Translations under genes and position numbers: made by a program
In this document: positions 1-53,321 of the stretch, piece after piece
How positions within the stretch are numbered: the first letter of the stretch is position 1
Layout of the letters: each line of letters starts with the position of its first letter
Assembly: GCF_013248995.1 (NCBI RefSeq)
Contig: NZ_JABRPK010000003.1
Coordinates: 1 to 53,321, forward strand
Direction: 5' to 3'
Origin: Frigoribacterium sp. VKM Ac-2836
GTDB taxonomy: Bacteria > Actinomycetota > Actinomycetes > Actinomycetales > Microbacteriaceae
Length of the DNA stretch: 53,321 nt
The notes under the pieces: model-generated
Database searches by the model: none
Told to the model about the DNA's origin: nothing
What the model saw: only the letters and a program-made list of their open reading frames with translations

Positions 1-24
1 GGAGAGTAGGACACCGCCGGACTC
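1..24 (+). rRNA. rrf: 5S ribosomal RNA, 3' end only
   Basis: The first bases read GGAGAGTAGGACACCGCCGG, which is the conserved 3' end of actinobacterial 5S rRNA (helix V and the 3' strand of helix I). The rest of the gene lies upstream of the window. A strong terminator follows at 41-72, as expected at the end of an rRNA operon. The exact 3' end is uncertain by a few bases. Confidence 0.85.
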
Positions 25-40
25 CTTTTAGAGAAACACC

Positions 41-72
41 AGAAAGGCCCCTTCCACGGAAGGGGCCTTTCT
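41..72 (+). terminator. Terminator of the upstream rRNA operon
   Basis: A perfect 15-bp inverted repeat, AGAAAGGCCCCTTCC (41-55) and its complement (58-72), with a very small loop. It is followed by a short GCGTTT stretch. It lies between the 5S rRNA end and gltX, so it probably ends rRNA transcription. Confidence 0.85.
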
Positions 73-120
73 GCGTTTAACGCCGATCGACCGTGCCGGG
101 TCCCGGTAAGATCGACACCG

Positions 121-1611
121 ATGTCAGCTCCTTTCTCGACCGCCACCGGCACTGATGTGCGCGTGCGGTTCTGCCCCTCGCCCACCGGAATGCCGCACGT
201 CGGCCTCATCCGTACTGCCCTCTTCAACTGGGCCTACGCCCGGCACACGGGCGGCAAGCTCGTGTTCCGCATCGAAGACACCGATGCGGCACGAGACAGT
301 GAAGAGAGTTACCAGCAGATCCTCGACGGACTGCGCTGGCTCAAGATCGATTGGGACGAGGGCGTGGACGCCGGTGGGCCGCACGGCCCGTACCGGCAGT
401 CCCAGCGTCACGACATCTACCGTGGTGTCATCGACCAGCTCCTCGAGCGTGGCCTCCTCTACGAGAGCTTCGCCACCGGTGACGAGATCGAGGCCCGCAA
501 CATCGCGAACGGTCGAGACCCCAAGCAGGGTTACGACAACTTCGAGCGCGATCTCAGCGACGAACAGCGTGCCGCCTTCCGGGCCGAGGGGCGTCAGCCG
601 GCCTTGCGGCTGCGGGTGCCCGACCGCGATCTGAGCTTCGACGACCTCGTCCGCGGCGAGATCACCTTCCCTGCCGGCTCCTTCAGCGACTTCGTCGTGG
701 TCCGTCCCAACGGGGTGCCCCTCTACACGTTCGTCAACCCGCTCGATGACGCCCTGATGGGCATCACGCACGTGTTGCGCGGTGAAGACCTCCTCTCGTC
801 CACGCCTCGTCAGATCGCCCTGTACGAGGCACTCGTCGAGCTCGGCATCACCTCGTTCGTTCCGCGCTTCGGGCATCTGCCCTACGTCATGGGCGAGGGC
901 AACAAGAAGCTCTCGAAGCGGGACCCCGAGTCCAACCTCTTCCACCACCGCGACCGGGGCTTCATCCCCGAGGGCTTGGTCAACTACCTCGCTCTTCTCG
1001 GATGGTCGCTGACTCACGATCGTGACGTGTTCTCGATCGACGAGATGGTCGCTGCGTTCGACGTCACCGACGTGAACCCGAACCCGGCGCGGTTCGACGT
1101 GAAGAAGGCGGAGTCGATCAACGGCGACCACATCCGCCTCCTGCCCGTCGCCGACTTCACCGAGCGACTGCTGCCCTATCTCGACGGCATCGTGAGCGCC
1201 CCGCCGACCGAGTCCGAGCAGGCGGTGCTCGTCCAGGCGGCTCCTCTCGTCCAAGAACGCATGACGCTCCTGTCCGAGGCTCGTGGCATGCTCGGGTTCC
1301 TGTTCGTTTCCGATGACGACCTCGTGTACGAAGTCGACGCGCTCGCCTCGCTCGGTGACCGGTCCGCTGAGGTGCTGCGCGCCTCCTCGGCTGCTCTCGA
1401 GAGCGTCACGGACTGGACCCATGAGCCGATCCAGGCGTCCCTGAAGGCGGCCCTGGTGGACGAGCTCGGGCTGAAACCGCGTGTGGCCTACGGGCCGTTG
1501 CGCGTCGCCCTGTCGGGGCGACGGGTCAGCCCGCCGTTGTTCGAGTCGATGGAGATCCTCGGACGCGAGTCCACGCTCGCCCGCCTGGCCGCTCTCGCGA
1601 ACCGCTCATGA
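121..1611 (+). CDS. gltX: Glutamyl-tRNA synthetase
   Basis: Charges tRNA-Glu with glutamate in the cytoplasm, and possibly tRNA-Gln as well in organisms that use the transamidation route. It is a class I synthetase of 496 aa, the normal length. The HIGH-type motif is PTGMPHVGL with H26-V-G-L29, and the KMSKS-type motif is KKLSKRD at about 262-268. An IEDTD motif lies near residue 51. The ATG start gives the N-terminus close to the conserved [11 protein letters not shown]. No strong Shine-Dalgarno is visible. The stop overlaps the next gene's ATG by 4 bp, so the two are probably translationally coupled. Confidence 0.97.
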
Positions 1612-2543
1612 GCGAGCGCTACGACGTCGCCGTCATCGGCGGCGGGCCAGCCGGCCTCAGTGCAGCGCTGAACCTCGTCCGAGCCCGTCGCCGCGTGTTG
1701 TTGATCGACAGCAACCGGCCGCGAAACTCGGCGACGCTGTTGTCGCACGGGTACCTCACTCGAGACGGCATCTCGCCGCTCGAGTTGCGCAAGTTGGGGC
1801 GTGAGGAGTTCTTGGGCTACGAGGGGGCCGAGCACCGTCAGACAGTGGCGACCGACGTCCGTGCCGTCGATGGCGGGTTCGAGATCGCGTGCGAATTCCG
1901 GGGGCAGGAGTCGAGCGCTCTCGCCGAAGTCGTGCTCGTCACCACCGGCCTCGCCGAGACCCTGCCCGACATCGGGCAGTTGCGAGCCTTCTACGGAACC
2001 CACGTCCACAGCTGCATCGAGTGTGACGGGTACGGCAAGCGGGACGAACCGCTCGCCCTGATCGGTGAGCACCCCGATCTGACCGAGCGTGCTCTGCTCC
2101 TCTCGCAGTGGACAGACGACCTGATCGTGTTCACGAACGGCTCGGACGTCGTCAGTTCGCGCGACGAGGCGGCGTTGGCCGCCCGCGGCATCCGCGTCGA
2201 CCGACGGCGCGTCGCGAGCATCGCGGGTGATCGCCACGGCATGCAGGGGGTCGTCCTCGAGGACGGAACGCTCGTGCCGCGCACCGGCGGGTTCGTCCGC
2301 CCGGAGTGGTCGGCCGCGCTCGACTACGTCGCGTCGACCGGCGCCGCACTCGACCCCGACGGTCTGCTCGTCGTCGACGGTCACGGTCGCACCTCCGTGC
2401 CCGGGCTCTACGCCGCAGGCGAGAGCACGGCACCCGGGCCTCAACAACTGATCGTGGCCGCAGGTGACGGTGCCCGCGTGGCGGCCGTCATCAACCGTGA
2501 CCTCATCGGTGGCCTCGAACACCTGGCGGATGCTGTACAGTAG
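1608..2543 (+). CDS. Thioredoxin-reductase-like FAD oxidoreductase with CxxC but degenerate NADPH motif
   Basis: A 311-aa flavoprotein of the class II pyridine nucleotide-disulfide oxidoreductase family. The FAD-binding [12 protein letters not shown] motif is at 11-22, a redox CIEC motif at 136-139 (as CATC in TrxB), and a C-terminal GLYAAGE motif binds FAD. The second glycine-rich motif, expected right after the CxxC region, reads LIGEHPDL and has lost the GxGxxA/G pattern. NADPH may therefore be bound poorly or not at all. The electron donor and substrate are unknown. It overlaps gltX by 4 bp. A canonical TrxB is less likely because of the missing motif. Confidence 0.8.
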
Positions 2544-2597
2544 ACGTCGGTCCAGATGATGGGCCGACAGTGATGTAGGCCTGACGGTCGTCATCAT

Positions 2598-2669
2598 TGG
2601 GGTATGGTGTAATTGGCAACACGACTGATTCTGGTTCAGTTGTTCTTGGTTCGAGTCCAGGTACCCCAG
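2598..2669 (+). tRNA. tRNA-Gln (anticodon CTG)
   Basis: The 7-bp acceptor stem TGGGGTA/TACCCCA, an anticodon stem ACTGA/TCAGT around the loop TTCTGGT (anticodon CTG, reads CAG), and a T arm with the TTCGAGT loop fold into a complete 72-nt cloverleaf. The CCA end is not encoded. It follows the flavoprotein gene and is followed by a hairpin. Confidence 0.95.
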
Positions 2670-2714
2670 CAATGCATGCCCCTTGACCTGACGGTCCGGG
2701 GGCATTGCTGTTTC
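2669..2714 (+). terminator. Probable terminator after tRNA-Gln
   Basis: AGCAATGC...CCCC just after the tRNA pairs with GGGGGCATTGCT at 2698-2709, with a 3-nt bulge. It is followed by GTTTCTG. The position and G/C-rich stem suit an intrinsic terminator, but the T tract is short. Confidence 0.6.
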
Positions 2715-2822
2715 TGCTCGCGTGGCCACCACCACCGGCGGCGTCTTCGGCCTCGCCGAGCAGGGGCGGAGTGCCGGCTTCGCGGGCCCAGAGATGTACT
2801 CGTCCGTCGGCGCTCAGTTCGT

Positions 2823-2975
2823 GTGCAATTCGCGACCATGCAGGGGTGACACGCCGCCTTCGTGTCGCGGCTGGCGCCTCCTGCGGTGTCTTTTGTCGCG
2901 ATGTGCACGGGCAGGGCTCTTCGGCAGGTCGGGTTCGGCGCAGCCGGGGTGTGCGGCAGGTCGAATTCGGCCGGG
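2823..2975 (+). repeat. Dispersed palindromic intergenic element, copy A (degenerate)
   Basis: Shares ordered blocks with the elements at 23031-23149 (inverted) and 52358-52481. They are TGCAATTCGCGAC (2823-2835), GACACGCCG (2848-2856), a partial complementary arm GCGGTGTC (2883-2890), CAGGTCGGGTTCGGCGC (2926 on) and a second CAGGTCGAATTCGGCC (2958 on). It carries about 34 extra bases and a second CGCGATGTGCAC block compared with the other copies. It sits in the gene-free stretch between tRNA-Gln and the purL terminator. I see no credible gene in 2715-3115: the open frames there are alternative readings of GC-rich DNA. Confidence 0.7.
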
Positions 2976-3038
2976 CGGGGACGTTCAGGCCCGAGACGGC
3001 ATCGGGCGGCCGTGCGGGGTGTGCCGGAACAAGGAAGC

Positions 3039-3094
3039 GGGCGAGTCCGGCGGAACAGATCGACTGGTGTCGATCGATTCCGCCGGACCCGCCC
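3039..3094 (-). terminator. Terminator of the purSQL operon
   Basis: A long inverted repeat: GTCCGGCGGAA (3045-3055) pairs with TTCCGCCGGAC (3078-3088). The pairing continues outward (GCGGGC with GCCCGC after a 2-nt mismatch) and inward (GATCGA/TCGATC). On the minus strand it begins about 20 bp after the purL stop and runs into a pyrimidine-rich CTTCCTTGTTCC segment. Confidence 0.75.
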
Positions 3095-3115
3095 GGTTCG
3101 GGGAGGCGCGGCTGG

Positions 3116-5470
3116 TTACTCGCCGATCGTGGCTCCGAAACGGGCCGGGAGCGTGCCCCGGTGGGTGCTGCGCAGCTCGTCGATCGACACGGTGAAGACG
3201 TCCTGCACCTCGAGCGAGCCCGACTCCGCGTCGGTCACGCCGATACGGGCCACGGGGTACCCGCGGCCCTCGCAGAGACCACGGAAGCGGACGTCGTCCT
3301 CGCGGGGCACCGACACGACGACGCGGCCCGTTGACTCGCTGAAGAGCGCCGTGGCGACGTCGATGCCGTCACGCTCGAGCACCTCGCCCAACCAGACACG
3401 GGCGCCGACGCCGAAACGCAGCACGGCTTCGGCCAACGCCTGCGCCAGGCCACCGTCGCTCAGGTCGTGGGCCGCAGCGATCAGCGACTGGTCGCCCCCG
3501 GCGTGCAGCAGCTGCGCGAGCCGGGCCTCGGCCGCCAGATCGACGGCCGGCGGACGGCCACCGAGGTGGTCGTGCACGACTCCGGCCCAGGCCGACCCGT
3601 CGAGCTCGAGCGCCGTGGTGCCGAGCAGGTAGATGTTGTCGCCCTCGTCCTGCCAGCCGGACGGGATGCGCTTGGCGACGTCGTCGATCACTCCGAGGAC
3701 GCCGACCACGGGGGTGGGGTGGATCGGACGCGTGCCGGTCTGGTTGTAGAACGACACGTTGCCGCCGGTGACCGGGATCTCGAGCTCGAGGCACCCGTCG
3801 GCCAGGCCTTCGACGGCCTGCGAGAACTGCCACATGACCTCGGGGTCCTCCGGGCTGCCGAAGTTGAGGCAGTCGGTGACCGCGGCCGGGACGGCACCGG
3901 TCACGGCGACGTTGCGGTACGCCTCGGCCAGGGCCAGACGGGCACCCTGCCGGGGATCGAGTTGGCAGTAGCGCCCGTTCGCGTCGGTCGCGATGGCGAA
4001 ACCGAGACCGGTCTCTTCGTCGACGCGGATCATGCCGCCGTCGTCGGGGAAGCTGAGCGCGGTGTTGCCGAGCACGTAGGTGTCGTACTGGTTGGTGACC
4101 CAGCTCTTGTCAGCCAGGTTGGGTGAGCCGAGCAGCTCGAGGAACTGTTCGCGCAGCACCGCGTTGCCCGTGGGACGGGGCAGCGTCGAGGCGCTGTCGG
4201 CCTGCAAGGCGTCGATCCAGCTCGGGTAGGCGACGGGGCGCTCGTAGACCGGACCGTCGACGGCGACCGTGCGGGGTTCGACGTTGACGATCTCTTCGCC
4301 GTGCCAATTGATGACGAGCCGGCCGGTGTCGGTGACCTCGCCGAGGACGCTGGTCTCGACGTCCCACTTCGCCACCACGGCGAGGAACGCATCGAGCTTG
4401 TCGGGGCGCACGACGGCCATCATGCGCTCCTGGCTCTCGCTCATGAGGATCTCTTCGGCGGTCAGTGACGGGTCGCGCAAGAGGACGTTGTCGAGCTCGA
4501 TGAACATGCCGCCGTCACCGTTCGAGGCGAGCTCGGAGGTGGCACAGCTGATGCCGGCGGCCCCGAGGTCTTGGATGCCCTCGACCAGCTCGTCACGGAA
4601 CAGTTCGAGGCAGCACTCGATGAGCACCTTCTCGGCGAACGGGTCGCCGACCTGGACGGCGGGGCGCTTGGTGGGGCCACCGGACGAGAAGGTGTCGGAC
4701 GCGAGGATGGAGGCGCCGCCGATGCCGTCGCCGCCGGTGCGGGCACCGAAGAGGACGACCTTGTTGCCCACGCCCCGGGCGTTCGCCAGGTGCAGGTCTT
4801 CGTGGCGCAGCACGCCGACGGCCAGGGCGTTGACCAGGGGGTTGCCCTGGTAGACGGCGTCGAAGTAGGTCTCGCCCCCGATGTTCGGCAGGCCGAGGCA
4901 GTTGGCGTAGAAGCTGATGCCGCCGACCACGCCGTCCACGACCCGGGCCGTGTCGGCTGCGTCGATGTCGCCGAAGCGCAACTGGTCCATGACCGCGACC
5001 GGACGGGCCCCCATCGAGATGATGTCGCGGACGATTCCACCCACGCCCGTGGCAGCACCTTGGAACGGCTCGATGTAGCTGGGGTGGTTGTGCGACTCGA
5101 CCTTGAAGGTGACGGCCCACCCCCCACCGACGTCGACCACGCCGGCGTTCTCGCCCATGCCGACCATGAGGTTCTTCTTCATGGCCGGCGAGACCTTCTG
5201 GCCGAACTGGCGGAGGTAGATCTTGCTCGACTTGTACGAGCAGTGTTCGCTCCACATGACCGAGTACATGGCGAGCTCACCGCTGGTGGGACGACGGCCG
5301 AGGATCTCGCGGATCGAGGCGTACTCGTCGGCCTTGAGCCCGAGGGCGCCGTAGGGCTGCTCTTTGTCGGGCGTCGCCGCGGCGTTCGCCACGGTGTCGG
5401 GCTGGTGACCCTCGGGGCGGACGTCGATCATCTCGGCGTCGTGCGTGGCGCGGTCTGTCTGGTCGGTCAC
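3116..5470 (-). CDS. purL: Phosphoribosylformylglycinamidine synthase, large subunit
   Basis: Converts FGAR to FGAM with ATP, using ammonia delivered by PurQ; the fourth step of purine synthesis. At 784 aa it is the short PurL type that needs separate PurS and PurQ subunits, both encoded just upstream. Recognisable segments include [47 protein letters not shown] and the C-terminal [15 protein letters not shown] repeat half, giving the two AIRS-like halves. The start is GTG, overlapping the purQ stop as GTGA. A strong hairpin follows at 3039-3094. Confidence 0.96.
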
Positions 5471-6162
5471 TTGGCGAGGGCCCTCTCGAGAACGGACGTG
5501 AAGAAGGTCAGGCCGTCGACGCCGCTCGACATCGCGGCGGGGGTGTCGGGGCCGAAGCCCTCTTCGACGGCGTGCTCGGGGTGCGGCATCAGGCCGACGA
5601 CGTTGCCGCGTGCGTTGGTGACGCCCGCGATGTCGTCCATCGACCCGTTCGGGTTGACGCCGACGTAGCGGAAGGCGACCTGCCCTTCGCCCTCGATGCG
5701 CTTGATGGTCTCGGCGTCCGCGATGAAGCGGCCGTCGGCGTTCTTGAGGGGGATAGTGATCTCTTGCCCCTCGGTGAAGCCGTTCGTCCAGTCGGTGCGG
5801 GCGTTCTCGACGACGAGACGCTGGTCGCGCCGGATGAACTGCTGGTGCGCGTTCCGGGTGTGCGCCCCCGGGATCAGGCGGGCCTCGGCCAGCATCTGGA
5901 ACCCGTTGCAGATACCGAGCACGGGCATGCCCGCGTTCGCGGCGTCGACCACATCGGCCATGATCGGCGAGAAGGACGCGATCGCACCGGCGCGCAGGTA
6001 GTCGCCATAGCTGAAGCCGCCCGGCAGGATGATCGCCTCGACGCCCTTCAGGTCGTGGTCGCCGTGCCAGAGGGCGACGGGCTCGCCACCGGCGAGTCGG
6101 ACCGCGCGCTGCGCGTCACGGTCGTCGAGGGAGCCGGGGAAGGTGACGACACCGACGCGCAT
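5467..6162 (-). CDS. purQ: Phosphoribosylformylglycinamidine synthase, glutaminase subunit
   Basis: Class I glutamine amidotransferase that releases ammonia for PurL. The length is 231 aa. The nucleophile Cys85 lies in the nucleophile elbow VLGICNGFQ, and the rest of the triad is His194 and Glu196 in MPHPEHAVE. The N-terminal [14 protein letters not shown] and [12 protein letters not shown] motifs are typical. Its ATG overlaps the purS stop by 1 bp (TGATG) and its stop overlaps the purL start by 4 bp, so the three subunits are tightly coupled. Confidence 0.96.
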
Positions 6163-6425
6163 CAGAGGGCGGCGGGAGCGTCGGCGACCGTGATCGAGAC
6201 GACGTCTTCGATCACCGAGTTCGAGAACATGTCGTCGGCGAGCTCGCGGACGTCGGCGAGGACCGCCTCGGTCACCTCGCCCTCGACCGTGACCTCGAAA
6301 CGCTTGCCGATGCGGACGTCGGTGAACGAGCCCTTGCCGAGACGGGAGAGGGCGCCGGCGACGGCCTTGCCCTGGGGGTCGAGTAGTTCAGCCTTGGGCA
6401 TGACCTCGACGACGATTGTGGGCAC
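6162..6425 (-). CDS. purS: Phosphoribosylformylglycinamidine synthase, PurS subunit
   Basis: Small 87-aa subunit that bridges PurL and PurQ. It has the family pattern: an N-terminal beta strand ([21 protein letters not shown]), then [13 protein letters not shown] and a C-terminal helix and strand. The GTG start is preceded by a good AGGAG seven bases upstream. It is the first gene of the purSQL operon, so the operon promoter should lie in the 284-bp gap 6426-6709. I could not pick a convincing -35/-10 pair there. Confidence 0.95.
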
Positions 6426-6676
6426 TGGTTTACTCCTGCAGAGGCGTCAACGGGTGGACGCGACGAGTCTACGGCAGCCGCGCGCGCCTCCAGGTGGCGG
6501 GGGGAGGCGCGCCCGCGACGGGACGAGAGCGATCATCAGCAGAATGCGAGGCTCTTGTCAGCGTGATCATGGACTCGAGCTGCAGAGTGTTCTCAGCGGA
6601 CAGAGCGCAGGCCTCGTGATCGGGCCTTCTGTCCGGCTTCCGGTCGAGGGGTTCCTGATCCGCCCCGAGACCGCCG

Positions 6677-6710
6677 GACGCCCGGCCGAACCCCCCGTCG
6701 GCCGGGCGTC
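6677..6710 (-). terminator. Hairpin at the end of the acyltransferase gene
   Basis: A perfect 11-bp inverted repeat, GACGCCCGGCC (6677-6687) and GGCCGGGCGTC (6700-6710), starts inside the stop codon of the minus-strand acyltransferase. It has no T tract, so it may act as a Rho-independent terminator of weak type or as an mRNA-end stabiliser. Confidence 0.55.
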
Positions 6711-8059
6711 TACCCCTCTCGGGCCTCGTCGGCCCTCGCGAAGCCCCCGCCCGGGGTCGTCGCCGCCGGTTCGAGGGTCGGGACGCCCGGTCGCGATCGG
6801 CCGAGCAGCCAGATCGCCAAGGGAAGGCAGACGGCCCCCGCGATCGCGTTGCGCAGGTCGAGGCCCTCGTGCATCACGTCGAACGGCGGGCCGATCGCGA
6901 GCACGGCCGCCGCACCGATCAGCCACCAGGAGGCGCGGCGCCGGCCCTCGGGCAGCGCTCGCGGCGGCCGTTCGAACCGTGCCGTCGCGAGCGACACGAG
7001 GCAGGCCAGCCCGATGACGAGGGCCCAGATCGGCAGGCGAGTCCACCACCAGGCGGCCGTCGAGGGCTGGGGGAGCGGCCCGCCCACGACCAGCAGGATG
7101 CCGAACAGGGCGATCAGCAGCGGCAGGTGCCAGAGGTAGATGGTCATGCCTCGGCTGCCGATCGCGAACACGACGGCGCGGGCCGCAGGCGTGGACATGA
7201 GGCGCGACAGAGCGGGGTGCAGGAGCGACAGCACGCAGATCTGGGCCACTCCGAGCACCATGAGCGGCACGGTCGGCGGATTGAGGTTGCTCAGCATGTC
7301 GTCGGACCACGGCCCGATCGACGTCAGCGGAACCAGGGCGGCGTAGGCCACGACGGCGACGACGAAGAGCACGACCCGAGGGGTTCGACGGAACCGACCG
7401 TCGGCGTAGGCGAAGCCGAGCTGCTGCACGAACAGCCACACGAAGGCGAGGTTGAGGAGGCCGACCGCCGTGACGCCGGTGCCGTACCGCACCGCGTCGA
7501 CCAGGACGGCGGCGACGACCAGGACGATCAGGGTCGCCCAAGGGCGGGTGGCCTGCAACCGGGCCATGACCGGCACGAGAACCTGCGTGATGCCGTAGGC
7601 GGCGAGGAACCAGAACGGCGAGCCCACGCCGGTGGCCACGACGTCGCGGAGTTCGGGATCGACGCCGAGCAGGGTCGCCACGGCGAGGGCGATCGCGAGG
7701 ACGGCGAAGACGGCGCCGGCCGGGCGGGCGAGTCGCAGCAGCCGGCCGCGGACGAAGTCGCCGGCATCGGCGCCGCGGCGACGCGCACCGGCCCAGGCCG
7801 TGGCGCTGGCGAACCCGCCGACCACGAAGAAGAGCGGCATGATCTGCCCGGCCCACGTCGAGAGGGCGAACCACGACTGCTCTTGCAGAGGTCGGTTCAC
7901 GGCGACGGCGCCCGTCGCGTCGACGGCGACGCCGACCATCATCACGTGGATCGCCACGACCAGCAGGACGCAGAAGACGCGGGCGAGGTCGACCACGAGG
8001 TCGCGCCCCGGGGGGACGACGGGGGTGGCTGACGACGGTGTCGTGGCGGTGGTGCTCAT
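6710..8059 (-). CDS. Integral-membrane acyltransferase (acyltransferase 3 family)
   Basis: A 449-aa protein with about ten hydrophobic helices. The N-terminal RDLVVDLARVFCVLLVVAIHV fits the family pattern (conserved Arg and His in the first helices). The second segment MPLFFVVGGFASATAW matches the FF.xSG(F/Y) region of acyltransferase-3 proteins. Members move acetyl or other acyl groups onto sugars, peptidoglycan or lipids at the membrane. The substrate cannot be told here. It is monocistronic, between the purSQL promoter region and the divergently placed fur gene. Confidence 0.8.
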   Translation of the reverse strand: MSTTATTPSSATPVVPPGRDLVVDLARVFCVLLVVAIHVMMVGVAVDATGAVAVNRPLQEQSWFALSTWAGQIMPLFFVVGGFASATAWAGARRRGADAGDFVRGRLLRLARPAGAVFAVLAIALAVATLLGVDPELRDVVATGVGSPFWFLAAYGITQVLVPVMARLQATRPWATLIVLVVAAVLVDAVRYGTGVTAVGLLNLAFVWLFVQQLGFAYADGRFRRTPRVVLFVVAVVAYAALVPLTSIGPWSDDMLSNLNPPTVPLMVLGVAQICVLSLLHPALSRLMSTPAARAVVFAIGSRGMTIYLWHLPLLIALFGILLVVGGPLPQPSTAAWWWTRLPIWALVIGLACLVSLATARFERPPRALPEGRRRASWWLIGAAAVLAIGPPFDVMHEGLDLRNAIAGAVCLPLAIWLLGRSRPGVPTLEPAATTPGGGFARADEAREG

Positions 8060-8156
8060 GTCGACGACGCTAGCGACCCGCGGGCCCCTCGGAGTGGTTG
8101 TCCACAGGCGGCGGGTCGCCCCATCCCGGGAAGAGCCTCCGAGCCGTCCTCAATTG

Positions 8157-8173
8157 TTTTGATCTGATCAAAA
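8157..8173 (+). promoter_or_regulatory. Perfect palindrome upstream of the Fur-type gene (candidate operator)
   Basis: TTTTGATCTGATCAAAA is a perfect 8-1-8 inverted repeat and an A/T-rich island in G/C-rich DNA. It lies 18 bp before the start of the Fur-family gene. Fur/PerR/CatR-type regulators bind A/T-rich inverted repeats and often repress their own gene plus the adjacent catalase. The assignment as autoregulatory site is inferred from position and shape. Confidence 0.7.
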
Positions 8174-8191
8174 GAGTGGTTGACTTAGTCC

Positions 8192-8692
8192 ATGACCGTT
8201 CCGATCGACGACCCCCGCGAGGCCCTGCGCTCCGCCGGGTTGCGCGTGACCGAGCCCCGGCTCGCCGTGTTGCGCGCCCTCGAGCCGTCGCCGCACGCGG
8301 CTGCCGAGCAGGTCTTCGCCCGGGTCGCCCTCGAGCTGCCCGGTACCTCGCTGCAGGCGGTGTACGGCGTGCTCAACGCCCTGACCGGCGCGGGACTGGT
8401 GCGTCGCATCGAACCCGCTGGCTCGGCTGCGCTCTACGAACTGCGGACGGGTGACAACCACCACCACGTGGTCTGCGGCGTGTGCGGTGCGGTCGCCGAC
8501 GTCGACTGCGTCGTCGGCCACGCCCCGTGTCTGACGCCGTCGCACGACTCGGGGTACCTCGTGCAGACCGCCGAGGTGACCTTCTGGGGTCTGTGCCCGG
8601 CCTGTCGAGCCGCCGAGGCCCTGGGCGCGGAGGGCGACGAGCCGATCCGCGCCTCCTCATCCGACGCCCTTTCCGCGGTGCCCGCTCCCTGA
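8192..8692 (+). CDS. Fur-family peroxide/metal-responsive repressor
   Basis: A 166-aa Fur family regulator. The N-terminal winged helix spans about 10-80 ([42 protein letters not shown]). The metal-binding and dimerisation half has [10 protein letters not shown] with a CxxC at about 94-97 and a second CPAC near 142-145, matching the structural zinc site. Placement directly upstream of a catalase on the same strand (56-bp gap) points to a FurA/CatR/PerR role in peroxide sensing rather than iron uptake. No clear Shine-Dalgarno precedes the ATG, so the mRNA may be leaderless. The palindrome at 8157-8173 is the likely operator. Confidence 0.88.
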
Positions 8693-8748
8693 GCCGGCCC
8701 CGCCCCCCTGAACCCACACGACGACGAACCACCGACGAAAGAGGACAC

Positions 8749-10251
8749 ATGACCGACGCGAAGAAGATCACCACCACCGACAACGGCGCCCCCGCCGCCA
8801 GCGACGAGCACTCGCAGTCGGTCGGTGCCGACGGCCCGATCGTCCTGCACGACCACAAGCTGGTCGAGAAACTCGCCAACTTCAACCGCGAGAAGGTGCC
8901 GGAGCGCATCGTCCACGCCAAGGGCGGCGGTGCCTTCGGTACGTTCGTCACCACGGGCGACGTCTCGCAGTACACCCGCGCGGCGCTCTTCCAGCCCGGC
9001 GTCGAGACCGAGATGCTCGCCCGGTTCTCGACCGTCGCCGGCGAGCAGGGCAGCCCCGACACCTGGCGTGACCCCCGCGGGTTCTCGCTGAAGTTCTACA
9101 CGACCGAGGGCAACTACGACCTCGTCGGCAACAACACCCCCGTCTTCTTCATCCGCGACGGGATCAAGTTCCCCGACTTCATCCACTCGCAGAAGCGCCT
9201 GCCCGGTTCGCACCTGCGTGACCACGACATGCAGTGGGACTTCTGGACGCTGTCGCCCGAGTCGGCCCACCAGGTCACCTGGCTGATGGGCGACCGCGGC
9301 CTGCCCGCCTCCTGGCGCACGATGGACGGCTTCGGCTCGCACACCTACCAGTGGATCAACGCCGAGGGCAAGCGCTCGTGGGTGAAGTACCACTTCAAGA
9401 GCGACCAGGGCAACGAGATCCTCACCCAGGAGGACGCCGACCGCATCGCCGGCGAGGACGCCGACTTCCACATCCGCGACCTGTCCGAAGCGATCGAGCG
9501 GGAGGACTTCCCGACCTGGACCCTGTCGGTCCAGGTGATGCCCTACGAGGACGCCGCCGGCTACCGGTTCAACCCGTTCGACCTCACCAAGGTGTGGCCG
9601 CACAGCGACTACCCCCTCATCGAGGTCGGCACCATGACGCTGAACCGCAACCCCGAGAACTACTTCGCCCAGATCGAGCAGGCCGCGTTCGCCCCGTCGA
9701 ACTTCGTGCCCGGCATCGCGACGAGCCCCGACAAGATGCTTCTCGCCCGCATCTTCAGCTACGCCGACGCGCACCGCTACCGCGTGGGCGTCAACCACCA
9801 GCAGCTGCCGGTCAACATGCCCAAGACCGAGGTGCACTCGTACTCGAAGGACGGCGCGGCGCGCTACCACTTCAGCGAGGCCACGGCGCCGGTCTACGCC
9901 CCGAACTCGGTGGGCGGCCCGGCGGCGGACCCGCAGGCCGCGGGTGACACCGGCGGCTGGGAGTCCGACGGCGAGCTCGTCCGCTCGGCGGCGACCCTGC
10001 ACGCGGAGGACGACGACTTCGGCCAGGCAGGCACCCTCGTCCGCGAGGTCATGGACGACGGTCAGCGTGACCGTCTCGTGCAGAACATCGTCGGTCACGT
10101 CTCGAAGGTGACCCAGCCGGCGCTGCGCGAGCGGGTCTACCAGTACTGGACGAACGTCGATGCGACCCTCGGCCAGCGCGTCCGCGCAGGCGTCGAGCCG
10201 TCGGCGCCCGGTTCGAACGAGGACCCGGCCGTGGTCGGCGTCCCGGCGTAG
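8749..10251 (+). CDS. katA: Catalase (small-subunit, heme)
   Basis: Breaks down hydrogen peroxide. It is 500 aa from the ATG with AAAGAGGAC just upstream; the open frame extends further back but the family starts here. Distal catalytic His56 lies in [13 protein letters not shown], Asn129 in [14 protein letters not shown], and the proximal heme ligand Tyr338 in [14 protein letters not shown]. The length fits small-subunit catalases without the C-terminal flavodoxin-like domain. It follows the Fur-type regulator and probably shares its promoter. A bidirectional hairpin ends it. Confidence 0.97.
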
Positions 10252-10272
10252 CCGAAAGCCACGTCAGACCGC

Positions 10273-10311
10273 AGGAGGCGCGGTGACCGGTCGTCGGTCA
10301 CCGCGCCTCCT
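10273..10311. terminator. Bidirectional terminator between katA and the GNAT gene
   Basis: A perfect 16-bp stem: AGGAGGCGCGGTGACC (10273-10288) and its complement (10296-10311) with a 7-nt loop. It lies between two convergent genes. The outer part is the GGAGGCGC octamer that recurs in other hairpins of this window. Confidence 0.8.
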
Positions 10312-10327
10312 CGGCGTCCCACGGGTC

Positions 10328-10897
10328 TCAGACCATCTGGCCGTTCCAGTGCAGCTCGCCCTCGGGCCAGTCCGCCACGGTGAGCGTGCCCTCGTGGAGC
10401 AGCCAACCGTGGTCCTGCGTCACGAGGACACCGGCGCCGTCGGCGCTGAACGCGGTGTAATGCGCCGTGAGGCCCTCGACCGGCAGCCAACCGCCGCGGC
10501 GGTAGAACCCCTGCACCTCGTCGCCCGTCTCGAGAAGTCCGAAGCCGCTGTCGAGCGAGGTCAGTGCTGCGTCGACCTGTCGCAACAGTTCACCGCCGAC
10601 GCCGGTGCCCTGCGACGAGGGCGAGACGGCGACCATGCCGACCGCGGTGACCAGCAGGTCGGTGTCGCCGACGGTCACGAACTGGCGACGCAGGCCGGCG
10701 TGCGCGACCACCACGTCATCTCGACGCGCGACGACCCTCAGCTCGGGTTGCATGCCCGCCCAGCTCCGGGCCCCGGCGTACCAATGGTCGTAGCTCGCGA
10801 ACGCCCGGGCGAGCATCGCCGCGATCGCCTGGTGGTCGTCGAGCGTGAGGTCGCCCTCGCGGGTCGTGCTGAAGAGTGGGGAGTCGGCTGGGGACAT
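10328..10897 (-). CDS. GNAT-family N-acetyltransferase, AAC(2')/NodA-like
   Basis: A 189-aa GNAT protein. The acetyl-CoA-binding motif A is GMVAVSPSSQGTGVGGELLRQ (V-A-V...Q-G-x-G-x-G), followed by GLLETGDEVQGFYRRGGW, the typical tyrosine motif B. The order of segments (AHAGLRRQFVTVGD, then motif A, then FYRRGGWLPVEGLT) recalls aminoglycoside 2'-acetyltransferases and NodA-type acyltransferases. The sequence is too diverged for a drug-modification claim, and the substrate is unknown. Convergent with katA; start at ATG 10897. Confidence 0.78.
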   Translation of the reverse strand: MSPADSPLFSTTREGDLTLDDHQAIAAMLARAFASYDHWYAGARSWAGMQPELRVVARRDDVVVAHAGLRRQFVTVGDTDLLVTAVGMVAVSPSSQGTGVGGELLRQVDAALTSLDSGFGLLETGDEVQGFYRRGGWLPVEGLTAHYTAFSADGAGVLVTQDHGWLLHEGTLTVADWPEGELHWNGQMV

Positions 10898-10922
10898 GCC
10901 TCGACGTTAGCGGTGCCAGGCG

Positions 10923-11870
10923 TCAACTCGGGCGGATCGTCACCTGGATCTGGTTCGACCAGGGGTCATCGAACCCCAGCACCCGGCCGTCGTCACGGGT
11001 CGCGACTCCGTGGTGGCCGAGGCGCTCGCCGAGGGCACCCAGGTCGTCGGTGGTCGGTACCTCGATGCGCACCAGGCCGAGGCCCAGCGCGAGGCCGCGT
11101 CGCCCGGCCCCGGCGCTGTTCCAGGTGTTCATGGCCATGTGGTGGTGGTACCCGCCCGCGCTGACGAACAGCGCCTGCGGGCCGAACCGCGTCGTCGTCT
11201 CGAATCCGAGCTGCTCGACGTAGAACCGGTGGGCTGTCTCGACGTCGCCCACGCTCAGGTGCACGTGGCCGACCGTGGCGGGACGGGACGCCGAGCCGGC
11301 CAGCGCCTCCTCGGTGACGTTCTGCTGCACGAACGCGTTCGGATCGAGGGCCAGGGTCGCCATGTCCACTTGCCCGTGGGTCCACGACCACTCGCTGCGG
11401 CGGCGGTCCCAGTAGAGCTCGATGCCGTTGCCCTCGGGGTCGGTGAAGTAGAAGGCCTTGCTGACGAGATGGTCGGCACTACCGGTGAAGGTGCCCGCGT
11501 GACGGGTGGCGACGCTGTAGACGGCCGCGGCGAGGTCGGCCTCGGTCTCGAACAGGATCGCGGTGTGGAACAGGCCCGCTTCGCGAGGGCCGGCATGCTT
11601 CAGCTCGGGTGCGTGCTCGAGGATGACGATCGGGGTCGCGCCGCGTCCGAGGACGACGCGACCGGCTGCCGGCTCGGCGGCCAGCACCGTCAGGGTGACC
11701 GCGTCACGGTAGTACGCGGTCATCGCGTCGAGGTCGGCGACCCTCAGCGTGACGGCACCCATGCCGGTGTCGGCGGCGAGCAGGTCGGTGGCGCCGACGC
11801 CCTGCGCCCGAGGGCCGGTCGCGGGGGACGAGGAGGCGCGGGTGGCGTCGGTCGCGGAGGTGTCGGTCAT
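10923..11870 (-). CDS. Two-domain VOC protein (CatE-like extradiol dioxygenase/glyoxalase fold)
   Basis: About 315 aa from the ATG at 11870; an upstream in-frame extension through the GGTCT repeats is unlikely to be coding. There are two VOC modules. The first runs from GAVTLRVADLDAMTAYYRD, with His in LFHTAILF and Glu in GNGIELYWD. The second runs from VGHVHLSVGDVETAHRFYVEQLGF, with YHHHMAMNTW and a C-terminal acidic strand. His/His/Glu metal ligands are present. The closest named type is the CatE-like catechol 2,3-dioxygenase/ring-cleavage group, but no pathway genes lie nearby. Confidence 0.8.
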   Translation of the reverse strand: MTDTSATDATRASSSPATGPRAQGVGATDLLAADTGMGAVTLRVADLDAMTAYYRDAVTLTVLAAEPAAGRVVLGRGATPIVILEHAPELKHAGPREAGLFHTAILFETEADLAAAVYSVATRHAGTFTGSADHLVSKAFYFTDPEGNGIELYWDRRRSEWSWTHGQVDMATLALDPNAFVQQNVTEEALAGSASRPATVGHVHLSVGDVETAHRFYVEQLGFETTTRFGPQALFVSAGGYHHHMAMNTWNSAGAGRRGLALGLGLVRIEVPTTDDLGALGERLGHHGVATRDDGRVLGFDDPWSNQIQVTIRPS

Positions 11871-11880
11871 GGATGCCCTC

Positions 11881-11910
11881 GGTCTGGTCTGGTCGGGTCG
11901 GGTCTGGTCG
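11881..11910. repeat. Pentanucleotide tandem repeat
   Basis: Six consecutive GGTCT/GGTCG units lie just upstream of the VOC gene start, in its 5' leader. Such runs change length by slippage. Whether this affects expression is not visible. Confidence 0.7.
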
Positions 11911-12020
11911 TCACCTGTTCGGTGACGTGTCATCGACTTGAACCGGGCGCGGTCGGCGGGCATTCCCGACCGGGCGGGTCAGGGCGGAACCGAGAGGGGC
12001 GGTGCGGTCGCGGGCCGGCG

Positions 12021-13004
12021 TCAGCGAGAGGTGAGGCGCTCGATCAGCTCGCGGTACCGGTCCGCCGTGCGGGCGACGATGTCGTCGGGCAGGGCCGGAG
12101 CCTCTCCGACGCCGTCCCAGTGCGCGGTGAGCCAGTCCCGGACGATCTGCTTGTCGAAGCTCTGCGTGCGGTTGCCCGAGGCGTAGGCCTCGGCGTCCCA
12201 GAAACGGCTGCTGTCACTCGTGAGCACCTCGTCGCCCAGGGTGATCTCGCCCGTGACCCGGTCGGTACCGAACTCGAACTTCGTGTCGGCGAGGATGACC
12301 CCCCGGGCCTCTGCCACGTCGGACGCCAGACGGTAGATCTCGAGCGACCGGTCGCGCAACGCCGACGCCGTCTCGGTGCCGACCAACTCGACCGTGCGCT
12401 CGAACGAGATGTTCTCGTCGTGCTCGCCGAGCGGCGCCTTGTACGCCGGGGTGTAGATCGGCTCGGGCAGACGATCACCGTTCGAGAGCCCGGCCGGAAG
12501 GGCGATGCCGCAGACGGTGCCGTGTTCGCGGTACTCGGCCCAGCCGCTGCCGACCAGGTAGCCGCGGACGACGCACTCCACCGGGAACATGTCGAGCGGC
12601 TTCACGAGCATCGCGCGGTCTCGCACCTGACCGGGCAGCGACACGGAGGCGGTGGTCGGGTCGACGAGGTGGTTGGGCACCTCGACCAGTTGGGCGAACC
12701 ACCAGAGGCTGAGTTGCGTGAGCAGGGCTCCCTTGCCGGGGATGCCGGGCTCGAGGACCTGGTCGAAGGCGCTGACGCGATCGCTCGCGACGACCAACAC
12801 GTGCTCGGTGTCGGCGAGGGTGGCGGCGTCACCGACCGAGCCGGCCACCGGCGCGGGGACGTAGAGGTCGCGGACCTTGCCCGAGTACACGGGCGTCCAG
12901 CCGTCGAGGTGGCGGGGGGTGCCCGTCGTGACGGGCGTGGCCTGGCTAGCCGCGCCTCCTGCGGTGGCGTCGGAGGGAACCGTCGTGCCGTCGGGGGCGG
13001 TCAC
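12021..13004 (-). CDS. purC: SAICAR synthetase
   Basis: Joins CAIR and aspartate to make SAICAR in purine synthesis. The GTG start at 13004 overlaps the purD stop (GTGA), giving 327 aa. This adds about 35 residues before the family core GWTPVYSGKVRDLY. Other landmarks are ASDRVSAFDQVLEPGIPGKG, VVRGYLVGSGW, ILADTKFEFG and DEVLTSDSSRFWD. The N-terminal extension is low-complexity (Ala/Thr/Gly) and probably disordered; a shorter internal start is possible but would lose the overlap with purD. Confidence 0.95.
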   Translation of the reverse strand: MTAPDGTTVPSDATAGGAASQATPVTTGTPRHLDGWTPVYSGKVRDLYVPAPVAGSVGDAATLADTEHVLVVASDRVSAFDQVLEPGIPGKGALLTQLSLWWFAQLVEVPNHLVDPTTASVSLPGQVRDRAMLVKPLDMFPVECVVRGYLVGSGWAEYREHGTVCGIALPAGLSNGDRLPEPIYTPAYKAPLGEHDENISFERTVELVGTETASALRDRSLEIYRLASDVAEARGVILADTKFEFGTDRVTGEITLGDEVLTSDSSRFWDAEAYASGNRTQSFDKQIVRDWLTAHWDGVGEAPALPDDIVARTADRYRELIERLTSR

Positions 13005-14269
13005 CGGGCGACCCGTTCGGCGATGTCGTGGCGGTACTGGCCGCCCTCGAGCTCGATGCGGGAGAGGGCGTCGTAGACACGACCCCGGGCCTCGGTGAAG
13101 TCGGAGCCCTGGGCCACGACGCTGAGAACCCGACCGCCCGTGGCGATGAGTCGGTCGTCGAGGCGTGCCGTCGCGGCGTGGGCGAGGTGGACCCCGGCGA
13201 CGGCGGTCGCGTCGTCGAGCCCGCCCACCGGGCGACCGCTGACGGCACCCTCGGGGTAGCCCTCGCTCGCGAGGACCACCGTCACGGCCACGTCGGACGA
13301 GAAGCGCGGCGACTCGTGGTTGCCGAGCGACCCGGTCGCCGCAGCGAGGAGCAGACCGCTGAGCGGGGTGACCAGACGCGGAAGCACCACCTGCGTCTCG
13401 GGATCGCCGAAGCGGGCGTTGAACTCGATGACGCGCACGCCCTGCTCGGTGAGGATCAGACCGGCGTACAGGAGGCCGATGAACGGCGTGCCCTCGGACT
13501 CGAGCTGCCGCACCGTCGGGGTGGCGATGGTGTCGAGCACCTCGTCGACGAAGTCCTTCTCGCTGCCGAAGCGGTCGGCGAGCCAGGGCAACGGCGAGTA
13601 CGCCCCCATGCCGCCGGTGTTCGGGCCCGCGTCGCCGTCGAGCAGGCGCTTGTAGTCCTGTGCGGGACTGAGCGGCACGACCGTGTGACCGTCGCTGAGG
13701 AAGAACAGGGAGACCTCCGGGCCCTCGAGGAACTCCTCGACGAGGACCGGCCCGTGCTGCAGCCAGTAGGTGGTGTGCTCGACCGCGGCGTCGCGGTCGT
13801 CGGTGACGAGGACACCCTTGCCGGCCGCGAGTCCGTCGGCCTTGACGACGTAGGGCGAGCCGAAGTCGTCGAGGACGGCGACGGCCTCGTCGAGGGTGCC
13901 GACTCGCGTGGCCCGCCCGGTCGGCACGCCGGCCTCGTCCATGACGCGCTTCGCGAAGGTCTTGCTGCCCTCGAGCGCCGCGGCCTTCTTGCCGGGGCCG
14001 AACACCGGGATGCCCCGGGTACGGAGAGCGTCGGCGACACCGGCGACCAAGGGGGCCTCGGGACCGACGACGACCAGCTGGACGTCGTTCTCGAGGGCGT
14101 ACTCGGTGACGACGGCGCCGTTCGACGGGTCGAGGTGCACGATGTCGACCTGCTGGGCGATGCCCGCGTTGCCGGGCGCCGCCACGATCTCGTGGCCCGC
14201 GTCTTCGCGCAGCAGGGCGGTGATGATGGCGTGCTCGCGAGCACCGGAACCGAGGACGAGGATTCGCAC
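13001..14269 (-). CDS. purD: Phosphoribosylamine-glycine ligase
   Basis: Makes GAR from phosphoribosylamine, glycine and ATP. It is 422 aa from the GTG at 14269 (VRILVLGSGAREHAI); the open frame upstream of this is antisense noise. ATP-grasp landmarks are YVVKADGLAAGKGVLV, GPNTGGMGAYSP and VIEFNARFGDPETQ. It overlaps purC by 4 bp, so the two are cotranscribed with purD first. Confidence 0.96.
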   Translation of the reverse strand: MRILVLGSGAREHAIITALLREDAGHEIVAAPGNAGIAQQVDIVHLDPSNGAVVTEYALENDVQLVVVGPEAPLVAGVADALRTRGIPVFGPGKKAAALEGSKTFAKRVMDEAGVPTGRATRVGTLDEAVAVLDDFGSPYVVKADGLAAGKGVLVTDDRDAAVEHTTYWLQHGPVLVEEFLEGPEVSLFFLSDGHTVVPLSPAQDYKRLLDGDAGPNTGGMGAYSPLPWLADRFGSEKDFVDEVLDTIATPTVRQLESEGTPFIGLLYAGLILTEQGVRVIEFNARFGDPETQVVLPRLVTPLSGLLLAAATGSLGNHESPRFSSDVAVTVVLASEGYPEGAVSGRPVGGLDDATAVAGVHLAHAATARLDDRLIATGGRVLSVVAQGSDFTEARGRVYDALSRIELEGGQYRHDIAERVAR

Positions 14270-14371
14270 GCGCCACAGCCTACCGAGGGTCGGCCGCGCT
14301 GCCGAGTCCTCCGCGGGGCGCGGAACGCGGTGGCGGTGGAGCGGTGGCGGTGGCGCGGGTAGCGTGGGCCC

Positions 14372-14752
14372 ATGGCCAGGGCACGGATCGAGGACGCGGC
14401 GGGATCGGCCGCCGTGGGCGAGGTGCGGGCGGCGCTCGCCGCCGACGCCACCCCGCCGCGGCCCGTGACCGCCATGGCCGTCCGCTGGCTGTTGCAGGTG
14501 CTCGCCGACGGTGAACCCGGGGCCACGGTCGAGGTCCGCGTGCCACCGTTCGGTGCCGTGCAGTTCCGCGAGGGGCTCAGCCACACCCGCGGCACGCCGC
14601 CCAACGTCGTCGAGACCGACGCCGCCACCTTCGTGCGGCTCGCCACCGGCGACCTCAGCTGGCAGGAGGCGCGGGCCGGGGCCCTCGTGTCGGCCTCCGG
14701 CAGCAGGGCGGACCTGACCGGTTACGTGCCGATCTCCTGGCAGCGGAGCTGA
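14372..14752 (+). CDS. Sterol-carrier family protein of actinobacterial purine-gene neighbourhoods
   Basis: A 126-aa protein with RVPPFGAVQFREG, HTRGTPPNVVETDAATFVRLATG and VSASGSRADLTGYVP. This is the pattern of short sterol carrier (SCP2-like) proteins commonly found beside purD/purF in actinobacteria. The fold suggests a hydrophobic ligand pocket; the real ligand is unknown. It is divergent from purD with a gap of about 100 bp, which must hold promoters for both. Confidence 0.8.
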   Translation: MARARIEDAAGSAAVGEVRAALAADATPPRPVTAMAVRWLLQVLADGEPGATVEVRVPPFGAVQFREGLSHTRGTPPNVVETDAATFVRLATGDLSWQEARAGALVSASGSRADLTGYVPISWQRS

Positions 14753-14881
14753 CCCGCGCCTCCTCGGCGTCCGGGCCGGAGCGCCGCCGCGCCGGCGTCG
14801 AGGACGACGGTGGTGGCGAGGCCCTGCTCGACGTCGAGACGGGCGTCGGCGCTGGCCGGCCGGCTCTGGGATGATGGGCGG

Positions 14882-15292
14882 GTGACGAACGCATCCGACG
14901 ACCAGCACCGACCCGAGCCCGTCGTCGAGCCCGCGGCCGAGCCCGTCGTCGAGTCGATCGTCGAACGCGACGAGGTCACCGTCCGTCGAGCGCCCAAGGT
15001 GCCCGTCTTCTTGATCATGGGCGCCGCGCTCGGTGTGGTCGTGTCGCTGATCGTCACCTCGCTCTTCCCGTTCGACTCGGGTGAGGGCGTCGCGCAGACC
15101 TACGGGTACATCTCTCTCTGGGGACTCACCATCGGCGGCGCCGTCGGCTGCGTCGTGGCGATCGTCGCCGAACGCGTGACCAGCCGGGGGGCCAAGCGCG
15201 TCCAGGTCGAACGCGAACGGCTCGAGCTGCCCGTCGACCGGACCGAGTCCGCGCCCGACCAGGTGACCGACGGCGACTCCAGCCGCGATTGA
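14882..15292 (+). CDS. Hypothetical two-helix membrane protein
   Basis: 136 aa from GTG 14882 (VTNASDDQHRPEP). The track of frames allows an earlier ATG, but the upstream part is unlike a protein start. An acidic N-terminal tail of about 40 residues is followed by two transmembrane helices, VPVFLIMGAALGVVVSLIV and ISLWGLTIGGAVGCVVAIVA, separated by a short loop, and then a charged C-terminal tail. No enzyme motif is visible. It belongs to a type of small membrane protein I recognise from related actinobacteria without a known role. Its last codons run into 22-bp tandem repeats. Confidence 0.7.
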   Translation: MTNASDDQHRPEPVVEPAAEPVVESIVERDEVTVRRAPKVPVFLIMGAALGVVVSLIVTSLFPFDSGEGVAQTYGYISLWGLTIGGAVGCVVAIVAERVTSRGAKRVQVERERLELPVDRTESAPDQVTDGDSSRD

Positions 15293-15350
15293 CGGAGACC
15301 CCAGTCGCGACTGATGGCGACGTCTGCCACGATTGACGGCGACGTGCTGG
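15263..15350. repeat. Four 22-bp tandem repeats crossing the stop codon
   Basis: Units at 15263-15284, 15285-15306, 15307-15328 and 15329-15350 share the core GAYTGAYGGCGAC (positions variably substituted). They begin in the last codons of the membrane-protein gene and continue past its TGA at 15290-15292, so repeat number could alter the C-terminus and 3' UTR. Confidence 0.75.
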
Positions 15351-15389
15351 CGGGGCTGACGGTGGTGCCGACCGAGGTCGGCTGCCGGA

Positions 15390-16964
15390 TCAGGCTCCGC
15401 GGGCCCGCCGCAGTCGGGTGAGCAGTTCGGGGCCCCGGGCGTCGAGAAGACGCCCGCCCCGGCGGATGCCGACCATCATCAGGACGTCCCCGAGGGCGAC
15501 CCCCACGGCGAGGGTCAGCAGCCCCAGCAGCACGGAGCCCTGCACCAGTGCCACGACGCCGAGCACGAGTTCGGGCAGTGACAACGCGAAGACGATCGCC
15601 CACGAGGCGTACAGGCCGAGGGTCGAGGTGACGTTGGCCCCGGGCGGCGACTTGAACGGGCTCTCGCCGGCGGCTGGGACGGGCATGAGGTAGAGCGCCG
15701 ACGCCACGCTCGACACGCCGAATCCGGTGAGGAGCAGGCCGAGACCGATGCCGAGCAGAGCGGGGGCCGTGTCCAATCGGCCCACGATCGCGAGGGGCAC
15801 GAGCGTGGCGAGCACGACGGAGGGCACCGCGAACAGGCCGAGCGTGAGGACGCGGCCGGCGCGGTCGGCCGAACCCGCCAACCCGGTGGACAGGTGTGCG
15901 GCGAAGGCGGTGCCGTCGTACGAGACGTCGGCGGCCAGGGTGACGGCGAGCAACGCCGCGACCGCCGGGCCGATGGCGTACAAGGGCCAGGCCGTGTCGA
16001 GGGAGAACGACAGGAAGATCGCCAGGACGGGCATCAGGGGGACGACGATCAGCGAGCCGCCGTAGCGCGGATCGCGCAGCCAGTAGACGGCCGTTCGGGC
16101 GGCGACGGCGCCCGTCGGGGTCGCGGGGAATCGTGCGAAGAGACCGAGCCCCTTGGACGCCGCGGTGGCGGTGACGGCCGGGGGAGCCACGAGTGCGCTC
16201 GTCAGCCCCCGTCGCCACAGCAACGACAGCACGCCGAGGGTGGCCAGGGCGATGAGGGCTTTGAGGGCCGCCTCGCCAGGTCGACCGAGGGCGACGTCGC
16301 CGGGGATCGACCACGCGGCGCCGAGGGGGCTCCACGACAGGGCATGGGCCACACGGGGCAGGTCGTCGCCGATCGAGCTGAGTCCCTGGCCGGCCAGGCC
16401 GATCAGCGGCCCGGCCAGGATGAGGGGCACGAAGATCGCGACGCTCATCAACTCGCGGTAGCGACGCTTGGCACCCAGGGCGCTGGTCGCGGTCTCGACG
16501 GCGCGTGACGCCGCCACGCAGACGAACACGCCGAGGACCCCGCAGAAGGGGGCGAGCACGGCCGAGAGGGGGTGCTGCACCCAGCTGAACGTCGTCGCGA
16601 GGGCGGCCACCAGCGTGACGATGCCCGGGATGCCCAACAGCCCCGTGACGAACAGCGCGACGAGGAGCCGGTCGGCAGGCATGGGGAACTGGCGCAGCTT
16701 GGAGACGCTGAGGGTCTGGTCGTACCCGCGGGCGATGACGGGCACGACGACCCAGCCGACGACGGCGAGCGAGCCCCCGAGGACCGCAGCCGTCCAGGCC
16801 CAGCGTTCGGGCGCGAACGAGAGGGCCACGAGGCCGATGACGACCGCGGCCAGGACACCGAGCCCGTAGAGCCCGCCGATGATCGCCGCGACGAGCTGCC
16901 ACGTGCTGCGCTTGAAGCCGTTCAGCAGGACCCGCCAGCGCAGGCTCAGGAGGTGCGCAACCAC
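15390..16964 (-). CDS. ABC exporter permease
   Basis: About 524 aa starting at GTG 16964 (VVAHLLSLRWRVLLNGFKRS). There are roughly ten to twelve hydrophobic segments and no Walker motifs. It overlaps the end of the ATPase gene by 19 bp, so the two are translationally coupled and form one transporter. The layout (ATPase first, then a large single membrane protein) fits export-type ABC systems. The substrate is unknown. Confidence 0.82.
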   Translation of the reverse strand: MVAHLLSLRWRVLLNGFKRSTWQLVAAIIGGLYGLGVLAAVVIGLVALSFAPERWAWTAAVLGGSLAVVGWVVVPVIARGYDQTLSVSKLRQFPMPADRLLVALFVTGLLGIPGIVTLVAALATTFSWVQHPLSAVLAPFCGVLGVFVCVAASRAVETATSALGAKRRYRELMSVAIFVPLILAGPLIGLAGQGLSSIGDDLPRVAHALSWSPLGAAWSIPGDVALGRPGEAALKALIALATLGVLSLLWRRGLTSALVAPPAVTATAASKGLGLFARFPATPTGAVAARTAVYWLRDPRYGGSLIVVPLMPVLAIFLSFSLDTAWPLYAIGPAVAALLAVTLAADVSYDGTAFAAHLSTGLAGSADRAGRVLTLGLFAVPSVVLATLVPLAIVGRLDTAPALLGIGLGLLLTGFGVSSVASALYLMPVPAAGESPFKSPPGANVTSTLGLYASWAIVFALSLPELVLGVVALVQGSVLLGLLTLAVGVALGDVLMMVGIRRGGRLLDARGPELLTRLRRARGA

Positions 16965-17746
16965 GACGGCCCCTCGTTGTGCTGACGGCCGCCGACGAGT
17001 TCGACGAATCGGTCTTCGAGCGTGGAGCCGGCGCGCACGTCGTCGGTCGTGCCGGCGGCGAGCACCCGACCGGAGGCGATGACGGCCACGTGGTCGCACA
17101 TGCGCTGCACGAGGTCCATCGAGTGGCTCGACACGATGACCGTGCCGCCGTTCTGCGTGTAGCCGTGCAGGATGTCTCGGATGTTCGCGGCCGAGATCGG
17201 ATCGACCGACTCGAACGGTTCGTCGAGGACGAGGAGGCGCGGCGCGTGGACGAGCGCGCAGGCGAGCGCGACCTTCTTGGTCATGCCCGCGGAGTAGTCG
17301 ACGACGAGCGTGCCGCCGGCCGAGCGCAGGTCGAGCAGGTCGAGGAGGTCGCCGACCCGCTGCGCCGTCGTCTCGCGGCTCATGCCGTTGAGGAGGCCGT
17401 GGTACGTGACGAGCTGCTCACCGGTGAGGCGGTCGAAGAGCGAGATGCCGTCGCTGAGGACGCCGACGAGCGACTTGGCGTGCGTCGGGTCGGACCAGAC
17501 GTCGACGCCGAGCACCGCGATGCTGCCCGCGTCGGGACGGAGCAACCCGGTCGCCATCGAGAGCGTGGTCGTCTTGCCGGCGCCGTTCGGGCCGACGAGG
17601 CCGAAGAACGAACCCGTGGGGACGGTCAGGTCGATGCCGTCGACGGCGACCTTGTCGCCGAAGGCCTTGCGTAAGGCGGTGATCTGGAGGGCGGACGCCG
17701 GGGGCGTCGCGGTCGGTTCGGGGCGGGGGATGCCGACGTCGCTCAT
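16946..17746 (-). CDS. ABC transporter ATP-binding protein
   Basis: 266 aa with Walker A GPNGAGKTT, an unusual signature YSAGMTKKVALACAL in place of LSGGQ, Walker B RLLVLDEPFESVDP and the H-loop VSSHSMD. The relaxed signature is typical of drug/bacteriocin-type export ATPases. It pairs with the overlapping permease. Ends with a 19-bp overlap into the permease start; begins 89 bp downstream of purF, beyond a terminator. Confidence 0.9.
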   Translation of the reverse strand: MSDVGIPRPEPTATPPASALQITALRKAFGDKVAVDGIDLTVPTGSFFGLVGPNGAGKTTTLSMATGLLRPDAGSIAVLGVDVWSDPTHAKSLVGVLSDGISLFDRLTGEQLVTYHGLLNGMSRETTAQRVGDLLDLLDLRSAGGTLVVDYSAGMTKKVALACALVHAPRLLVLDEPFESVDPISAANIRDILHGYTQNGGTVIVSSHSMDLVQRMCDHVAVIASGRVLAAGTTDDVRAGSTLEDRFVELVGGRQHNEGPSWLRTS

Positions 17747-17777
17747 GGCCCCAGCCTAGGGACGCACACCGACACGA

Positions 17778-17811
17778 CGCCTCCCCCGGCGGGTGGAAGC
17801 AGGGGGAGGCG
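17778..17811 (-). terminator. Terminator downstream of purF
   Basis: A perfect 10-bp inverted repeat, CGCCTCCCCC (17778-17787) and GGGGGAGGCG (17802-17811), 24 bp after the purF stop on the minus strand. It again contains the GGAGGCGC octamer. Confidence 0.7.
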
Positions 17812-17834
17812 CGGGTGGTGGTCGACCCGTCGGC

Positions 17835-19295
17835 TCAGCTGAGCTGGTTGGCCTCGACCCAGGCGAGGTACTCGGGGCTGACCGTCCCGGTGACGTAGTC
17901 GCCCGTGAAGCAGCTCATCTCGAGTTCGGTCACGTCGCTGCCCTCGGTGATGGCGGACTGCATGTCGGCGACCTCTTGGTAGATGAGGTGGTCGGCACCC
18001 AGCTCGCGGGCGATCTCGGGGATCTTGCGGTCGTGGGCGATCAGCTCGTGTCGGGACGGCATGTTGATGCCGTACACGTGGGGGAAGCGCACCGGGGGAG
18101 CGGCCGAGGTGAAGGTGACCTTGTTCGCACCGGCGGCCCGGGCCATCTCGACGATCTCGCGCGAGGTCGTACCTCGGACGATCGAGTCGTCGACGATCAG
18201 GATGTTCTTGCCCTTGAACTCGCTCGACATGGCGTTGAGCTTCTGGCGCACCGAGCGCTTGCGCTCGGCCTGCCCCGGCATGATGAAGGTGCGGCCGACG
18301 TAGCGGTTCTTGTAGAAGCCCTCGCGGTACTCGATGCCGAGCTTCTGCGCGACCTGCATGGCCGCGGGACGTGACGAGTCGGGGATCGGCATGACCACGT
18401 CGATGTCGCCGATCGGCGAGTGCGCAGCGATGGTGTCGGCCAGCCGGTTGCCGAGGCGCAGGCGGGCGTCGTAGACCGAGATGCCGTTCATGATCGAGTC
18501 GGGACGGGCCAGGTAGACGTACTCGAACGAGCAGGGGATGAGACGCGGGCTGGCGTGGCACTGCTTCGACACCATCTGGCCGTCGAGCGAGATGAAGACG
18601 GCCTCGCCCGGGGCGACGTCGCGGACGATCTCGTAGCCACCGGATTCGAGCACGAGGGACTCGGAGGCGGTGATCCATTCTTCACGGACGCCGTCGGCGG
18701 CCAGGCGGCGACCGAGCACCAGCGGGCGGATGCCGAACGGGTCGCGGAACGCCAGCAGGCCGTGGCCGGCGATCATCGCGATCGCCGCGTACGAGCCCTG
18801 GACGCGGTCGTGCACGCGCGTGACCGCGGCGAAGATCTGCTCGGGATCGAGCTCGCTGCCGTTCACCTGCTCTTGCAGTTCGTGCGCGAGCACGTTGACC
18901 AACAGCTCGGTGTCGCTGTTCGTGTTGAGGTGCCGACGGTCGACGTGGAACAGCTCGCTCGTGAGCTCTCGCGTGTTGGTCAGGTTGCCGTTGTGGATCA
19001 ACACGATGCCGTAGGGAGCGTTGACGTAGAACGGCTGCGCCTCTTGCTCGTTGGTGGCCGCTCCCTTGGTCGCGTAGCGCACGTGGCCGAGGCCCATGGT
19101 GCCGAGCAGGGCGCGCATGTCACGGGTGCGGAACCCCTCGCGAACCTGACCCTTGGTCTTGTGGACGTGGAAGATGCCGCCCTCGGCGGTGGCGATGCCG
19201 GTGCTGTCCTGCCCTCGGTGCTGCAGCAGGAGGAGCGAGTCGTAGACGAGTTGATTTGCTGGCTCGTGCGCGACGAGACCGACGATGCCGCACAT
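17835..19295 (-). CDS. purF: Amidophosphoribosyltransferase
   Basis: First committed step of purine synthesis: PRPP plus glutamine to phosphoribosylamine. 486 aa. The N-terminal MCGIVGLVAHE puts nucleophile Cys2 directly behind the initiator Met, so no propeptide is needed. The PRPP-binding loop is ILIVDDSIVRGTT. Of the four Fe-S ligand positions known in Bacillus PurF, only two cysteines remain recognisable (IPCSFEYVY and SCFTGDYVTG); PCFYGI is PHVYGI here. The cluster is therefore probably absent. Divergent from purM across 71 bp. Confidence 0.96.
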   Translation of the reverse strand: MCGIVGLVAHEPANQLVYDSLLLLQHRGQDSTGIATAEGGIFHVHKTKGQVREGFRTRDMRALLGTMGLGHVRYATKGAATNEQEAQPFYVNAPYGIVLIHNGNLTNTRELTSELFHVDRRHLNTNSDTELLVNVLAHELQEQVNGSELDPEQIFAAVTRVHDRVQGSYAAIAMIAGHGLLAFRDPFGIRPLVLGRRLAADGVREEWITASESLVLESGGYEIVRDVAPGEAVFISLDGQMVSKQCHASPRLIPCSFEYVYLARPDSIMNGISVYDARLRLGNRLADTIAAHSPIGDIDVVMPIPDSSRPAAMQVAQKLGIEYREGFYKNRYVGRTFIMPGQAERKRSVRQKLNAMSSEFKGKNILIVDDSIVRGTTSREIVEMARAAGANKVTFTSAAPPVRFPHVYGINMPSRHELIAHDRKIPEIARELGADHLIYQEVADMQSAITEGSDVTELEMSCFTGDYVTGTVSPEYLAWVEANQLS

Positions 19296-19366
19296 GCGGA
19301 TCTGGCTCCAGACCGTAGAGTTGGGGTTACCGCGACAGTCTAGAGCGACACCGAACGGATGAACGA
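19296..19366. promoter_or_regulatory. Divergent promoter region purF/purM
   Basis: The 71-bp gap between the two divergent purine genes must contain promoters for both. It includes a relatively A/T-rich centre (TAGAGTTGGGG and CAGTCTAGAG). I cannot place -35/-10 boxes with confidence. Confidence 0.5.
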
Positions 19367-20491
19367 ATGGCGACCTCCTCTGCCCACTCGACCAGCGCCT
19401 CCTACGCCGCAGCGGGGGTCGACACGGCCGCCGGCGACCGGGCGGTCGAGCTGATGAAGGCGGCGGTGGGCGCCACGCACGGCCCCGGCGTGGTCGGCGG
19501 CGTCGGCGGGTTCGCCGGTCTGTTCGACGTCTCCTTCCTCAAGGACTTCGACAAGCCGCTGCTCGCCACGTCCACCGACGGCGTCGGCACGAAGGTCGCC
19601 ATCGCGCAGGCGCTCGACAAGCACGACACGATCGGGCAAGACCTGGTCGGCATGGTCGTCGACGACATCGTCGTGGTCGGCGCCAGGCCGCTGATCATGA
19701 CCGACTACATCGCCTGCGGCCGCGTGGTCCCGACCCGCATCGCGTCGATCGTCGAGGGCATCGCCCGGGCCTGCAGCGAGACGGGCACCGCCCTCGTCGG
19801 TGGCGAGACCGCCGAGCACCCCGGTCTGCTCGGGCCCGACGACTACGACGTGGCGGGGGCCGCGGTCGGTGCGGTCGAGTCGGGCCGCCAGCTCGGCCCG
19901 CACCTCGTGACCGACGGCGACGTCGTACTCGCCCTCGCGTCGTCGGGCGTCCACTCCAACGGCTTCTCGCTCGTGCGACACATCCTGGCCTCACGCGACC
20001 TCGGCTACGACGACACCCTGCCCGAGTTCTCGGGCACCGTCGGCGAGGCGTTGCTCGAACCGACTCGGCTCTACACGTCGCCCCTGTTGCGCGTGCTCGA
20101 CGACCCCGCACTCGACGGCGCCGTCCACTCGCTCAGCCATGTCACCGGCGGTGGCATCGCGGCCAACCTCGCCCGGGTGCTACCCCTCGGGTCGTGGACC
20201 GAGGTCGACCGGTCGACCTGGTCGCCGCTGCCCGTCTTCCGGGTGCTGAGCGACCTCGCCGGATCGACCCTCGAGTCGAGCGAGGGCACCTGGAACCTCG
20301 GCATCGGCATGATCGCCGTCGTCGCCTCGTCACAGGCCGCTGCCGTCACCGCAGCGCTCGAGTCCGACGGCATCGCGACCTGGCCGGTCGGCACCGTCTC
20401 GACCGGGCCGCGGGACCTCGCCGGTTTCGAGCAAGGCGCCAAGGGAGTCGACGGAGGCGCGGTGCGACTCGTCGGGTCCTACGCGGGCTGA
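19367..20491 (+). CDS. purM: Phosphoribosylformylglycinamidine cyclo-ligase (AIR synthetase)
   Basis: Closes FGAM to AIR with ATP. 374 aa. Landmarks are SYAAAGVDTAAGD, LLATSTDGVGTKVAIA, GMVVDDIVVVGARPL, ALVGGETAEHPG, LASSGVHSNGFSLVR and HVTGGGIAANLARVLP. It is the only purine gene of this block on the plus strand. The ATG lies six bases after a weak purine-rich GGATGAACG. Confidence 0.96.
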   Translation: MATSSAHSTSASYAAAGVDTAAGDRAVELMKAAVGATHGPGVVGGVGGFAGLFDVSFLKDFDKPLLATSTDGVGTKVAIAQALDKHDTIGQDLVGMVVDDIVVVGARPLIMTDYIACGRVVPTRIASIVEGIARACSETGTALVGGETAEHPGLLGPDDYDVAGAAVGAVESGRQLGPHLVTDGDVVLALASSGVHSNGFSLVRHILASRDLGYDDTLPEFSGTVGEALLEPTRLYTSPLLRVLDDPALDGAVHSLSHVTGGGIAANLARVLPLGSWTEVDRSTWSPLPVFRVLSDLAGSTLESSEGTWNLGIGMIAVVASSQAAAVTAALESDGIATWPVGTVSTGPRDLAGFEQGAKGVDGGAVRLVGSYAG

Positions 20492-20601
20492 CCGCCGGAC
20501 ACGCCGCATGGCGTTCCGTCAGCGGCGGACGTACGATGGGCCCACGCCCGTGACGGGCGTGCTGACGACGAGGTCAGACCGGACGACGAAGGAGTCGACC
20601 C

Positions 20602-20823
20602 ATGAGCACCACCCACACCCCTCTTCCCGCTGTCTCCCGCACGTCGGTCGCCGCCCCGCGCAGTGCCCGGGTCAGCCGCGTTCCCGCAGATCCGGCGCCG
20701 CTGCGTTCTTCGGCGTCACCATTCACCGGCGGGCGCAAGGTCGCGGCCTTCACGGCCGGCGGCATGATCCTGCTGCTGGTCGTGGGCTTGTTGCCTGCGG
20801 TCGCGACGCTCGTGGGCGGCTGA
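20602..20823 (+). CDS. Small single-helix membrane protein
   Basis: 73 aa. AAGGAG seven bases before the ATG is one of the clearest ribosome sites in the window, which supports expression. An unstructured Ala/Pro/Arg/Ser N-terminal half is followed by one helix, KVAAFTAGGMILLLVVGLL, near the C-terminus. No known family recognised. Followed by a terminator hairpin. Confidence 0.65.
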   Translation: MSTTHTPLPAVSRTSVAAPRSARVSRVPADPAPLRSSASPFTGGRKVAAFTAGGMILLLVVGLLPAVATLVGG

Positions 20824-20875
20824 CCCGCGCCTCCGGACGGGCGATCGCCTCGACCGCACCGCACCGCACCGCACG

Positions 20876-20907
20876 ACGACGGCCCCTCGAGATCGAGGGG
20901 CCGTCGT
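20876..20907. terminator. Strong hairpin between the small membrane gene and the VOC gene
   Basis: A perfect 15-bp inverted repeat, ACGACGGCCCCTCGA (20876-20890) and its complement (20893-20907), followed by CCTGT. It lies between convergent genes, so it probably serves both. Just upstream are four GCACC tandem units. Confidence 0.75.
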
Positions 20908-20946
20908 CCTGTAATGCGCGTGGAACCGGTCGTGTGGGCCGACGCG

Positions 20947-21333
20947 TCAGAGGACGCAGAACTCGTTGCCCTCGGGGTCGGTGAGGACCACCCACGACAC
21001 GGCGTCGTCGTCTTGGCCGACCTGCGCACGGACGGCGCCCAGCGACTCGAGACGGGCGACCTCGTCGGCCTGCGTCGCCTGGCGGCTCTGGCCGTCGACC
21101 GGGCTCGGCCGGAAGTCGAGGTGGAGGCGGTTCTTGATCGTCTTGGCCTCGGGGACGCCCACGAAGAGCAGCCCGGGCAGCGTGTCGGCCGTGGGACGGA
21201 TCTCGGGCTCGTCGTCGTCGGACGAGACGATCACCCAACCGAGGGCGTCGGCCCACCAGCGCGCGAGCCGCACCGGATCGCTCGCGTCGACGACGACTTG
21301 CTCCCACACGAGGGAGGAGGACGAAGAACTCAT
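20947..21333 (-). CDS. VOC-family glyoxalase-like protein
   Basis: 128 aa from the ATG at 21333 (MSSSSSSLVWEQVVVDASDP); the longer open frame upstream would read through the DUF3073 spacer. One VOC fold: DASDPVRLARWWADALGW, RLHLDFRP and WVVLTDPEGNEFCVL, the usual C-terminal strand with the acidic metal ligand. It is of the short glyoxalase-like type with unknown substrate. Lies 13 bp after the DUF3073 gene on the same strand. Confidence 0.8.
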   Translation of the reverse strand: MSSSSSSLVWEQVVVDASDPVRLARWWADALGWVIVSSDDDEPEIRPTADTLPGLLFVGVPEAKTIKNRLHLDFRPSPVDGQSRQATQADEVARLESLGAVRAQVGQDDDAVSWVVLTDPEGNEFCVL

Positions 21334-21346
21334 CAGCCGACCGGCC

Positions 21347-21544
21347 TCAGGCGCTCTTGTTCTGGTCGTGTTCGGTGTCGTACTCGTCGTCGAAATCGTC
21401 GGCCCACTTGTCGACGTATTCGTCGCCGGAGTCGTTCTTCGTCGCCAACTCTTTTTCGAGTGCACCGTAGTTGGTGTCAGGGCTGAAGTACTTCAGCTCT
21501 CTGGCGACCTTGGTGTGCTTGGCTTTTTGACGGCCGCGCCCCAT
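21347..21544 (-). CDS. DUF3073 protein
   Basis: 65 aa, MGRGRQKAKHTKVARELKYF then a strongly acidic second half. This basic-then-acidic pattern is characteristic of DUF3073, a family confined to actinobacteria and often near purM/purF, as here. No function is known. Confidence 0.9.
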   Translation of the reverse strand: MGRGRQKAKHTKVARELKYFSPDTNYGALEKELATKNDSGDEYVDKWADDFDDEYDTEHDQNKSA

Positions 21545-21672
21545 GCGTGACCCCCTCTGAACTCGGCCCGGAAACGGTGTCGGACGACCCGGGAACTGCC
21601 GACAGGATGCTCTTGAAAAACTGGACCGATCTTATCATGTACCCCTAGCCCCGGCTGCCGCCTCGGACGGGC

Positions 21673-22917
21673 ATGATGGTCGGGATGACTGCAGGGGGCG
21701 AACGAGAGCGGACGCGGGTGGTCGTCGTCGGTGCGGGACAGGCCGGCCTGTCGGTCTCGTGGTACCTACGACGGCTCGGACTCGAGGGGGGCCGCGACCT
21801 CGTCGTGCTCGACCGAGGCCCCGGTACCGGAGGCGCATGGCAGCACCGCTGGGAGAGCCTGCGGTTGGGTGCCGCACACCGCGTGCACGACCTTCCGGGC
21901 ATGGCCGGCCTCGGTCTGGGCTTCGACGCGGCGGACCGGTCGGCCCCCGCTCGCGAGGTCGTCGCCGAGCAGTACGGCCGCTACGAAGCCGCACTCGGGC
22001 TCGACGTGCGGCGACCCGTCGAGGTGACCGCCGTGACCGGGCTGGGGGACGGGTTCTCGGTGCGGTGGGCGGGGCGCGCCTCCTCGGGTGCCGGGTCGGC
22101 GGCGGCCGCGGCGGCCGCGGCGGCCGCGGTGACGGGGGCGGAGGCGGGTTCGGGGCCGACCTCGGGTTCGGGGCCGGCTTCGCGTTCGGGGCCGGCTTCG
22201 GGAACGCTGTGGGCCGAGGTCGTGGTGAACGCGACCGGCACCTGGGGCTCCCCGTTCATCCCGTGGTACCCCGGGCGCGACACGTTCCTCGGTCGGCAGC
22301 TCCACACCTCGGACTACCGGGCGGCGGCCGATCTCGAGGGGCTCGACGTCGTCGTGGTGGGTGGTGGCACGAGCGCGATCGGCTTCGTGCTCGAGCTCGA
22401 CGGCGTCGCAGCCTCGACGACATGGGTGACGCGCCGGCCGGTGGACTGGCTCGACCAGGGCGAACTCGACGTCGAGTCGGCCGTCGCGGCCGTCGCCGAA
22501 CAGGACCGTGCGGCCCGGGCGGGCCAGGCGCTGCCGAGCATCGTCAGCGGCACCGGCGTCCCGCGCACCCGGCGCTTCGTGTCGGGCATCGAACGCGGCG
22601 TGCTGGTCGAACGGCCGATGTTCGCGTCGATCGAACCGCACGGCGTGCGCTGGGCGGACGGCACGTTCGCCCCGGCCGACGCCATCCTCTGGGCGACTGG
22701 GTTCCGCCCCGAGCTGCGACACCTCGCCCCGCTCGGGCTCCGGTCGGCCGACGGGGGAGTGAGCGTCGAGGGTGGGGCGTCCAGCCTCGACCCGCGGGTG
22801 TTCTTCGCAGGGTACGGGCCGCAGGCGTCGACCATCGGGGCGAACCGCGCGGGGCGGGCGATCGCGCGGCAGGTCGTGGCCCGGCTTTCGGAGAGCGACG
22901 CCGCGCGCCGCGGGTGA
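21673..22917 (+). CDS. FAD/NAD(P)-binding oxidoreductase with a low-complexity insertion
   Basis: 414 aa (the internal ATG at 21685 is an equally good start). It is flavin-monooxygenase/CzcO-like: N-terminal VVVVGAGQAGLSVSWYLRRL binds FAD, VVVVGGGTSAIGFVLEL around 228 binds NAD(P), and ATGFRPEL plus FFAGYGPQASTIGANRAGR close the fold. Residues about 137-178 are a run of Ala, then Gly/Ser/Pro repeats. They are encoded by tandem GCGGCCGCG units (22101-22127) and TTCGGGGCC-type units (22150-22202), not seen in typical family members. The C-terminal part has a decayed duplicate at 23333-23562. Confidence 0.85.
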   Translation: MMVGMTAGGERERTRVVVVGAGQAGLSVSWYLRRLGLEGGRDLVVLDRGPGTGGAWQHRWESLRLGAAHRVHDLPGMAGLGLGFDAADRSAPAREVVAEQYGRYEAALGLDVRRPVEVTAVTGLGDGFSVRWAGRASSGAGSAAAAAAAAAAVTGAEAGSGPTSGSGPASRSGPASGTLWAEVVVNATGTWGSPFIPWYPGRDTFLGRQLHTSDYRAAADLEGLDVVVVGGGTSAIGFVLELDGVAASTTWVTRRPVDWLDQGELDVESAVAAVAEQDRAARAGQALPSIVSGTGVPRTRRFVSGIERGVLVERPMFASIEPHGVRWADGTFAPADAILWATGFRPELRHLAPLGLRSADGGVSVEGGASSLDPRVFFAGYGPQASTIGANRAGRAIARQVVARLSESDAARRG

Positions 22918-22989
22918 GTCCTCGCGCCGCGCGCTGCGGGTGCGTCCTGGCGCCGTGCGCTGCGGGTGCGTCCTGGCGCCCGCGTCGTG
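22912..22989. repeat. Three 26-bp tandem repeats overlapping the oxidoreductase stop
   Basis: Units start at 22912, 22938 and 22964 and share GGGTGCGTCCTGGCGCC followed by a variable CGTGCGCTGC. The first unit includes the stop codon of the oxidoreductase gene. The rest of 22990-23332 holds the dispersed element copy B and no gene I can support. Confidence 0.75.
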
Positions 22990-23030
22990 GGTGCGCGTGC
23001 GGGGCGGTACGACCGCAGCGGAGGTGGACC

Positions 23031-23149
23031 GTGCCGAACCCGACCTGAGAGGGGGCGTCGGTGGTGCCGAACCCGACACTCGGCGGGCGACACGCCGACT
23101 GTCGCCTGCGTCGGACGGCGTGTCGCGCCTCCGTTGTCGCGATTTGCAC
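23031..23149 (-). repeat. Dispersed palindromic intergenic element, copy B
   Basis: Read on the minus strand this has the same blocks in the same order as copy C at 52358-52481: GTGCAAATCGCGACA, then GCGACACGCCG (complement of 23116-23126), then CGGCGTGTCGC (complement of 23087-23097), then GTGTCGGGTTCGGCAC (23064-23078) and GTCGGGTTCGGCAC (23031-23044). The central arms are a perfect 11-bp inverted repeat. It lies between an intact gene and its decayed duplicate. Confidence 0.8.
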
Positions 23150-23332
23150 AGGTGGGGGAGCCGAAGGGGTGGGCGGGGCGGCGGGTCAGGGGCGGTGGGG
23201 TGGGTGGATGTCGTGGGTGGCGGAGCAGACGGCGACGGAGGCCGCGGCGGACCAGGCCTGGGGGCGGCACGAGGCCGGGTACGGCACGGATGACGGCACC
23301 TCGGTGGCCGGGTCCCCGGAGTGCAGCTCGGG

Positions 23333-23562
23333 CGGACGCGATCATCTGGGCAACGGGGTTCCGGCTCGCGCTGCTTCACCTGTCGGAGCTGCATCTGCGC
23401 GAGCAGTCGGGCGGCGTGGCGGTGAGGGCGGGTGCTTCGAAGCGAGACCCGCGGATCTTCCTGGCGGGTTACGGGCTGCAGGCGTCCACCATCGGCGCGA
23501 ACCGCGCAGGCCGCAGCGTCGCGTGGCAGGTCTTGGCCCCGCTGGAGGCACGCCTCGTCTGA
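23333..23562 (+). pseudogene. C-terminal remnant of a duplicated FAD oxidoreductase
   Basis: Encodes ADAIIWATGFRLALLHLSEL ... RDPRIFLAGYGLQASTIGAN ... and stops at 23562. This aligns without gaps to the last 77 or so residues of the intact gene at 21673-22917 (ADAILWATGFRPELRHLAPL ... DPRVFFAGYGPQASTIGAN). There is no start, no FAD or NAD(P) motif and no upstream body. It is therefore a truncated tandem duplicate that has diverged moderately. Confidence 0.8.
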
Positions 23563-23679
23563 CCGAGGGAATGGCTGGTGGCGGGACGACTGTTGCAGCC
23601 GCCCGTCGAGCTGGGCGCTCACCGCAGGCTCTCGACGGGGCCTGTCGATATCGAGCCGCGGCCCACGGGACTTCAGACA

Positions 23680-23920
23680 GAGGAGACGTGCGGGCGTGTC
23701 CGTGATGAGGCGGAGTGCAGCTGCTCCAGCGACGCCAAACACGGGCGCGATGAGCAGGTGGGCGACGAGGGGAGTGCCCGCGAGGGTCTCCACCCCGAAA
23801 CCCAAGAGCCAGAACGAAATCGCGAAACGAGAGGAAGGTCACTTCAATGTGCGTGAGGTAGAAGCAGAACGACCGTACCGCGAAGGTCACGATCGCCGTC
23901 GGACGAAAGGCCGAGGGTCG
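23680..23920 (-). pseudogene. Frameshifted C-terminal remnant of a membrane acyltransferase
   Basis: On the minus strand one frame gives VTFAVRSFCFYLTHIEVTFL (from about 23890). After a frame change near 23800 another gives GVETLAGTPLVAHLLIAPVF and GVAGAAALRLITDTPARLL. Together they resemble the last two helices of acyltransferase-3 (OafA-like) proteins, where an SFxFYLxH motif precedes the final helices. No upstream body exists. The rest of 23563-23967 shows no gene. Confidence 0.5.
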
Positions 23921-23967
23921 TCAAGCAAGGTCGGTAAGCTCGCAAACATCAACTTGAGGGGCTTTTC

Positions 23968-24705
23968 TTGCACCAAGAACGCATGCACGGACTGGCGCTG
24001 CTCGCCGCGATCGCCTCCATCGTCACTCTCGCGGGTTGCGTAGCCGGACCTCGCGTCTCCGAGTCGACGAGTCCGCCAGCGGGGTCGGGGAGCTCGGCGC
24101 CTGCTTCGCTCGCGCCGGAAGTCACGTCGAACGTGAGTGTGACCCGGGGCGCGACTCCTCTCAAGACGCTATTCGTCGGGGACTCGCTCACCGCGGGTCT
24201 TTACGCATCCGCGGCCGATCGTGGCTTCCGGCCGCTCATGGTGCAGGCCCTCGAGGCGAATGGCCCCGTTACCGAGGATCAGGGGTTCCAGGTCGACGCG
24301 ACGACGTCGGAGGTGCGACAGGTGGCCTCGGTAGGCACCGACCAGGACCTTGCGATCGTCCAACTGGGCACCAACGACGTTGATGCCACACCGCTCCCGA
24401 CCTTCGAGGCCGACTATGGGGAGACCCTCCGTGCGATCCGGGAATCGTCGCCTGGGGTCGTCTTCGTCTGCGCGGGCGTCTGGCGAGGAGCCGACGAAGC
24501 CGCGGCTTACGACGACGTCGTCCAGTCCGAGTGTGCAGCCCAGGGCGGTGCGTTCCGACCGATGAGCGATCTGTTCGAGGTGGACTCCAATAGAGGGCCG
24601 GCAGGGCGCGTGGCTCAGGGCGGTGTAAGCGACGACTTCCATCCGAACGACGCCGGGTATGCAGCCATCGCGCACCGGCTGCTCGGGGCGATCGCCCAGA
24701 ATTAA
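23968..24705 (+). CDS. SGNH-hydrolase-like lipoprotein
   Basis: 245 aa from TTG 23968, which has GAGGGG seven bases upstream; ATG 23983 is the alternative. The signal peptide LALLAAIASIVTLAGC ends in a lipobox (L-A-G-C), so the protein should be lipid-anchored outside the membrane. A Ser/Pro-rich linker follows. SGNH blocks are GDSLTAGLY (catalytic Ser), LGTNDVD (Asn) and DDFHPNDAGY (Asp/His). Family members are esterases/deacylases that often act on polysaccharides. Position at the head of the exopolysaccharide locus suggests a polymer-modifying role, which is an inference. Confidence 0.82.
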   Translation: MHQERMHGLALLAAIASIVTLAGCVAGPRVSESTSPPAGSGSSAPASLAPEVTSNVSVTRGATPLKTLFVGDSLTAGLYASAADRGFRPLMVQALEANGPVTEDQGFQVDATTSEVRQVASVGTDQDLAIVQLGTNDVDATPLPTFEADYGETLRAIRESSPGVVFVCAGVWRGADEAAAYDDVVQSECAAQGGAFRPMSDLFEVDSNRGPAGRVAQGGVSDDFHPNDAGYAAIAHRLLGAIAQN

Positions 24706-24758
24706 CGTTCTGCGCAAGCCCCTTGAGCCGGCTGACAGCCGATGACGGCCACTACCTG

Positions 24759-24823
24759 CTCACGTTACGTTTACGCTACGTGTTCCCCGATAGTCATGGC
24801 GAACACGAGCAATGTGCAAGTAT
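24759..24823 (+). promoter_or_regulatory. Candidate control region of the wzc-like operon
   Basis: This A/T-richer stretch holds CACGTTACGTTTACGCTACG with TTACG repeats inside CACGT...ACGTG arms (24761-24782) and the motif TGCAAGTAT (24815-24823). The same TGCAAGTAT, in the same A/T-rich setting, occurs at 41580-41588, about 100 bp before the related decayed wzc start at 41687. Conservation ahead of two diverged copies suggests a regulatory or promoter element. Confidence 0.5.
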
Positions 24824-24869
24824 TGGGCCCGGCCTGACGTGACGATGTTTCGCTGCTGACGCAGTCGCG

Positions 24870-24897
24870 TTGCTCATTGCTCATTGCTCGTTGCTCG
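24870..24897. repeat. Heptanucleotide tandem repeat upstream of wzc
   Basis: Four consecutive 7-bp units (TTGCTCA twice, then TTGCTCG twice) 45-72 bp before the TTG start of the wzc-like gene. The unit length is not a multiple of three. It lies in the leader or promoter, so length changes could alter expression rather than frame. Confidence 0.75.
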
Positions 24898-24941
24898 TCA
24901 TCACGGGGCCATCCCGGGGGATCGTCGCTTCCTGACCCCCC

Positions 24942-26405
24942 TTGCCGACCGACAAGAAATGGGGCCACGTGGAACTGCGTGACTACATCCGGATCCTTCG
25001 CAAAGGGTGGATCCTCATCGTTGCAGTGATGCTCGTCGGCGTCGCTGCCGGCGCTCTGGCCTCGATCCTGGCGACACCAAGATACGTGTCGTCGACCCAG
25101 CTGTTCGTGAGTGTGCAGTCGTCGGAGTCCTCGAGCACGTCCGATCTCGTGCAAGGCAGCAGCGCTGCGCAGCAGAAGGTGCGCTCCTACGTCTCCGTGG
25201 TCACCAGCAAGAGCGTCCTCGAGCCCGTCATCGCAGACTTGGGTCTCGACATGAGCACCGACGAGCTGGCATCGGAAATCACAGCGGAGTCTCCTTCGAA
25301 CACGGTTCTCGTCGACATCACCGTCGAGGACGGTGATGCGGCACGCGCAGCCGCGCTGGCGAACGCGGTCGGTGAGAGTTTCGCCAACGTCGTCGTCAAC
25401 GATCTCGAGTCGCCGGAAGGCGGCGGGCCGAGCCTCGTCAAGATCGCGACGATCGAGCCCGCGGCCGCGGCCTCGGCGCCGTCGTCCCCTCGCACCACGC
25501 TCAACCTCGCCCTCGGTTTCCTGATCGGCCTCGCTCTCGGTGTGGGCGCAGCCGTCCTCAAGAGCACGCTCGACACGCGCATCCATGGATCGCACGACGT
25601 GGAACTCGTCACGTCGGCTCCCATCCTCGGTGGCATCAGCTTCGATCCGGGCGCCAAAAAACGACCGCTCATCGTTCACGCCGACCCCCGGAGCCCGCGT
25701 GCGGAGTCCTTCCGTTCGCTCCGGACCAACCTGCAGTTCGTCAACCTCGAGTCGACGTCGCGATGCTTCGTCTTGACGTCGTCGCTCCCCGGCGAGGGCA
25801 AGACCACGACGACGGCCAACCTTGCCGTAGCGCTGGCGGAGACCGGAGCCTCCGTCGTGGTCGTCGACGGCGACCTGCGACTACCGAGGCTCGCCGACAC
25901 CATGGGTCTCGAAGGTGTCGTCGGTCTCACGGACGTCCTGATCGGACGTGCCGACATCCAGGACGTCCTGCAGCCATGGGGGCGCGGCACGATGTACGTC
26001 CTCCCCGCCGGCCGCATCCCCCCCAACCCGAGCGAGCTCCTAGGCTCCAAGGCCATGGTGTCGTTGATCGCGTCCCTCACCGAGTCGTTCGACTACGTTC
26101 TCATCGACGCCCCGCCGCTCCTTCCCGTCACCGATGCGGCGATCCTCGCAAAGCTGACCGGTGGCGCCATCGTCATCGCGGCCGCGGGGCGGACCAGCCG
26201 GAACGAGTTGCAGTCTGCGCTCCGGACGTTGGAGCACATCGGCGGCCGAGTTCTCGGCGTCGTCATGACCATGCTCCCGACGAAGGGCCCGGACGCCTAC
26301 GGCTACGGAAATTATGGCGCGTACTACGGCATGGACCAGGACAAGATCGACGGTCCGGACGCCCTCCCCTCGGCGGACGCCAAGACCAAAGTCAGGTCGC
26401 GTTAG
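24942..26405 (+). CDS. Wzc-like polysaccharide co-polymerase with bacterial tyrosine kinase domain
   Basis: 487 aa. The Wzz-like N-terminal part has helix 1 at about 22-43 and helix 2 at about 187-207 around an extracytoplasmic loop. The cytoplasmic BY-kinase has Walker A SLPGEGKTT (281-289), Walker A' VVVVDGDLRLP (305-315) and Walker B YVLIDAPPL (385-393). The C-terminal cluster YGYGNYGAYYG is the expected autophosphorylation site. Kinase and membrane parts are fused as in proteobacterial Wzc. TTG is taken as start because the decayed copy at 41687 begins with ATG at the same codon (MPxxKKWxHVELRDYIR). Confidence 0.92.
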   Translation: MPTDKKWGHVELRDYIRILRKGWILIVAVMLVGVAAGALASILATPRYVSSTQLFVSVQSSESSSTSDLVQGSSAAQQKVRSYVSVVTSKSVLEPVIADLGLDMSTDELASEITAESPSNTVLVDITVEDGDAARAAALANAVGESFANVVVNDLESPEGGGPSLVKIATIEPAAAASAPSSPRTTLNLALGFLIGLALGVGAAVLKSTLDTRIHGSHDVELVTSAPILGGISFDPGAKKRPLIVHADPRSPRAESFRSLRTNLQFVNLESTSRCFVLTSSLPGEGKTTTTANLAVALAETGASVVVVDGDLRLPRLADTMGLEGVVGLTDVLIGRADIQDVLQPWGRGTMYVLPAGRIPPNPSELLGSKAMVSLIASLTESFDYVLIDAPPLLPVTDAAILAKLTGGAIVIAAAGRTSRNELQSALRTLEHIGGRVLGVVMTMLPTKGPDAYGYGNYGAYYGMDQDKIDGPDALPSADAKTKVRSR

Positions 26406-26407
26406 TC

Positions 26408-27064
26408 GTGTCGTTGTTCGCTCGTACCCGTTCGACGAACCCGACGTTCACGATCCTCACCGTCTGCACCGGAAACATCTGCCGTTCGCCCATGGCCGAG
26501 CAGTACTTGCGGTTCGGGCTCCATCGCGCCGGCGTGACGGCGGTGTCCGTGGAGAGTGCTGGCACCATGGCGCAGGACGCACAGGACATGCCAGAGCAGG
26601 CCCAGGTGCTGGCACGCTCGTACGGATTGCCCGAGAGTCGGCACTCGTCGAGGTATCTCTTCGAGGGTCACATCGCCGGAGCGGATCTCGTTTTCGGGAT
26701 GGCCCTGGAACACAGGCGTTCGGTCGTGTCGCTCTTCCCTCGTGCCTCGCGCTACTCCTTTACGCTTAGGGAATTTGCTCGACTGGCCGAAGGTGTGGTG
26801 GCAGAGGACCTCGCTGAGGCCGCCAATATCCCGCTATCGGACACGGCAGAGCGTCTTCGTTCCGCCGTCTCGGTCGTGGCCGCGCGACGCGGGCTCATCC
26901 CGACGCCCGAGGACGTTCTTGACGACGATGTCGTCGACCCCTACCGCAAAGACGACGCGACCTTCGTCCAGTCAGGGCAGCAGCTCGTACCGGCAGCCGA
27001 TGTCGCGATCTCGCTTTTCGCTCTGGCCGCAACGGTGGAGCCGTCGGTGGAGACCTCGCGCTGA
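26408..27064 (+). CDS. Wzb-like low-molecular-weight protein tyrosine phosphatase
   Basis: 218 aa from GTG 26408, two bases after the wzc-like stop. The catalytic loop is VCTGNICRSP with nucleophile Cys20 and Arg26, and the general acid Asp is in DDDVVDPY. It is longer than Wzb (about 150 aa) because of an inserted segment and a C-terminal extension. It should dephosphorylate the tyrosine cluster of the adjacent kinase. The stop overlaps the next gene's ATG by 1 bp. Confidence 0.92.
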   Translation: MSLFARTRSTNPTFTILTVCTGNICRSPMAEQYLRFGLHRAGVTAVSVESAGTMAQDAQDMPEQAQVLARSYGLPESRHSSRYLFEGHIAGADLVFGMALEHRRSVVSLFPRASRYSFTLREFARLAEGVVAEDLAEAANIPLSDTAERLRSAVSVVAARRGLIPTPEDVLDDDVVDPYRKDDATFVQSGQQLVPAADVAISLFALAATVEPSVETSR

Positions 27065-28023
27065 TGGCCGGTGACAAGCGACGCCGCCGCAGTTCGGTGG
27101 CGAGGAAACGTGCGGCCATCTTGGGATTGGTCGCCTTCTCAGCTCTGGACGTAGCGTTGGTCGCCTACGCCGTCGGCGCCTTCGACGATGATGCTCCGGC
27201 GGCCCCGCCTTTTAGCGCCGCGCCGCGACCTACAGCCTCTGCAAGTGCTTCGGAGGCTCCCCCGCCAGCGCCGACGACTGCCTTCACCGAACTGACGCCA
27301 AGCACCGTGCTGATCTCAGCAGTGGATGGCGACACGGCTTATCGCGTCGCAGCAGGGGACTGCGCGACCGGCGGGAGCCTTGAGCTGGAGAAGTCGACGG
27401 ATGCGGGCGCCTCGTGGGTGTCGACAACAGTGTCGACAGATCTCGCGTCGGCACTCCGTCTGGATGCTCAGGACACCGATTTCGTCGTCATCGTCGGCCT
27501 CGAGGGGCAGACCTGTACTCCTGGCCTCACGGCGACCTACACGTCGGGTTCGGGATTCGAGACGTACCCAGATCGTCTCTCTGCGACGTGGTATGTGGTG
27601 CCCGGCAGCGACGGGACCATTAACTCCCCCCAAGCCCTCGCGAAGGCCCCGTGCGCCGCGCCGGTGAGCATCGCGCCGCGCAGCGACTCCGCGGCTGCTC
27701 TCGTCTGCGCTGACAGAAACGTCTACCGGACCGAGGATGGCGGGACGACCTGGTCGGATGGTCTCTTCGTACCCGGGATCGTCGCCATGGACAGCGACGC
27801 CGACAGCTACGTCATCGCCTCGATTGATGAGACGACGTGCGCCGGAGCTCAGATTTCCGAGTTGAGCAACACCGTCGGATCGACGCCAGCCGTCATCGGC
27901 TGCGTTCTCGGTCCCATCTCCACATCACGTAAGGACATTGCTCTGTCGGCGGCCGGAGAGTCCCTGTGGTTCAATGCCGGGCAGAACGCCGTTGTCTCTG
28001 CCGATGGTGGCAGAACGTGGTGA
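27064..28023 (+). CDS. Membrane-anchored Asp-box protein coupled to wzc/wzb
   Basis: 319 aa. Short Arg-rich cytoplasmic start, one helix (AAILGLVAFSALDVALVAYAVGAF, residues 18-41), a Pro/Ala/Ser linker, then an extracytoplasmic domain of about 240 residues. It contains three S/T-x-D-x-G-x-x-W Asp boxes: STDAGASW, TEDGGTTW and, at the very C-terminus, SADGGRTW. The last box suggests a beta-propeller that closes on its own end (BNR/Ycf48-like fold). Six cysteines are conserved in the paralogue at 41956. It overlaps the phosphatase stop by 1 bp. No catalytic residues are recognised; sugar binding or assembly is a guess. Confidence 0.75.
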   Translation: MAGDKRRRRSSVARKRAAILGLVAFSALDVALVAYAVGAFDDDAPAAPPFSAAPRPTASASASEAPPPAPTTAFTELTPSTVLISAVDGDTAYRVAAGDCATGGSLELEKSTDAGASWVSTTVSTDLASALRLDAQDTDFVVIVGLEGQTCTPGLTATYTSGSGFETYPDRLSATWYVVPGSDGTINSPQALAKAPCAAPVSIAPRSDSAAALVCADRNVYRTEDGGTTWSDGLFVPGIVAMDSDADSYVIASIDETTCAGAQISELSNTVGSTPAVIGCVLGPISTSRKDIALSAAGESLWFNAGQNAVVSADGGRTW

Positions 28024-28105
28024 TGTCGGCGAAGTCCCGCCTTGTTCGAAACTTCGGGACTCAGTTGCGAGTGGAGTCGTGGTAATTCCGCGAGGCTCAG
28101 TCGAC

Positions 28106-29248
28106 GTGGTCCTCACGCATCCTGGAGCGGAGCTCTACGGAAGCGACCGCATGGCCGTAGAGTCCGTCAGGGCCCTCGCTGAAGCGGGGCACCAGGTCAC
28201 GGTCGTCCTTCCCGAGACGGGGCCGCTCGTCGAATTGCTCAAACAGGCAGGGGCGACCGTCGTCTTCGTGAGCGTGCCCGTGCTACGAAAGTCCCTGGTC
28301 TCGCCGAGGGGTTTGGGTGTTCTCGTCTGGACCTCCGCACGTGGCCTTATTAGAGCGATACGCCTGATCCGCCGACTCCGCCCCCAGGCCGTCTACATCA
28401 ACACGCTGACGCAGCCCGTCTGGGTCGTGGCCTCCTGGGTGAGCCGGGTCTCCTCTCTCGTGCATGTACGAGAAGCAGAGCTGGGTGGGAACCGGCATCT
28501 TCAGCGGGTGTTGCACGCGCCCATCGGACTCGTCACACGCGTCGTCGCCAACAGCGAGTCCACCAAGAGACACGTCGTCGACTCGACCCCGACGGGTCTC
28601 GATGACATCCGGGTGATCTACAACGGCAAAGCCTGGGATGGCTACTACAATTCGGACCTGAGCCCGGAGGCCGGCACCTGGACCGTGGGCTTCGTCGGTC
28701 GGCTCAGCCCTCGTAAGGGCGTCCATGTCCTGGTGGAGGCCTGTCATTTACTCCTCGAGCGGGGGATGCCCCTCCGTCTCGTCATCGCGGGTTCGGTCTA
28801 CCCCGGTTACGAGTGGTACGAGGCCGAGTTGCGTGAGGCCGTGGCGAAGGCTGGGCTCTCCGGGCTCGTCGACTTCGTCGGTTTCGTGGAGAATGCGGGC
28901 GCCGTCTTCAGCGGCGCGGACATCGCGGTCGTCCCGTCACTGGTCGAGCCCTTTGGCACCGTCGCCGCAGAGGCTCTGGCATCCAAGCGCCCAGTGATCG
29001 CTTCGCGAGTCGACGGGCTACAGGAGATCGTCACTCACGAGAAGACCGGATTGCTCGTTGAGCCCGGTAATGCCCTCGAACTGGCAGACGCCATCGAACG
29101 CCTGGTCCGACATCGGACGCTGGCTCGGGATCTCGCTTCCGCTGGTTTCGCGGATGTCCGCGACCGCTTCTCGCTGACGCAGTACGCTCGTGCGACCCAG
29201 GACGTAGTGGCGGAGCTGCGACGGGGGAGACCAGGCAGGCATGGCTAA
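28106..29248 (+). CDS. GT4-type glycosyltransferase
   Basis: About 380 aa from GTG 28106 (VVLTHPGAELYGSDRM, the usual N-terminus of this type); GTG 28079 is an alternative. The C-terminal Rossmann half has VGFVGRLSPRKGVHVLVEA and the E-x7-E motif in PSLVEPFGTVAAEALA. It is GT-B fold with retaining chemistry expected. It should add one sugar of the exopolysaccharide repeat unit at the inner face of the membrane. Its end overlaps the flippase start by 8 bp. Confidence 0.88.
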   Translation: MVLTHPGAELYGSDRMAVESVRALAEAGHQVTVVLPETGPLVELLKQAGATVVFVSVPVLRKSLVSPRGLGVLVWTSARGLIRAIRLIRRLRPQAVYINTLTQPVWVVASWVSRVSSLVHVREAELGGNRHLQRVLHAPIGLVTRVVANSESTKRHVVDSTPTGLDDIRVIYNGKAWDGYYNSDLSPEAGTWTVGFVGRLSPRKGVHVLVEACHLLLERGMPLRLVIAGSVYPGYEWYEAELREAVAKAGLSGLVDFVGFVENAGAVFSGADIAVVPSLVEPFGTVAAEALASKRPVIASRVDGLQEIVTHEKTGLLVEPGNALELADAIERLVRHRTLARDLASAGFADVRDRFSLTQYARATQDVVAELRRGRPGRHG

Positions 29249-30419
29249 GACCGGTCATCTGGCTTACTCAGTCCTGCGGTTCCTCCCGCTCCTCTTCTCG
29301 ACCGGCGGGACCCTCCTCCTTGCGGTCTCGCTCCAAGCCCAGGGGTTTGGCGAGTACTCGGCCGCCTTGGCGATGACGCAGGTGATCTCCGCAGTTGGAT
29401 TGCTCGGACAGGATCAGTTGATCCTCCAGGGGCGACTCAGCCTCGGCATCGCACTGGCGCGGGGAGGCTTGGTCGTCCTCCTCACCGGGGCAGCCTCGGT
29501 CACCTTGGGGTTACTGACCCTTCCGGAAGGTCAGGGGGAGCTGGTCTTCGCCGTCGTCGCGACATCCTCGTTGATCCAGCTCTGCTCAGTGCCGTTCGCC
29601 TTCCTCCTTCGGGCGCGTGCATCGTCAACTCGGGCCAACTCCGAGCTCGCGGTACGCCTGACGTACCAGGTCGGGCTCAACGCGGCAGGCTCCGCGCTCG
29701 GCACCGCGAGATCGGCTGCCTTCGGCGGCACGATCGGGGCTGTGATCGGAGTCTTCCTGGTAGGCGGGTACTTCACCCATTTTTGGAGGAAGAACAACTC
29801 CGAGCGCGACGTGACCGTCACCTCGGCGCCTTGGCGTCAGGGAGTCCTCTTCGGAATCGACAGTATTCTCTACAGCACCGGCGTGGCCATTCCGATCATC
29901 ATCATCGCGGCCACAGCGAGCAACATCGTGAATGCACAGGTCCGAGTTGTTTTCCTCTGCTACACGGCCATCGTCGGGGTGAGTCGCGCCTTTAACGGCG
30001 AGTTGTTCCGGGCCCGGTTGTACGCGGCGGATGATGCGGAGCAGCGACGTTCGATCTGGCTCCAGCTCCGACTAGTCCTCCTCAGATATGGTGCGGTCGT
30101 TGCTGTCGGTGTAGGTGCTGCCGGCTTGCTCCTGCCCGTGGTGATGGGTGCCGAATATGAACAAGCCCGTTGGGCCGTGCTCGTCCTGGCTCTTGGCGTA
30201 TTGTTCCAGTTCTTCGGTTTCGGTCTGACGACGCTCGCCGTGACGAACGGGGGCATCAAGCGCAGCATCGTCCGGCTCTCGCTGACGCTGGCCCTATCCG
30301 TCCTAGTATCGTCGACGCTCCCCCTGGGGCCGATCGAATTGGCGCTTCTGCTTGTGGCCAACGACATGATCACCTGCCTCTTCTTCAGCCTTTACAAAAG
30401 AACAAGGCACGAAGGATAG
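29241..30419 (+). CDS. Wzx-like polysaccharide flippase
   Basis: 392 aa with about eleven to twelve hydrophobic helices and few charged loops, of the polysaccharide biosynthesis/MATE-like type. It is overlapped with the upstream glycosyltransferase. No short motif defines the family, so the call rests on topology and on its place among glycosyltransferases and a Wzy-like gene. It should flip the lipid-linked repeat unit outward. Confidence 0.8.
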   Translation: MAKTGHLAYSVLRFLPLLFSTGGTLLLAVSLQAQGFGEYSAALAMTQVISAVGLLGQDQLILQGRLSLGIALARGGLVVLLTGAASVTLGLLTLPEGQGELVFAVVATSSLIQLCSVPFAFLLRARASSTRANSELAVRLTYQVGLNAAGSALGTARSAAFGGTIGAVIGVFLVGGYFTHFWRKNNSERDVTVTSAPWRQGVLFGIDSILYSTGVAIPIIIIAATASNIVNAQVRVVFLCYTAIVGVSRAFNGELFRARLYAADDAEQRRSIWLQLRLVLLRYGAVVAVGVGAAGLLLPVVMGAEYEQARWAVLVLALGVLFQFFGFGLTTLAVTNGGIKRSIVRLSLTLALSVLVSSTLPLGPIELALLLVANDMITCLFFSLYKRTRHEG

Positions 30420-30422
30420 GGA

Positions 30423-31109
30423 TCAGATCTGTCGGATGACCTTTGCCGGTGTCCCAGCGAGGAGCACGCCGCCGGGATGCTCACCCCGGACGACGGAGCC
30501 GGCGGCCACGACAGTACGCGGCCCCAGCTTCGTACCCGACAGCAGCGTCACACGCGAACCGATCCAGCAGTCGTCGCCCACGACGACCTCGCGTTGCGTC
30601 GTGCCTTGGTCGCGGATGGGGACGTCGGGATCTGCGTAGTTGTGCTCCTGTGAATGGACGAGCAAGTACGGGCCGACAATGACGTTGTCACCGAACGTGA
30701 CACCGCCGGAGCATCCGATGTGGAAATTGTCACCGATGCCCGATGCTTTCCCGAGGGACAACCCCACGCCGAGGAGGGTCAGCCTGCTCGTCGTGGTGAC
30801 GATCCCGTTATGACCGAGTCGGCTGCCCGGCCCCATCACGAGACCACGTGAACCTCGAGCGTCTATGAGGTTGCGCGAGCCGATCGATACTCCCCGCGCC
30901 AACGAAAGGCCAGATCTGCCGAGCAGGCGAGTTCCTGAGCCCAGGAAGACGGGCTGCCGCAGGAGCAGCGTCCCGCGAACCAGTTGAGTGCCCCGGCGGA
31001 ACAGCTCGCCCCAGATCCAGCTCGGCCGGATGGCCTTGCTCGTCTCATGAGCGCGCCCCGTCCCCTTTAGCAAGCGGTCTGCGAGCGCGTGGACGGAGAA
31101 TAGGGTCAT
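30423..31109 (-). CDS. Hexapeptide-repeat acyltransferase (WcaF/NodL-like)
   Basis: 228 aa. The left-handed beta-helix is visible as repeated [LIV]-G-x-x motifs (IGSRNLI, MGPGSRLGHNG, IGDNFHIG, FGDNVIVGPYLLVHSQEHNYAD, VVVGDDCWIGSRVTLLSG, VVAAGSVV, LAGTPAKVIRQI). Catalytic His is in HSQEHNY. Such enzymes acetylate sugars from acetyl-CoA. It is convergent with the flippase gene, only 3 bp apart, and divergent from the GT2 gene. Confidence 0.88.
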   Translation of the reverse strand: MTLFSVHALADRLLKGTGRAHETSKAIRPSWIWGELFRRGTQLVRGTLLLRQPVFLGSGTRLLGRSGLSLARGVSIGSRNLIDARGSRGLVMGPGSRLGHNGIVTTTSRLTLLGVGLSLGKASGIGDNFHIGCSGGVTFGDNVIVGPYLLVHSQEHNYADPDVPIRDQGTTQREVVVGDDCWIGSRVTLLSGTKLGPRTVVAAGSVVRGEHPGGVLLAGTPAKVIRQI

Positions 31110-31181
31110 GCTCTGGCCTCGGGATCATCGATAAGGTTTACAGGATTTCGATCGAGATCCATCCTACAAGCAGAGGAACTT

Positions 31182-32123
31182 GTGCCCGAGCTGACCATAA
31201 TCATCGTGACGTACAACGCCGAGAAAGATGTTGAAGCGTGCCTCCGCATCTTGTCCGGCCGAAATGTCGTCGTAGTGGATAACGATTCCCAGGACGGTAC
31301 GAGGGCACTTCTCGCTCGCATCTCACTCGAACAGCCGAGCGTGAGGACGATCTTGAACGACGATAACGTCGGCTTCGCCGTGGCGGTGAATCAAGGGCTT
31401 CGAGCGGCCCCGGAAGGGGACGTGCTTCTGCTCAATCCCGACGCGTCTATCGACCCCCGATCCCTCGATCTCCTCGTCGAGTCGGCGGCGGAACCCGGCG
31501 TGGGCATCGTGGCTCCCATCATCGACAACGGGCCGACGGTGGCCGTGCTCGCCGCGGGAGCCCAGCCTCGAATTTGGCCGCTCTTCACGCACTACTCCGG
31601 CCTGAGCAGGATGCTTCCGCGGCTGGCTCTCGTCCAAGGCCGTCACCTCTATCGGCCTGCTCTCCGACGTGGGCTGACACCCGTCGAGTGGGTGTCCGGC
31701 GGGTGCCTCTATCTATCCGCTGAGGCTCGCACGCCGGTTCCGGAGCTCACGGAGCGATGGTTCATGTACGGGGAGGACCTGGACCTCTGTCGGCGGGTCG
31801 CCGAGGCTGGTCTCAGCGTCAATCTCGTGGCCGGGGCTAATGCCGTCCACGCTCTTGGGGCCTCCGTAATCGCGAGTGGGGGGTCTGTTTCGACCATGTG
31901 GGCACGCAACACCTACGACTACTACTGCGTCACCTACAGGCCGGGCCCTCTTCGTCGCTTCGTGTGGCGGGCGATCTTCTCCGGAGGGCTCTGGTCTAGG
32001 GCGGCGGCCTTCGACCTGATGGCGAGGCGGCCCGGCCGACAGGCATCGGATCTCAAGGATCGTGCGAAGAGATTCCGTCGGCACGGGCTCGCCGTCTGGG
32101 CGACCGCGTCGCCGCGAAGCTAA
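31182..32123 (+). CDS. GT2-family glycosyltransferase (rhamnosyltransferase-like)
   Basis: 313 aa from GTG 31182 with AGAGGA five bases upstream. The GT-A motifs are LTIIIVTYNAE, VVVVDNDSQDGT, DNVGFAVAVNQGL and LLNPDASID (the D-x-A form of the metal site), with an acceptor-side MYGEDLDLCRR. The pattern matches the rhamnosyltransferase-like inverting GT2 enzymes. Its 3' end overlaps the convergent hydrolase gene by 4 bp. Confidence 0.88.
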   Translation: MPELTIIIVTYNAEKDVEACLRILSGRNVVVVDNDSQDGTRALLARISLEQPSVRTILNDDNVGFAVAVNQGLRAAPEGDVLLLNPDASIDPRSLDLLVESAAEPGVGIVAPIIDNGPTVAVLAAGAQPRIWPLFTHYSGLSRMLPRLALVQGRHLYRPALRRGLTPVEWVSGGCLYLSAEARTPVPELTERWFMYGEDLDLCRRVAEAGLSVNLVAGANAVHALGASVIASGGSVSTMWARNTYDYYCVTYRPGPLRRFVWRAIFSGGLWSRAAAFDLMARRPGRQASDLKDRAKRFRRHGLAVWATASPRS

Positions 32124-34984
32124 CGGCTCCTCAACGTGAAGGGCGTGTCCAGGACGGATTTGCGGCCGTCCGCTCCGAGCGCCACCAAGCGCATCACGTA
32201 GCTCCCGGGTGGCGCGACCGCGCCCGTCGCCGTCCGACCGTTCCACGTGGCGGTGCGCCTGCCTGCGTCGAAGTTCAGAGACGACGCGATGGTCCGGACC
32301 GCGGCACCACTCGAGTCGAAAATCTGGATCGTATAGGTCGCCCTGTCCCCGCCGCGCCAGACGACACCGACGAGGTCCCCCGCATAGGCGGGATCAGGGC
32401 TCGTCACTGCGGTCGACTCGATGGTCACCAGCCGGTCGGGGTTCAGCTGGACCCTCACCAGGTTGTTCGTGGGACCTTTCGCGACCTCGAGAGGCGTGAC
32501 CTGCGATCCGACACGCAGACCAGCTGTCGGGCTTTGGACGGGCACGTCCACGAGTCCGGACGACATCGAGTAGACCAGTTGCAGGTTCTTCCCCCGCCCA
32601 ATCGCCACCGCTCCGCGCGTGACGGTGCCCATGTGCGCGCTCAGGTCGTCGAAATACACCCGTCCGAACTGAACTCCGGTCGTCGGCCGGTACACGTACA
32701 GGGAGCTGACGGTCAGGGGGTAATCGACGACGCCGTCTCCTCCCCATCGATCGTAGTTCGGGTTGTTGCCGTCGAGGTAGAACGTCTGCCGTTGCCAGCC
32801 AGGGGCGCTCATTTGCCCTACCTTGGCCTGAAAGAACTCGCCCTTCGCGTCCTTGAGCTTCATGTAGATGGGCGCATTGCTGGCGTCGCCGTAAGCCCAG
32901 ACGGAGACAGCCGTCGGTCTACCGGACATCAGCTTGTCGGCGACGATCTCCAGACCTTGAGAACTGCCGGTGAAGCCGTAGTCCACTTGCATCGAACCTG
33001 TTCCGGAGTGCCCCGACGACGACGTTTGGATCATCGCGGAGCCGCCTCCGATCATGTTCACGCCGAGGCCCGTGGTCGTGTCGAGGCCGTTGACGATGTA
33101 ATTCAGCCCGTCCGCCGTGGGAGACATGGACCCGACTCCGACGGCGCCGTCAAGAGCTTGCCCGACCCTCGTCAGCGCGGCGAATGCCGGCTTCTGTCGG
33201 CCGCCCGTCTCGACGAGGCCGAAGTTGTCCAACTGGCTGCCGGAATTGCCGACCTCGACGAGCGAGAACCAGAATGCCCCCGCCACGCCGCGCGCGGACG
33301 CGTCCGTATATGCACGCTCGAGGTACTTGGCCTGGTCCACCTCGGATACACCAGTTGGGCACACGCCCGTACACGTTGACCAACCGAGCTCCGTCAACCA
33401 GACCTTGCGATTCGACAATCCGTTCCTAGCGAGGAAGGACTTGGCCCCCTCGATGTACACCGACGACGTCCCGTTCTCCGGTGTGCCGTCCGTGTAAGTG
33501 TGAATCGACAGGCCGTCGTAGGAATTGGCGGCCCCCGCCGCGTGGACCTTTGACATGTACGCATCGTCGAACCCGGCGAGTGAGCCGCCCAGCACGACGC
33601 TCGTCGGGTCGGCCTGCTTTATTGCCGCATACGCCGACGCAAGCAGTCGACCGTACGCCGTGCCATCGGCCTGCGGCTTCCAGTGTGCACTGGTGTTCGG
33701 TTCGTTCCAGACCTCCCACACGTGAACTTTGTCCTTGTACCGGTTCACAACGGTCTTCGCATAGGCCGCGAAGTCGGCGTTGTTCCGGGGCGGATAGAAG
33801 ACGCTGTCGGCATCCGCTGTGCCTGACGGTGCCGATGAGGCCCAACGAGCTGAGTAGACCAGCTTGCCGATGACCTCGACATTGCGCGCGGAGGCGAGCT
33901 CGACGGCTTGATCGAATTTGGCGAAGTCGAAGTACCCCTGACGGGGCTCGATCCGATTCCAGTCAAATTCCTCGCGAGCCTGGCGCACCGCGGCAGTCTC
34001 CATCAGTCTCGTCTGGGCGTCGACGGTCACCGGGTCGTCGAGTGTCGTAAGGAAGCTGTTGATCCCAACGATCGACCCGACGTCGTCGGGAGACTTTTCC
34101 GACACGCCCGTGACGTACGGGGTCCCCAGAATCCACGGTGCCTGGACCATGCCGTTGCGCGTCGTGTCGTAGAAGACGGACGCAAAGATGCTCCCTGACA
34201 AGGGCGTGCCTCCCGAGTCCTTTCCGTCCCACACGTAGCGCACGGCTCCGGGGGTCGCTGCGGAACCCGTCCACGACCGTTGGCGGCCCTGCAGATCCGC
34301 GATGGTCAGGGTGTAGTCGCCGGCGGTTCCGGCCTGGAACGAGAGCGTCGTCGACGCGTCCGCCTTCGCCGAGAAGACCTCGGCGGTGCTCTGGACCTGG
34401 GTCCAGCCCTCGTCCACGAACCGCAGGTTGTCGAGGTCCGCGAATCCGCTGGCCGGCTGGGTGCCGTTCCGGGCGACGTTGAGCCGGAAGAGGCTCACGG
34501 GCCCGTCGAGGACGCCGTTGTGGTTCCCGCCGGTCGACTGGTCCGGTCTCGTCCGCAGATCTAGGGTCACGGTGTGCCAGGACGCGTTGTTGAGGGTGTC
34601 GAGCCGATAGAGGAAAATTTCTCCGGTCGCGTCGCGGAGTCGAAGATAGACGGTGTTGTACGTGCCATCTCCCTTGACATCGACCTGCACGCTGGTCGGG
34701 ACGGTTGCGGTCACCGTCGGGGGAGTCTTCGAATAGCCGACCTCGGAGATGTTCCCCGCGGCGAACGAGTAGCCGAGCCGTAGGTAGCCCGAGCCGGCGG
34801 TCGGCCTGTCGGTCTTCGTATCGACCGTCGCCGCACCCAGCGTCGAGGTCCAGGTGCTGCCCGCGGACCCCTCGAAGGACTCCACCACAGTGGGCGCGGG
34901 CGCCGCGGCCGCGGGCTGAGCGACGAACAATCCCGCCGTCACGGCGATAGCCGCGGTCAGTGCGAGTGTCGACTTAATGGACAT
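32120..34984 (-). CDS. Secreted multidomain glycoside hydrolase (GH39/PslG-like clan A)
   Basis: 954 aa from ATG 34984, with GGGGGGAA just upstream. Signal peptide to about residue 28 (AQPAAAAPA). Order: a beta-sandwich binding module (about 32-190), an Ig/FlgD-like repeat (about 200-290), a TIM barrel (about 300-600) with acid/base Glu428 in VWEVWNEPN and nucleophile Glu532 in WLTELGWST, a second binding module (about 640-790), and a C-terminal FlgD-like domain. The barrel resembles GH39 and PslG, a hydrolase found inside a Pseudomonas exopolysaccharide locus. It probably trims or releases the polymer made here. No sorting signal is seen. Confidence 0.85.
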   Translation of the reverse strand: MSIKSTLALTAAIAVTAGLFVAQPAAAAPAPTVVESFEGSAGSTWTSTLGAATVDTKTDRPTAGSGYLRLGYSFAAGNISEVGYSKTPPTVTATVPTSVQVDVKGDGTYNTVYLRLRDATGEIFLYRLDTLNNASWHTVTLDLRTRPDQSTGGNHNGVLDGPVSLFRLNVARNGTQPASGFADLDNLRFVDEGWTQVQSTAEVFSAKADASTTLSFQAGTAGDYTLTIADLQGRQRSWTGSAATPGAVRYVWDGKDSGGTPLSGSIFASVFYDTTRNGMVQAPWILGTPYVTGVSEKSPDDVGSIVGINSFLTTLDDPVTVDAQTRLMETAAVRQAREEFDWNRIEPRQGYFDFAKFDQAVELASARNVEVIGKLVYSARWASSAPSGTADADSVFYPPRNNADFAAYAKTVVNRYKDKVHVWEVWNEPNTSAHWKPQADGTAYGRLLASAYAAIKQADPTSVVLGGSLAGFDDAYMSKVHAAGAANSYDGLSIHTYTDGTPENGTSSVYIEGAKSFLARNGLSNRKVWLTELGWSTCTGVCPTGVSEVDQAKYLERAYTDASARGVAGAFWFSLVEVGNSGSQLDNFGLVETGGRQKPAFAALTRVGQALDGAVGVGSMSPTADGLNYIVNGLDTTTGLGVNMIGGGSAMIQTSSSGHSGTGSMQVDYGFTGSSQGLEIVADKLMSGRPTAVSVWAYGDASNAPIYMKLKDAKGEFFQAKVGQMSAPGWQRQTFYLDGNNPNYDRWGGDGVVDYPLTVSSLYVYRPTTGVQFGRVYFDDLSAHMGTVTRGAVAIGRGKNLQLVYSMSSGLVDVPVQSPTAGLRVGSQVTPLEVAKGPTNNLVRVQLNPDRLVTIESTAVTSPDPAYAGDLVGVVWRGGDRATYTIQIFDSSGAAVRTIASSLNFDAGRRTATWNGRTATGAVAPPGSYVMRLVALGADGRKSVLDTPFTLRSR

Positions 34985-35067
34985 CGTTCCCCCCGGGGCT
35001 GCCTCGTCACGGAGAATGGCGGGCGCAAGGCCGACCTTAAGGCAGGTGTCGGCGGTCTCCAAGACCC

Positions 35068-36303
35068 CTAATGGGGCTGACGAGAGATATTGGTGGTCAC
35101 GTGCCCGTTGACAATCGCCTGGAGGGCATCGTCGAAGGCCTCGGAACTGTACGTTGAATGAGCCCAGGCGAAAGCCGCTGCTGCCTTCTGGTGCGTGTCT
35201 GGGGCGGTGAGGGCCGTGAGGACGGCCTCCGCGAAGTCCTCAGCGTCCTTCGTGACGGCGAACACGTGCGAGCCGTCGCCGACTCCCTCGGCGCCAACCG
35301 GTGTCGCTATCAGGGGCAGCCCCCAGAGCATCGCGATGATCGACTTAAACTTGACCCCACCCCCATGGAGCAGAGGCGCGACCGCAACCTGGGCGTCTGC
35401 GTAATACGGTGCGAGGGAGTCGACGTAGTCGGTGACCTCGATGTGGGCATCGGGGCGGGCGGCAGCCCGTCGTAGGAAATCGGATGGGCTCGAGCCGGCC
35501 AGGACGAGCGTCGCCGACGGTCGGGCTCTGAGTACGATCGGCCACACGTACTCGAGGAGCCATCGAGCCGCTTCGTCGTTCTCCTGCCGGTGGAAGGCTG
35601 CTGCGAAGAGCACGCGGCCGCTGGCGGGACGCGGTTCGAACCGGCTCGGCATGGTGTCGTCCGCGAGCGCCGGAGGCAGTGTGTGTACGGTGACAGTGGG
35701 GACCGTCGAGCGAGCCAGTTCCGCATCCTTCTCGCTGAACGTCACGACGGTGCCGATCTCGGCGAAGAATCTTTTCTCACCCCGCGACCAGATGACTGCC
35801 TGCGCGAATCCGAGCACTCGCCGGATGAGAGACGTCTCGTCTCGCCAGCGTCGACCGAGCTTCTGCGCAAGGACGTCGTGCGCGACGATCTGCTGGGGGG
35901 TGGTAGGCGCGCTTCGCCGGACGAAACGGCTCAAGCGTCCTGTCTCGGACCACTGCAACTCGACGAGGTCAGCCTCGCGGAGCAAGGCCCGGACCGAGGG
36001 GTCGCGCCGGAGGTTGTGCTCGAAATCAAGTCCCAAGGTCGGCCCCGACAACAGGTTAACGAGACCTCTGATCGGTGCAGCAGGTCGACTCAGCCACGCA
36101 GCACTCCGCGGCACCAGCACCACGGTGTGGGCAGCGTGCTCGTTCTTGTCGAGCGCGGCATCATTGGCGGCGGTCTTCGGCGTCACCAGCGAGATTGTGT
36201 GATTCTTGCTCAGCGATAAGATGTGACGGCGTATTGCTTCGCCTCCTGCGTGATCGATGCCGTCGTGGGGGACGAACGGAGCGATGACGACTATGTGGGC
36301 CAT
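35068..36303 (-). CDS. GT4-type glycosyltransferase
   Basis: 411 aa, MAHIVVIAPFVPHDGIDHAGG at the N-terminus. The C-terminal half has VLFAAAFHRQENDEAARWLLEYVWP, VTDYVDSLAPYYADAQVAVAPLLHGGGVKFKSI and GLPLIATPVGAEGV. The GGGxKxKxxEAM region common in this subgroup reads GGGVKFKSIIAML, so the second Glu of the E-x7-E motif is missing. It is cotranscribed with the downstream hydrolase (83-bp gap) and divergent from the polymerase gene. Confidence 0.85.
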   Translation of the reverse strand: MAHIVVIAPFVPHDGIDHAGGEAIRRHILSLSKNHTISLVTPKTAANDAALDKNEHAAHTVVLVPRSAAWLSRPAAPIRGLVNLLSGPTLGLDFEHNLRRDPSVRALLREADLVELQWSETGRLSRFVRRSAPTTPQQIVAHDVLAQKLGRRWRDETSLIRRVLGFAQAVIWSRGEKRFFAEIGTVVTFSEKDAELARSTVPTVTVHTLPPALADDTMPSRFEPRPASGRVLFAAAFHRQENDEAARWLLEYVWPIVLRARPSATLVLAGSSPSDFLRRAAARPDAHIEVTDYVDSLAPYYADAQVAVAPLLHGGGVKFKSIIAMLWGLPLIATPVGAEGVGDGSHVFAVTKDAEDFAEAVLTALTAPDTHQKAAAAFAWAHSTYSSEAFDDALQAIVNGHVTTNISRQPH

Positions 36304-36350
36304 GAGAAAACAGCTTTCTTCTTGGTGAGCTGACGAGAGAGGGCCTCTTC

Positions 36351-37766
36351 ATGAACCGTGGGAACCTGCTCCTCATCGGTGGGGCGTGCGTCCTGGCAGC
36401 CGGTGTCACGTTGGCGGTCACAGCGAGTCCGCTGATCGCGACGGGGCTGGCGATCATCCTCTGTCTTGCCATAGCACTCATGAAGTATCCCTGGATGGGC
36501 ATCGCCTTCTTAGCCGTGTATCTGCCCTTCAACGGGGTGGTCAGCAGTCTATTGGTGAAACTGGGTCAGGCTCAGTTCGCGACGGTGTTCGGCGCAGCCA
36601 AGGACGGCGTCCTGATCCTCCTGTTCGTCCTCGTCGTGTTCAGCCCTCGGATAGCTCGGGTTCGACCGGAGCTATTCATCATCGTTCTTACGATCGTGGG
36701 CTTGGGTGCCGTATCGGGAATCGGGTCCTCAAACGTGGAGCAGGCGGCTTACGGCTGGCGGAACGACTTCCTGCCGCTCCTTCTGATCATCATCGTGCCG
36801 GCTGTGCTCGATCGGGTCAACGCGTCTCGCATCTCCACTGTCGTCGTCGTCGCAGGCCAAGGCGCCGGAATAGTGGCGATCGCGACCTGGAGTCGCGGCA
36901 TCGAGTGGCTCTACGTCCTCGGACGTCTTCCCGTCCCCGAGGGGGAGCGCTTCCCCAGCTCGCTCTTCAGCGCGAACAGCATCGAGCCACGTGCCTTCAG
37001 CCCGTTCTCGGCACCAAATGAGATGGCTGTCGGGTTCCTTATCATCATGTCGTTCATCTGGATGATGGGTGACCGGAAGTTCGGCACGCGCATCGCCCTC
37101 AGCGTCCTCCCTGTCGTCGCGATAGTGTTGTCGGAGTCGCGAAGCGGCCTGCTCGGTCTGGCGTGCCTGGCGGTTGTCGTCGTCTGCCTGAAGCTGCGGG
37201 ACATTCGGCCCGGTGTGGCTCTCGCTTTCGCCAGCATCTCGGGGGTCGCTATCGGGCTCACCGCTCTCGCCTATGTGAACGTCCGCATCGAGACCGGCAA
37301 CGATCCCTCCATTGGAGGCCACGCTGCGAGTCTGAGGGAGTCTCTCCAGCTGCTCGTCCAACACCCGCTGGGAATCGGCCTCGGCCAGGTCGGGCCTCGA
37401 GCCTTGCGTTACGACGACAATCCGGTGCTGGTGGAGAGCTTCCTCCTGCTCTTGGCCCTCGAGTCCGGTCCTCTCGTCCTGGTGCTCTACCTGGCCCTCG
37501 CCGGACGCATCGTCTCTCTCGCGGTGAAGGAGCCCAGGGCAGGGGCGGCTCACCTCGGTCTCGTTGCCATCGCCGCATCTCTCGTTAGCCAGATCGTCCT
37601 CCCGACCATGCAGGACGGGGCAGTCAGCTATCTCCTGTGGATCGCTGTCGGGATCGGTCTGCTGCACGGTCAGAAGCGCCCTGGTGCGGGAGAGACGGAC
37701 GGGGTGACGTCGTCCGGCGACGCCGCCTTCTCGCGCCCGGAGAGCGTTCTCGTCGGGAGGCGCTAG
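36351..37766 (+). CDS. Wzy-like polymerase / O-antigen-ligase domain protein
   Basis: 471 aa with about eleven or twelve helices. A larger extracytoplasmic loop near the middle holds FSPFSAPNEMAVG, followed by VLSESRSGLLGL and VQHPLGIGLGQVGPR, the segments typical of Wzy/WaaL proteins (conserved Arg and His). It should polymerise repeat units at the outer face of the membrane. It is the last intact plus-strand gene of this part of the locus and ends in the single GGAGGCGC octamer I found in 23.2-38.5 kb. Confidence 0.85.
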   Translation: MNRGNLLLIGGACVLAAGVTLAVTASPLIATGLAIILCLAIALMKYPWMGIAFLAVYLPFNGVVSSLLVKLGQAQFATVFGAAKDGVLILLFVLVVFSPRIARVRPELFIIVLTIVGLGAVSGIGSSNVEQAAYGWRNDFLPLLLIIIVPAVLDRVNASRISTVVVVAGQGAGIVAIATWSRGIEWLYVLGRLPVPEGERFPSSLFSANSIEPRAFSPFSAPNEMAVGFLIIMSFIWMMGDRKFGTRIALSVLPVVAIVLSESRSGLLGLACLAVVVVCLKLRDIRPGVALAFASISGVAIGLTALAYVNVRIETGNDPSIGGHAASLRESLQLLVQHPLGIGLGQVGPRALRYDDNPVLVESFLLLLALESGPLVLVLYLALAGRIVSLAVKEPRAGAAHLGLVAIAASLVSQIVLPTMQDGAVSYLLWIAVGIGLLHGQKRPGAGETDGVTSSGDAAFSRPESVLVGRR

Positions 37767-37767
37767 A

Positions 37768-38180
37768 TCAGCCGCAGGGTGGACGCGAATCGGGGTCTTC
37801 GGTGCTGTCGTCGGGCCCAGGGAGATCGTGCTTAACGCGAGCAGCCAATGCCGTCAGGGCCGCTTCGTCGCCGCTGAGCCCCACCGGCCACGGGTACTGA
37901 CTGGGACGCAGCACGCGTCGCAGCCGCCTCGGCCTTGGTCTCTTTGGACACGATGCCTGCCAGCACGTCTCCGGCGGCTACGGTATGTCGCCGACTCGCG
38001 GCTCGGCCAATAATCCTTCTCGCCGAAGATCTCGCTGTGTGCACCGTGCCGCGGGCCACGATCGGCGTGCCGCGCATCATGCCCCGAACCAGCGGGGCAT
38101 TGGTTCCACCGGCGCTGTGGCCTGAGAAGAAGGTGCTGGCGTGCGGCCACAACGAGAACAGGGGCGTGGCGCCGCTCAAG
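37768..38180 (-). pseudogene. Decayed glycosyltransferase (GT4, rhamnosyltransferase-like C-terminal half)
   Basis: Minus-strand fragments in different frames. HASTFFSGHSAGGTNAPLVR then GMMRGTPIVARGTV match the HGHSVGGTNPSLxEAMAxGxPVIAxD region of DUF1972-associated GT4 enzymes. HSEIFGEKDYWP continues in another frame, GDVLAGIVSKETKAEAAATR in the first again, and YPWPVGLSGDEAALTALAAR ends at a stop at 37768. At least two frameshifts and no N-terminal half. 38181-38425 shows no gene I can support. Confidence 0.6.
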
Positions 38181-38425
38181 TAACCAAGCCGGAGCTGGAC
38201 AGGACGGCGACGCGCTGATCGAGCTCTCGACCGAAGCCGCCTCGATGAGCTCGCGCACAGTGTTCTCGTTCACGAATCAGGCCACGATGAGGTGATGGCC
38301 ACCGTGGGTCAGGCCGGGTTCGAGCGGCAGGTCCGAGGCCTCGTCGCCCCGTAGGGATGAAGGCTCCGCCTCGGCCGAAGCGCAGGGCAGGGCAGGTCGA
38401 GCAAGGCGCGCGGGCGGGCGGGCGG

Positions 38426-40702
38426 CTACTTCTTCTTGCGGGGGGCGGTTCCGGTGGAGTTGCGGGCGGCCGAGCGGGCCTTGCGGGCGGCGGCACCGCC
38501 TCCGCGGTTGCCGGTCGCCGAACCAGGCGCACGCGGGGTCTGCTTCGGTCCGGGTTTCGTGACGTCCTGGGTCGGCTGGACGTCCAGACCTCGCTGCACC
38601 GCGCCTCCTTCGACCGCCGCGCCGGCACGGCCGTCGGGGCCCGCGTCGGCACCGAGGGCACCCCCGGCGGCACCCGACCGACGACCCGCCGGCTCGAGCA
38701 CGCGGCGCGGCACCGGGCGAGGGCGAATCGGCTCACCCCGACGGTCCTGGCCGGGGATCGGCCGCGAGCGACGCCCGTAGAGCACCTCGGACGAGTCGAG
38801 CAGCCACGGCACGAGCGAGATCGTGACTCCGTGCACGAGCATCAGCTTCTGGCGGATACGACGGCTCTTGTGGTTGTGCAGCGCGGCCTCCCACCAGTGG
38901 CCGACGATGTAGATCGGCGTGTAGACCGTCACGACCTCACTGCCGTGCTCGTCGCGGTGGGCCTTGATGTACTTGATCAACGGCATGCTGATGTCGCGGT
39001 ACGGCGAGGCGACGATCCGCAGGGGCACCTCGATGTCCTGCTCGGCCCACTGGCGTTGCAACAGCGCCGTGGCCTCGTCGTCGATGCCGACGTGGATCGC
39101 CTCGAGCGACTCGTGGCGCGCCGCGATGGCGTAGTCGAGCGCCTTGAGCACGGGCTTCTGCATGGTTCCGACCAACACGATCGCGTGGTCGCCGTGCGAG
39201 CCGAACTGCGTCGTGGCGTCGGGTTCGATCTCGACCAGGACGTCGCGGTAGTACCGGTTCACACCGAGCATCAGCACGAAGAGGATCGGCATGATGACGA
39301 ACACCAGCCAGGCCCCGTGGGTGAACTTCGTCACCGTGACGACGATCAACACCGATGCCGTCAAGAGGGCACCGAACGCGTTGATGCCCCGGGCGCGGTA
39401 GACGGCCCCCCGGTCGGCGCAGCCCTCGCGCAGCATCCGGGTCCAGTGGACGACCATGCCCGTCTGGCCGAGCGTGAACGACACGAAGACGCCGATGATG
39501 TACAGCTGAATCAGGCCCGTGACGCTGGCCTGGTAGACGAGCAGGATGGCGCAGGCCACCAATGCCAGCACGATGACGCCGTTCGAGTAGATCAGGCGGT
39601 CACCACGCGTGTTGAGCGCCTTGGGGGCGTACTGGTCGCGGGCCAGGATCGAGCCGAGCAGCGGGAACCCGTTGAAGGCCGTGTTGGCCGCCAGCAGCAG
39701 CACGGCAGCAGTGCAGGCCTGGATCACGTAGAACGGGATGCCGAACAACGCGCCCCCGAAGACCGCGCTGGCGATCTGCGCGATCAGGCTGCGCTGGGGC
39801 GTCGTGGCACAGTCGACGAAACCCTGCAGGTCGCAGGCGTCCTCGGCGTAGTGCACCTTCGCGATCAGCGCGACGGCGACCAGACCGGCGAACAGGACGA
39901 TGGCGATGCTGCCCATCAACACGAGCGTCTTCTGGGCGTTCTGCACCTTGGGGCGGCGGAAGGCGGGCACGCCGTTGGCGATCGCCTCGACACCGGTCAG
40001 CGCCGAGCAGCCGCTGGAGAACGCGCGCAGCAGCAGCAGCACGAACGCGGCCTGCGTGAGCTGGTCCGCCTGCACCGTGTAATCGGCGCTCTCGGCGACG
40101 GGCGGGTCGCCGAGGGCCGTGCGCACCAGGGCGATGACGATCATGACGAACACGCTCGACACGAAGAGGTAGGTCGGGAGCGCGAACGCCTTGCTCGACT
40201 CGCGCACGCCCCGCAGGTTGACGGCCGCCAGCAGGACGACGAAGACGATCGCGAGCTCGACGCGGACCGGAGCCAGCTCGGGCACGGCCGAGATGATGTT
40301 GTCGACGCCGGAGGCGACCGACACGGCCACCGTCATGACGTAGTCGACGAGCAGTGCCGAGGCGACCACGAGGCCGGCCTTCTCGCCGAGGTTCTTGTGG
40401 GCGACCTCGTAGTCGCCGCCGCCCGACGGGTACGCCTTGATCAGCTGTCGGTACGAGGCGACGACGACCAGCAGCAGGACGACCACCGCGACCGCGACCC
40501 ACGGCGCGAGGGTGAGGAACCCGAGGCCGCCGATCAGCAGGATCATCAACAGCTCTTGCGGGGCGTAGGCAACGGAGCTCAGCGGGTCGCTGGCGAAGAT
40601 CGGCAGGGCCAGGTGCTTCGGCAGCAGTTGTCCTTCGAGCTTCTCGGAGGGCAGGGGTTCACCGATGAGCCAACGCTTCGGCGACCGGGTGTCGTTGGTC
40701 AC
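38426..40702 (-). CDS. APC-superfamily transporter, KimA/YdaO-like (probable potassium importer)
   Basis: About 758 aa from GTG 40702 (VTNDTRSPKRW); an upstream GTG at 40744 is possible. The core RWLIGEPLPSEKLEGQ, ALPIFASDPLSSVAYAPQEL, YRQLIKAYPSGGGDYEV and LLVDYVMTVAVSVASGVD matches Bacillus KimA (YdaO), a high-affinity potassium importer regulated by c-di-AMP. About twelve helices are followed by a cytoplasmic regulatory domain and a basic Lys/Arg-rich tail. In Bacillus its gene is under a c-di-AMP riboswitch; I see no such leader here (275-bp upstream gap). Confidence 0.82.
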   Translation of the reverse strand: MTNDTRSPKRWLIGEPLPSEKLEGQLLPKHLALPIFASDPLSSVAYAPQELLMILLIGGLGFLTLAPWVAVAVVVLLLVVVASYRQLIKAYPSGGGDYEVAHKNLGEKAGLVVASALLVDYVMTVAVSVASGVDNIISAVPELAPVRVELAIVFVVLLAAVNLRGVRESSKAFALPTYLFVSSVFVMIVIALVRTALGDPPVAESADYTVQADQLTQAAFVLLLLRAFSSGCSALTGVEAIANGVPAFRRPKVQNAQKTLVLMGSIAIVLFAGLVAVALIAKVHYAEDACDLQGFVDCATTPQRSLIAQIASAVFGGALFGIPFYVIQACTAAVLLLAANTAFNGFPLLGSILARDQYAPKALNTRGDRLIYSNGVIVLALVACAILLVYQASVTGLIQLYIIGVFVSFTLGQTGMVVHWTRMLREGCADRGAVYRARGINAFGALLTASVLIVVTVTKFTHGAWLVFVIMPILFVLMLGVNRYYRDVLVEIEPDATTQFGSHGDHAIVLVGTMQKPVLKALDYAIAARHESLEAIHVGIDDEATALLQRQWAEQDIEVPLRIVASPYRDISMPLIKYIKAHRDEHGSEVVTVYTPIYIVGHWWEAALHNHKSRRIRQKLMLVHGVTISLVPWLLDSSEVLYGRRSRPIPGQDRRGEPIRPRPVPRRVLEPAGRRSGAAGGALGADAGPDGRAGAAVEGGAVQRGLDVQPTQDVTKPGPKQTPRAPGSATGNRGGGAAARKARSAARNSTGTAPRKKK

Positions 40703-40977
40703 GAGCGGCGACTCTACTCCCGTGCGAGGGCCTGTCAACTTCACTCGTGAGCCGTTTATTCCCGGTCAGATCGGGTTCGTCCGAACTGTTTCGTACCGGT
40801 GGGCGATCGATCAGGCCACGTGCGCCTCAGCGGACTGCAGGGGCGTCACCGCTAACGTGGCCGAATGCCGTCCAGTCTTGTACCCTTCGACCCCCCGAGG
40901 AGGCGCGCGGCCAAACCCGAGGACCTCTCGCGAGAGTCGCTGCTCGCGGCGGCAGTCATGGGGTCGGACGTCGTCTT

Positions 40978-41472
40978 GTGACGATTCGTCGGGTTCGCCG
41001 GGCCCGTGCCACCCTGGGCAGCCGCCTCACGGCCACGGCGATGCTGATGGTGTACGGCGCGGTCGTGGCCGCCATCGCGTACTGGCCGACGCCGGTCGAC
41101 AGTGGTCTGCGCGCCAGCATCGGTCGTGCGCTCGCCGCCCTGCACCGTCGGGGACTGCCCGGCTGGTTCGACTACGCCCAGCTCGAATGGTGGGCGAACG
41201 TCGCGTTCTTCGCGCCTATCGGCCTGCTGGTCGTGCTGTTAATCGGCGGGCACCGGTGGTGGGTCGCGACGCTCGTGGGAGGGACGGTCAGCGTGGCGAT
41301 CGAGGTCGGGCAGCACATCTTCCTGCCGATGCGCTACGCGACCGTGGACGACGTCGTCGCGAACACGCTCGGGGCGGCCGTCGGGGCGTTGGTCGGACTC
41401 GTGATGCTGGCGGTCGTGCATCACCGGAGGCGCGCGAGAGGCCGTCGGACGGTGCGGCGCCTCGAGGTGTGA
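40978..41472 (+). CDS. VanZ-like membrane protein
   Basis: 164 aa from GTG 40978; the longer frame upstream is not protein-like. It has four or five helices with the VanZ pattern: WWANVAFFAPIGLLVVLL, then a conserved acidic SVAIEVGQHIFLPMRYATVDDVVANTLGAAVG. VanZ proteins influence glycopeptide sensitivity and cell-envelope processes, with no defined enzymatic step. Whether it belongs to the polysaccharide locus is unclear. Confidence 0.85.
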   Translation: MTIRRVRRARATLGSRLTATAMLMVYGAVVAAIAYWPTPVDSGLRASIGRALAALHRRGLPGWFDYAQLEWWANVAFFAPIGLLVVLLIGGHRWWVATLVGGTVSVAIEVGQHIFLPMRYATVDDVVANTLGAAVGALVGLVMLAVVHHRRRARGRRTVRRLEV

Positions 41473-41579
41473 GCAGACGTGGGGTCGGAGGGGGCGACGG
41501 GCCCTTCGTTGCAGGGCCTCCTTCGGGCCCGCACCATGCCCTGCCGCGTCCTTCTCGCCCCTACGTCGGCGTGTTCATA

Positions 41580-41588
41580 TGCAAGTAT
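41580..41588 (+). promoter_or_regulatory. TGCAAGTAT element shared with the wzc upstream region
   Basis: Same nonamer as at 24815-24823, both inside an AT(G/A)TGCAAGTAT context and about 100-120 bp before a wzc-like start. Further similarity lies directly before both starts (GGxGCCxTCCxGGGGG at about 41660 and 24906). Probably an inherited promoter or operator. Confidence 0.45.
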
Positions 41589-41686
41589 GAGAGAACGCGT
41601 GAAGTGAGGATTTGTCGTCGAAGGCTCGAGTAGCCGAAGAGTCCTTTCTTCGCGGAGCCGTCCTGGGGGCACTATCCAATGAGCAC

Positions 41687-41959
41687 ATGCCGATCAGCAA
41701 GAAGTGGAGCCACGTGGAACTGCGTGACTACATCCGTGATCATCGCGGAGGTTATGTGCTCATGGGTGGCGGCCCGGCGGCCTGGTCGAACGGGCTCGAC
41801 ACCCTAAGGCTGACGATATCGTGGAACTTTATCGCCTCGGCCTATCCATTTTCCTCTAAACCAGGTCGCCAACTTGTGCCCGCGGCGGACGTCGTCGCCG
41901 ATGTCCTGCGCCAAGCCGCGACCGTCACAGCATCAGGAACAGGAACCCACCCCCGATGA
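41687..41959 (+). pseudogene. Scar joining the start of a wzc copy to the end of a wzb copy
   Basis: The 90-codon frame begins MPISKKWSHVELRDYIR, nearly the first 17 residues of the Wzc-like protein (MPTDKKWGHVELRDYIR). It ends with GRQLVPAADVVADVLRQAAT, matching the tail of the phosphatase (GQQLVPAADVAISLFALAAT). About 40 residues between match neither. Roughly 2 kb of wzc plus wzb is therefore missing. The stop overlaps the next ATG, exactly where the intact phosphatase abuts the Asp-box gene. Whether the short protein is made is unknown. Confidence 0.8.
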
Positions 41960-42933
41960 CCCAAAATCAGCGCCGCCGCCGCGGCTCGAATTACACACGT
42001 CCCCTCGTAATCGGTGCACTCACCCTTTTCGTCCTCGTTGATGCAGCCTTGGTCGGATACGCCCTCCTGGGGCAAGGAAAGTCTCCCTCTTCTGACGCGT
42101 ACACTCCTGTTCCTATCGCGTCGGCGACCGACGACTCGACGGAGGCGGGTGACGCCGCAACGTTCCCCGCTCCGACGGCCACGCAAGTTGCGCTCGTGTC
42201 ACCATCGACTTACCTCTCAGTAGTGGACGAATCTGTTGCCTACAGGGCGACAGCAGGTACGTGCTCCCCGACGGCGAGACCTGTGCTCGAGAAGTCCGTA
42301 GACGGCGGATCGACCTGGACCGCCTCGACAATCACCACAGACCTTTCGTCGGTCTTCCGGCTGCAGGCGGTTGATCGGGCCTACGCTTACGCGGTCGGTC
42401 TGGGCGGGTCGTCCTGCGTTCCCGGCGTGACCGCCACCTACACATCGGGCGCTGGTTTCCAGACCTACCCGGACCGCGTAGCGACCACGTGGTACCTGGA
42501 CCCTGGGCAACCTGCCATCGTTCACTCGCCCGTCGGGAGTGCGGCTGCGCCTTGCGCAGCCGGTGTTGCCCTCGCGCCGGCTGACGGCAGCAACGCAGCA
42601 TTGCTTTGTTCTGACGGCGTCATCCACAGAACGACCGACTCCGGAGTCTCCTGGGATGCCGGCACAACCATCCCCAGCGCAGTGTCGATTGACTCACAGC
42701 CCGGTGGATACGTGGTCGCCGGGCGCCGAACTGAGGCATGCGGCGGAGTAGCAGTCCTTCTCCTCGACATGTCGAGCGCAGAATCGGTGCCGGCGGTTGT
42801 GGGTTGCGCAGATGAAGCTTTCGCATCTGTTGACGAGTTCGCGCCCATCGTAATCGCCGCGGGTGCCGGGTCTGTATGGATTCAGCTGGGCGACGCCGTA
42901 GCAGTGTCAGCCGACGGCGGACGGACCTTCTGA
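41956..42933 (+). CDS. Membrane-anchored Asp-box protein, second copy
   Basis: 325 aa, paralogue of the 27064-28023 gene, with the same order: RRRRGSNYTRP start, one helix (LVIGALTLFVLVDAALVGYALL), linker, then a secreted domain. The Asp boxes are SVDGGSTW, TTDSGVSW and a terminal SADGGRTF. All six cysteines are kept and the block VTATYTSGAGFQTYPDR is nearly identical, although the rest differs at about half the positions. The frame is intact while its wzc/wzb partners are lost. This suggests either recent loss or an independent use. Confidence 0.75.
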   Translation: MTQNQRRRRGSNYTRPLVIGALTLFVLVDAALVGYALLGQGKSPSSDAYTPVPIASATDDSTEAGDAATFPAPTATQVALVSPSTYLSVVDESVAYRATAGTCSPTARPVLEKSVDGGSTWTASTITTDLSSVFRLQAVDRAYAYAVGLGGSSCVPGVTATYTSGAGFQTYPDRVATTWYLDPGQPAIVHSPVGSAAAPCAAGVALAPADGSNAALLCSDGVIHRTTDSGVSWDAGTTIPSAVSIDSQPGGYVVAGRRTEACGGVAVLLLDMSSAESVPAVVGCADEAFASVDEFAPIVIAAGAGSVWIQLGDAVAVSADGGRTF

Positions 42934-42987
42934 CGCGCGACCCGTGCGCTTTCAGCGGTTCGGCGTCAGAGGTCATCGGCTTCACGT

Positions 42988-43110
42988 TCATCCCTTCGTC
43001 GATGCTGTCGGCCGAGCTGCGCGAAGGAGATCCCCGACCCGGTTGCGGGCCAAGAGCGCGCAGATCAACCCATTGGCCACAACGAAGCTGATGATGGACA
43101 GCCGGAGTAA
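42988..43110 (-). pseudogene. C-terminal remnant of a membrane protein (flippase-like)
   Basis: On the minus strand one frame reads LLLRLSIISFVVANGLICAL, LARNRVGDLLRAARPTASTK and G, then a stop at 42988-42990. A helix followed by a basic tail is the typical end of polysaccharide membrane proteins such as Wzx. In-frame stops (TGA near 43123) block any longer reading, so only the end of a gene survives. Confidence 0.45.
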
Positions 43111-43263
43111 GAGACTCGGCCGTCAACAAGGTTGCTGCAGCCCGTACGAGGCCAAGGCCGAGCCCATAGCTGTCGCCCTTCGATCCGACGGACGCGATCG
43201 CGCCTGCTTCGATGAATCGGTCGGAACAATAGCCAAATCGTTCTTATGAACCGCCCGTCGCAG

Positions 43264-43670
43264 CTAGACGTCAATCCCCAGCGCGCCGTCGGCGCCGTAG
43301 TTGCTCCCGTGCACCCGCTCCACCTCGAAGGTGTGGACGGCATACCCGATCGAACGGGCCGCCGGCGGTTTGGACGTGAGGGCTCAGTAGATCGACGGGG
43401 TGGCCTGCCACGTGCGACAGATCGGCCCGACCCTGAACTCATCTTTGTGCTCATTGATGAACTTTTTCATCCGCTTGACTCGTAGTCGAGCTCCACCGCA
43501 AAGAAGGCCGACGCCGATTTCAGAGTCGCATGCGCCTGGTGTAACCCCGGACCTACCGCTTGGAGTCCGTGTTCCGGGCTGCATCCATCGCGAGTCGGCC
43601 TGCTCGCTCCGAGGGTATCTCCGGGTACTTCATCTTGGCCCCCATGACCCCCCAGGGGTCCAGACTTTTC
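43264..43670 (-). mobile_element. Decayed IS3-family insertion sequence (orfA/orfB fragments)
   Basis: Three pieces of an IS3 transposase on the minus strand. OrfA N-terminus KYPEIPSERAGRLAMDAARN lies at about 43640-43560. OrfA C-terminus LKSASAFFAVELDYESSG ends at 43467 in another frame. OrfB N-terminus MKKFINEHKDEFRVGPICRT starts near 43470, hits a TGA after ATPSIY, and continues as TSKPPAARSIGYAVHTFEVE and RVHGSNYGADGA to a stop at 43264. The DDE catalytic core is missing, so the element is inactive. GGACCCCTGGGGGGTC near 43655-43672 may be a terminal inverted repeat. The remainder of 42934-43984 shows no supportable gene. Confidence 0.8.
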
Positions 43671-43984
43671 CTCAGGCCCAGGCGGAACCGTAGCGCTCCG
43701 ACCGGTACGGCGAGAGGACCAGAACAGATGCGGTGACCAGCGGATGGGCGGAGATGCGGACTCACTTCGATAAGCAATCCTCGATCTGATTGCACACGAA
43801 GCCATGGGAAGCGGAGGGGCGCGCATTAGCCGACGGTTCAATCTCAAGGTAGACGAAGCCGTCGACTTCTCTGGTATTTCAGGTACGCCTTTATCACGGT
43901 GACAACGCCGACGGCCGGGGTCGAGTGGTTCTACGCACCGAGAATGACGGTTCGCCGGTCTGGGGAGCCCCCGGTCAGCGCCAC

Positions 43985-45466
43985 TTAGTAGGCACCGCTC
44001 CCACGCAGGACGGCTCGGGCCGTGCGCCCGAGCAGAATCAGATCGTTGAGCACCGACCAGTTCTCCACGTAGTAGAGGTCCAGTCGAACCGAGTCTTCCC
44101 ACGAGAGATCGCTGCGGCCGCTCACCTGCCACAGGCCCGTGATCCCCGGACGGACGAGGAACCGACGGAAGTTGTGCTTCTCGTAGGACTTGGTCTCGGC
44201 ATCGAGAGGTGGCCTCGGTCCGACCAAGGACATGGTCCCGTTGATGACGTTGAAGAGTTGCGGGAGCTCGTCGAGGCTGTATCGACGCAAGAACGCGCCC
44301 GGCCGAGTGAGACGTGGATCGTCCTTCATCTTGAAGAGCACGTCGTTGCCGGCGTCGCGGTTCTGCTCGGCGAGGTCGGCAAGGTGTTGTTCGGCGTCGA
44401 CCCGCATCGACCGGAACTTGAACATCGTGAAGGTCACCCCGCCCAGGCCGACGCGCTGCTGTCGAAAGATGACCGGGCCGGGCGAGGTGGAGGCCACGAT
44501 GACTGCGATGGTCAGGAAGATCGGAGAGAGCACGAGCAAGGCGAGTCCCGCTGCCACCTTGTCGATGGCCACCTTCGTCCAGACCTTCCGCCCGCCGTAG
44601 ACCGGCGACTCGACGTGGATCAGGGGAAGGCCTGCCACGGGGCGAGTGTGCATCCGCGGGCCGGCGATGTCGGTGAGGGCCGGGGCGACGATCAGCTCGG
44701 TGCCCGACGCCTCGAGTGACCAGCCCAGACGGCGCACCGTCTCGGCCGGGAGTTCGTCACTGCTCGTCACGATGACACAGTCGATATGCCCCCGCTTGAG
44801 CACGGCTTCGATGTCCGATAGGGAACCTGCCACCTCGATGCCGTGGACGGTCTCTCGTGGGCGGGCGCTCGGGACGCAGGCGAGGACGGGCTTGTAGCCC
44901 GCCTCGGGCATCCGGGTGAGACGTTCCGTGAGGTGCAGGACGGACTCCCGCGAGCCGACGAGGAGGGCCGAAGCCGTGTACGTGCCTGTCCGTCGCCGGG
45001 AGACGAGCCACTGGCGCCATGCCCAGCGGGACAGGACGAGGCAGACGGCGGCGACGGGGAACGCGGTGAGGACGAAGCTGCGACCGAGGTCGAGGCGGAA
45101 CACCACGGCGAGGATGGCGAACGTGCCGAAGAGCATGAGGGAGGACTCGAGCACGCGCTTGTACTCCAGGGCACCCTGGCCGATGATGCGCGCGTCGCGG
45201 GTCCCGTAGGAGGACAAGACGAACAGCCAGCCGATGGTCAGTGCCAAGGTGGCGATCGTGTGACGCGTGGCGACGGGCGTCCATGCGGCCCAGCCCCAGC
45301 TCGCGGCGACGTTGATGGTGTACCAGAGAAGTTCTGCGACACCTACCGCGACGAGCACGATGACCGTGTCGGTCAGTGCCAGTCGTCGCGCGTAGTGGCG
45401 GGCCCAGGGGGCCGGCGCCTCCCCGATGATGCCGTGCCGAAGGCGCGCGTCATCCGTGGTGGTCAC
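43985..45466 (-). CDS. Polyprenyl-phosphate sugar-1-phosphate transferase (WbaP/CpsE type)
   Basis: 493 aa from GTG 45466, with GAGGGGGAG just upstream. Four N-terminal helices (about 30-150), a cytoplasmic CoA-binding-like domain (VGSRESVLHLTERLTRMPEAG), a fifth helix (AAGLALLVLSPIFLTIAVIV) and the catalytic PNPT domain. Key segments are GPVIFRQQRVGLGG, FKFRSMRVDAEQ, LRRYSLDELPQLFNVI and SLVGPRPPLD ... PGITGLWQVSGR. It transfers a hexose-1-phosphate to undecaprenyl phosphate, starting the repeat unit. It lies about 6 kb from the other polysaccharide genes, beyond the transporter and decayed DNA. Confidence 0.95.
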   Translation of the reverse strand: MTTTDDARLRHGIIGEAPAPWARHYARRLALTDTVIVLVAVGVAELLWYTINVAASWGWAAWTPVATRHTIATLALTIGWLFVLSSYGTRDARIIGQGALEYKRVLESSLMLFGTFAILAVVFRLDLGRSFVLTAFPVAAVCLVLSRWAWRQWLVSRRRTGTYTASALLVGSRESVLHLTERLTRMPEAGYKPVLACVPSARPRETVHGIEVAGSLSDIEAVLKRGHIDCVIVTSSDELPAETVRRLGWSLEASGTELIVAPALTDIAGPRMHTRPVAGLPLIHVESPVYGGRKVWTKVAIDKVAAGLALLVLSPIFLTIAVIVASTSPGPVIFRQQRVGLGGVTFTMFKFRSMRVDAEQHLADLAEQNRDAGNDVLFKMKDDPRLTRPGAFLRRYSLDELPQLFNVINGTMSLVGPRPPLDAETKSYEKHNFRRFLVRPGITGLWQVSGRSDLSWEDSVRLDLYYVENWSVLNDLILLGRTARAVLRGSGAY

Positions 45467-45551
45467 GAGCTCCCCCTCTTGCAGCGTTCGTCTCGACGTG
45501 TGCCGACAGGGATCGAACCGGGACTGGTTTTACGGCTGATGGGCCACGGAT

Positions 45552-45569
45552 GGATACCCCTGAGTATCC
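45552..45569. promoter_or_regulatory. Inverted repeat between the sugar transferase and LCP genes
   Basis: GGATACCCCTGAGTATCC is a 6-6-6 inverted repeat in the 244-bp gap upstream of the minus-strand sugar transferase gene and downstream of the LCP gene. It could be an operator or a weak hairpin. No T tract follows. Confidence 0.4.
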
Positions 45570-45680
45570 AGTCCTTCCACTGTCAAAGGTCCATCGTAAT
45601 GAATCAGTGTCACATTATGGGAACGAACATCGACGCGTGGGGGAGGGCCCAGGCCCGGTGGCCTTCTCGCCCGTGCTTCG

Positions 45681-46736
45681 TCAGGGCACCGAGAGCATGA
45701 AGGACTCCATAGCGTCGTCCTTGAGAGCCGCTTGCAGGCGAGGAATCAGGGCCGTGTCGAGGTTGACGATCGACTGACCGTCGGCGGACGTGCCCGTGCC
45801 GGCGGTCGGGACGGTGAAGAAGTCGATGTCTTCTTTGGCCAGCCCTCGCAGACTCACGCCGAGGTTCGCCAGGGTGCCCGCGTCGAGGGTGTCGTCCACC
45901 GACAGGTATTCCGAGACGGAGTCGACGAACGCGGAGATCTTCGCGGGGTCGGTGAGCGTGTCACGGCTGATGACCTTGTCGACGATCGCGGTCATGAACG
46001 CCTGCTGGTTCTCGACCCGGGTGTAGTCACCGTCGGTGAAGGCGTACCGCTCACGGACGAAGTTCAGGGCATCGTCACCCGCGAGGTGGTTGAGCCCCGG
46101 CACGATGGTCGTGCCGCGCGCCGTGAATCTCTTCTGGCTGAAGACGTCGACGCCGCCCAGGGCGTCGGTCATGCCCTTGAATCCCTCGAAGTCGATGATC
46201 GCGACGTGGTCGATGCGGGTCTGCAGCAGCTGCTCGACCGTCTGGACTGTCAGGGGCGCGCCTCCGTAGGCGAAGGCCGCGTTGATCTTCGCTTCGCCAT
46301 GGCCCGGGATCGGCACCCACAGGTCGCGCATGATCGACATGACGTAGACCTTCTTGCGGTCGGCGTCGACGTGCATGAGCATCATCGTGTCTGTGCGCTG
46401 GTCGCTCGGGCCCCCTTCGTCGATGCTCGTCGCGTCTGCACGCGAGTCGCTACCCATGAGCAGGATGTTCATCGAGCCGTCGGTCGGTGCGACCGGCCGC
46501 GTCGATTCGTCGGGGAACGCCTGCGGGATCTTCGTGGTCTTCTGGTCGTAGCTGCGGGCCAGGTTCATCGCGTAGACACCACCGATGACACCAACCGTGA
46601 CGAGGATGCCGACGAGCACCGACGCAAGGATGACGAGGGTCTTCACCGGGCCCGACATGTGACGCTTACGTCGCCCGGTGGGCTCGTGATCGTCAAGGTC
46701 TTGGTCGTCCGGGCCGGTGGTGAAGATGTCGGTCAT
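45681..46736 (-). CDS. LCP (LytR-CpsA-Psr) family polymer ligase
   Basis: 351 aa from ATG 46736 with GGGGAG seven bases upstream. Short cytoplasmic start, one helix (VKTLVILASVLVGILVTVGVIGGVYAM), then the extracytoplasmic LCP domain. Conserved segments are MNILLMGSDSRAD, RTDTMMLMHVDADRKKVYVMSIMRDLWVPIP, KINAAFAYGG and VRERYAFTDGDYTRVENQQ. The Arg and Asp pyrophosphate-binding residues are present. LCP enzymes move lipid-linked polymers onto peptidoglycan, which would anchor the polysaccharide made here. Confidence 0.93.
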   Translation of the reverse strand: MTDIFTTGPDDQDLDDHEPTGRRKRHMSGPVKTLVILASVLVGILVTVGVIGGVYAMNLARSYDQKTTKIPQAFPDESTRPVAPTDGSMNILLMGSDSRADATSIDEGGPSDQRTDTMMLMHVDADRKKVYVMSIMRDLWVPIPGHGEAKINAAFAYGGAPLTVQTVEQLLQTRIDHVAIIDFEGFKGMTDALGGVDVFSQKRFTARGTTIVPGLNHLAGDDALNFVRERYAFTDGDYTRVENQQAFMTAIVDKVISRDTLTDPAKISAFVDSVSEYLSVDDTLDAGTLANLGVSLRGLAKEDIDFFTVPTAGTGTSADGQSIVNLDTALIPRLQAALKDDAMESFMLSVP

Positions 46737-46776
46737 GTGGCTCCCCTGGGCGCGCGACTGCGCCCGCTGTTCGTCG

Positions 46777-47430
46777 TCAGACGAGCGTAACGCGCGGTTC
46801 GTCCGTCGTCGGGTTGATCTCACCCCCCGCTCGGGGGTGACCCCCGGCCACCCGGCGCCGGGCGAACAACGGCAACGTGATCGCCACCAGCGGGCCGATC
46901 AACAGGGCCTCGGCCGCCGTGCCGATGCCGACCTGGCCGCCGAGCAGCCAGCCCGCGGCGAGCACCGTGACCTCGATGACCGTGCGGGCTACGCCCACGC
47001 GCCACCCGAGTCGCGCGTGCAGTCCGAGCATGAGGCCGTCCCGTGGCCCGGGCCCAAAGTCGGCCCCGATATAGAGGCCGCTCGCGACGGCCAGCAGCAC
47101 CAGGCCGCCGGCGAACGTCAGCCCCTGCGCCCACCACACCGTCTGTTGCGGCAGCACGTGGAGCCCCAGGTCGGCGACCGGCCCGATCATCAGCGTGTTG
47201 GCGATCGTGCCGAAGCGCGGTCGCTGACGCAGAGGGATCCAGAGCAGCAGCACGACGAGGCTCGTGACGAACGTAACGGTGCCGAACGTCAACCCGGTGT
47301 GCAGGACGAGGCCCTGGGACAGTACGTCCCAGGGGGCGACGCCGATGCCCGCGCGCACCATGAGGGCGATGGCGAAGCCGTAGGCGACGAGGCCGACGAA
47401 CAACTGCAGGAGGCGACGCGAGAAGAGCAT
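46777..47430 (-). CDS. YczE-like membrane protein
   Basis: 217 aa from ATG 47430. Five or six helices, with the family landmarks LFVGLVAYGFAIALMVRAGIGVAPWDVLSQGL and GADFGPGPRDGLMLGL. YczE/YitT-type proteins are membrane proteins of unknown substrate, often divergent from a MocR-type regulator, as here. This arrangement suggests that the regulator controls it. Convergent spacing to the LCP gene is 40 bp. Confidence 0.85.
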   Translation of the reverse strand: MLFSRRLLQLFVGLVAYGFAIALMVRAGIGVAPWDVLSQGLVLHTGLTFGTVTFVTSLVVLLLWIPLRQRPRFGTIANTLMIGPVADLGLHVLPQQTVWWAQGLTFAGGLVLLAVASGLYIGADFGPGPRDGLMLGLHARLGWRVGVARTVIEVTVLAAGWLLGGQVGIGTAAEALLIGPLVAITLPLFARRRVAGGHPRAGGEINPTTDEPRVTLV

Positions 47431-47438
47431 GGAGTCGA

Positions 47439-47477
47439 TCCAATCGCCGAACTGGCCTGGTGGCAAGGGTCCAATCG
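47439..47477. promoter_or_regulatory. Direct repeat between yczE-like and mocR-like genes (candidate MocR operator)
   Basis: TCCAATCG occurs at 47439-47446 and again at 47470-47477, 31 bp apart (three helical turns), in the 62-bp divergent intergenic region. MocR/GabR-type regulators bind direct repeats in such positions. The assignment is inferred from spacing and context. Confidence 0.6.
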
Positions 47478-47492
47478 GCCTAAGGTGGCGCC

Positions 47493-48932
47493 ATGAGCAT
47501 CTCCGACCACGGTGCCACCACCGTCTCGTCACGAGCGCTCGGAGTCCTGCTCGACTCGTGGCGCGCCTCCTCGGCCCCCGGTTACCTGGCGCTCGCCGAC
47601 CGCATCCGCCTGCTCGTGCTCGACGGCCGGCTGCCGGTCGGCACACGGCTGCCGTCCGAGCGCGACCTCTGCGCGCACCTCGGCGTCAGTCGCACGACCG
47701 TCGCGGCGGCCTACGCCGCGCTGCGCGACTCGGGGCACGTCGACAGCCTGCGAGGCAGCGGCAGCGTCGTGCGCCTGCCGGCCCGCACCTCGGTGCCCCG
47801 CCCGACGACGACCGAGGGGCTGCTCGACCTGACGAAGGCGGCGCTGCCCGCGGTGGACGGCATCGCCGAGGCGGCCCAGCGGGCGGCCGGGCGGCTCGGC
47901 GCGTACCTCGACGAGCCGGGCTACGACCCGGTGGGGCGGCCGGTGCTGCGCGAGGCCATCGCCGAACGGTACCGACGGCGAGGGCTCGAGACGAGCGCCG
48001 AGCAGATCGTCGTCACCCTCGGGGCGCAGCACGCCATCGCACTGCTCTCCCGCGTGCTGGTCTCGCGCGGCGACCGAGCCGTCGTCGAGGCACCCGGCTA
48101 CCCGCACGCCTTCGAGGCCCTTCGCGGGGCCGGCGCCCGTCTCGTGCCGGTCAGCGTCACCGTCGACCACGGCTGGGACGAGGCGGCCCTCCTGCAGACC
48201 CTGCGTCGCACCAGCCCGCCGGTCGCCTACCTGATGCCCGACTTCCACAACCCCACCGGCGCGACGATGCCCGCCGACCAGCGCGTGCGGGTGCTCGAGG
48301 CGGCGGCCGACGAGGGCACCGTGGTGATCGCGGACGAGACCATGGCCGAGATGGCGATCGACCGGCGTCGGGACGCCCCCCTGCCGATGGCGGCGTACGG
48401 CCGGGCGGTCTCGATCGGTTCGGTGGGCAAGTCGCTCTGGGGTGGGCTGCGCATCGGCTGGATCCGCGCCGAGCGCCCGCTCGTCGACCGGCTCGTCCGC
48501 GCCCGCTCGGCGGGCGACCTGGGCACGCCCGTGCTCGAGCAGCTGGTGGTCGCCGAGCTGCTCGGCGACTTCGACCGCGTGCTGGAGGCGCGGGCCGGCC
48601 ACCTGAGACGGGGTCGCGACCGCGTCGTCCACGGCCTGCGCGAGGCGTTCCCGTCCTGGCAGGTGCCGTCGCCGGCAGGCGGGCTCACCACCTGGGTCGG
48701 GCTCGGGGCGCCGGTCAGCTCGCAGCTCACCCTCGCCGCCCGGCGCGAGGGGCTGCTGCTCGCCGCCGGTCCGGTGTTCGGCATCGACGGGGCGTTCGAG
48801 CGGTTCCTCCGCGTGCCGTTCTCGTACGCGGACAGCGACACCGACCGGGCGCTCGCGGGCCTGCGGGCGGCGTGGGACGGCGTGGACGGGGTGCAGGCGC
48901 CGGCCTCGCCGCTGCTGGCCGAGGTGGTCTGA
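47493..48932 (+). CDS. MocR/GntR-type PLP-dependent transcription regulator
   Basis: 479 aa with AAGGTGG five bases before the ATG. N-terminal GntR winged helix: YLALADRIRLLVLDGRLPVGTRLPSERDLCAHLGVSRTTVAAAY. The aminotransferase-like effector domain keeps the PLP lysine in SIGSVGKSLWGGLRIGW and the Asn/Asp sites in MPDFHNPTGATM and VIADETMAEM. It resembles the YczR subgroup that pairs with YczE. It should sense a B6 vitamer or amine and regulate the divergent gene and itself. Confidence 0.92.
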   Translation: MSISDHGATTVSSRALGVLLDSWRASSAPGYLALADRIRLLVLDGRLPVGTRLPSERDLCAHLGVSRTTVAAAYAALRDSGHVDSLRGSGSVVRLPARTSVPRPTTTEGLLDLTKAALPAVDGIAEAAQRAAGRLGAYLDEPGYDPVGRPVLREAIAERYRRRGLETSAEQIVVTLGAQHAIALLSRVLVSRGDRAVVEAPGYPHAFEALRGAGARLVPVSVTVDHGWDEAALLQTLRRTSPPVAYLMPDFHNPTGATMPADQRVRVLEAAADEGTVVIADETMAEMAIDRRRDAPLPMAAYGRAVSIGSVGKSLWGGLRIGWIRAERPLVDRLVRARSAGDLGTPVLEQLVVAELLGDFDRVLEARAGHLRRGRDRVVHGLREAFPSWQVPSPAGGLTTWVGLGAPVSSQLTLAARREGLLLAAGPVFGIDGAFERFLRVPFSYADSDTDRALAGLRAAWDGVDGVQAPASPLLAEVV

Positions 48933-49066
48933 GGGACGCGACCGGCGCCTCCTCGGATCGCGACGCCTCGGTCGGGGAGTCGACTCGTCCACAGGAAGAC
49001 CACCGGGGCCGTTCTGCACGGCATGTAAGAAAGCGCCGCCAGTTCCCAGAGAGGCTGGTGACAATG

Positions 49067-49098
49067 GAGGCGCGGTGCACGTCGTCCACCGCGCCTCC
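49067..49098. terminator. GGAGGCGC hairpin between the regulator and the RND gene
   Basis: A perfect 12-bp inverted repeat, GGAGGCGCGGTG (49067-49078) and its complement (49087-49098), 30 bp before the RND start codon. It is the same sequence as the outer stem of the katA terminator. Because it is in the leader of the next gene it may end the regulator transcript or act in the 5' UTR. Confidence 0.6.
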
Positions 49099-49127
49099 TC
49101 TGCTCTCCCTCTCACCACCGGAGCCCC

Positions 49128-52100
49128 GTGCACCTGCTGTCCGTCTTCAGCCTGCGCAACCGCGCGCTGATCGCCCTCGTCACCATCGTCGTCGCCGTCT
49201 TCGGCGGCATCGCCCTCACCTCGCTCAAGCAAGAGCTCGCACCCAACGTGCAGTTCCCGCAGATCGCGATCGTCAGCTCGTACCCGGGTGCCACGCCCGA
49301 GGTCGTCAACGAGGACGTGTCGACACCGATCGAGCAGGCCGTCCAGATCATCCCCGGCCTCGAGGGCACGTCGGCCACCTCGAGCACCTCGCAGAGCACG
49401 GTCTCGGCCGAGTTCACCTACGGCACCGACCTCGACTCGGCCGAGCAGAAGATCCAGTCGGCGATCAACCGGCTCTCGCTGCCCGACTCGGTCGACACCC
49501 AGGTGGTCACGGGCAGCCTCGACGACCTGCCCGTGATCCAGATCGCCGTCACCGGTTACGACTCGGCGAACTCGCAGGCCCTCGTCGACCGGCTGACGAC
49601 CGTGACGGTGCCCGACCTGCAGAAGCTCGACGGCGTCCGAGAGGCCTCGATCTACGGCGACGCCGGTCAGCGCGTCGTCATCTCGCCCGACCAGACGGCA
49701 CTCACCGCCGCGGGGCTGACGACCGCCGCCTTCCAGGACGCCCTGGACGCCAACGGCACGCTGATCCCCGGCGGAACCATCACGCAGGACGGCAAGACGC
49801 TGTCGATCCAGGCCGGTCAACGACTCACCACCGTCGACGAGATCCGCGCCCTGCCGCTGCTCGGCGGCACCTCGGCCACCACGATCGGCGACGTCGCCGA
49901 CGTGCAACTGACCGGTGCCCCCGTGACCTCCATCAGCCGGGTCGACGGGCAGGACGCCCTGACGGTCGCCATCACCAAGACCCTCGACGCCAACACCGTC
50001 GACGTCTCGCAGACCGTCCGCGACGCCATCCCGAGCCTCGCCACCGACCTGGGCGACGGCGTGGAGCTCACGGTCGTCTTCGACCAGGCGCCGTTCATCC
50101 AGCAGTCGATCGACGCGCTCGCCGAAGAGGGACTGCTCGGCCTCGTCTTCGCCGTGATCGTCATCCTCGTCTTCTTGCTGTCCATCCGGTCGACCATCGT
50201 CACCGCGATCAGCATCCCGACGAGCGTGCTCATCACCTTCATCGGACTGCAGGCGGCGGACTACACGCTCAACATCCTGACCCTGGGCGCGCTGACGATC
50301 GCCATCGGCCGCGTGGTCGACGACTCCATCGTCGTCATCGAGAACATCAAGCGGCACCTCACCGCGGGCGTCGACCGGCTCGAGGCGATCAAGGTCGGCG
50401 TGCGCGAGGTGGCGGGCGCCATCACCGCCTCGACGGTCACGACCGTCGTGGTGTTCCTCCCGCTGGCCTTCGTCGGCAACATCACCGGCGAGCTGTTCCG
50501 GCCGTTCGCCCTCACGGTGACCATCGCGCTCGTCGCGTCGCTGTTCGTCGCGCTGACGATCGTGCCCGTGCTCGCGTACTGGTTGCTCCGGGCGCCTAAG
50601 GCCCACAAGCACGCACCGGGAGGCGAGGCCGCCGCCGTCGAGGGGGCGACGGCCGAGTCGTTGACGACCCGGGCCTCCGACCCGTCCGACACCCGGCCGC
50701 TCGACCGCCTGCGACGCGCGTACGTCCCCGTCCTGCGGGGCACCCTGCAGCGACCGGTCGTGACGATCCTCGTGGCGTTGCTGATCCTGGTGGGCACGGG
50801 CGCCGTCATCCCCTTCATGAAGACGAACTTCCTCGGGGCCAGCGGGCAGAACACCTTCACCGTCACGCAGACCCTGCCGCCCGCGTCGAGCCTGCAGACG
50901 CAGTCCGACGCCGCCGACCAGGTCGAGCAGGTGCTCGAGGGCGTCGACGGCATCGAGACCGTGCAGTTGACCATCGGCTCGAGCGGCACGTCGATCGCGA
51001 GCTTCCTCGGTGGCTCGGGAGACAGCACCGTCACCTACTCGATCACCACGGACGAGAGCGCCGACCAGGACGCCCTGCAGGCCGACGTCCGGTCCCGACT
51101 GGACGACGTCACCGACGCGGGCGAGATCGAGGTGTCCGCCTCGAGCGGCTTCGGCACGAGCAACGACATCACCGTCGACGTGACCGCCCCCGACCCCGAC
51201 AGTCTGCAGACCGCCACGGACGCCGTGCTGAAAGAGGTGCAGGGGCTCCCCGGCACCGCCGAGGCCAGCTCGAACCTGCAGGCGGCCCAGCCGGTCATCG
51301 GCGTGAAGGTCGACCGAGCGGCCGCCGCGGCGCTCGGCTACAGCGAGGTCGCCGTGGGTGGCATCGTGTCGCAGGCGATCCAGCCCTTCCGGGTGGGGTC
51401 GCTCGAGATCGACAACAGCTCGGTCGACGTCTACACCGTCGACCCGACGCCTCCGGCGACCATCGACGAGCTCGAGGCCCTCGAGCTGCCGAGCCCGACC
51501 GGACCCGTGCGACTCGACTCCATCGCGACGGTCGAGCAGACGACCGGGCCGACCTCGGTCACGACGACCGACGCGGTGCGTTCGGCGACCGTGACGATCA
51601 CGCCGTCGAGCGACGACCTGTCGGCCGCCGGCACCGAGGTGTCGGACGCCGTCGCGTCGGTGACGCTGCCCGACGGCACCGACGCCACGGTCGGCGGGGC
51701 GACGGCGGACCAGGCCAACGCGTTCTCGCAGCTCGGGCTCGCGGTGCTGATCGCGATCCTGATCGTCTACATCGTGATGGTGGCGACGTTCCGCAGCCTG
51801 ATCCAGCCCCTCCTGCTGCTCGTGTCGATCCCGTTCGCGGCGACCGGGGCGATCCTGCTGCAACTGGCCTCGGGTGTGCCCCTCGGCGTCGCGTCCTTGA
51901 TCGGCGTGCTCATGCTGGTCGGCATCGTGGTGACGAACGCGATCGTGTTGATCGACCTCGTGAACCAGTACCGCGAGAAGGGGCTGAGGGTGCGTGAGGC
52001 CCTGCTCGAGGGGGCATCGCGGCGGTTGCGGCCCATCCTCATGACGGCGGCGGCCACGATCTTCGCGCTCACCCCGATGGCGCTCGGGGTCACCGGCCAC

Positions 52101-52283
52101 GGCGGCTTCATCTCGCAGCCGCTCGCCATCGTCGTGATCGGCGGGCTCGTGTCGTCGACCCTGCTGACCCTCGTGGTGCTGCCCGTCATCTACTACCTGT
52201 GGGAGCGCATCGGCGAACGCCGGGCCGACCGCCGGGCCGCGGAGGCCGGCGACGCGGCCGAGCCGGCTGGCCCCCGGGGCTGA
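49128..52283 (+). CDS. RND-type efflux/transport permease (SwrC/AcrB-like)
   Basis: 1051 aa from GTG 49128 with CGGAG four bases upstream. The N-terminal LLSVFSLRNRALIALVTIVVAV helix and YPGATPEVVNEDVSTPIEQ porter segment are typical. Proton-relay acidic residues are in GALTIAIGRVVDDSIVVIENI, equivalent to the Asp pair of AcrB helix 4. The second half repeats the layout, with LVGIVVTNAIVLIDLVNQYRE near the end. There is no adjacent membrane-fusion or outer-membrane gene, as expected in a Gram-positive. The substrate is unknown. Confidence 0.92.
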   Translation: MHLLSVFSLRNRALIALVTIVVAVFGGIALTSLKQELAPNVQFPQIAIVSSYPGATPEVVNEDVSTPIEQAVQIIPGLEGTSATSSTSQSTVSAEFTYGTDLDSAEQKIQSAINRLSLPDSVDTQVVTGSLDDLPVIQIAVTGYDSANSQALVDRLTTVTVPDLQKLDGVREASIYGDAGQRVVISPDQTALTAAGLTTAAFQDALDANGTLIPGGTITQDGKTLSIQAGQRLTTVDEIRALPLLGGTSATTIGDVADVQLTGAPVTSISRVDGQDALTVAITKTLDANTVDVSQTVRDAIPSLATDLGDGVELTVVFDQAPFIQQSIDALAEEGLLGLVFAVIVILVFLLSIRSTIVTAISIPTSVLITFIGLQAADYTLNILTLGALTIAIGRVVDDSIVVIENIKRHLTAGVDRLEAIKVGVREVAGAITASTVTTVVVFLPLAFVGNITGELFRPFALTVTIALVASLFVALTIVPVLAYWLLRAPKAHKHAPGGEAAAVEGATAESLTTRASDPSDTRPLDRLRRAYVPVLRGTLQRPVVTILVALLILVGTGAVIPFMKTNFLGASGQNTFTVTQTLPPASSLQTQSDAADQVEQVLEGVDGIETVQLTIGSSGTSIASFLGGSGDSTVTYSITTDESADQDALQADVRSRLDDVTDAGEIEVSASSGFGTSNDITVDVTAPDPDSLQTATDAVLKEVQGLPGTAEASSNLQAAQPVIGVKVDRAAAAALGYSEVAVGGIVSQAIQPFRVGSLEIDNSSVDVYTVDPTPPATIDELEALELPSPTGPVRLDSIATVEQTTGPTSVTTTDAVRSATVTITPSSDDLSAAGTEVSDAVASVTLPDGTDATVGGATADQANAFSQLGLAVLIAILIVYIVMVATFRSLIQPLLLLVSIPFAATGAILLQLASGVPLGVASLIGVLMLVGIVVTNAIVLIDLVNQYREKGLRVREALLEGASRRLRPILMTAAATIFALTPMALGVTGHGGFISQPLAIVVIGGLVSSTLLTLVVLPVIYYLWERIGERRADRRAAEAGDAAEPAGPRG

Positions 52284-52305
52284 TCTCGGCCGGCATGCCG
52301 GGTTC

Positions 52306-52360
52306 GGCCGTGGCCGTGGCCGCGGCCGTGGCCGTGGCCGTGGCCGTGGCCGTGGCCGTG
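52306..52360. repeat. Hexanucleotide tandem repeat
   Basis: About nine units of GGCCGT (one GGCCGC), ending directly at dispersed element copy C. It is noncoding: it starts 22 bp after the RND stop. Confidence 0.85.
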
Positions 52361-52481
52361 CAATTCGCGACGACGGGCCGTCGACACGCCGCTCAGTGCT
52401 CGTCCGGAGCGGCGTGTCGAATCGTAGGTGTCGGGTTCGGCACGCCGCGATGCGGTCGGCCGGTCGGGTTCGGTATGCCGG
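52358..52481 (+). repeat. Dispersed palindromic intergenic element, copy C
   Basis: The best preserved copy. GTGCAATTCGCGACG (52358 on), then TCGACACGCCGCTC (52381-52394) forming a perfect 14-bp inverted repeat with 52407-52420, then GTGTCGGGTTCGGCACGCCG (52428 on) and GGTCGGGTTCGGTATGCCGG (52462-52481). The same blocks in the same order occur in copy B on the opposite strand. The remaining gap 52482-52772 is the leader of the next gene; I see no other feature in it. Confidence 0.8.
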
Positions 52482-52772
52482 GAGAGACCGGTGGGCCGCC
52501 CACCGACCCGAGGAGGCGGGGCTTCCGGTTCGGGGGAGGGTCGGGTATCGTAGGTGGGTCGGCTCAAGACACCGCGCCTGTGGCGCGAGCACATCGGCAC
52601 CTGCGGGGGCCGATCATGCACAGCTTTGAACAGCACGAGGGTTTGTAAGTCTTGTGGGCCGGATTCCCGTCGAGTCACGACGGGATGAATTCACGATTGT
52701 GAACGGTCCTGGTCAACGGCTGCCCGGGTATTTCTTCGCGTCATCTCTGACAAGCCCGGAAAGAACTCCTCC

Positions 52773-53321
52773 ATGTCTCCTTACGACAACTCCCGCCCGC
52801 GCACCGACCGCACCGGTGGTGCACCCAAGGCCGGCTCCAAGAGCCCCAAGCACCGCGGACACCGCGCCGACGAGGCCGGTGCACCCGCCCCCAAGAAGCG
52901 CTGGGACGCGAGCGAGCGCGCCGACCGCGGACGCCGCGAGTTCGGCACCCGCGACGGTGGCGGCAACCGTGCCCCCGGGGCCGCCCGCTCCGATGACCGT
53001 CGCCCCAACTGGGAGCCCCGCGAGAAGTCGTCCGGCGGCAACCGCTTCGGCAACCGCGACTTCGACAGCCGCAACGGCGAGCGTGGTCGCGACGCCGCCC
53101 CTCGCTTCGGCCGTGACGGTGGCCGCGAGGCCGCGCGTGGCTACGGCCGTGACGGTGGTCGTGACGCCGCCCGCGGCTCCGACCGCGGGCCCCGCTCGTG
53201 GGACCGCTCGGACCGCCCGGCACGTGACGACCGCCCGGCCCGCGGCTACGACCGTGACGCGCGTCCGGCCCGCAGCTTCGACCGCGACGCCCGTCCGGCC
53301 CGTGACGACCGCTCGCGCGAC
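52773..53321 (+). CDS. Arg/Gly/Asp-rich N-terminal region, probably of a DEAD-box RNA helicase (partial)
   Basis: Open frame of 183 codons from ATG 52773 to the end of the window; the body of the protein is outside. The visible part is low-complexity: MSPYDNSRPRTDRTGGAPKA, APKKRWDASERADRGRRE, then repeated GRDGGR and DRDARPAR units. Such RGG-like tails precede the core in DEAD-box helicases, and sometimes pseudouridine synthases, of Microbacteriaceae. Translation start is supported only by a weak GGAAAG. Codon pattern and length without stops support real coding; the product is a guess. Confidence 0.6.
   Translation, partial: MSPYDNSRPRTDRTGGAPKAGSKSPKHRGHRADEAGAPAPKKRWDASERADRGRREFGTRDGGGNRAPGAARSDDRRPNWEPREKSSGGNRFGNRDFDSRNGERGRDAAPRFGRDGGREAARGYGRDGGRDAARGSDRGPRSWDRSDRPARDDRPARGYDRDARPARSFDRDARPARDDRSRD

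Follow-up and report, generated by a model that had tools for sequence, protein, structure and literature searches.

The intergenic sequence at positions 52358-52481 of the analysed Frigoribacterium sp. VKM Ac-2836 DNA is one of 30 copies of an element of fixed geometry, whose motif and spacing are conserved between species. Two inverted copies enclose one gene, the product of which is predicted to be a nuclease; in the genus, three dispersed motif types are found for three identity groups of its orthologues, and other units bracket homologues of the gene at many loci in other genera. The elements are best read (probability about 0.72) as cognate binding-site arrays of this vertically inherited nuclease of homing type, encoded elsewhere in the genome. 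The stretch under analysis, called the window below, consists of the first 53,321 nucleotides of contig C4 (C4:1-53321) in a genome (G000) of 3.27 Mb and 10 contigs.

Copies and anatomy of the element

Three sites in the window had been described in a first-pass annotation as sharing the same ordered blocks. Direct reading of the sites, together with block matches, revealed the blocks at all three positions; GTGCAAWTCGCGAC matches perfectly at 2823 (copy A), at 23136 on the minus strand (copy B) and at 52358 (copy C). When up to three mismatches were allowed, the same block gave 13 matches in the window, compared to a shuffle mean of 12.4, so that the element remained unproven from the window alone.

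Copy C, on the plus strand, is composed of a unit U' (GTGCAATTCGCGAC, 52358-52371), a left P half-site (CGACACGCCGCTC, 52382-52394), a right P half-site (GAGCGGCGTGTCG, 52407-52419), a unit U (GTCGGGTTCGGCACG, 52430-52444) located 72 bp after U', and a second U (GTCGGGTTCGGTATG, 52463-52477) 33 bp further on. Copy B lies on the minus strand, with U' (TGTGCAAATCGCGACA) at 23135-23150, P half-sites at 23116-23125 and 23088-23097 (left and right, respectively, in element orientation), U (GTCGGGTTCGGCACC) at 23063-23077 and a second U (GTCGGGTTCGGCACG), 33 bp apart, at 23030-23044. In copy A, on the plus strand, U' (TGTGCAATTCGCGACC, 2822-2837) and a left P half-site (TGACACGCCG, 2847-2856), facing a degenerate right arm, are followed by three U units: one of the GTCGCGATGTGCAC form at 2895-2908, 72 bp after U', then GTCGGGTTCGGCGC at 2928-2941 (33 bp on) and GTCGAATTCGGCCG at 2960-2973 (32 bp on). 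The first of these was overlooked in the first reading, which assigned to A about 34 extra bases; since these bases are a whole unit and not an insertion, the geometry of A is the same as in the other elements. The inner inverted pair then described is a perfect palindrome in B (11 bp) and C (14 bp), whereas only the left arm is recognisable in A.

Two other features were observed in the window. A short motif, approximately GAGGAGGCGCGG(GTC), recurs in the intergenic DNA around many elements of the genome and inside array spacers, and a shorter form of it is found at 52509-52519. An ALIL pseudoknot (RF01497), scoring above the gathering threshold, is located at 43396-43509 on the minus strand; ALIL pseudoknots are a frameshift signal of IS3-type transposases.

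The whole genome was then scanned for the single units. U' (TGTGCAAWTCGCGACA, up to two mismatches) gave 37 matches and none with the reversed motif, while GTCGGGTTCGGYAYG (up to one mismatch) gave 53 against 1, which excludes chance genome-wide; the P half-site GAGCGGCGTGTCG (up to one mismatch) is noisier, with 84 matches against 34 for the reversed motif. Clustering of unit matches produced 36 candidate sites, from which two palindromes lacking U units (C3:807083 and C5:81918) and four sites without the element architecture (C5:72607, C5:77500, C5:107229 and C7:62500) were removed. The 30 remaining sites, together with those of five of the 15 congeners, bear out the expectation that a dispersed intergenic element would have further copies.

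Elements share a common order. From U' (TGTGCAAWTCGCGACA), some 9-10 free bases lead to the P half-site CGACACGCCGCTC; a loop of about 12 free bases separates this from its reversed counterpart GAGCGGCGTGTCG, and U, which is either GTCGGGTTCGGCACG or GTCGCGAWTTGCACA and has the opposite sense to U', stands about 10 free bases further on. More U units follow with a period of about 33 bp, for 2-4 units per array; the array may also extend leftward, as at C4:117589-117709. The distance from U' to U, searched over 69-75 bp only, is 72 bp in 22 of the 30 elements, 71 in seven and 73 in one, which corrects the 71 bp originally given for B and C. The two U forms are found at the same array position, and in the related genome G159 later units of one array take the other form; one protein thus probably reads both.

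Elements lie between tandem genes in 17 cases, convergent genes in 9 and divergent genes in 4, against background values of 54, 32 and 21; the underlying gene calls are crude, being based on GC3 only, and several are visibly wrong, some ORFs being called across elements and the nuclease gene not being called at all. A terminator or another orientation-specific role was rejected, as no orientation bias was seen at the 30 sites with these GC3 calls. Nine elements are located on C4 (220,151 bp), which makes up about 7% of the genome; over the stretches compared, C4 is collinear with a 218,853-bp contig of G158, and it may be either a separate replicon or a repeat-bounded piece.

A separate palindrome family (approximately GAGATGTCAcGACRYGCCGCTCA...TGAGCGGCRYGTCGTGACATCTC) contains the P half-site and no U units. 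It is found at C5:81899-81936 and C3:807065-807102 in the same genome, as well as at the places in G158 and G159 that correspond to C3:362600 and C3:374000, and at two sites it replaces or accompanies the element.

Spacing and conservation

The conservation of pairing over loop sequence, proposed initially as a sign of folded DNA or RNA, did not survive a count of paired positions. In the 22 elements whose U' and U lie 72 bp apart (those with 71 or 73 bp, eight in all, being left out), the paired fraction of the P arms is 0.68-0.82, against 0.64-0.83 expected from independent columns, over offsets 24-33; offsets 28 and 35 slightly exceed the expectation (0.73 against 0.64 and 0.68 against 0.58). 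Ten of these 22 elements have one arm only, and covariation between the arms is absent in the set. An Rfam search at the three window sites returned no family, in line with the initial view that the element is not a known RNA. An RNA or hairpin identity was rejected on this null result along with pairing close to expectation: the element is a rigid array of half-sites, not a hairpin.

Spacing was evaluated between neighbouring inverted units up to 150 bp apart, for the motif of the window (type I) and for the other unit types described below. Among the matches listed, distances are 71-72 or 104-105 bp in 14 of 15 type I pairs, 69-70 bp in 46 of 48 type II pairs, and 61-62, 71-74 or 82-84 bp in 46 of 47 type IV pairs; in two genomes of other genera (G135 and G230), 10 of 15 pairs are 69-72 bp apart. 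A period of 10-11 bp fits these data with vector lengths of 0.47-0.97, although the distinct values are few and the 11-bp period is a pattern rather than a formal test. Steps of about 10.5-11 bp and the 33-bp array period form the pattern that helical phasing on double-stranded DNA gives; fixed spacing, with allowed spacings differing by steps of about 11 bp, points to proteins on duplex DNA.

Elements were compared to the orthologous places in G158 and G159, in 18 pairs. This set excludes C4:23150 with L285, a stretch ending before the site; an earlier set of 21 pairs had included a non-orthologous pairing, C3:413077 with L276. Identity is 92% in U', 94% in U and 91% in the second U, 90 and 88% in the P arms and 82% in the loop, while the spacers reach 64, 75 and 78% and the flanks, which are partly coding, 75 and 80% (85 and 83% when gaps are ignored). 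Deleted columns amount to 5 of 2,160 in the element, 119 of 1,045 in the left flank and 39 of 1,109 in the right one. The 86-bp core holds 37 inserted columns, 33 of which are one whole unit at the G158 bracketing locus. Since units and lengths are kept while spacers drift, with few insertions or deletions, selection appears to act on both motif and spacing, judging from these alignments.

Where an orthologous stretch was available, the element is present in 8 of 9 cases in G159 and in 10 of 10 in G158. The element at C3:362600-362753 is shared by G000 and G158 and missing from G159; another, at C1:2533345 of G158, is missing from both G000 and G159. Neither site, examined for the edges expected of an IS or MITE with target-site duplication or of a copied homing element, shows a clean boundary, both regions being too diverged for that.

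The bracketed gene for a predicted nuclease

Two inverted elements of the genome enclose one gene. It is located at C1:284327-285193 and encodes 289 aa; the outer U' units, at C1:284132 and C1:285430, are 1.3 kb apart, and the neighbours are a phospholipase-D (PLD)-type gene, tRNA-Tyr and an inositol-monophosphatase gene. Its product is predicted to consist of an AbiEi-like DNA-binding region (residues 1-191) and an EDxHD/Vsr-like nuclease domain (193-289). The N-terminal wHTH and the middle domain resemble AbiEi (6y8q), and the C-terminal part has the EDxHD/Vsr-like fold with acidic and histidine active-site residues. There are five invariant acidic or histidine positions, and the Frigoribacterium orthologues have ECxS instead of ExDG. 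The C-terminal domain also matches the Pfam models REase_MTES_1575, always below the cut-off, and DUF559, above it in four of seven cases. A tblastn search of plasmids with the PhB24 protein (L203) gave no match.

In nine Frigoribacterium genomes, orthologues are bracketed by inverted units at the same locus, next to tRNA-Tyr in all nine according to ARAGORN; bracketing was judged by eye, and five of the nine pass the inverted-match threshold described below. Units of the type found in the window enclose close orthologues in G159, G153, G158 and G151 (91, 87, 85 and 67% identity), CGCAAATGCCGACC units (type II) enclose the gene in G152 and G110 (54-55%), and ATTTGAGAGYGATCSG units (type III) do so in G160 and G150 (44 and 39%). 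The three unit types at the nine loci therefore track the protein identity groups. In G110, the N-terminus of the other orthologues lies outside the open frame of the gene in this assembly (L155, C1:1192273-1193031), so that the type II gene may be decaying there.

Dispersal was counted over 16 Frigoribacterium genomes, including G000. Type I (exact U') is found 20 times in G000, 15 in G151, 22 in G153, 29 in G158, 10 in G159 and 9 in G162, and is absent from the other ten genomes; the reversed control gave no match in any of the 16. Type II (up to one mismatch) has 46 copies in G152, 41 in G110, 32 in G160, 25 in G161 and 11 in G150, with 0-2 in the other 11 genomes and 0-3 for the reversed control. 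Type III (up to two mismatches) has 34 in G150, 34 in G110, 22 in G160, 12 in G152 and 9 in G161, again with 0-2 in the other 11, and none for the reversed control. The five genomes with a close orthologue all fall within the six type I positives (Fisher's exact probability 6/4368 = 0.0014, ancestry being ignored). Elements are nonetheless present in G162 and G161, which lack a close orthologue, and types II and III extend beyond the genomes of their own nuclease; by analogy with REPINs lacking a RAYT, we read such elements as putative relics.

A fourth unit, GTCGGCAACTCCTG (type IV), is found in all 16 genomes, in 9-59 copies against 1-5 for the reversed motif, and encloses more distant paralogues, for example in G154. 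Among the matches listed, a paralogous nuclease gene is found no more than about 100 kb away from many GTCGGCAACTCCTG units, though not from all (G154:C5:352-473 kb and 1090-1179 kb; G150:C1:959-1046 kb; G151:C4:24-136 kb; G152:C1:372-380 kb), a pattern suggestive of local spread. In G152, whole type II elements are arranged head-to-tail, two or three together, and repeat every 125-134 bp (C2:980042-980392, 930281-930488 and 1006900-1007114). A replication-origin bias was considered and dropped; dnaA was not seen by eye in translations of the first 4 kb of the single G110 contig.

A profile of the orthologues detected relatives, at E values of 1e-20 or lower, in 199 of 299 Microbacteriaceae genomes and in 64 of 85 genera. 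Bracketing was scored as the best inverted match between upstream and downstream flanks, with a threshold of 15. Sixty loci were tried, of which three were too short; the 57 scored (29 from Frigoribacterium, 28 from other genera) include near relatives and are hence non-independent. A score of at least 15 was reached by 25 of these 57 loci and by 3 of 143 other genes; the background is 3.1% of 582 random windows, and 15 is the 99th percentile for 400 mismatched pairs, control genes and random windows being drawn from Frigoribacterium genome stretches. In the direct sense, 15 of the 57 loci reached at least 15, against 3.4% of 500 random windows. By eye, inverted units of new sequence flank the gene in Cryobacterium, two Agromyces and an Amnibacterium MAG, and no trustworthy inverted units were seen around that of a Herbiconiux MAG. 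tRNA-Tyr is also found at all five of the scanned nuclease loci from outside Frigoribacterium, which belong to three genera, and neighbourhoods shared across genera have flanks read, without family search, as dapA-like and sdhB-like. A comparison of flank similarity with protein identity between genera was discarded, being confounded by synteny.

A strict composite pattern matched only one of 150 family genomes, that of the window itself; the pattern thus misses relatives whose motifs differ. The unit TCCGAAATGACGGA (up to two mismatches) gave 54 matches in G135 and 63 in G298, only 10 in G230 despite an exact unit around the nuclease gene there, and 3-35 in 22 other genomes, against 0-7 when reversed. 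This evidence of dispersal across genera is noisy, its convincing part being the inverted pairs of G135, 69-72 bp apart.

Interpretation and known systems

Among binding, cutting and mobility, all of which we infer, binding is the best-supported step: the nuclease very probably binds the elements as its cognate sites. That they spread in a nuclease-dependent way is about an even call, and a role useful to the host is suggested more tentatively. The wHTH of one monomer would read one U unit, and two monomers on the inverted pair U'-U would lie on the same helix face and meet via their AbiEi-like middle domains; this contact would bend the DNA, so that the P palindrome in the centre would come to lie under both nuclease domains. 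Binding around its own gene could bring about autoregulation, while nicking or cutting at dispersed sites could lead to long-term spread, conversion or homogenisation, as for RAYT with REPINs. The gene would stay in place and be inherited vertically, with protein and motif co-evolving fast, so that related species come to differ in motif. Conservation at the dispersed sites implies either that their occupancy is important to the host or that the nuclease continually maintains them.

In the most serious competing account, the nuclease-fold protein has become, by domestication, a regulatory or DNA-bending (architectural) factor acting chromosome-wide, and the elements are its operators: immobile sites preserved by host selection and nothing else. 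It fits the maintained motif and spacing of dispersed sites, most of which are common to the species compared, the common loci occupied by the nuclease genes across genera and the ECxS of the Frigoribacterium orthologues. The missing promoter bias, the five invariant acidic or histidine positions, the wholly different motifs of congeners, odd for a conserved regulon, and the G152 tandem clusters of whole elements, which resemble copying, speak against it; we regard it as a possibility clearly short of an even chance. Bracketing might also be incidental, with elements piling up in permissive intergenic DNA of which the nuclease locus is one instance, given that elements are common in these genomes and clear bracketing is missing at many nuclease loci. 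This is very unlikely in view of the excess of bracketed nuclease loci over other genes and of the nine orthologous loci, where the motif type changes with the protein.

A structured RNA or single-stranded DNA element, to which the perfectly complementary inner arms of B and C would be suited, is highly improbable: there is no consistent excess pairing, almost half of the elements counted are one-armed, lengths are fixed while spacer sequence is free, allowed spacings lie about 11 bp apart and Rfam is blank at the three sites. Hardly tenable is an assignment to the REP/REPIN elements, with mobilisation by a RAYT (Y1 transposase) that escaped detection or has since disappeared. Dispersed, intergenic, partly palindromic elements, paired and clustered, and sites persisting in genomes without a close nuclease gene would agree with it, but the RAYT model PF01797 (Y1 HUH transposase) has no match in the genome, the same search being positive in 5 of 14 control genomes, and a different gene is bracketed at the nine orthologous loci.

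Taken further, the pairing may represent a new class of partnership between repeats and a nuclease in bacteria. An AbiEi-EDxHD fusion nuclease, common throughout Microbacteriaceae, would in each of its lineages establish, multiply and keep up a separate genome-wide population of phased binding-site arrays; this wider claim could with equal reason be accepted or doubted. If true, the REPIN-RAYT way of life would have been invented a second time, independently, with nuclease and site co-evolving at fixed loci across genera. In REPIN-RAYT systems, dispersed repeats and a domesticated nuclease persist for very long, and we know of no established benefit; the same logic built from unrelated parts would show repeated evolution, and its cause could then be tested by comparison. 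The reading also offers a definite hypothesis about a nuclease family whose relatives occur in two thirds of the Microbacteriaceae genomes sampled, and several natural protein-site pairs of differing specificity, in which target change may be studied. No description of such a repeat-nuclease pairing was found in the open-licence literature.

REPtrons, as far as the cited texts describe them, combine dispersed intergenic repeats, in inverted pairs or clusters, with a cognate, vertically inherited nuclease-type gene bracketed by repeats, which may persist without the gene (PMC3733652, PMC8049555). Frigoribacterium elements are similar in their dispersed intergenic location, in forming pairs and clusters, in bracketing a nuclease-type gene which is vertically inherited, and in persisting without it. 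They differ in the protein, AbiEi-like and EDxHD/Vsr-like here, with no Y1 HUH enzyme found in the genome, and in their units, which are spaced half-sites without covariation instead of GTAG- or CGTC-tagged hairpins. Transposase family and hairpin define REPtrons and neither is found in this genome, so that the element is not a member.

The C-terminal domain is shared, by its Pfam matches, with REase_MTES_1575 and DUF559 proteins; MTES_1575 is described as a Vsr-family REase domain in the text cited (PMC3710099). A link of DUF559 to inverted repeats or to AbiEi was not found in the open-licence literature searched. The EDxHD homing endonuclease I-Bth0305I acts, according to the cited account, as a dimer on nearly 60 bp of DNA (PMC3943268); unlike it, the protein described here is encoded by a bacterial gene at a common locus, has an AbiEi-like DNA-binding part and has numerous target-like sites in each genome. 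The AbiEi antitoxins of type IV toxin-antitoxin systems share the N-terminal wHTH and the middle domain, but lack the fused nuclease domain and have sites confined to one promoter rather than genome-wide; no AbiEii toxin gene lies beside the nuclease gene in the genome of the window. AbiEi is reported to bind 23-bp inverted repeats in pairs and to bend the DNA; the gap between repeats is 3 bp in one of two systems and 13 bp in the other, a difference of about one turn (PMC7319586). Repeat binding of this kind and a dimer spanning some 60 bp, joined together, suggest the two-monomer model proposed above.
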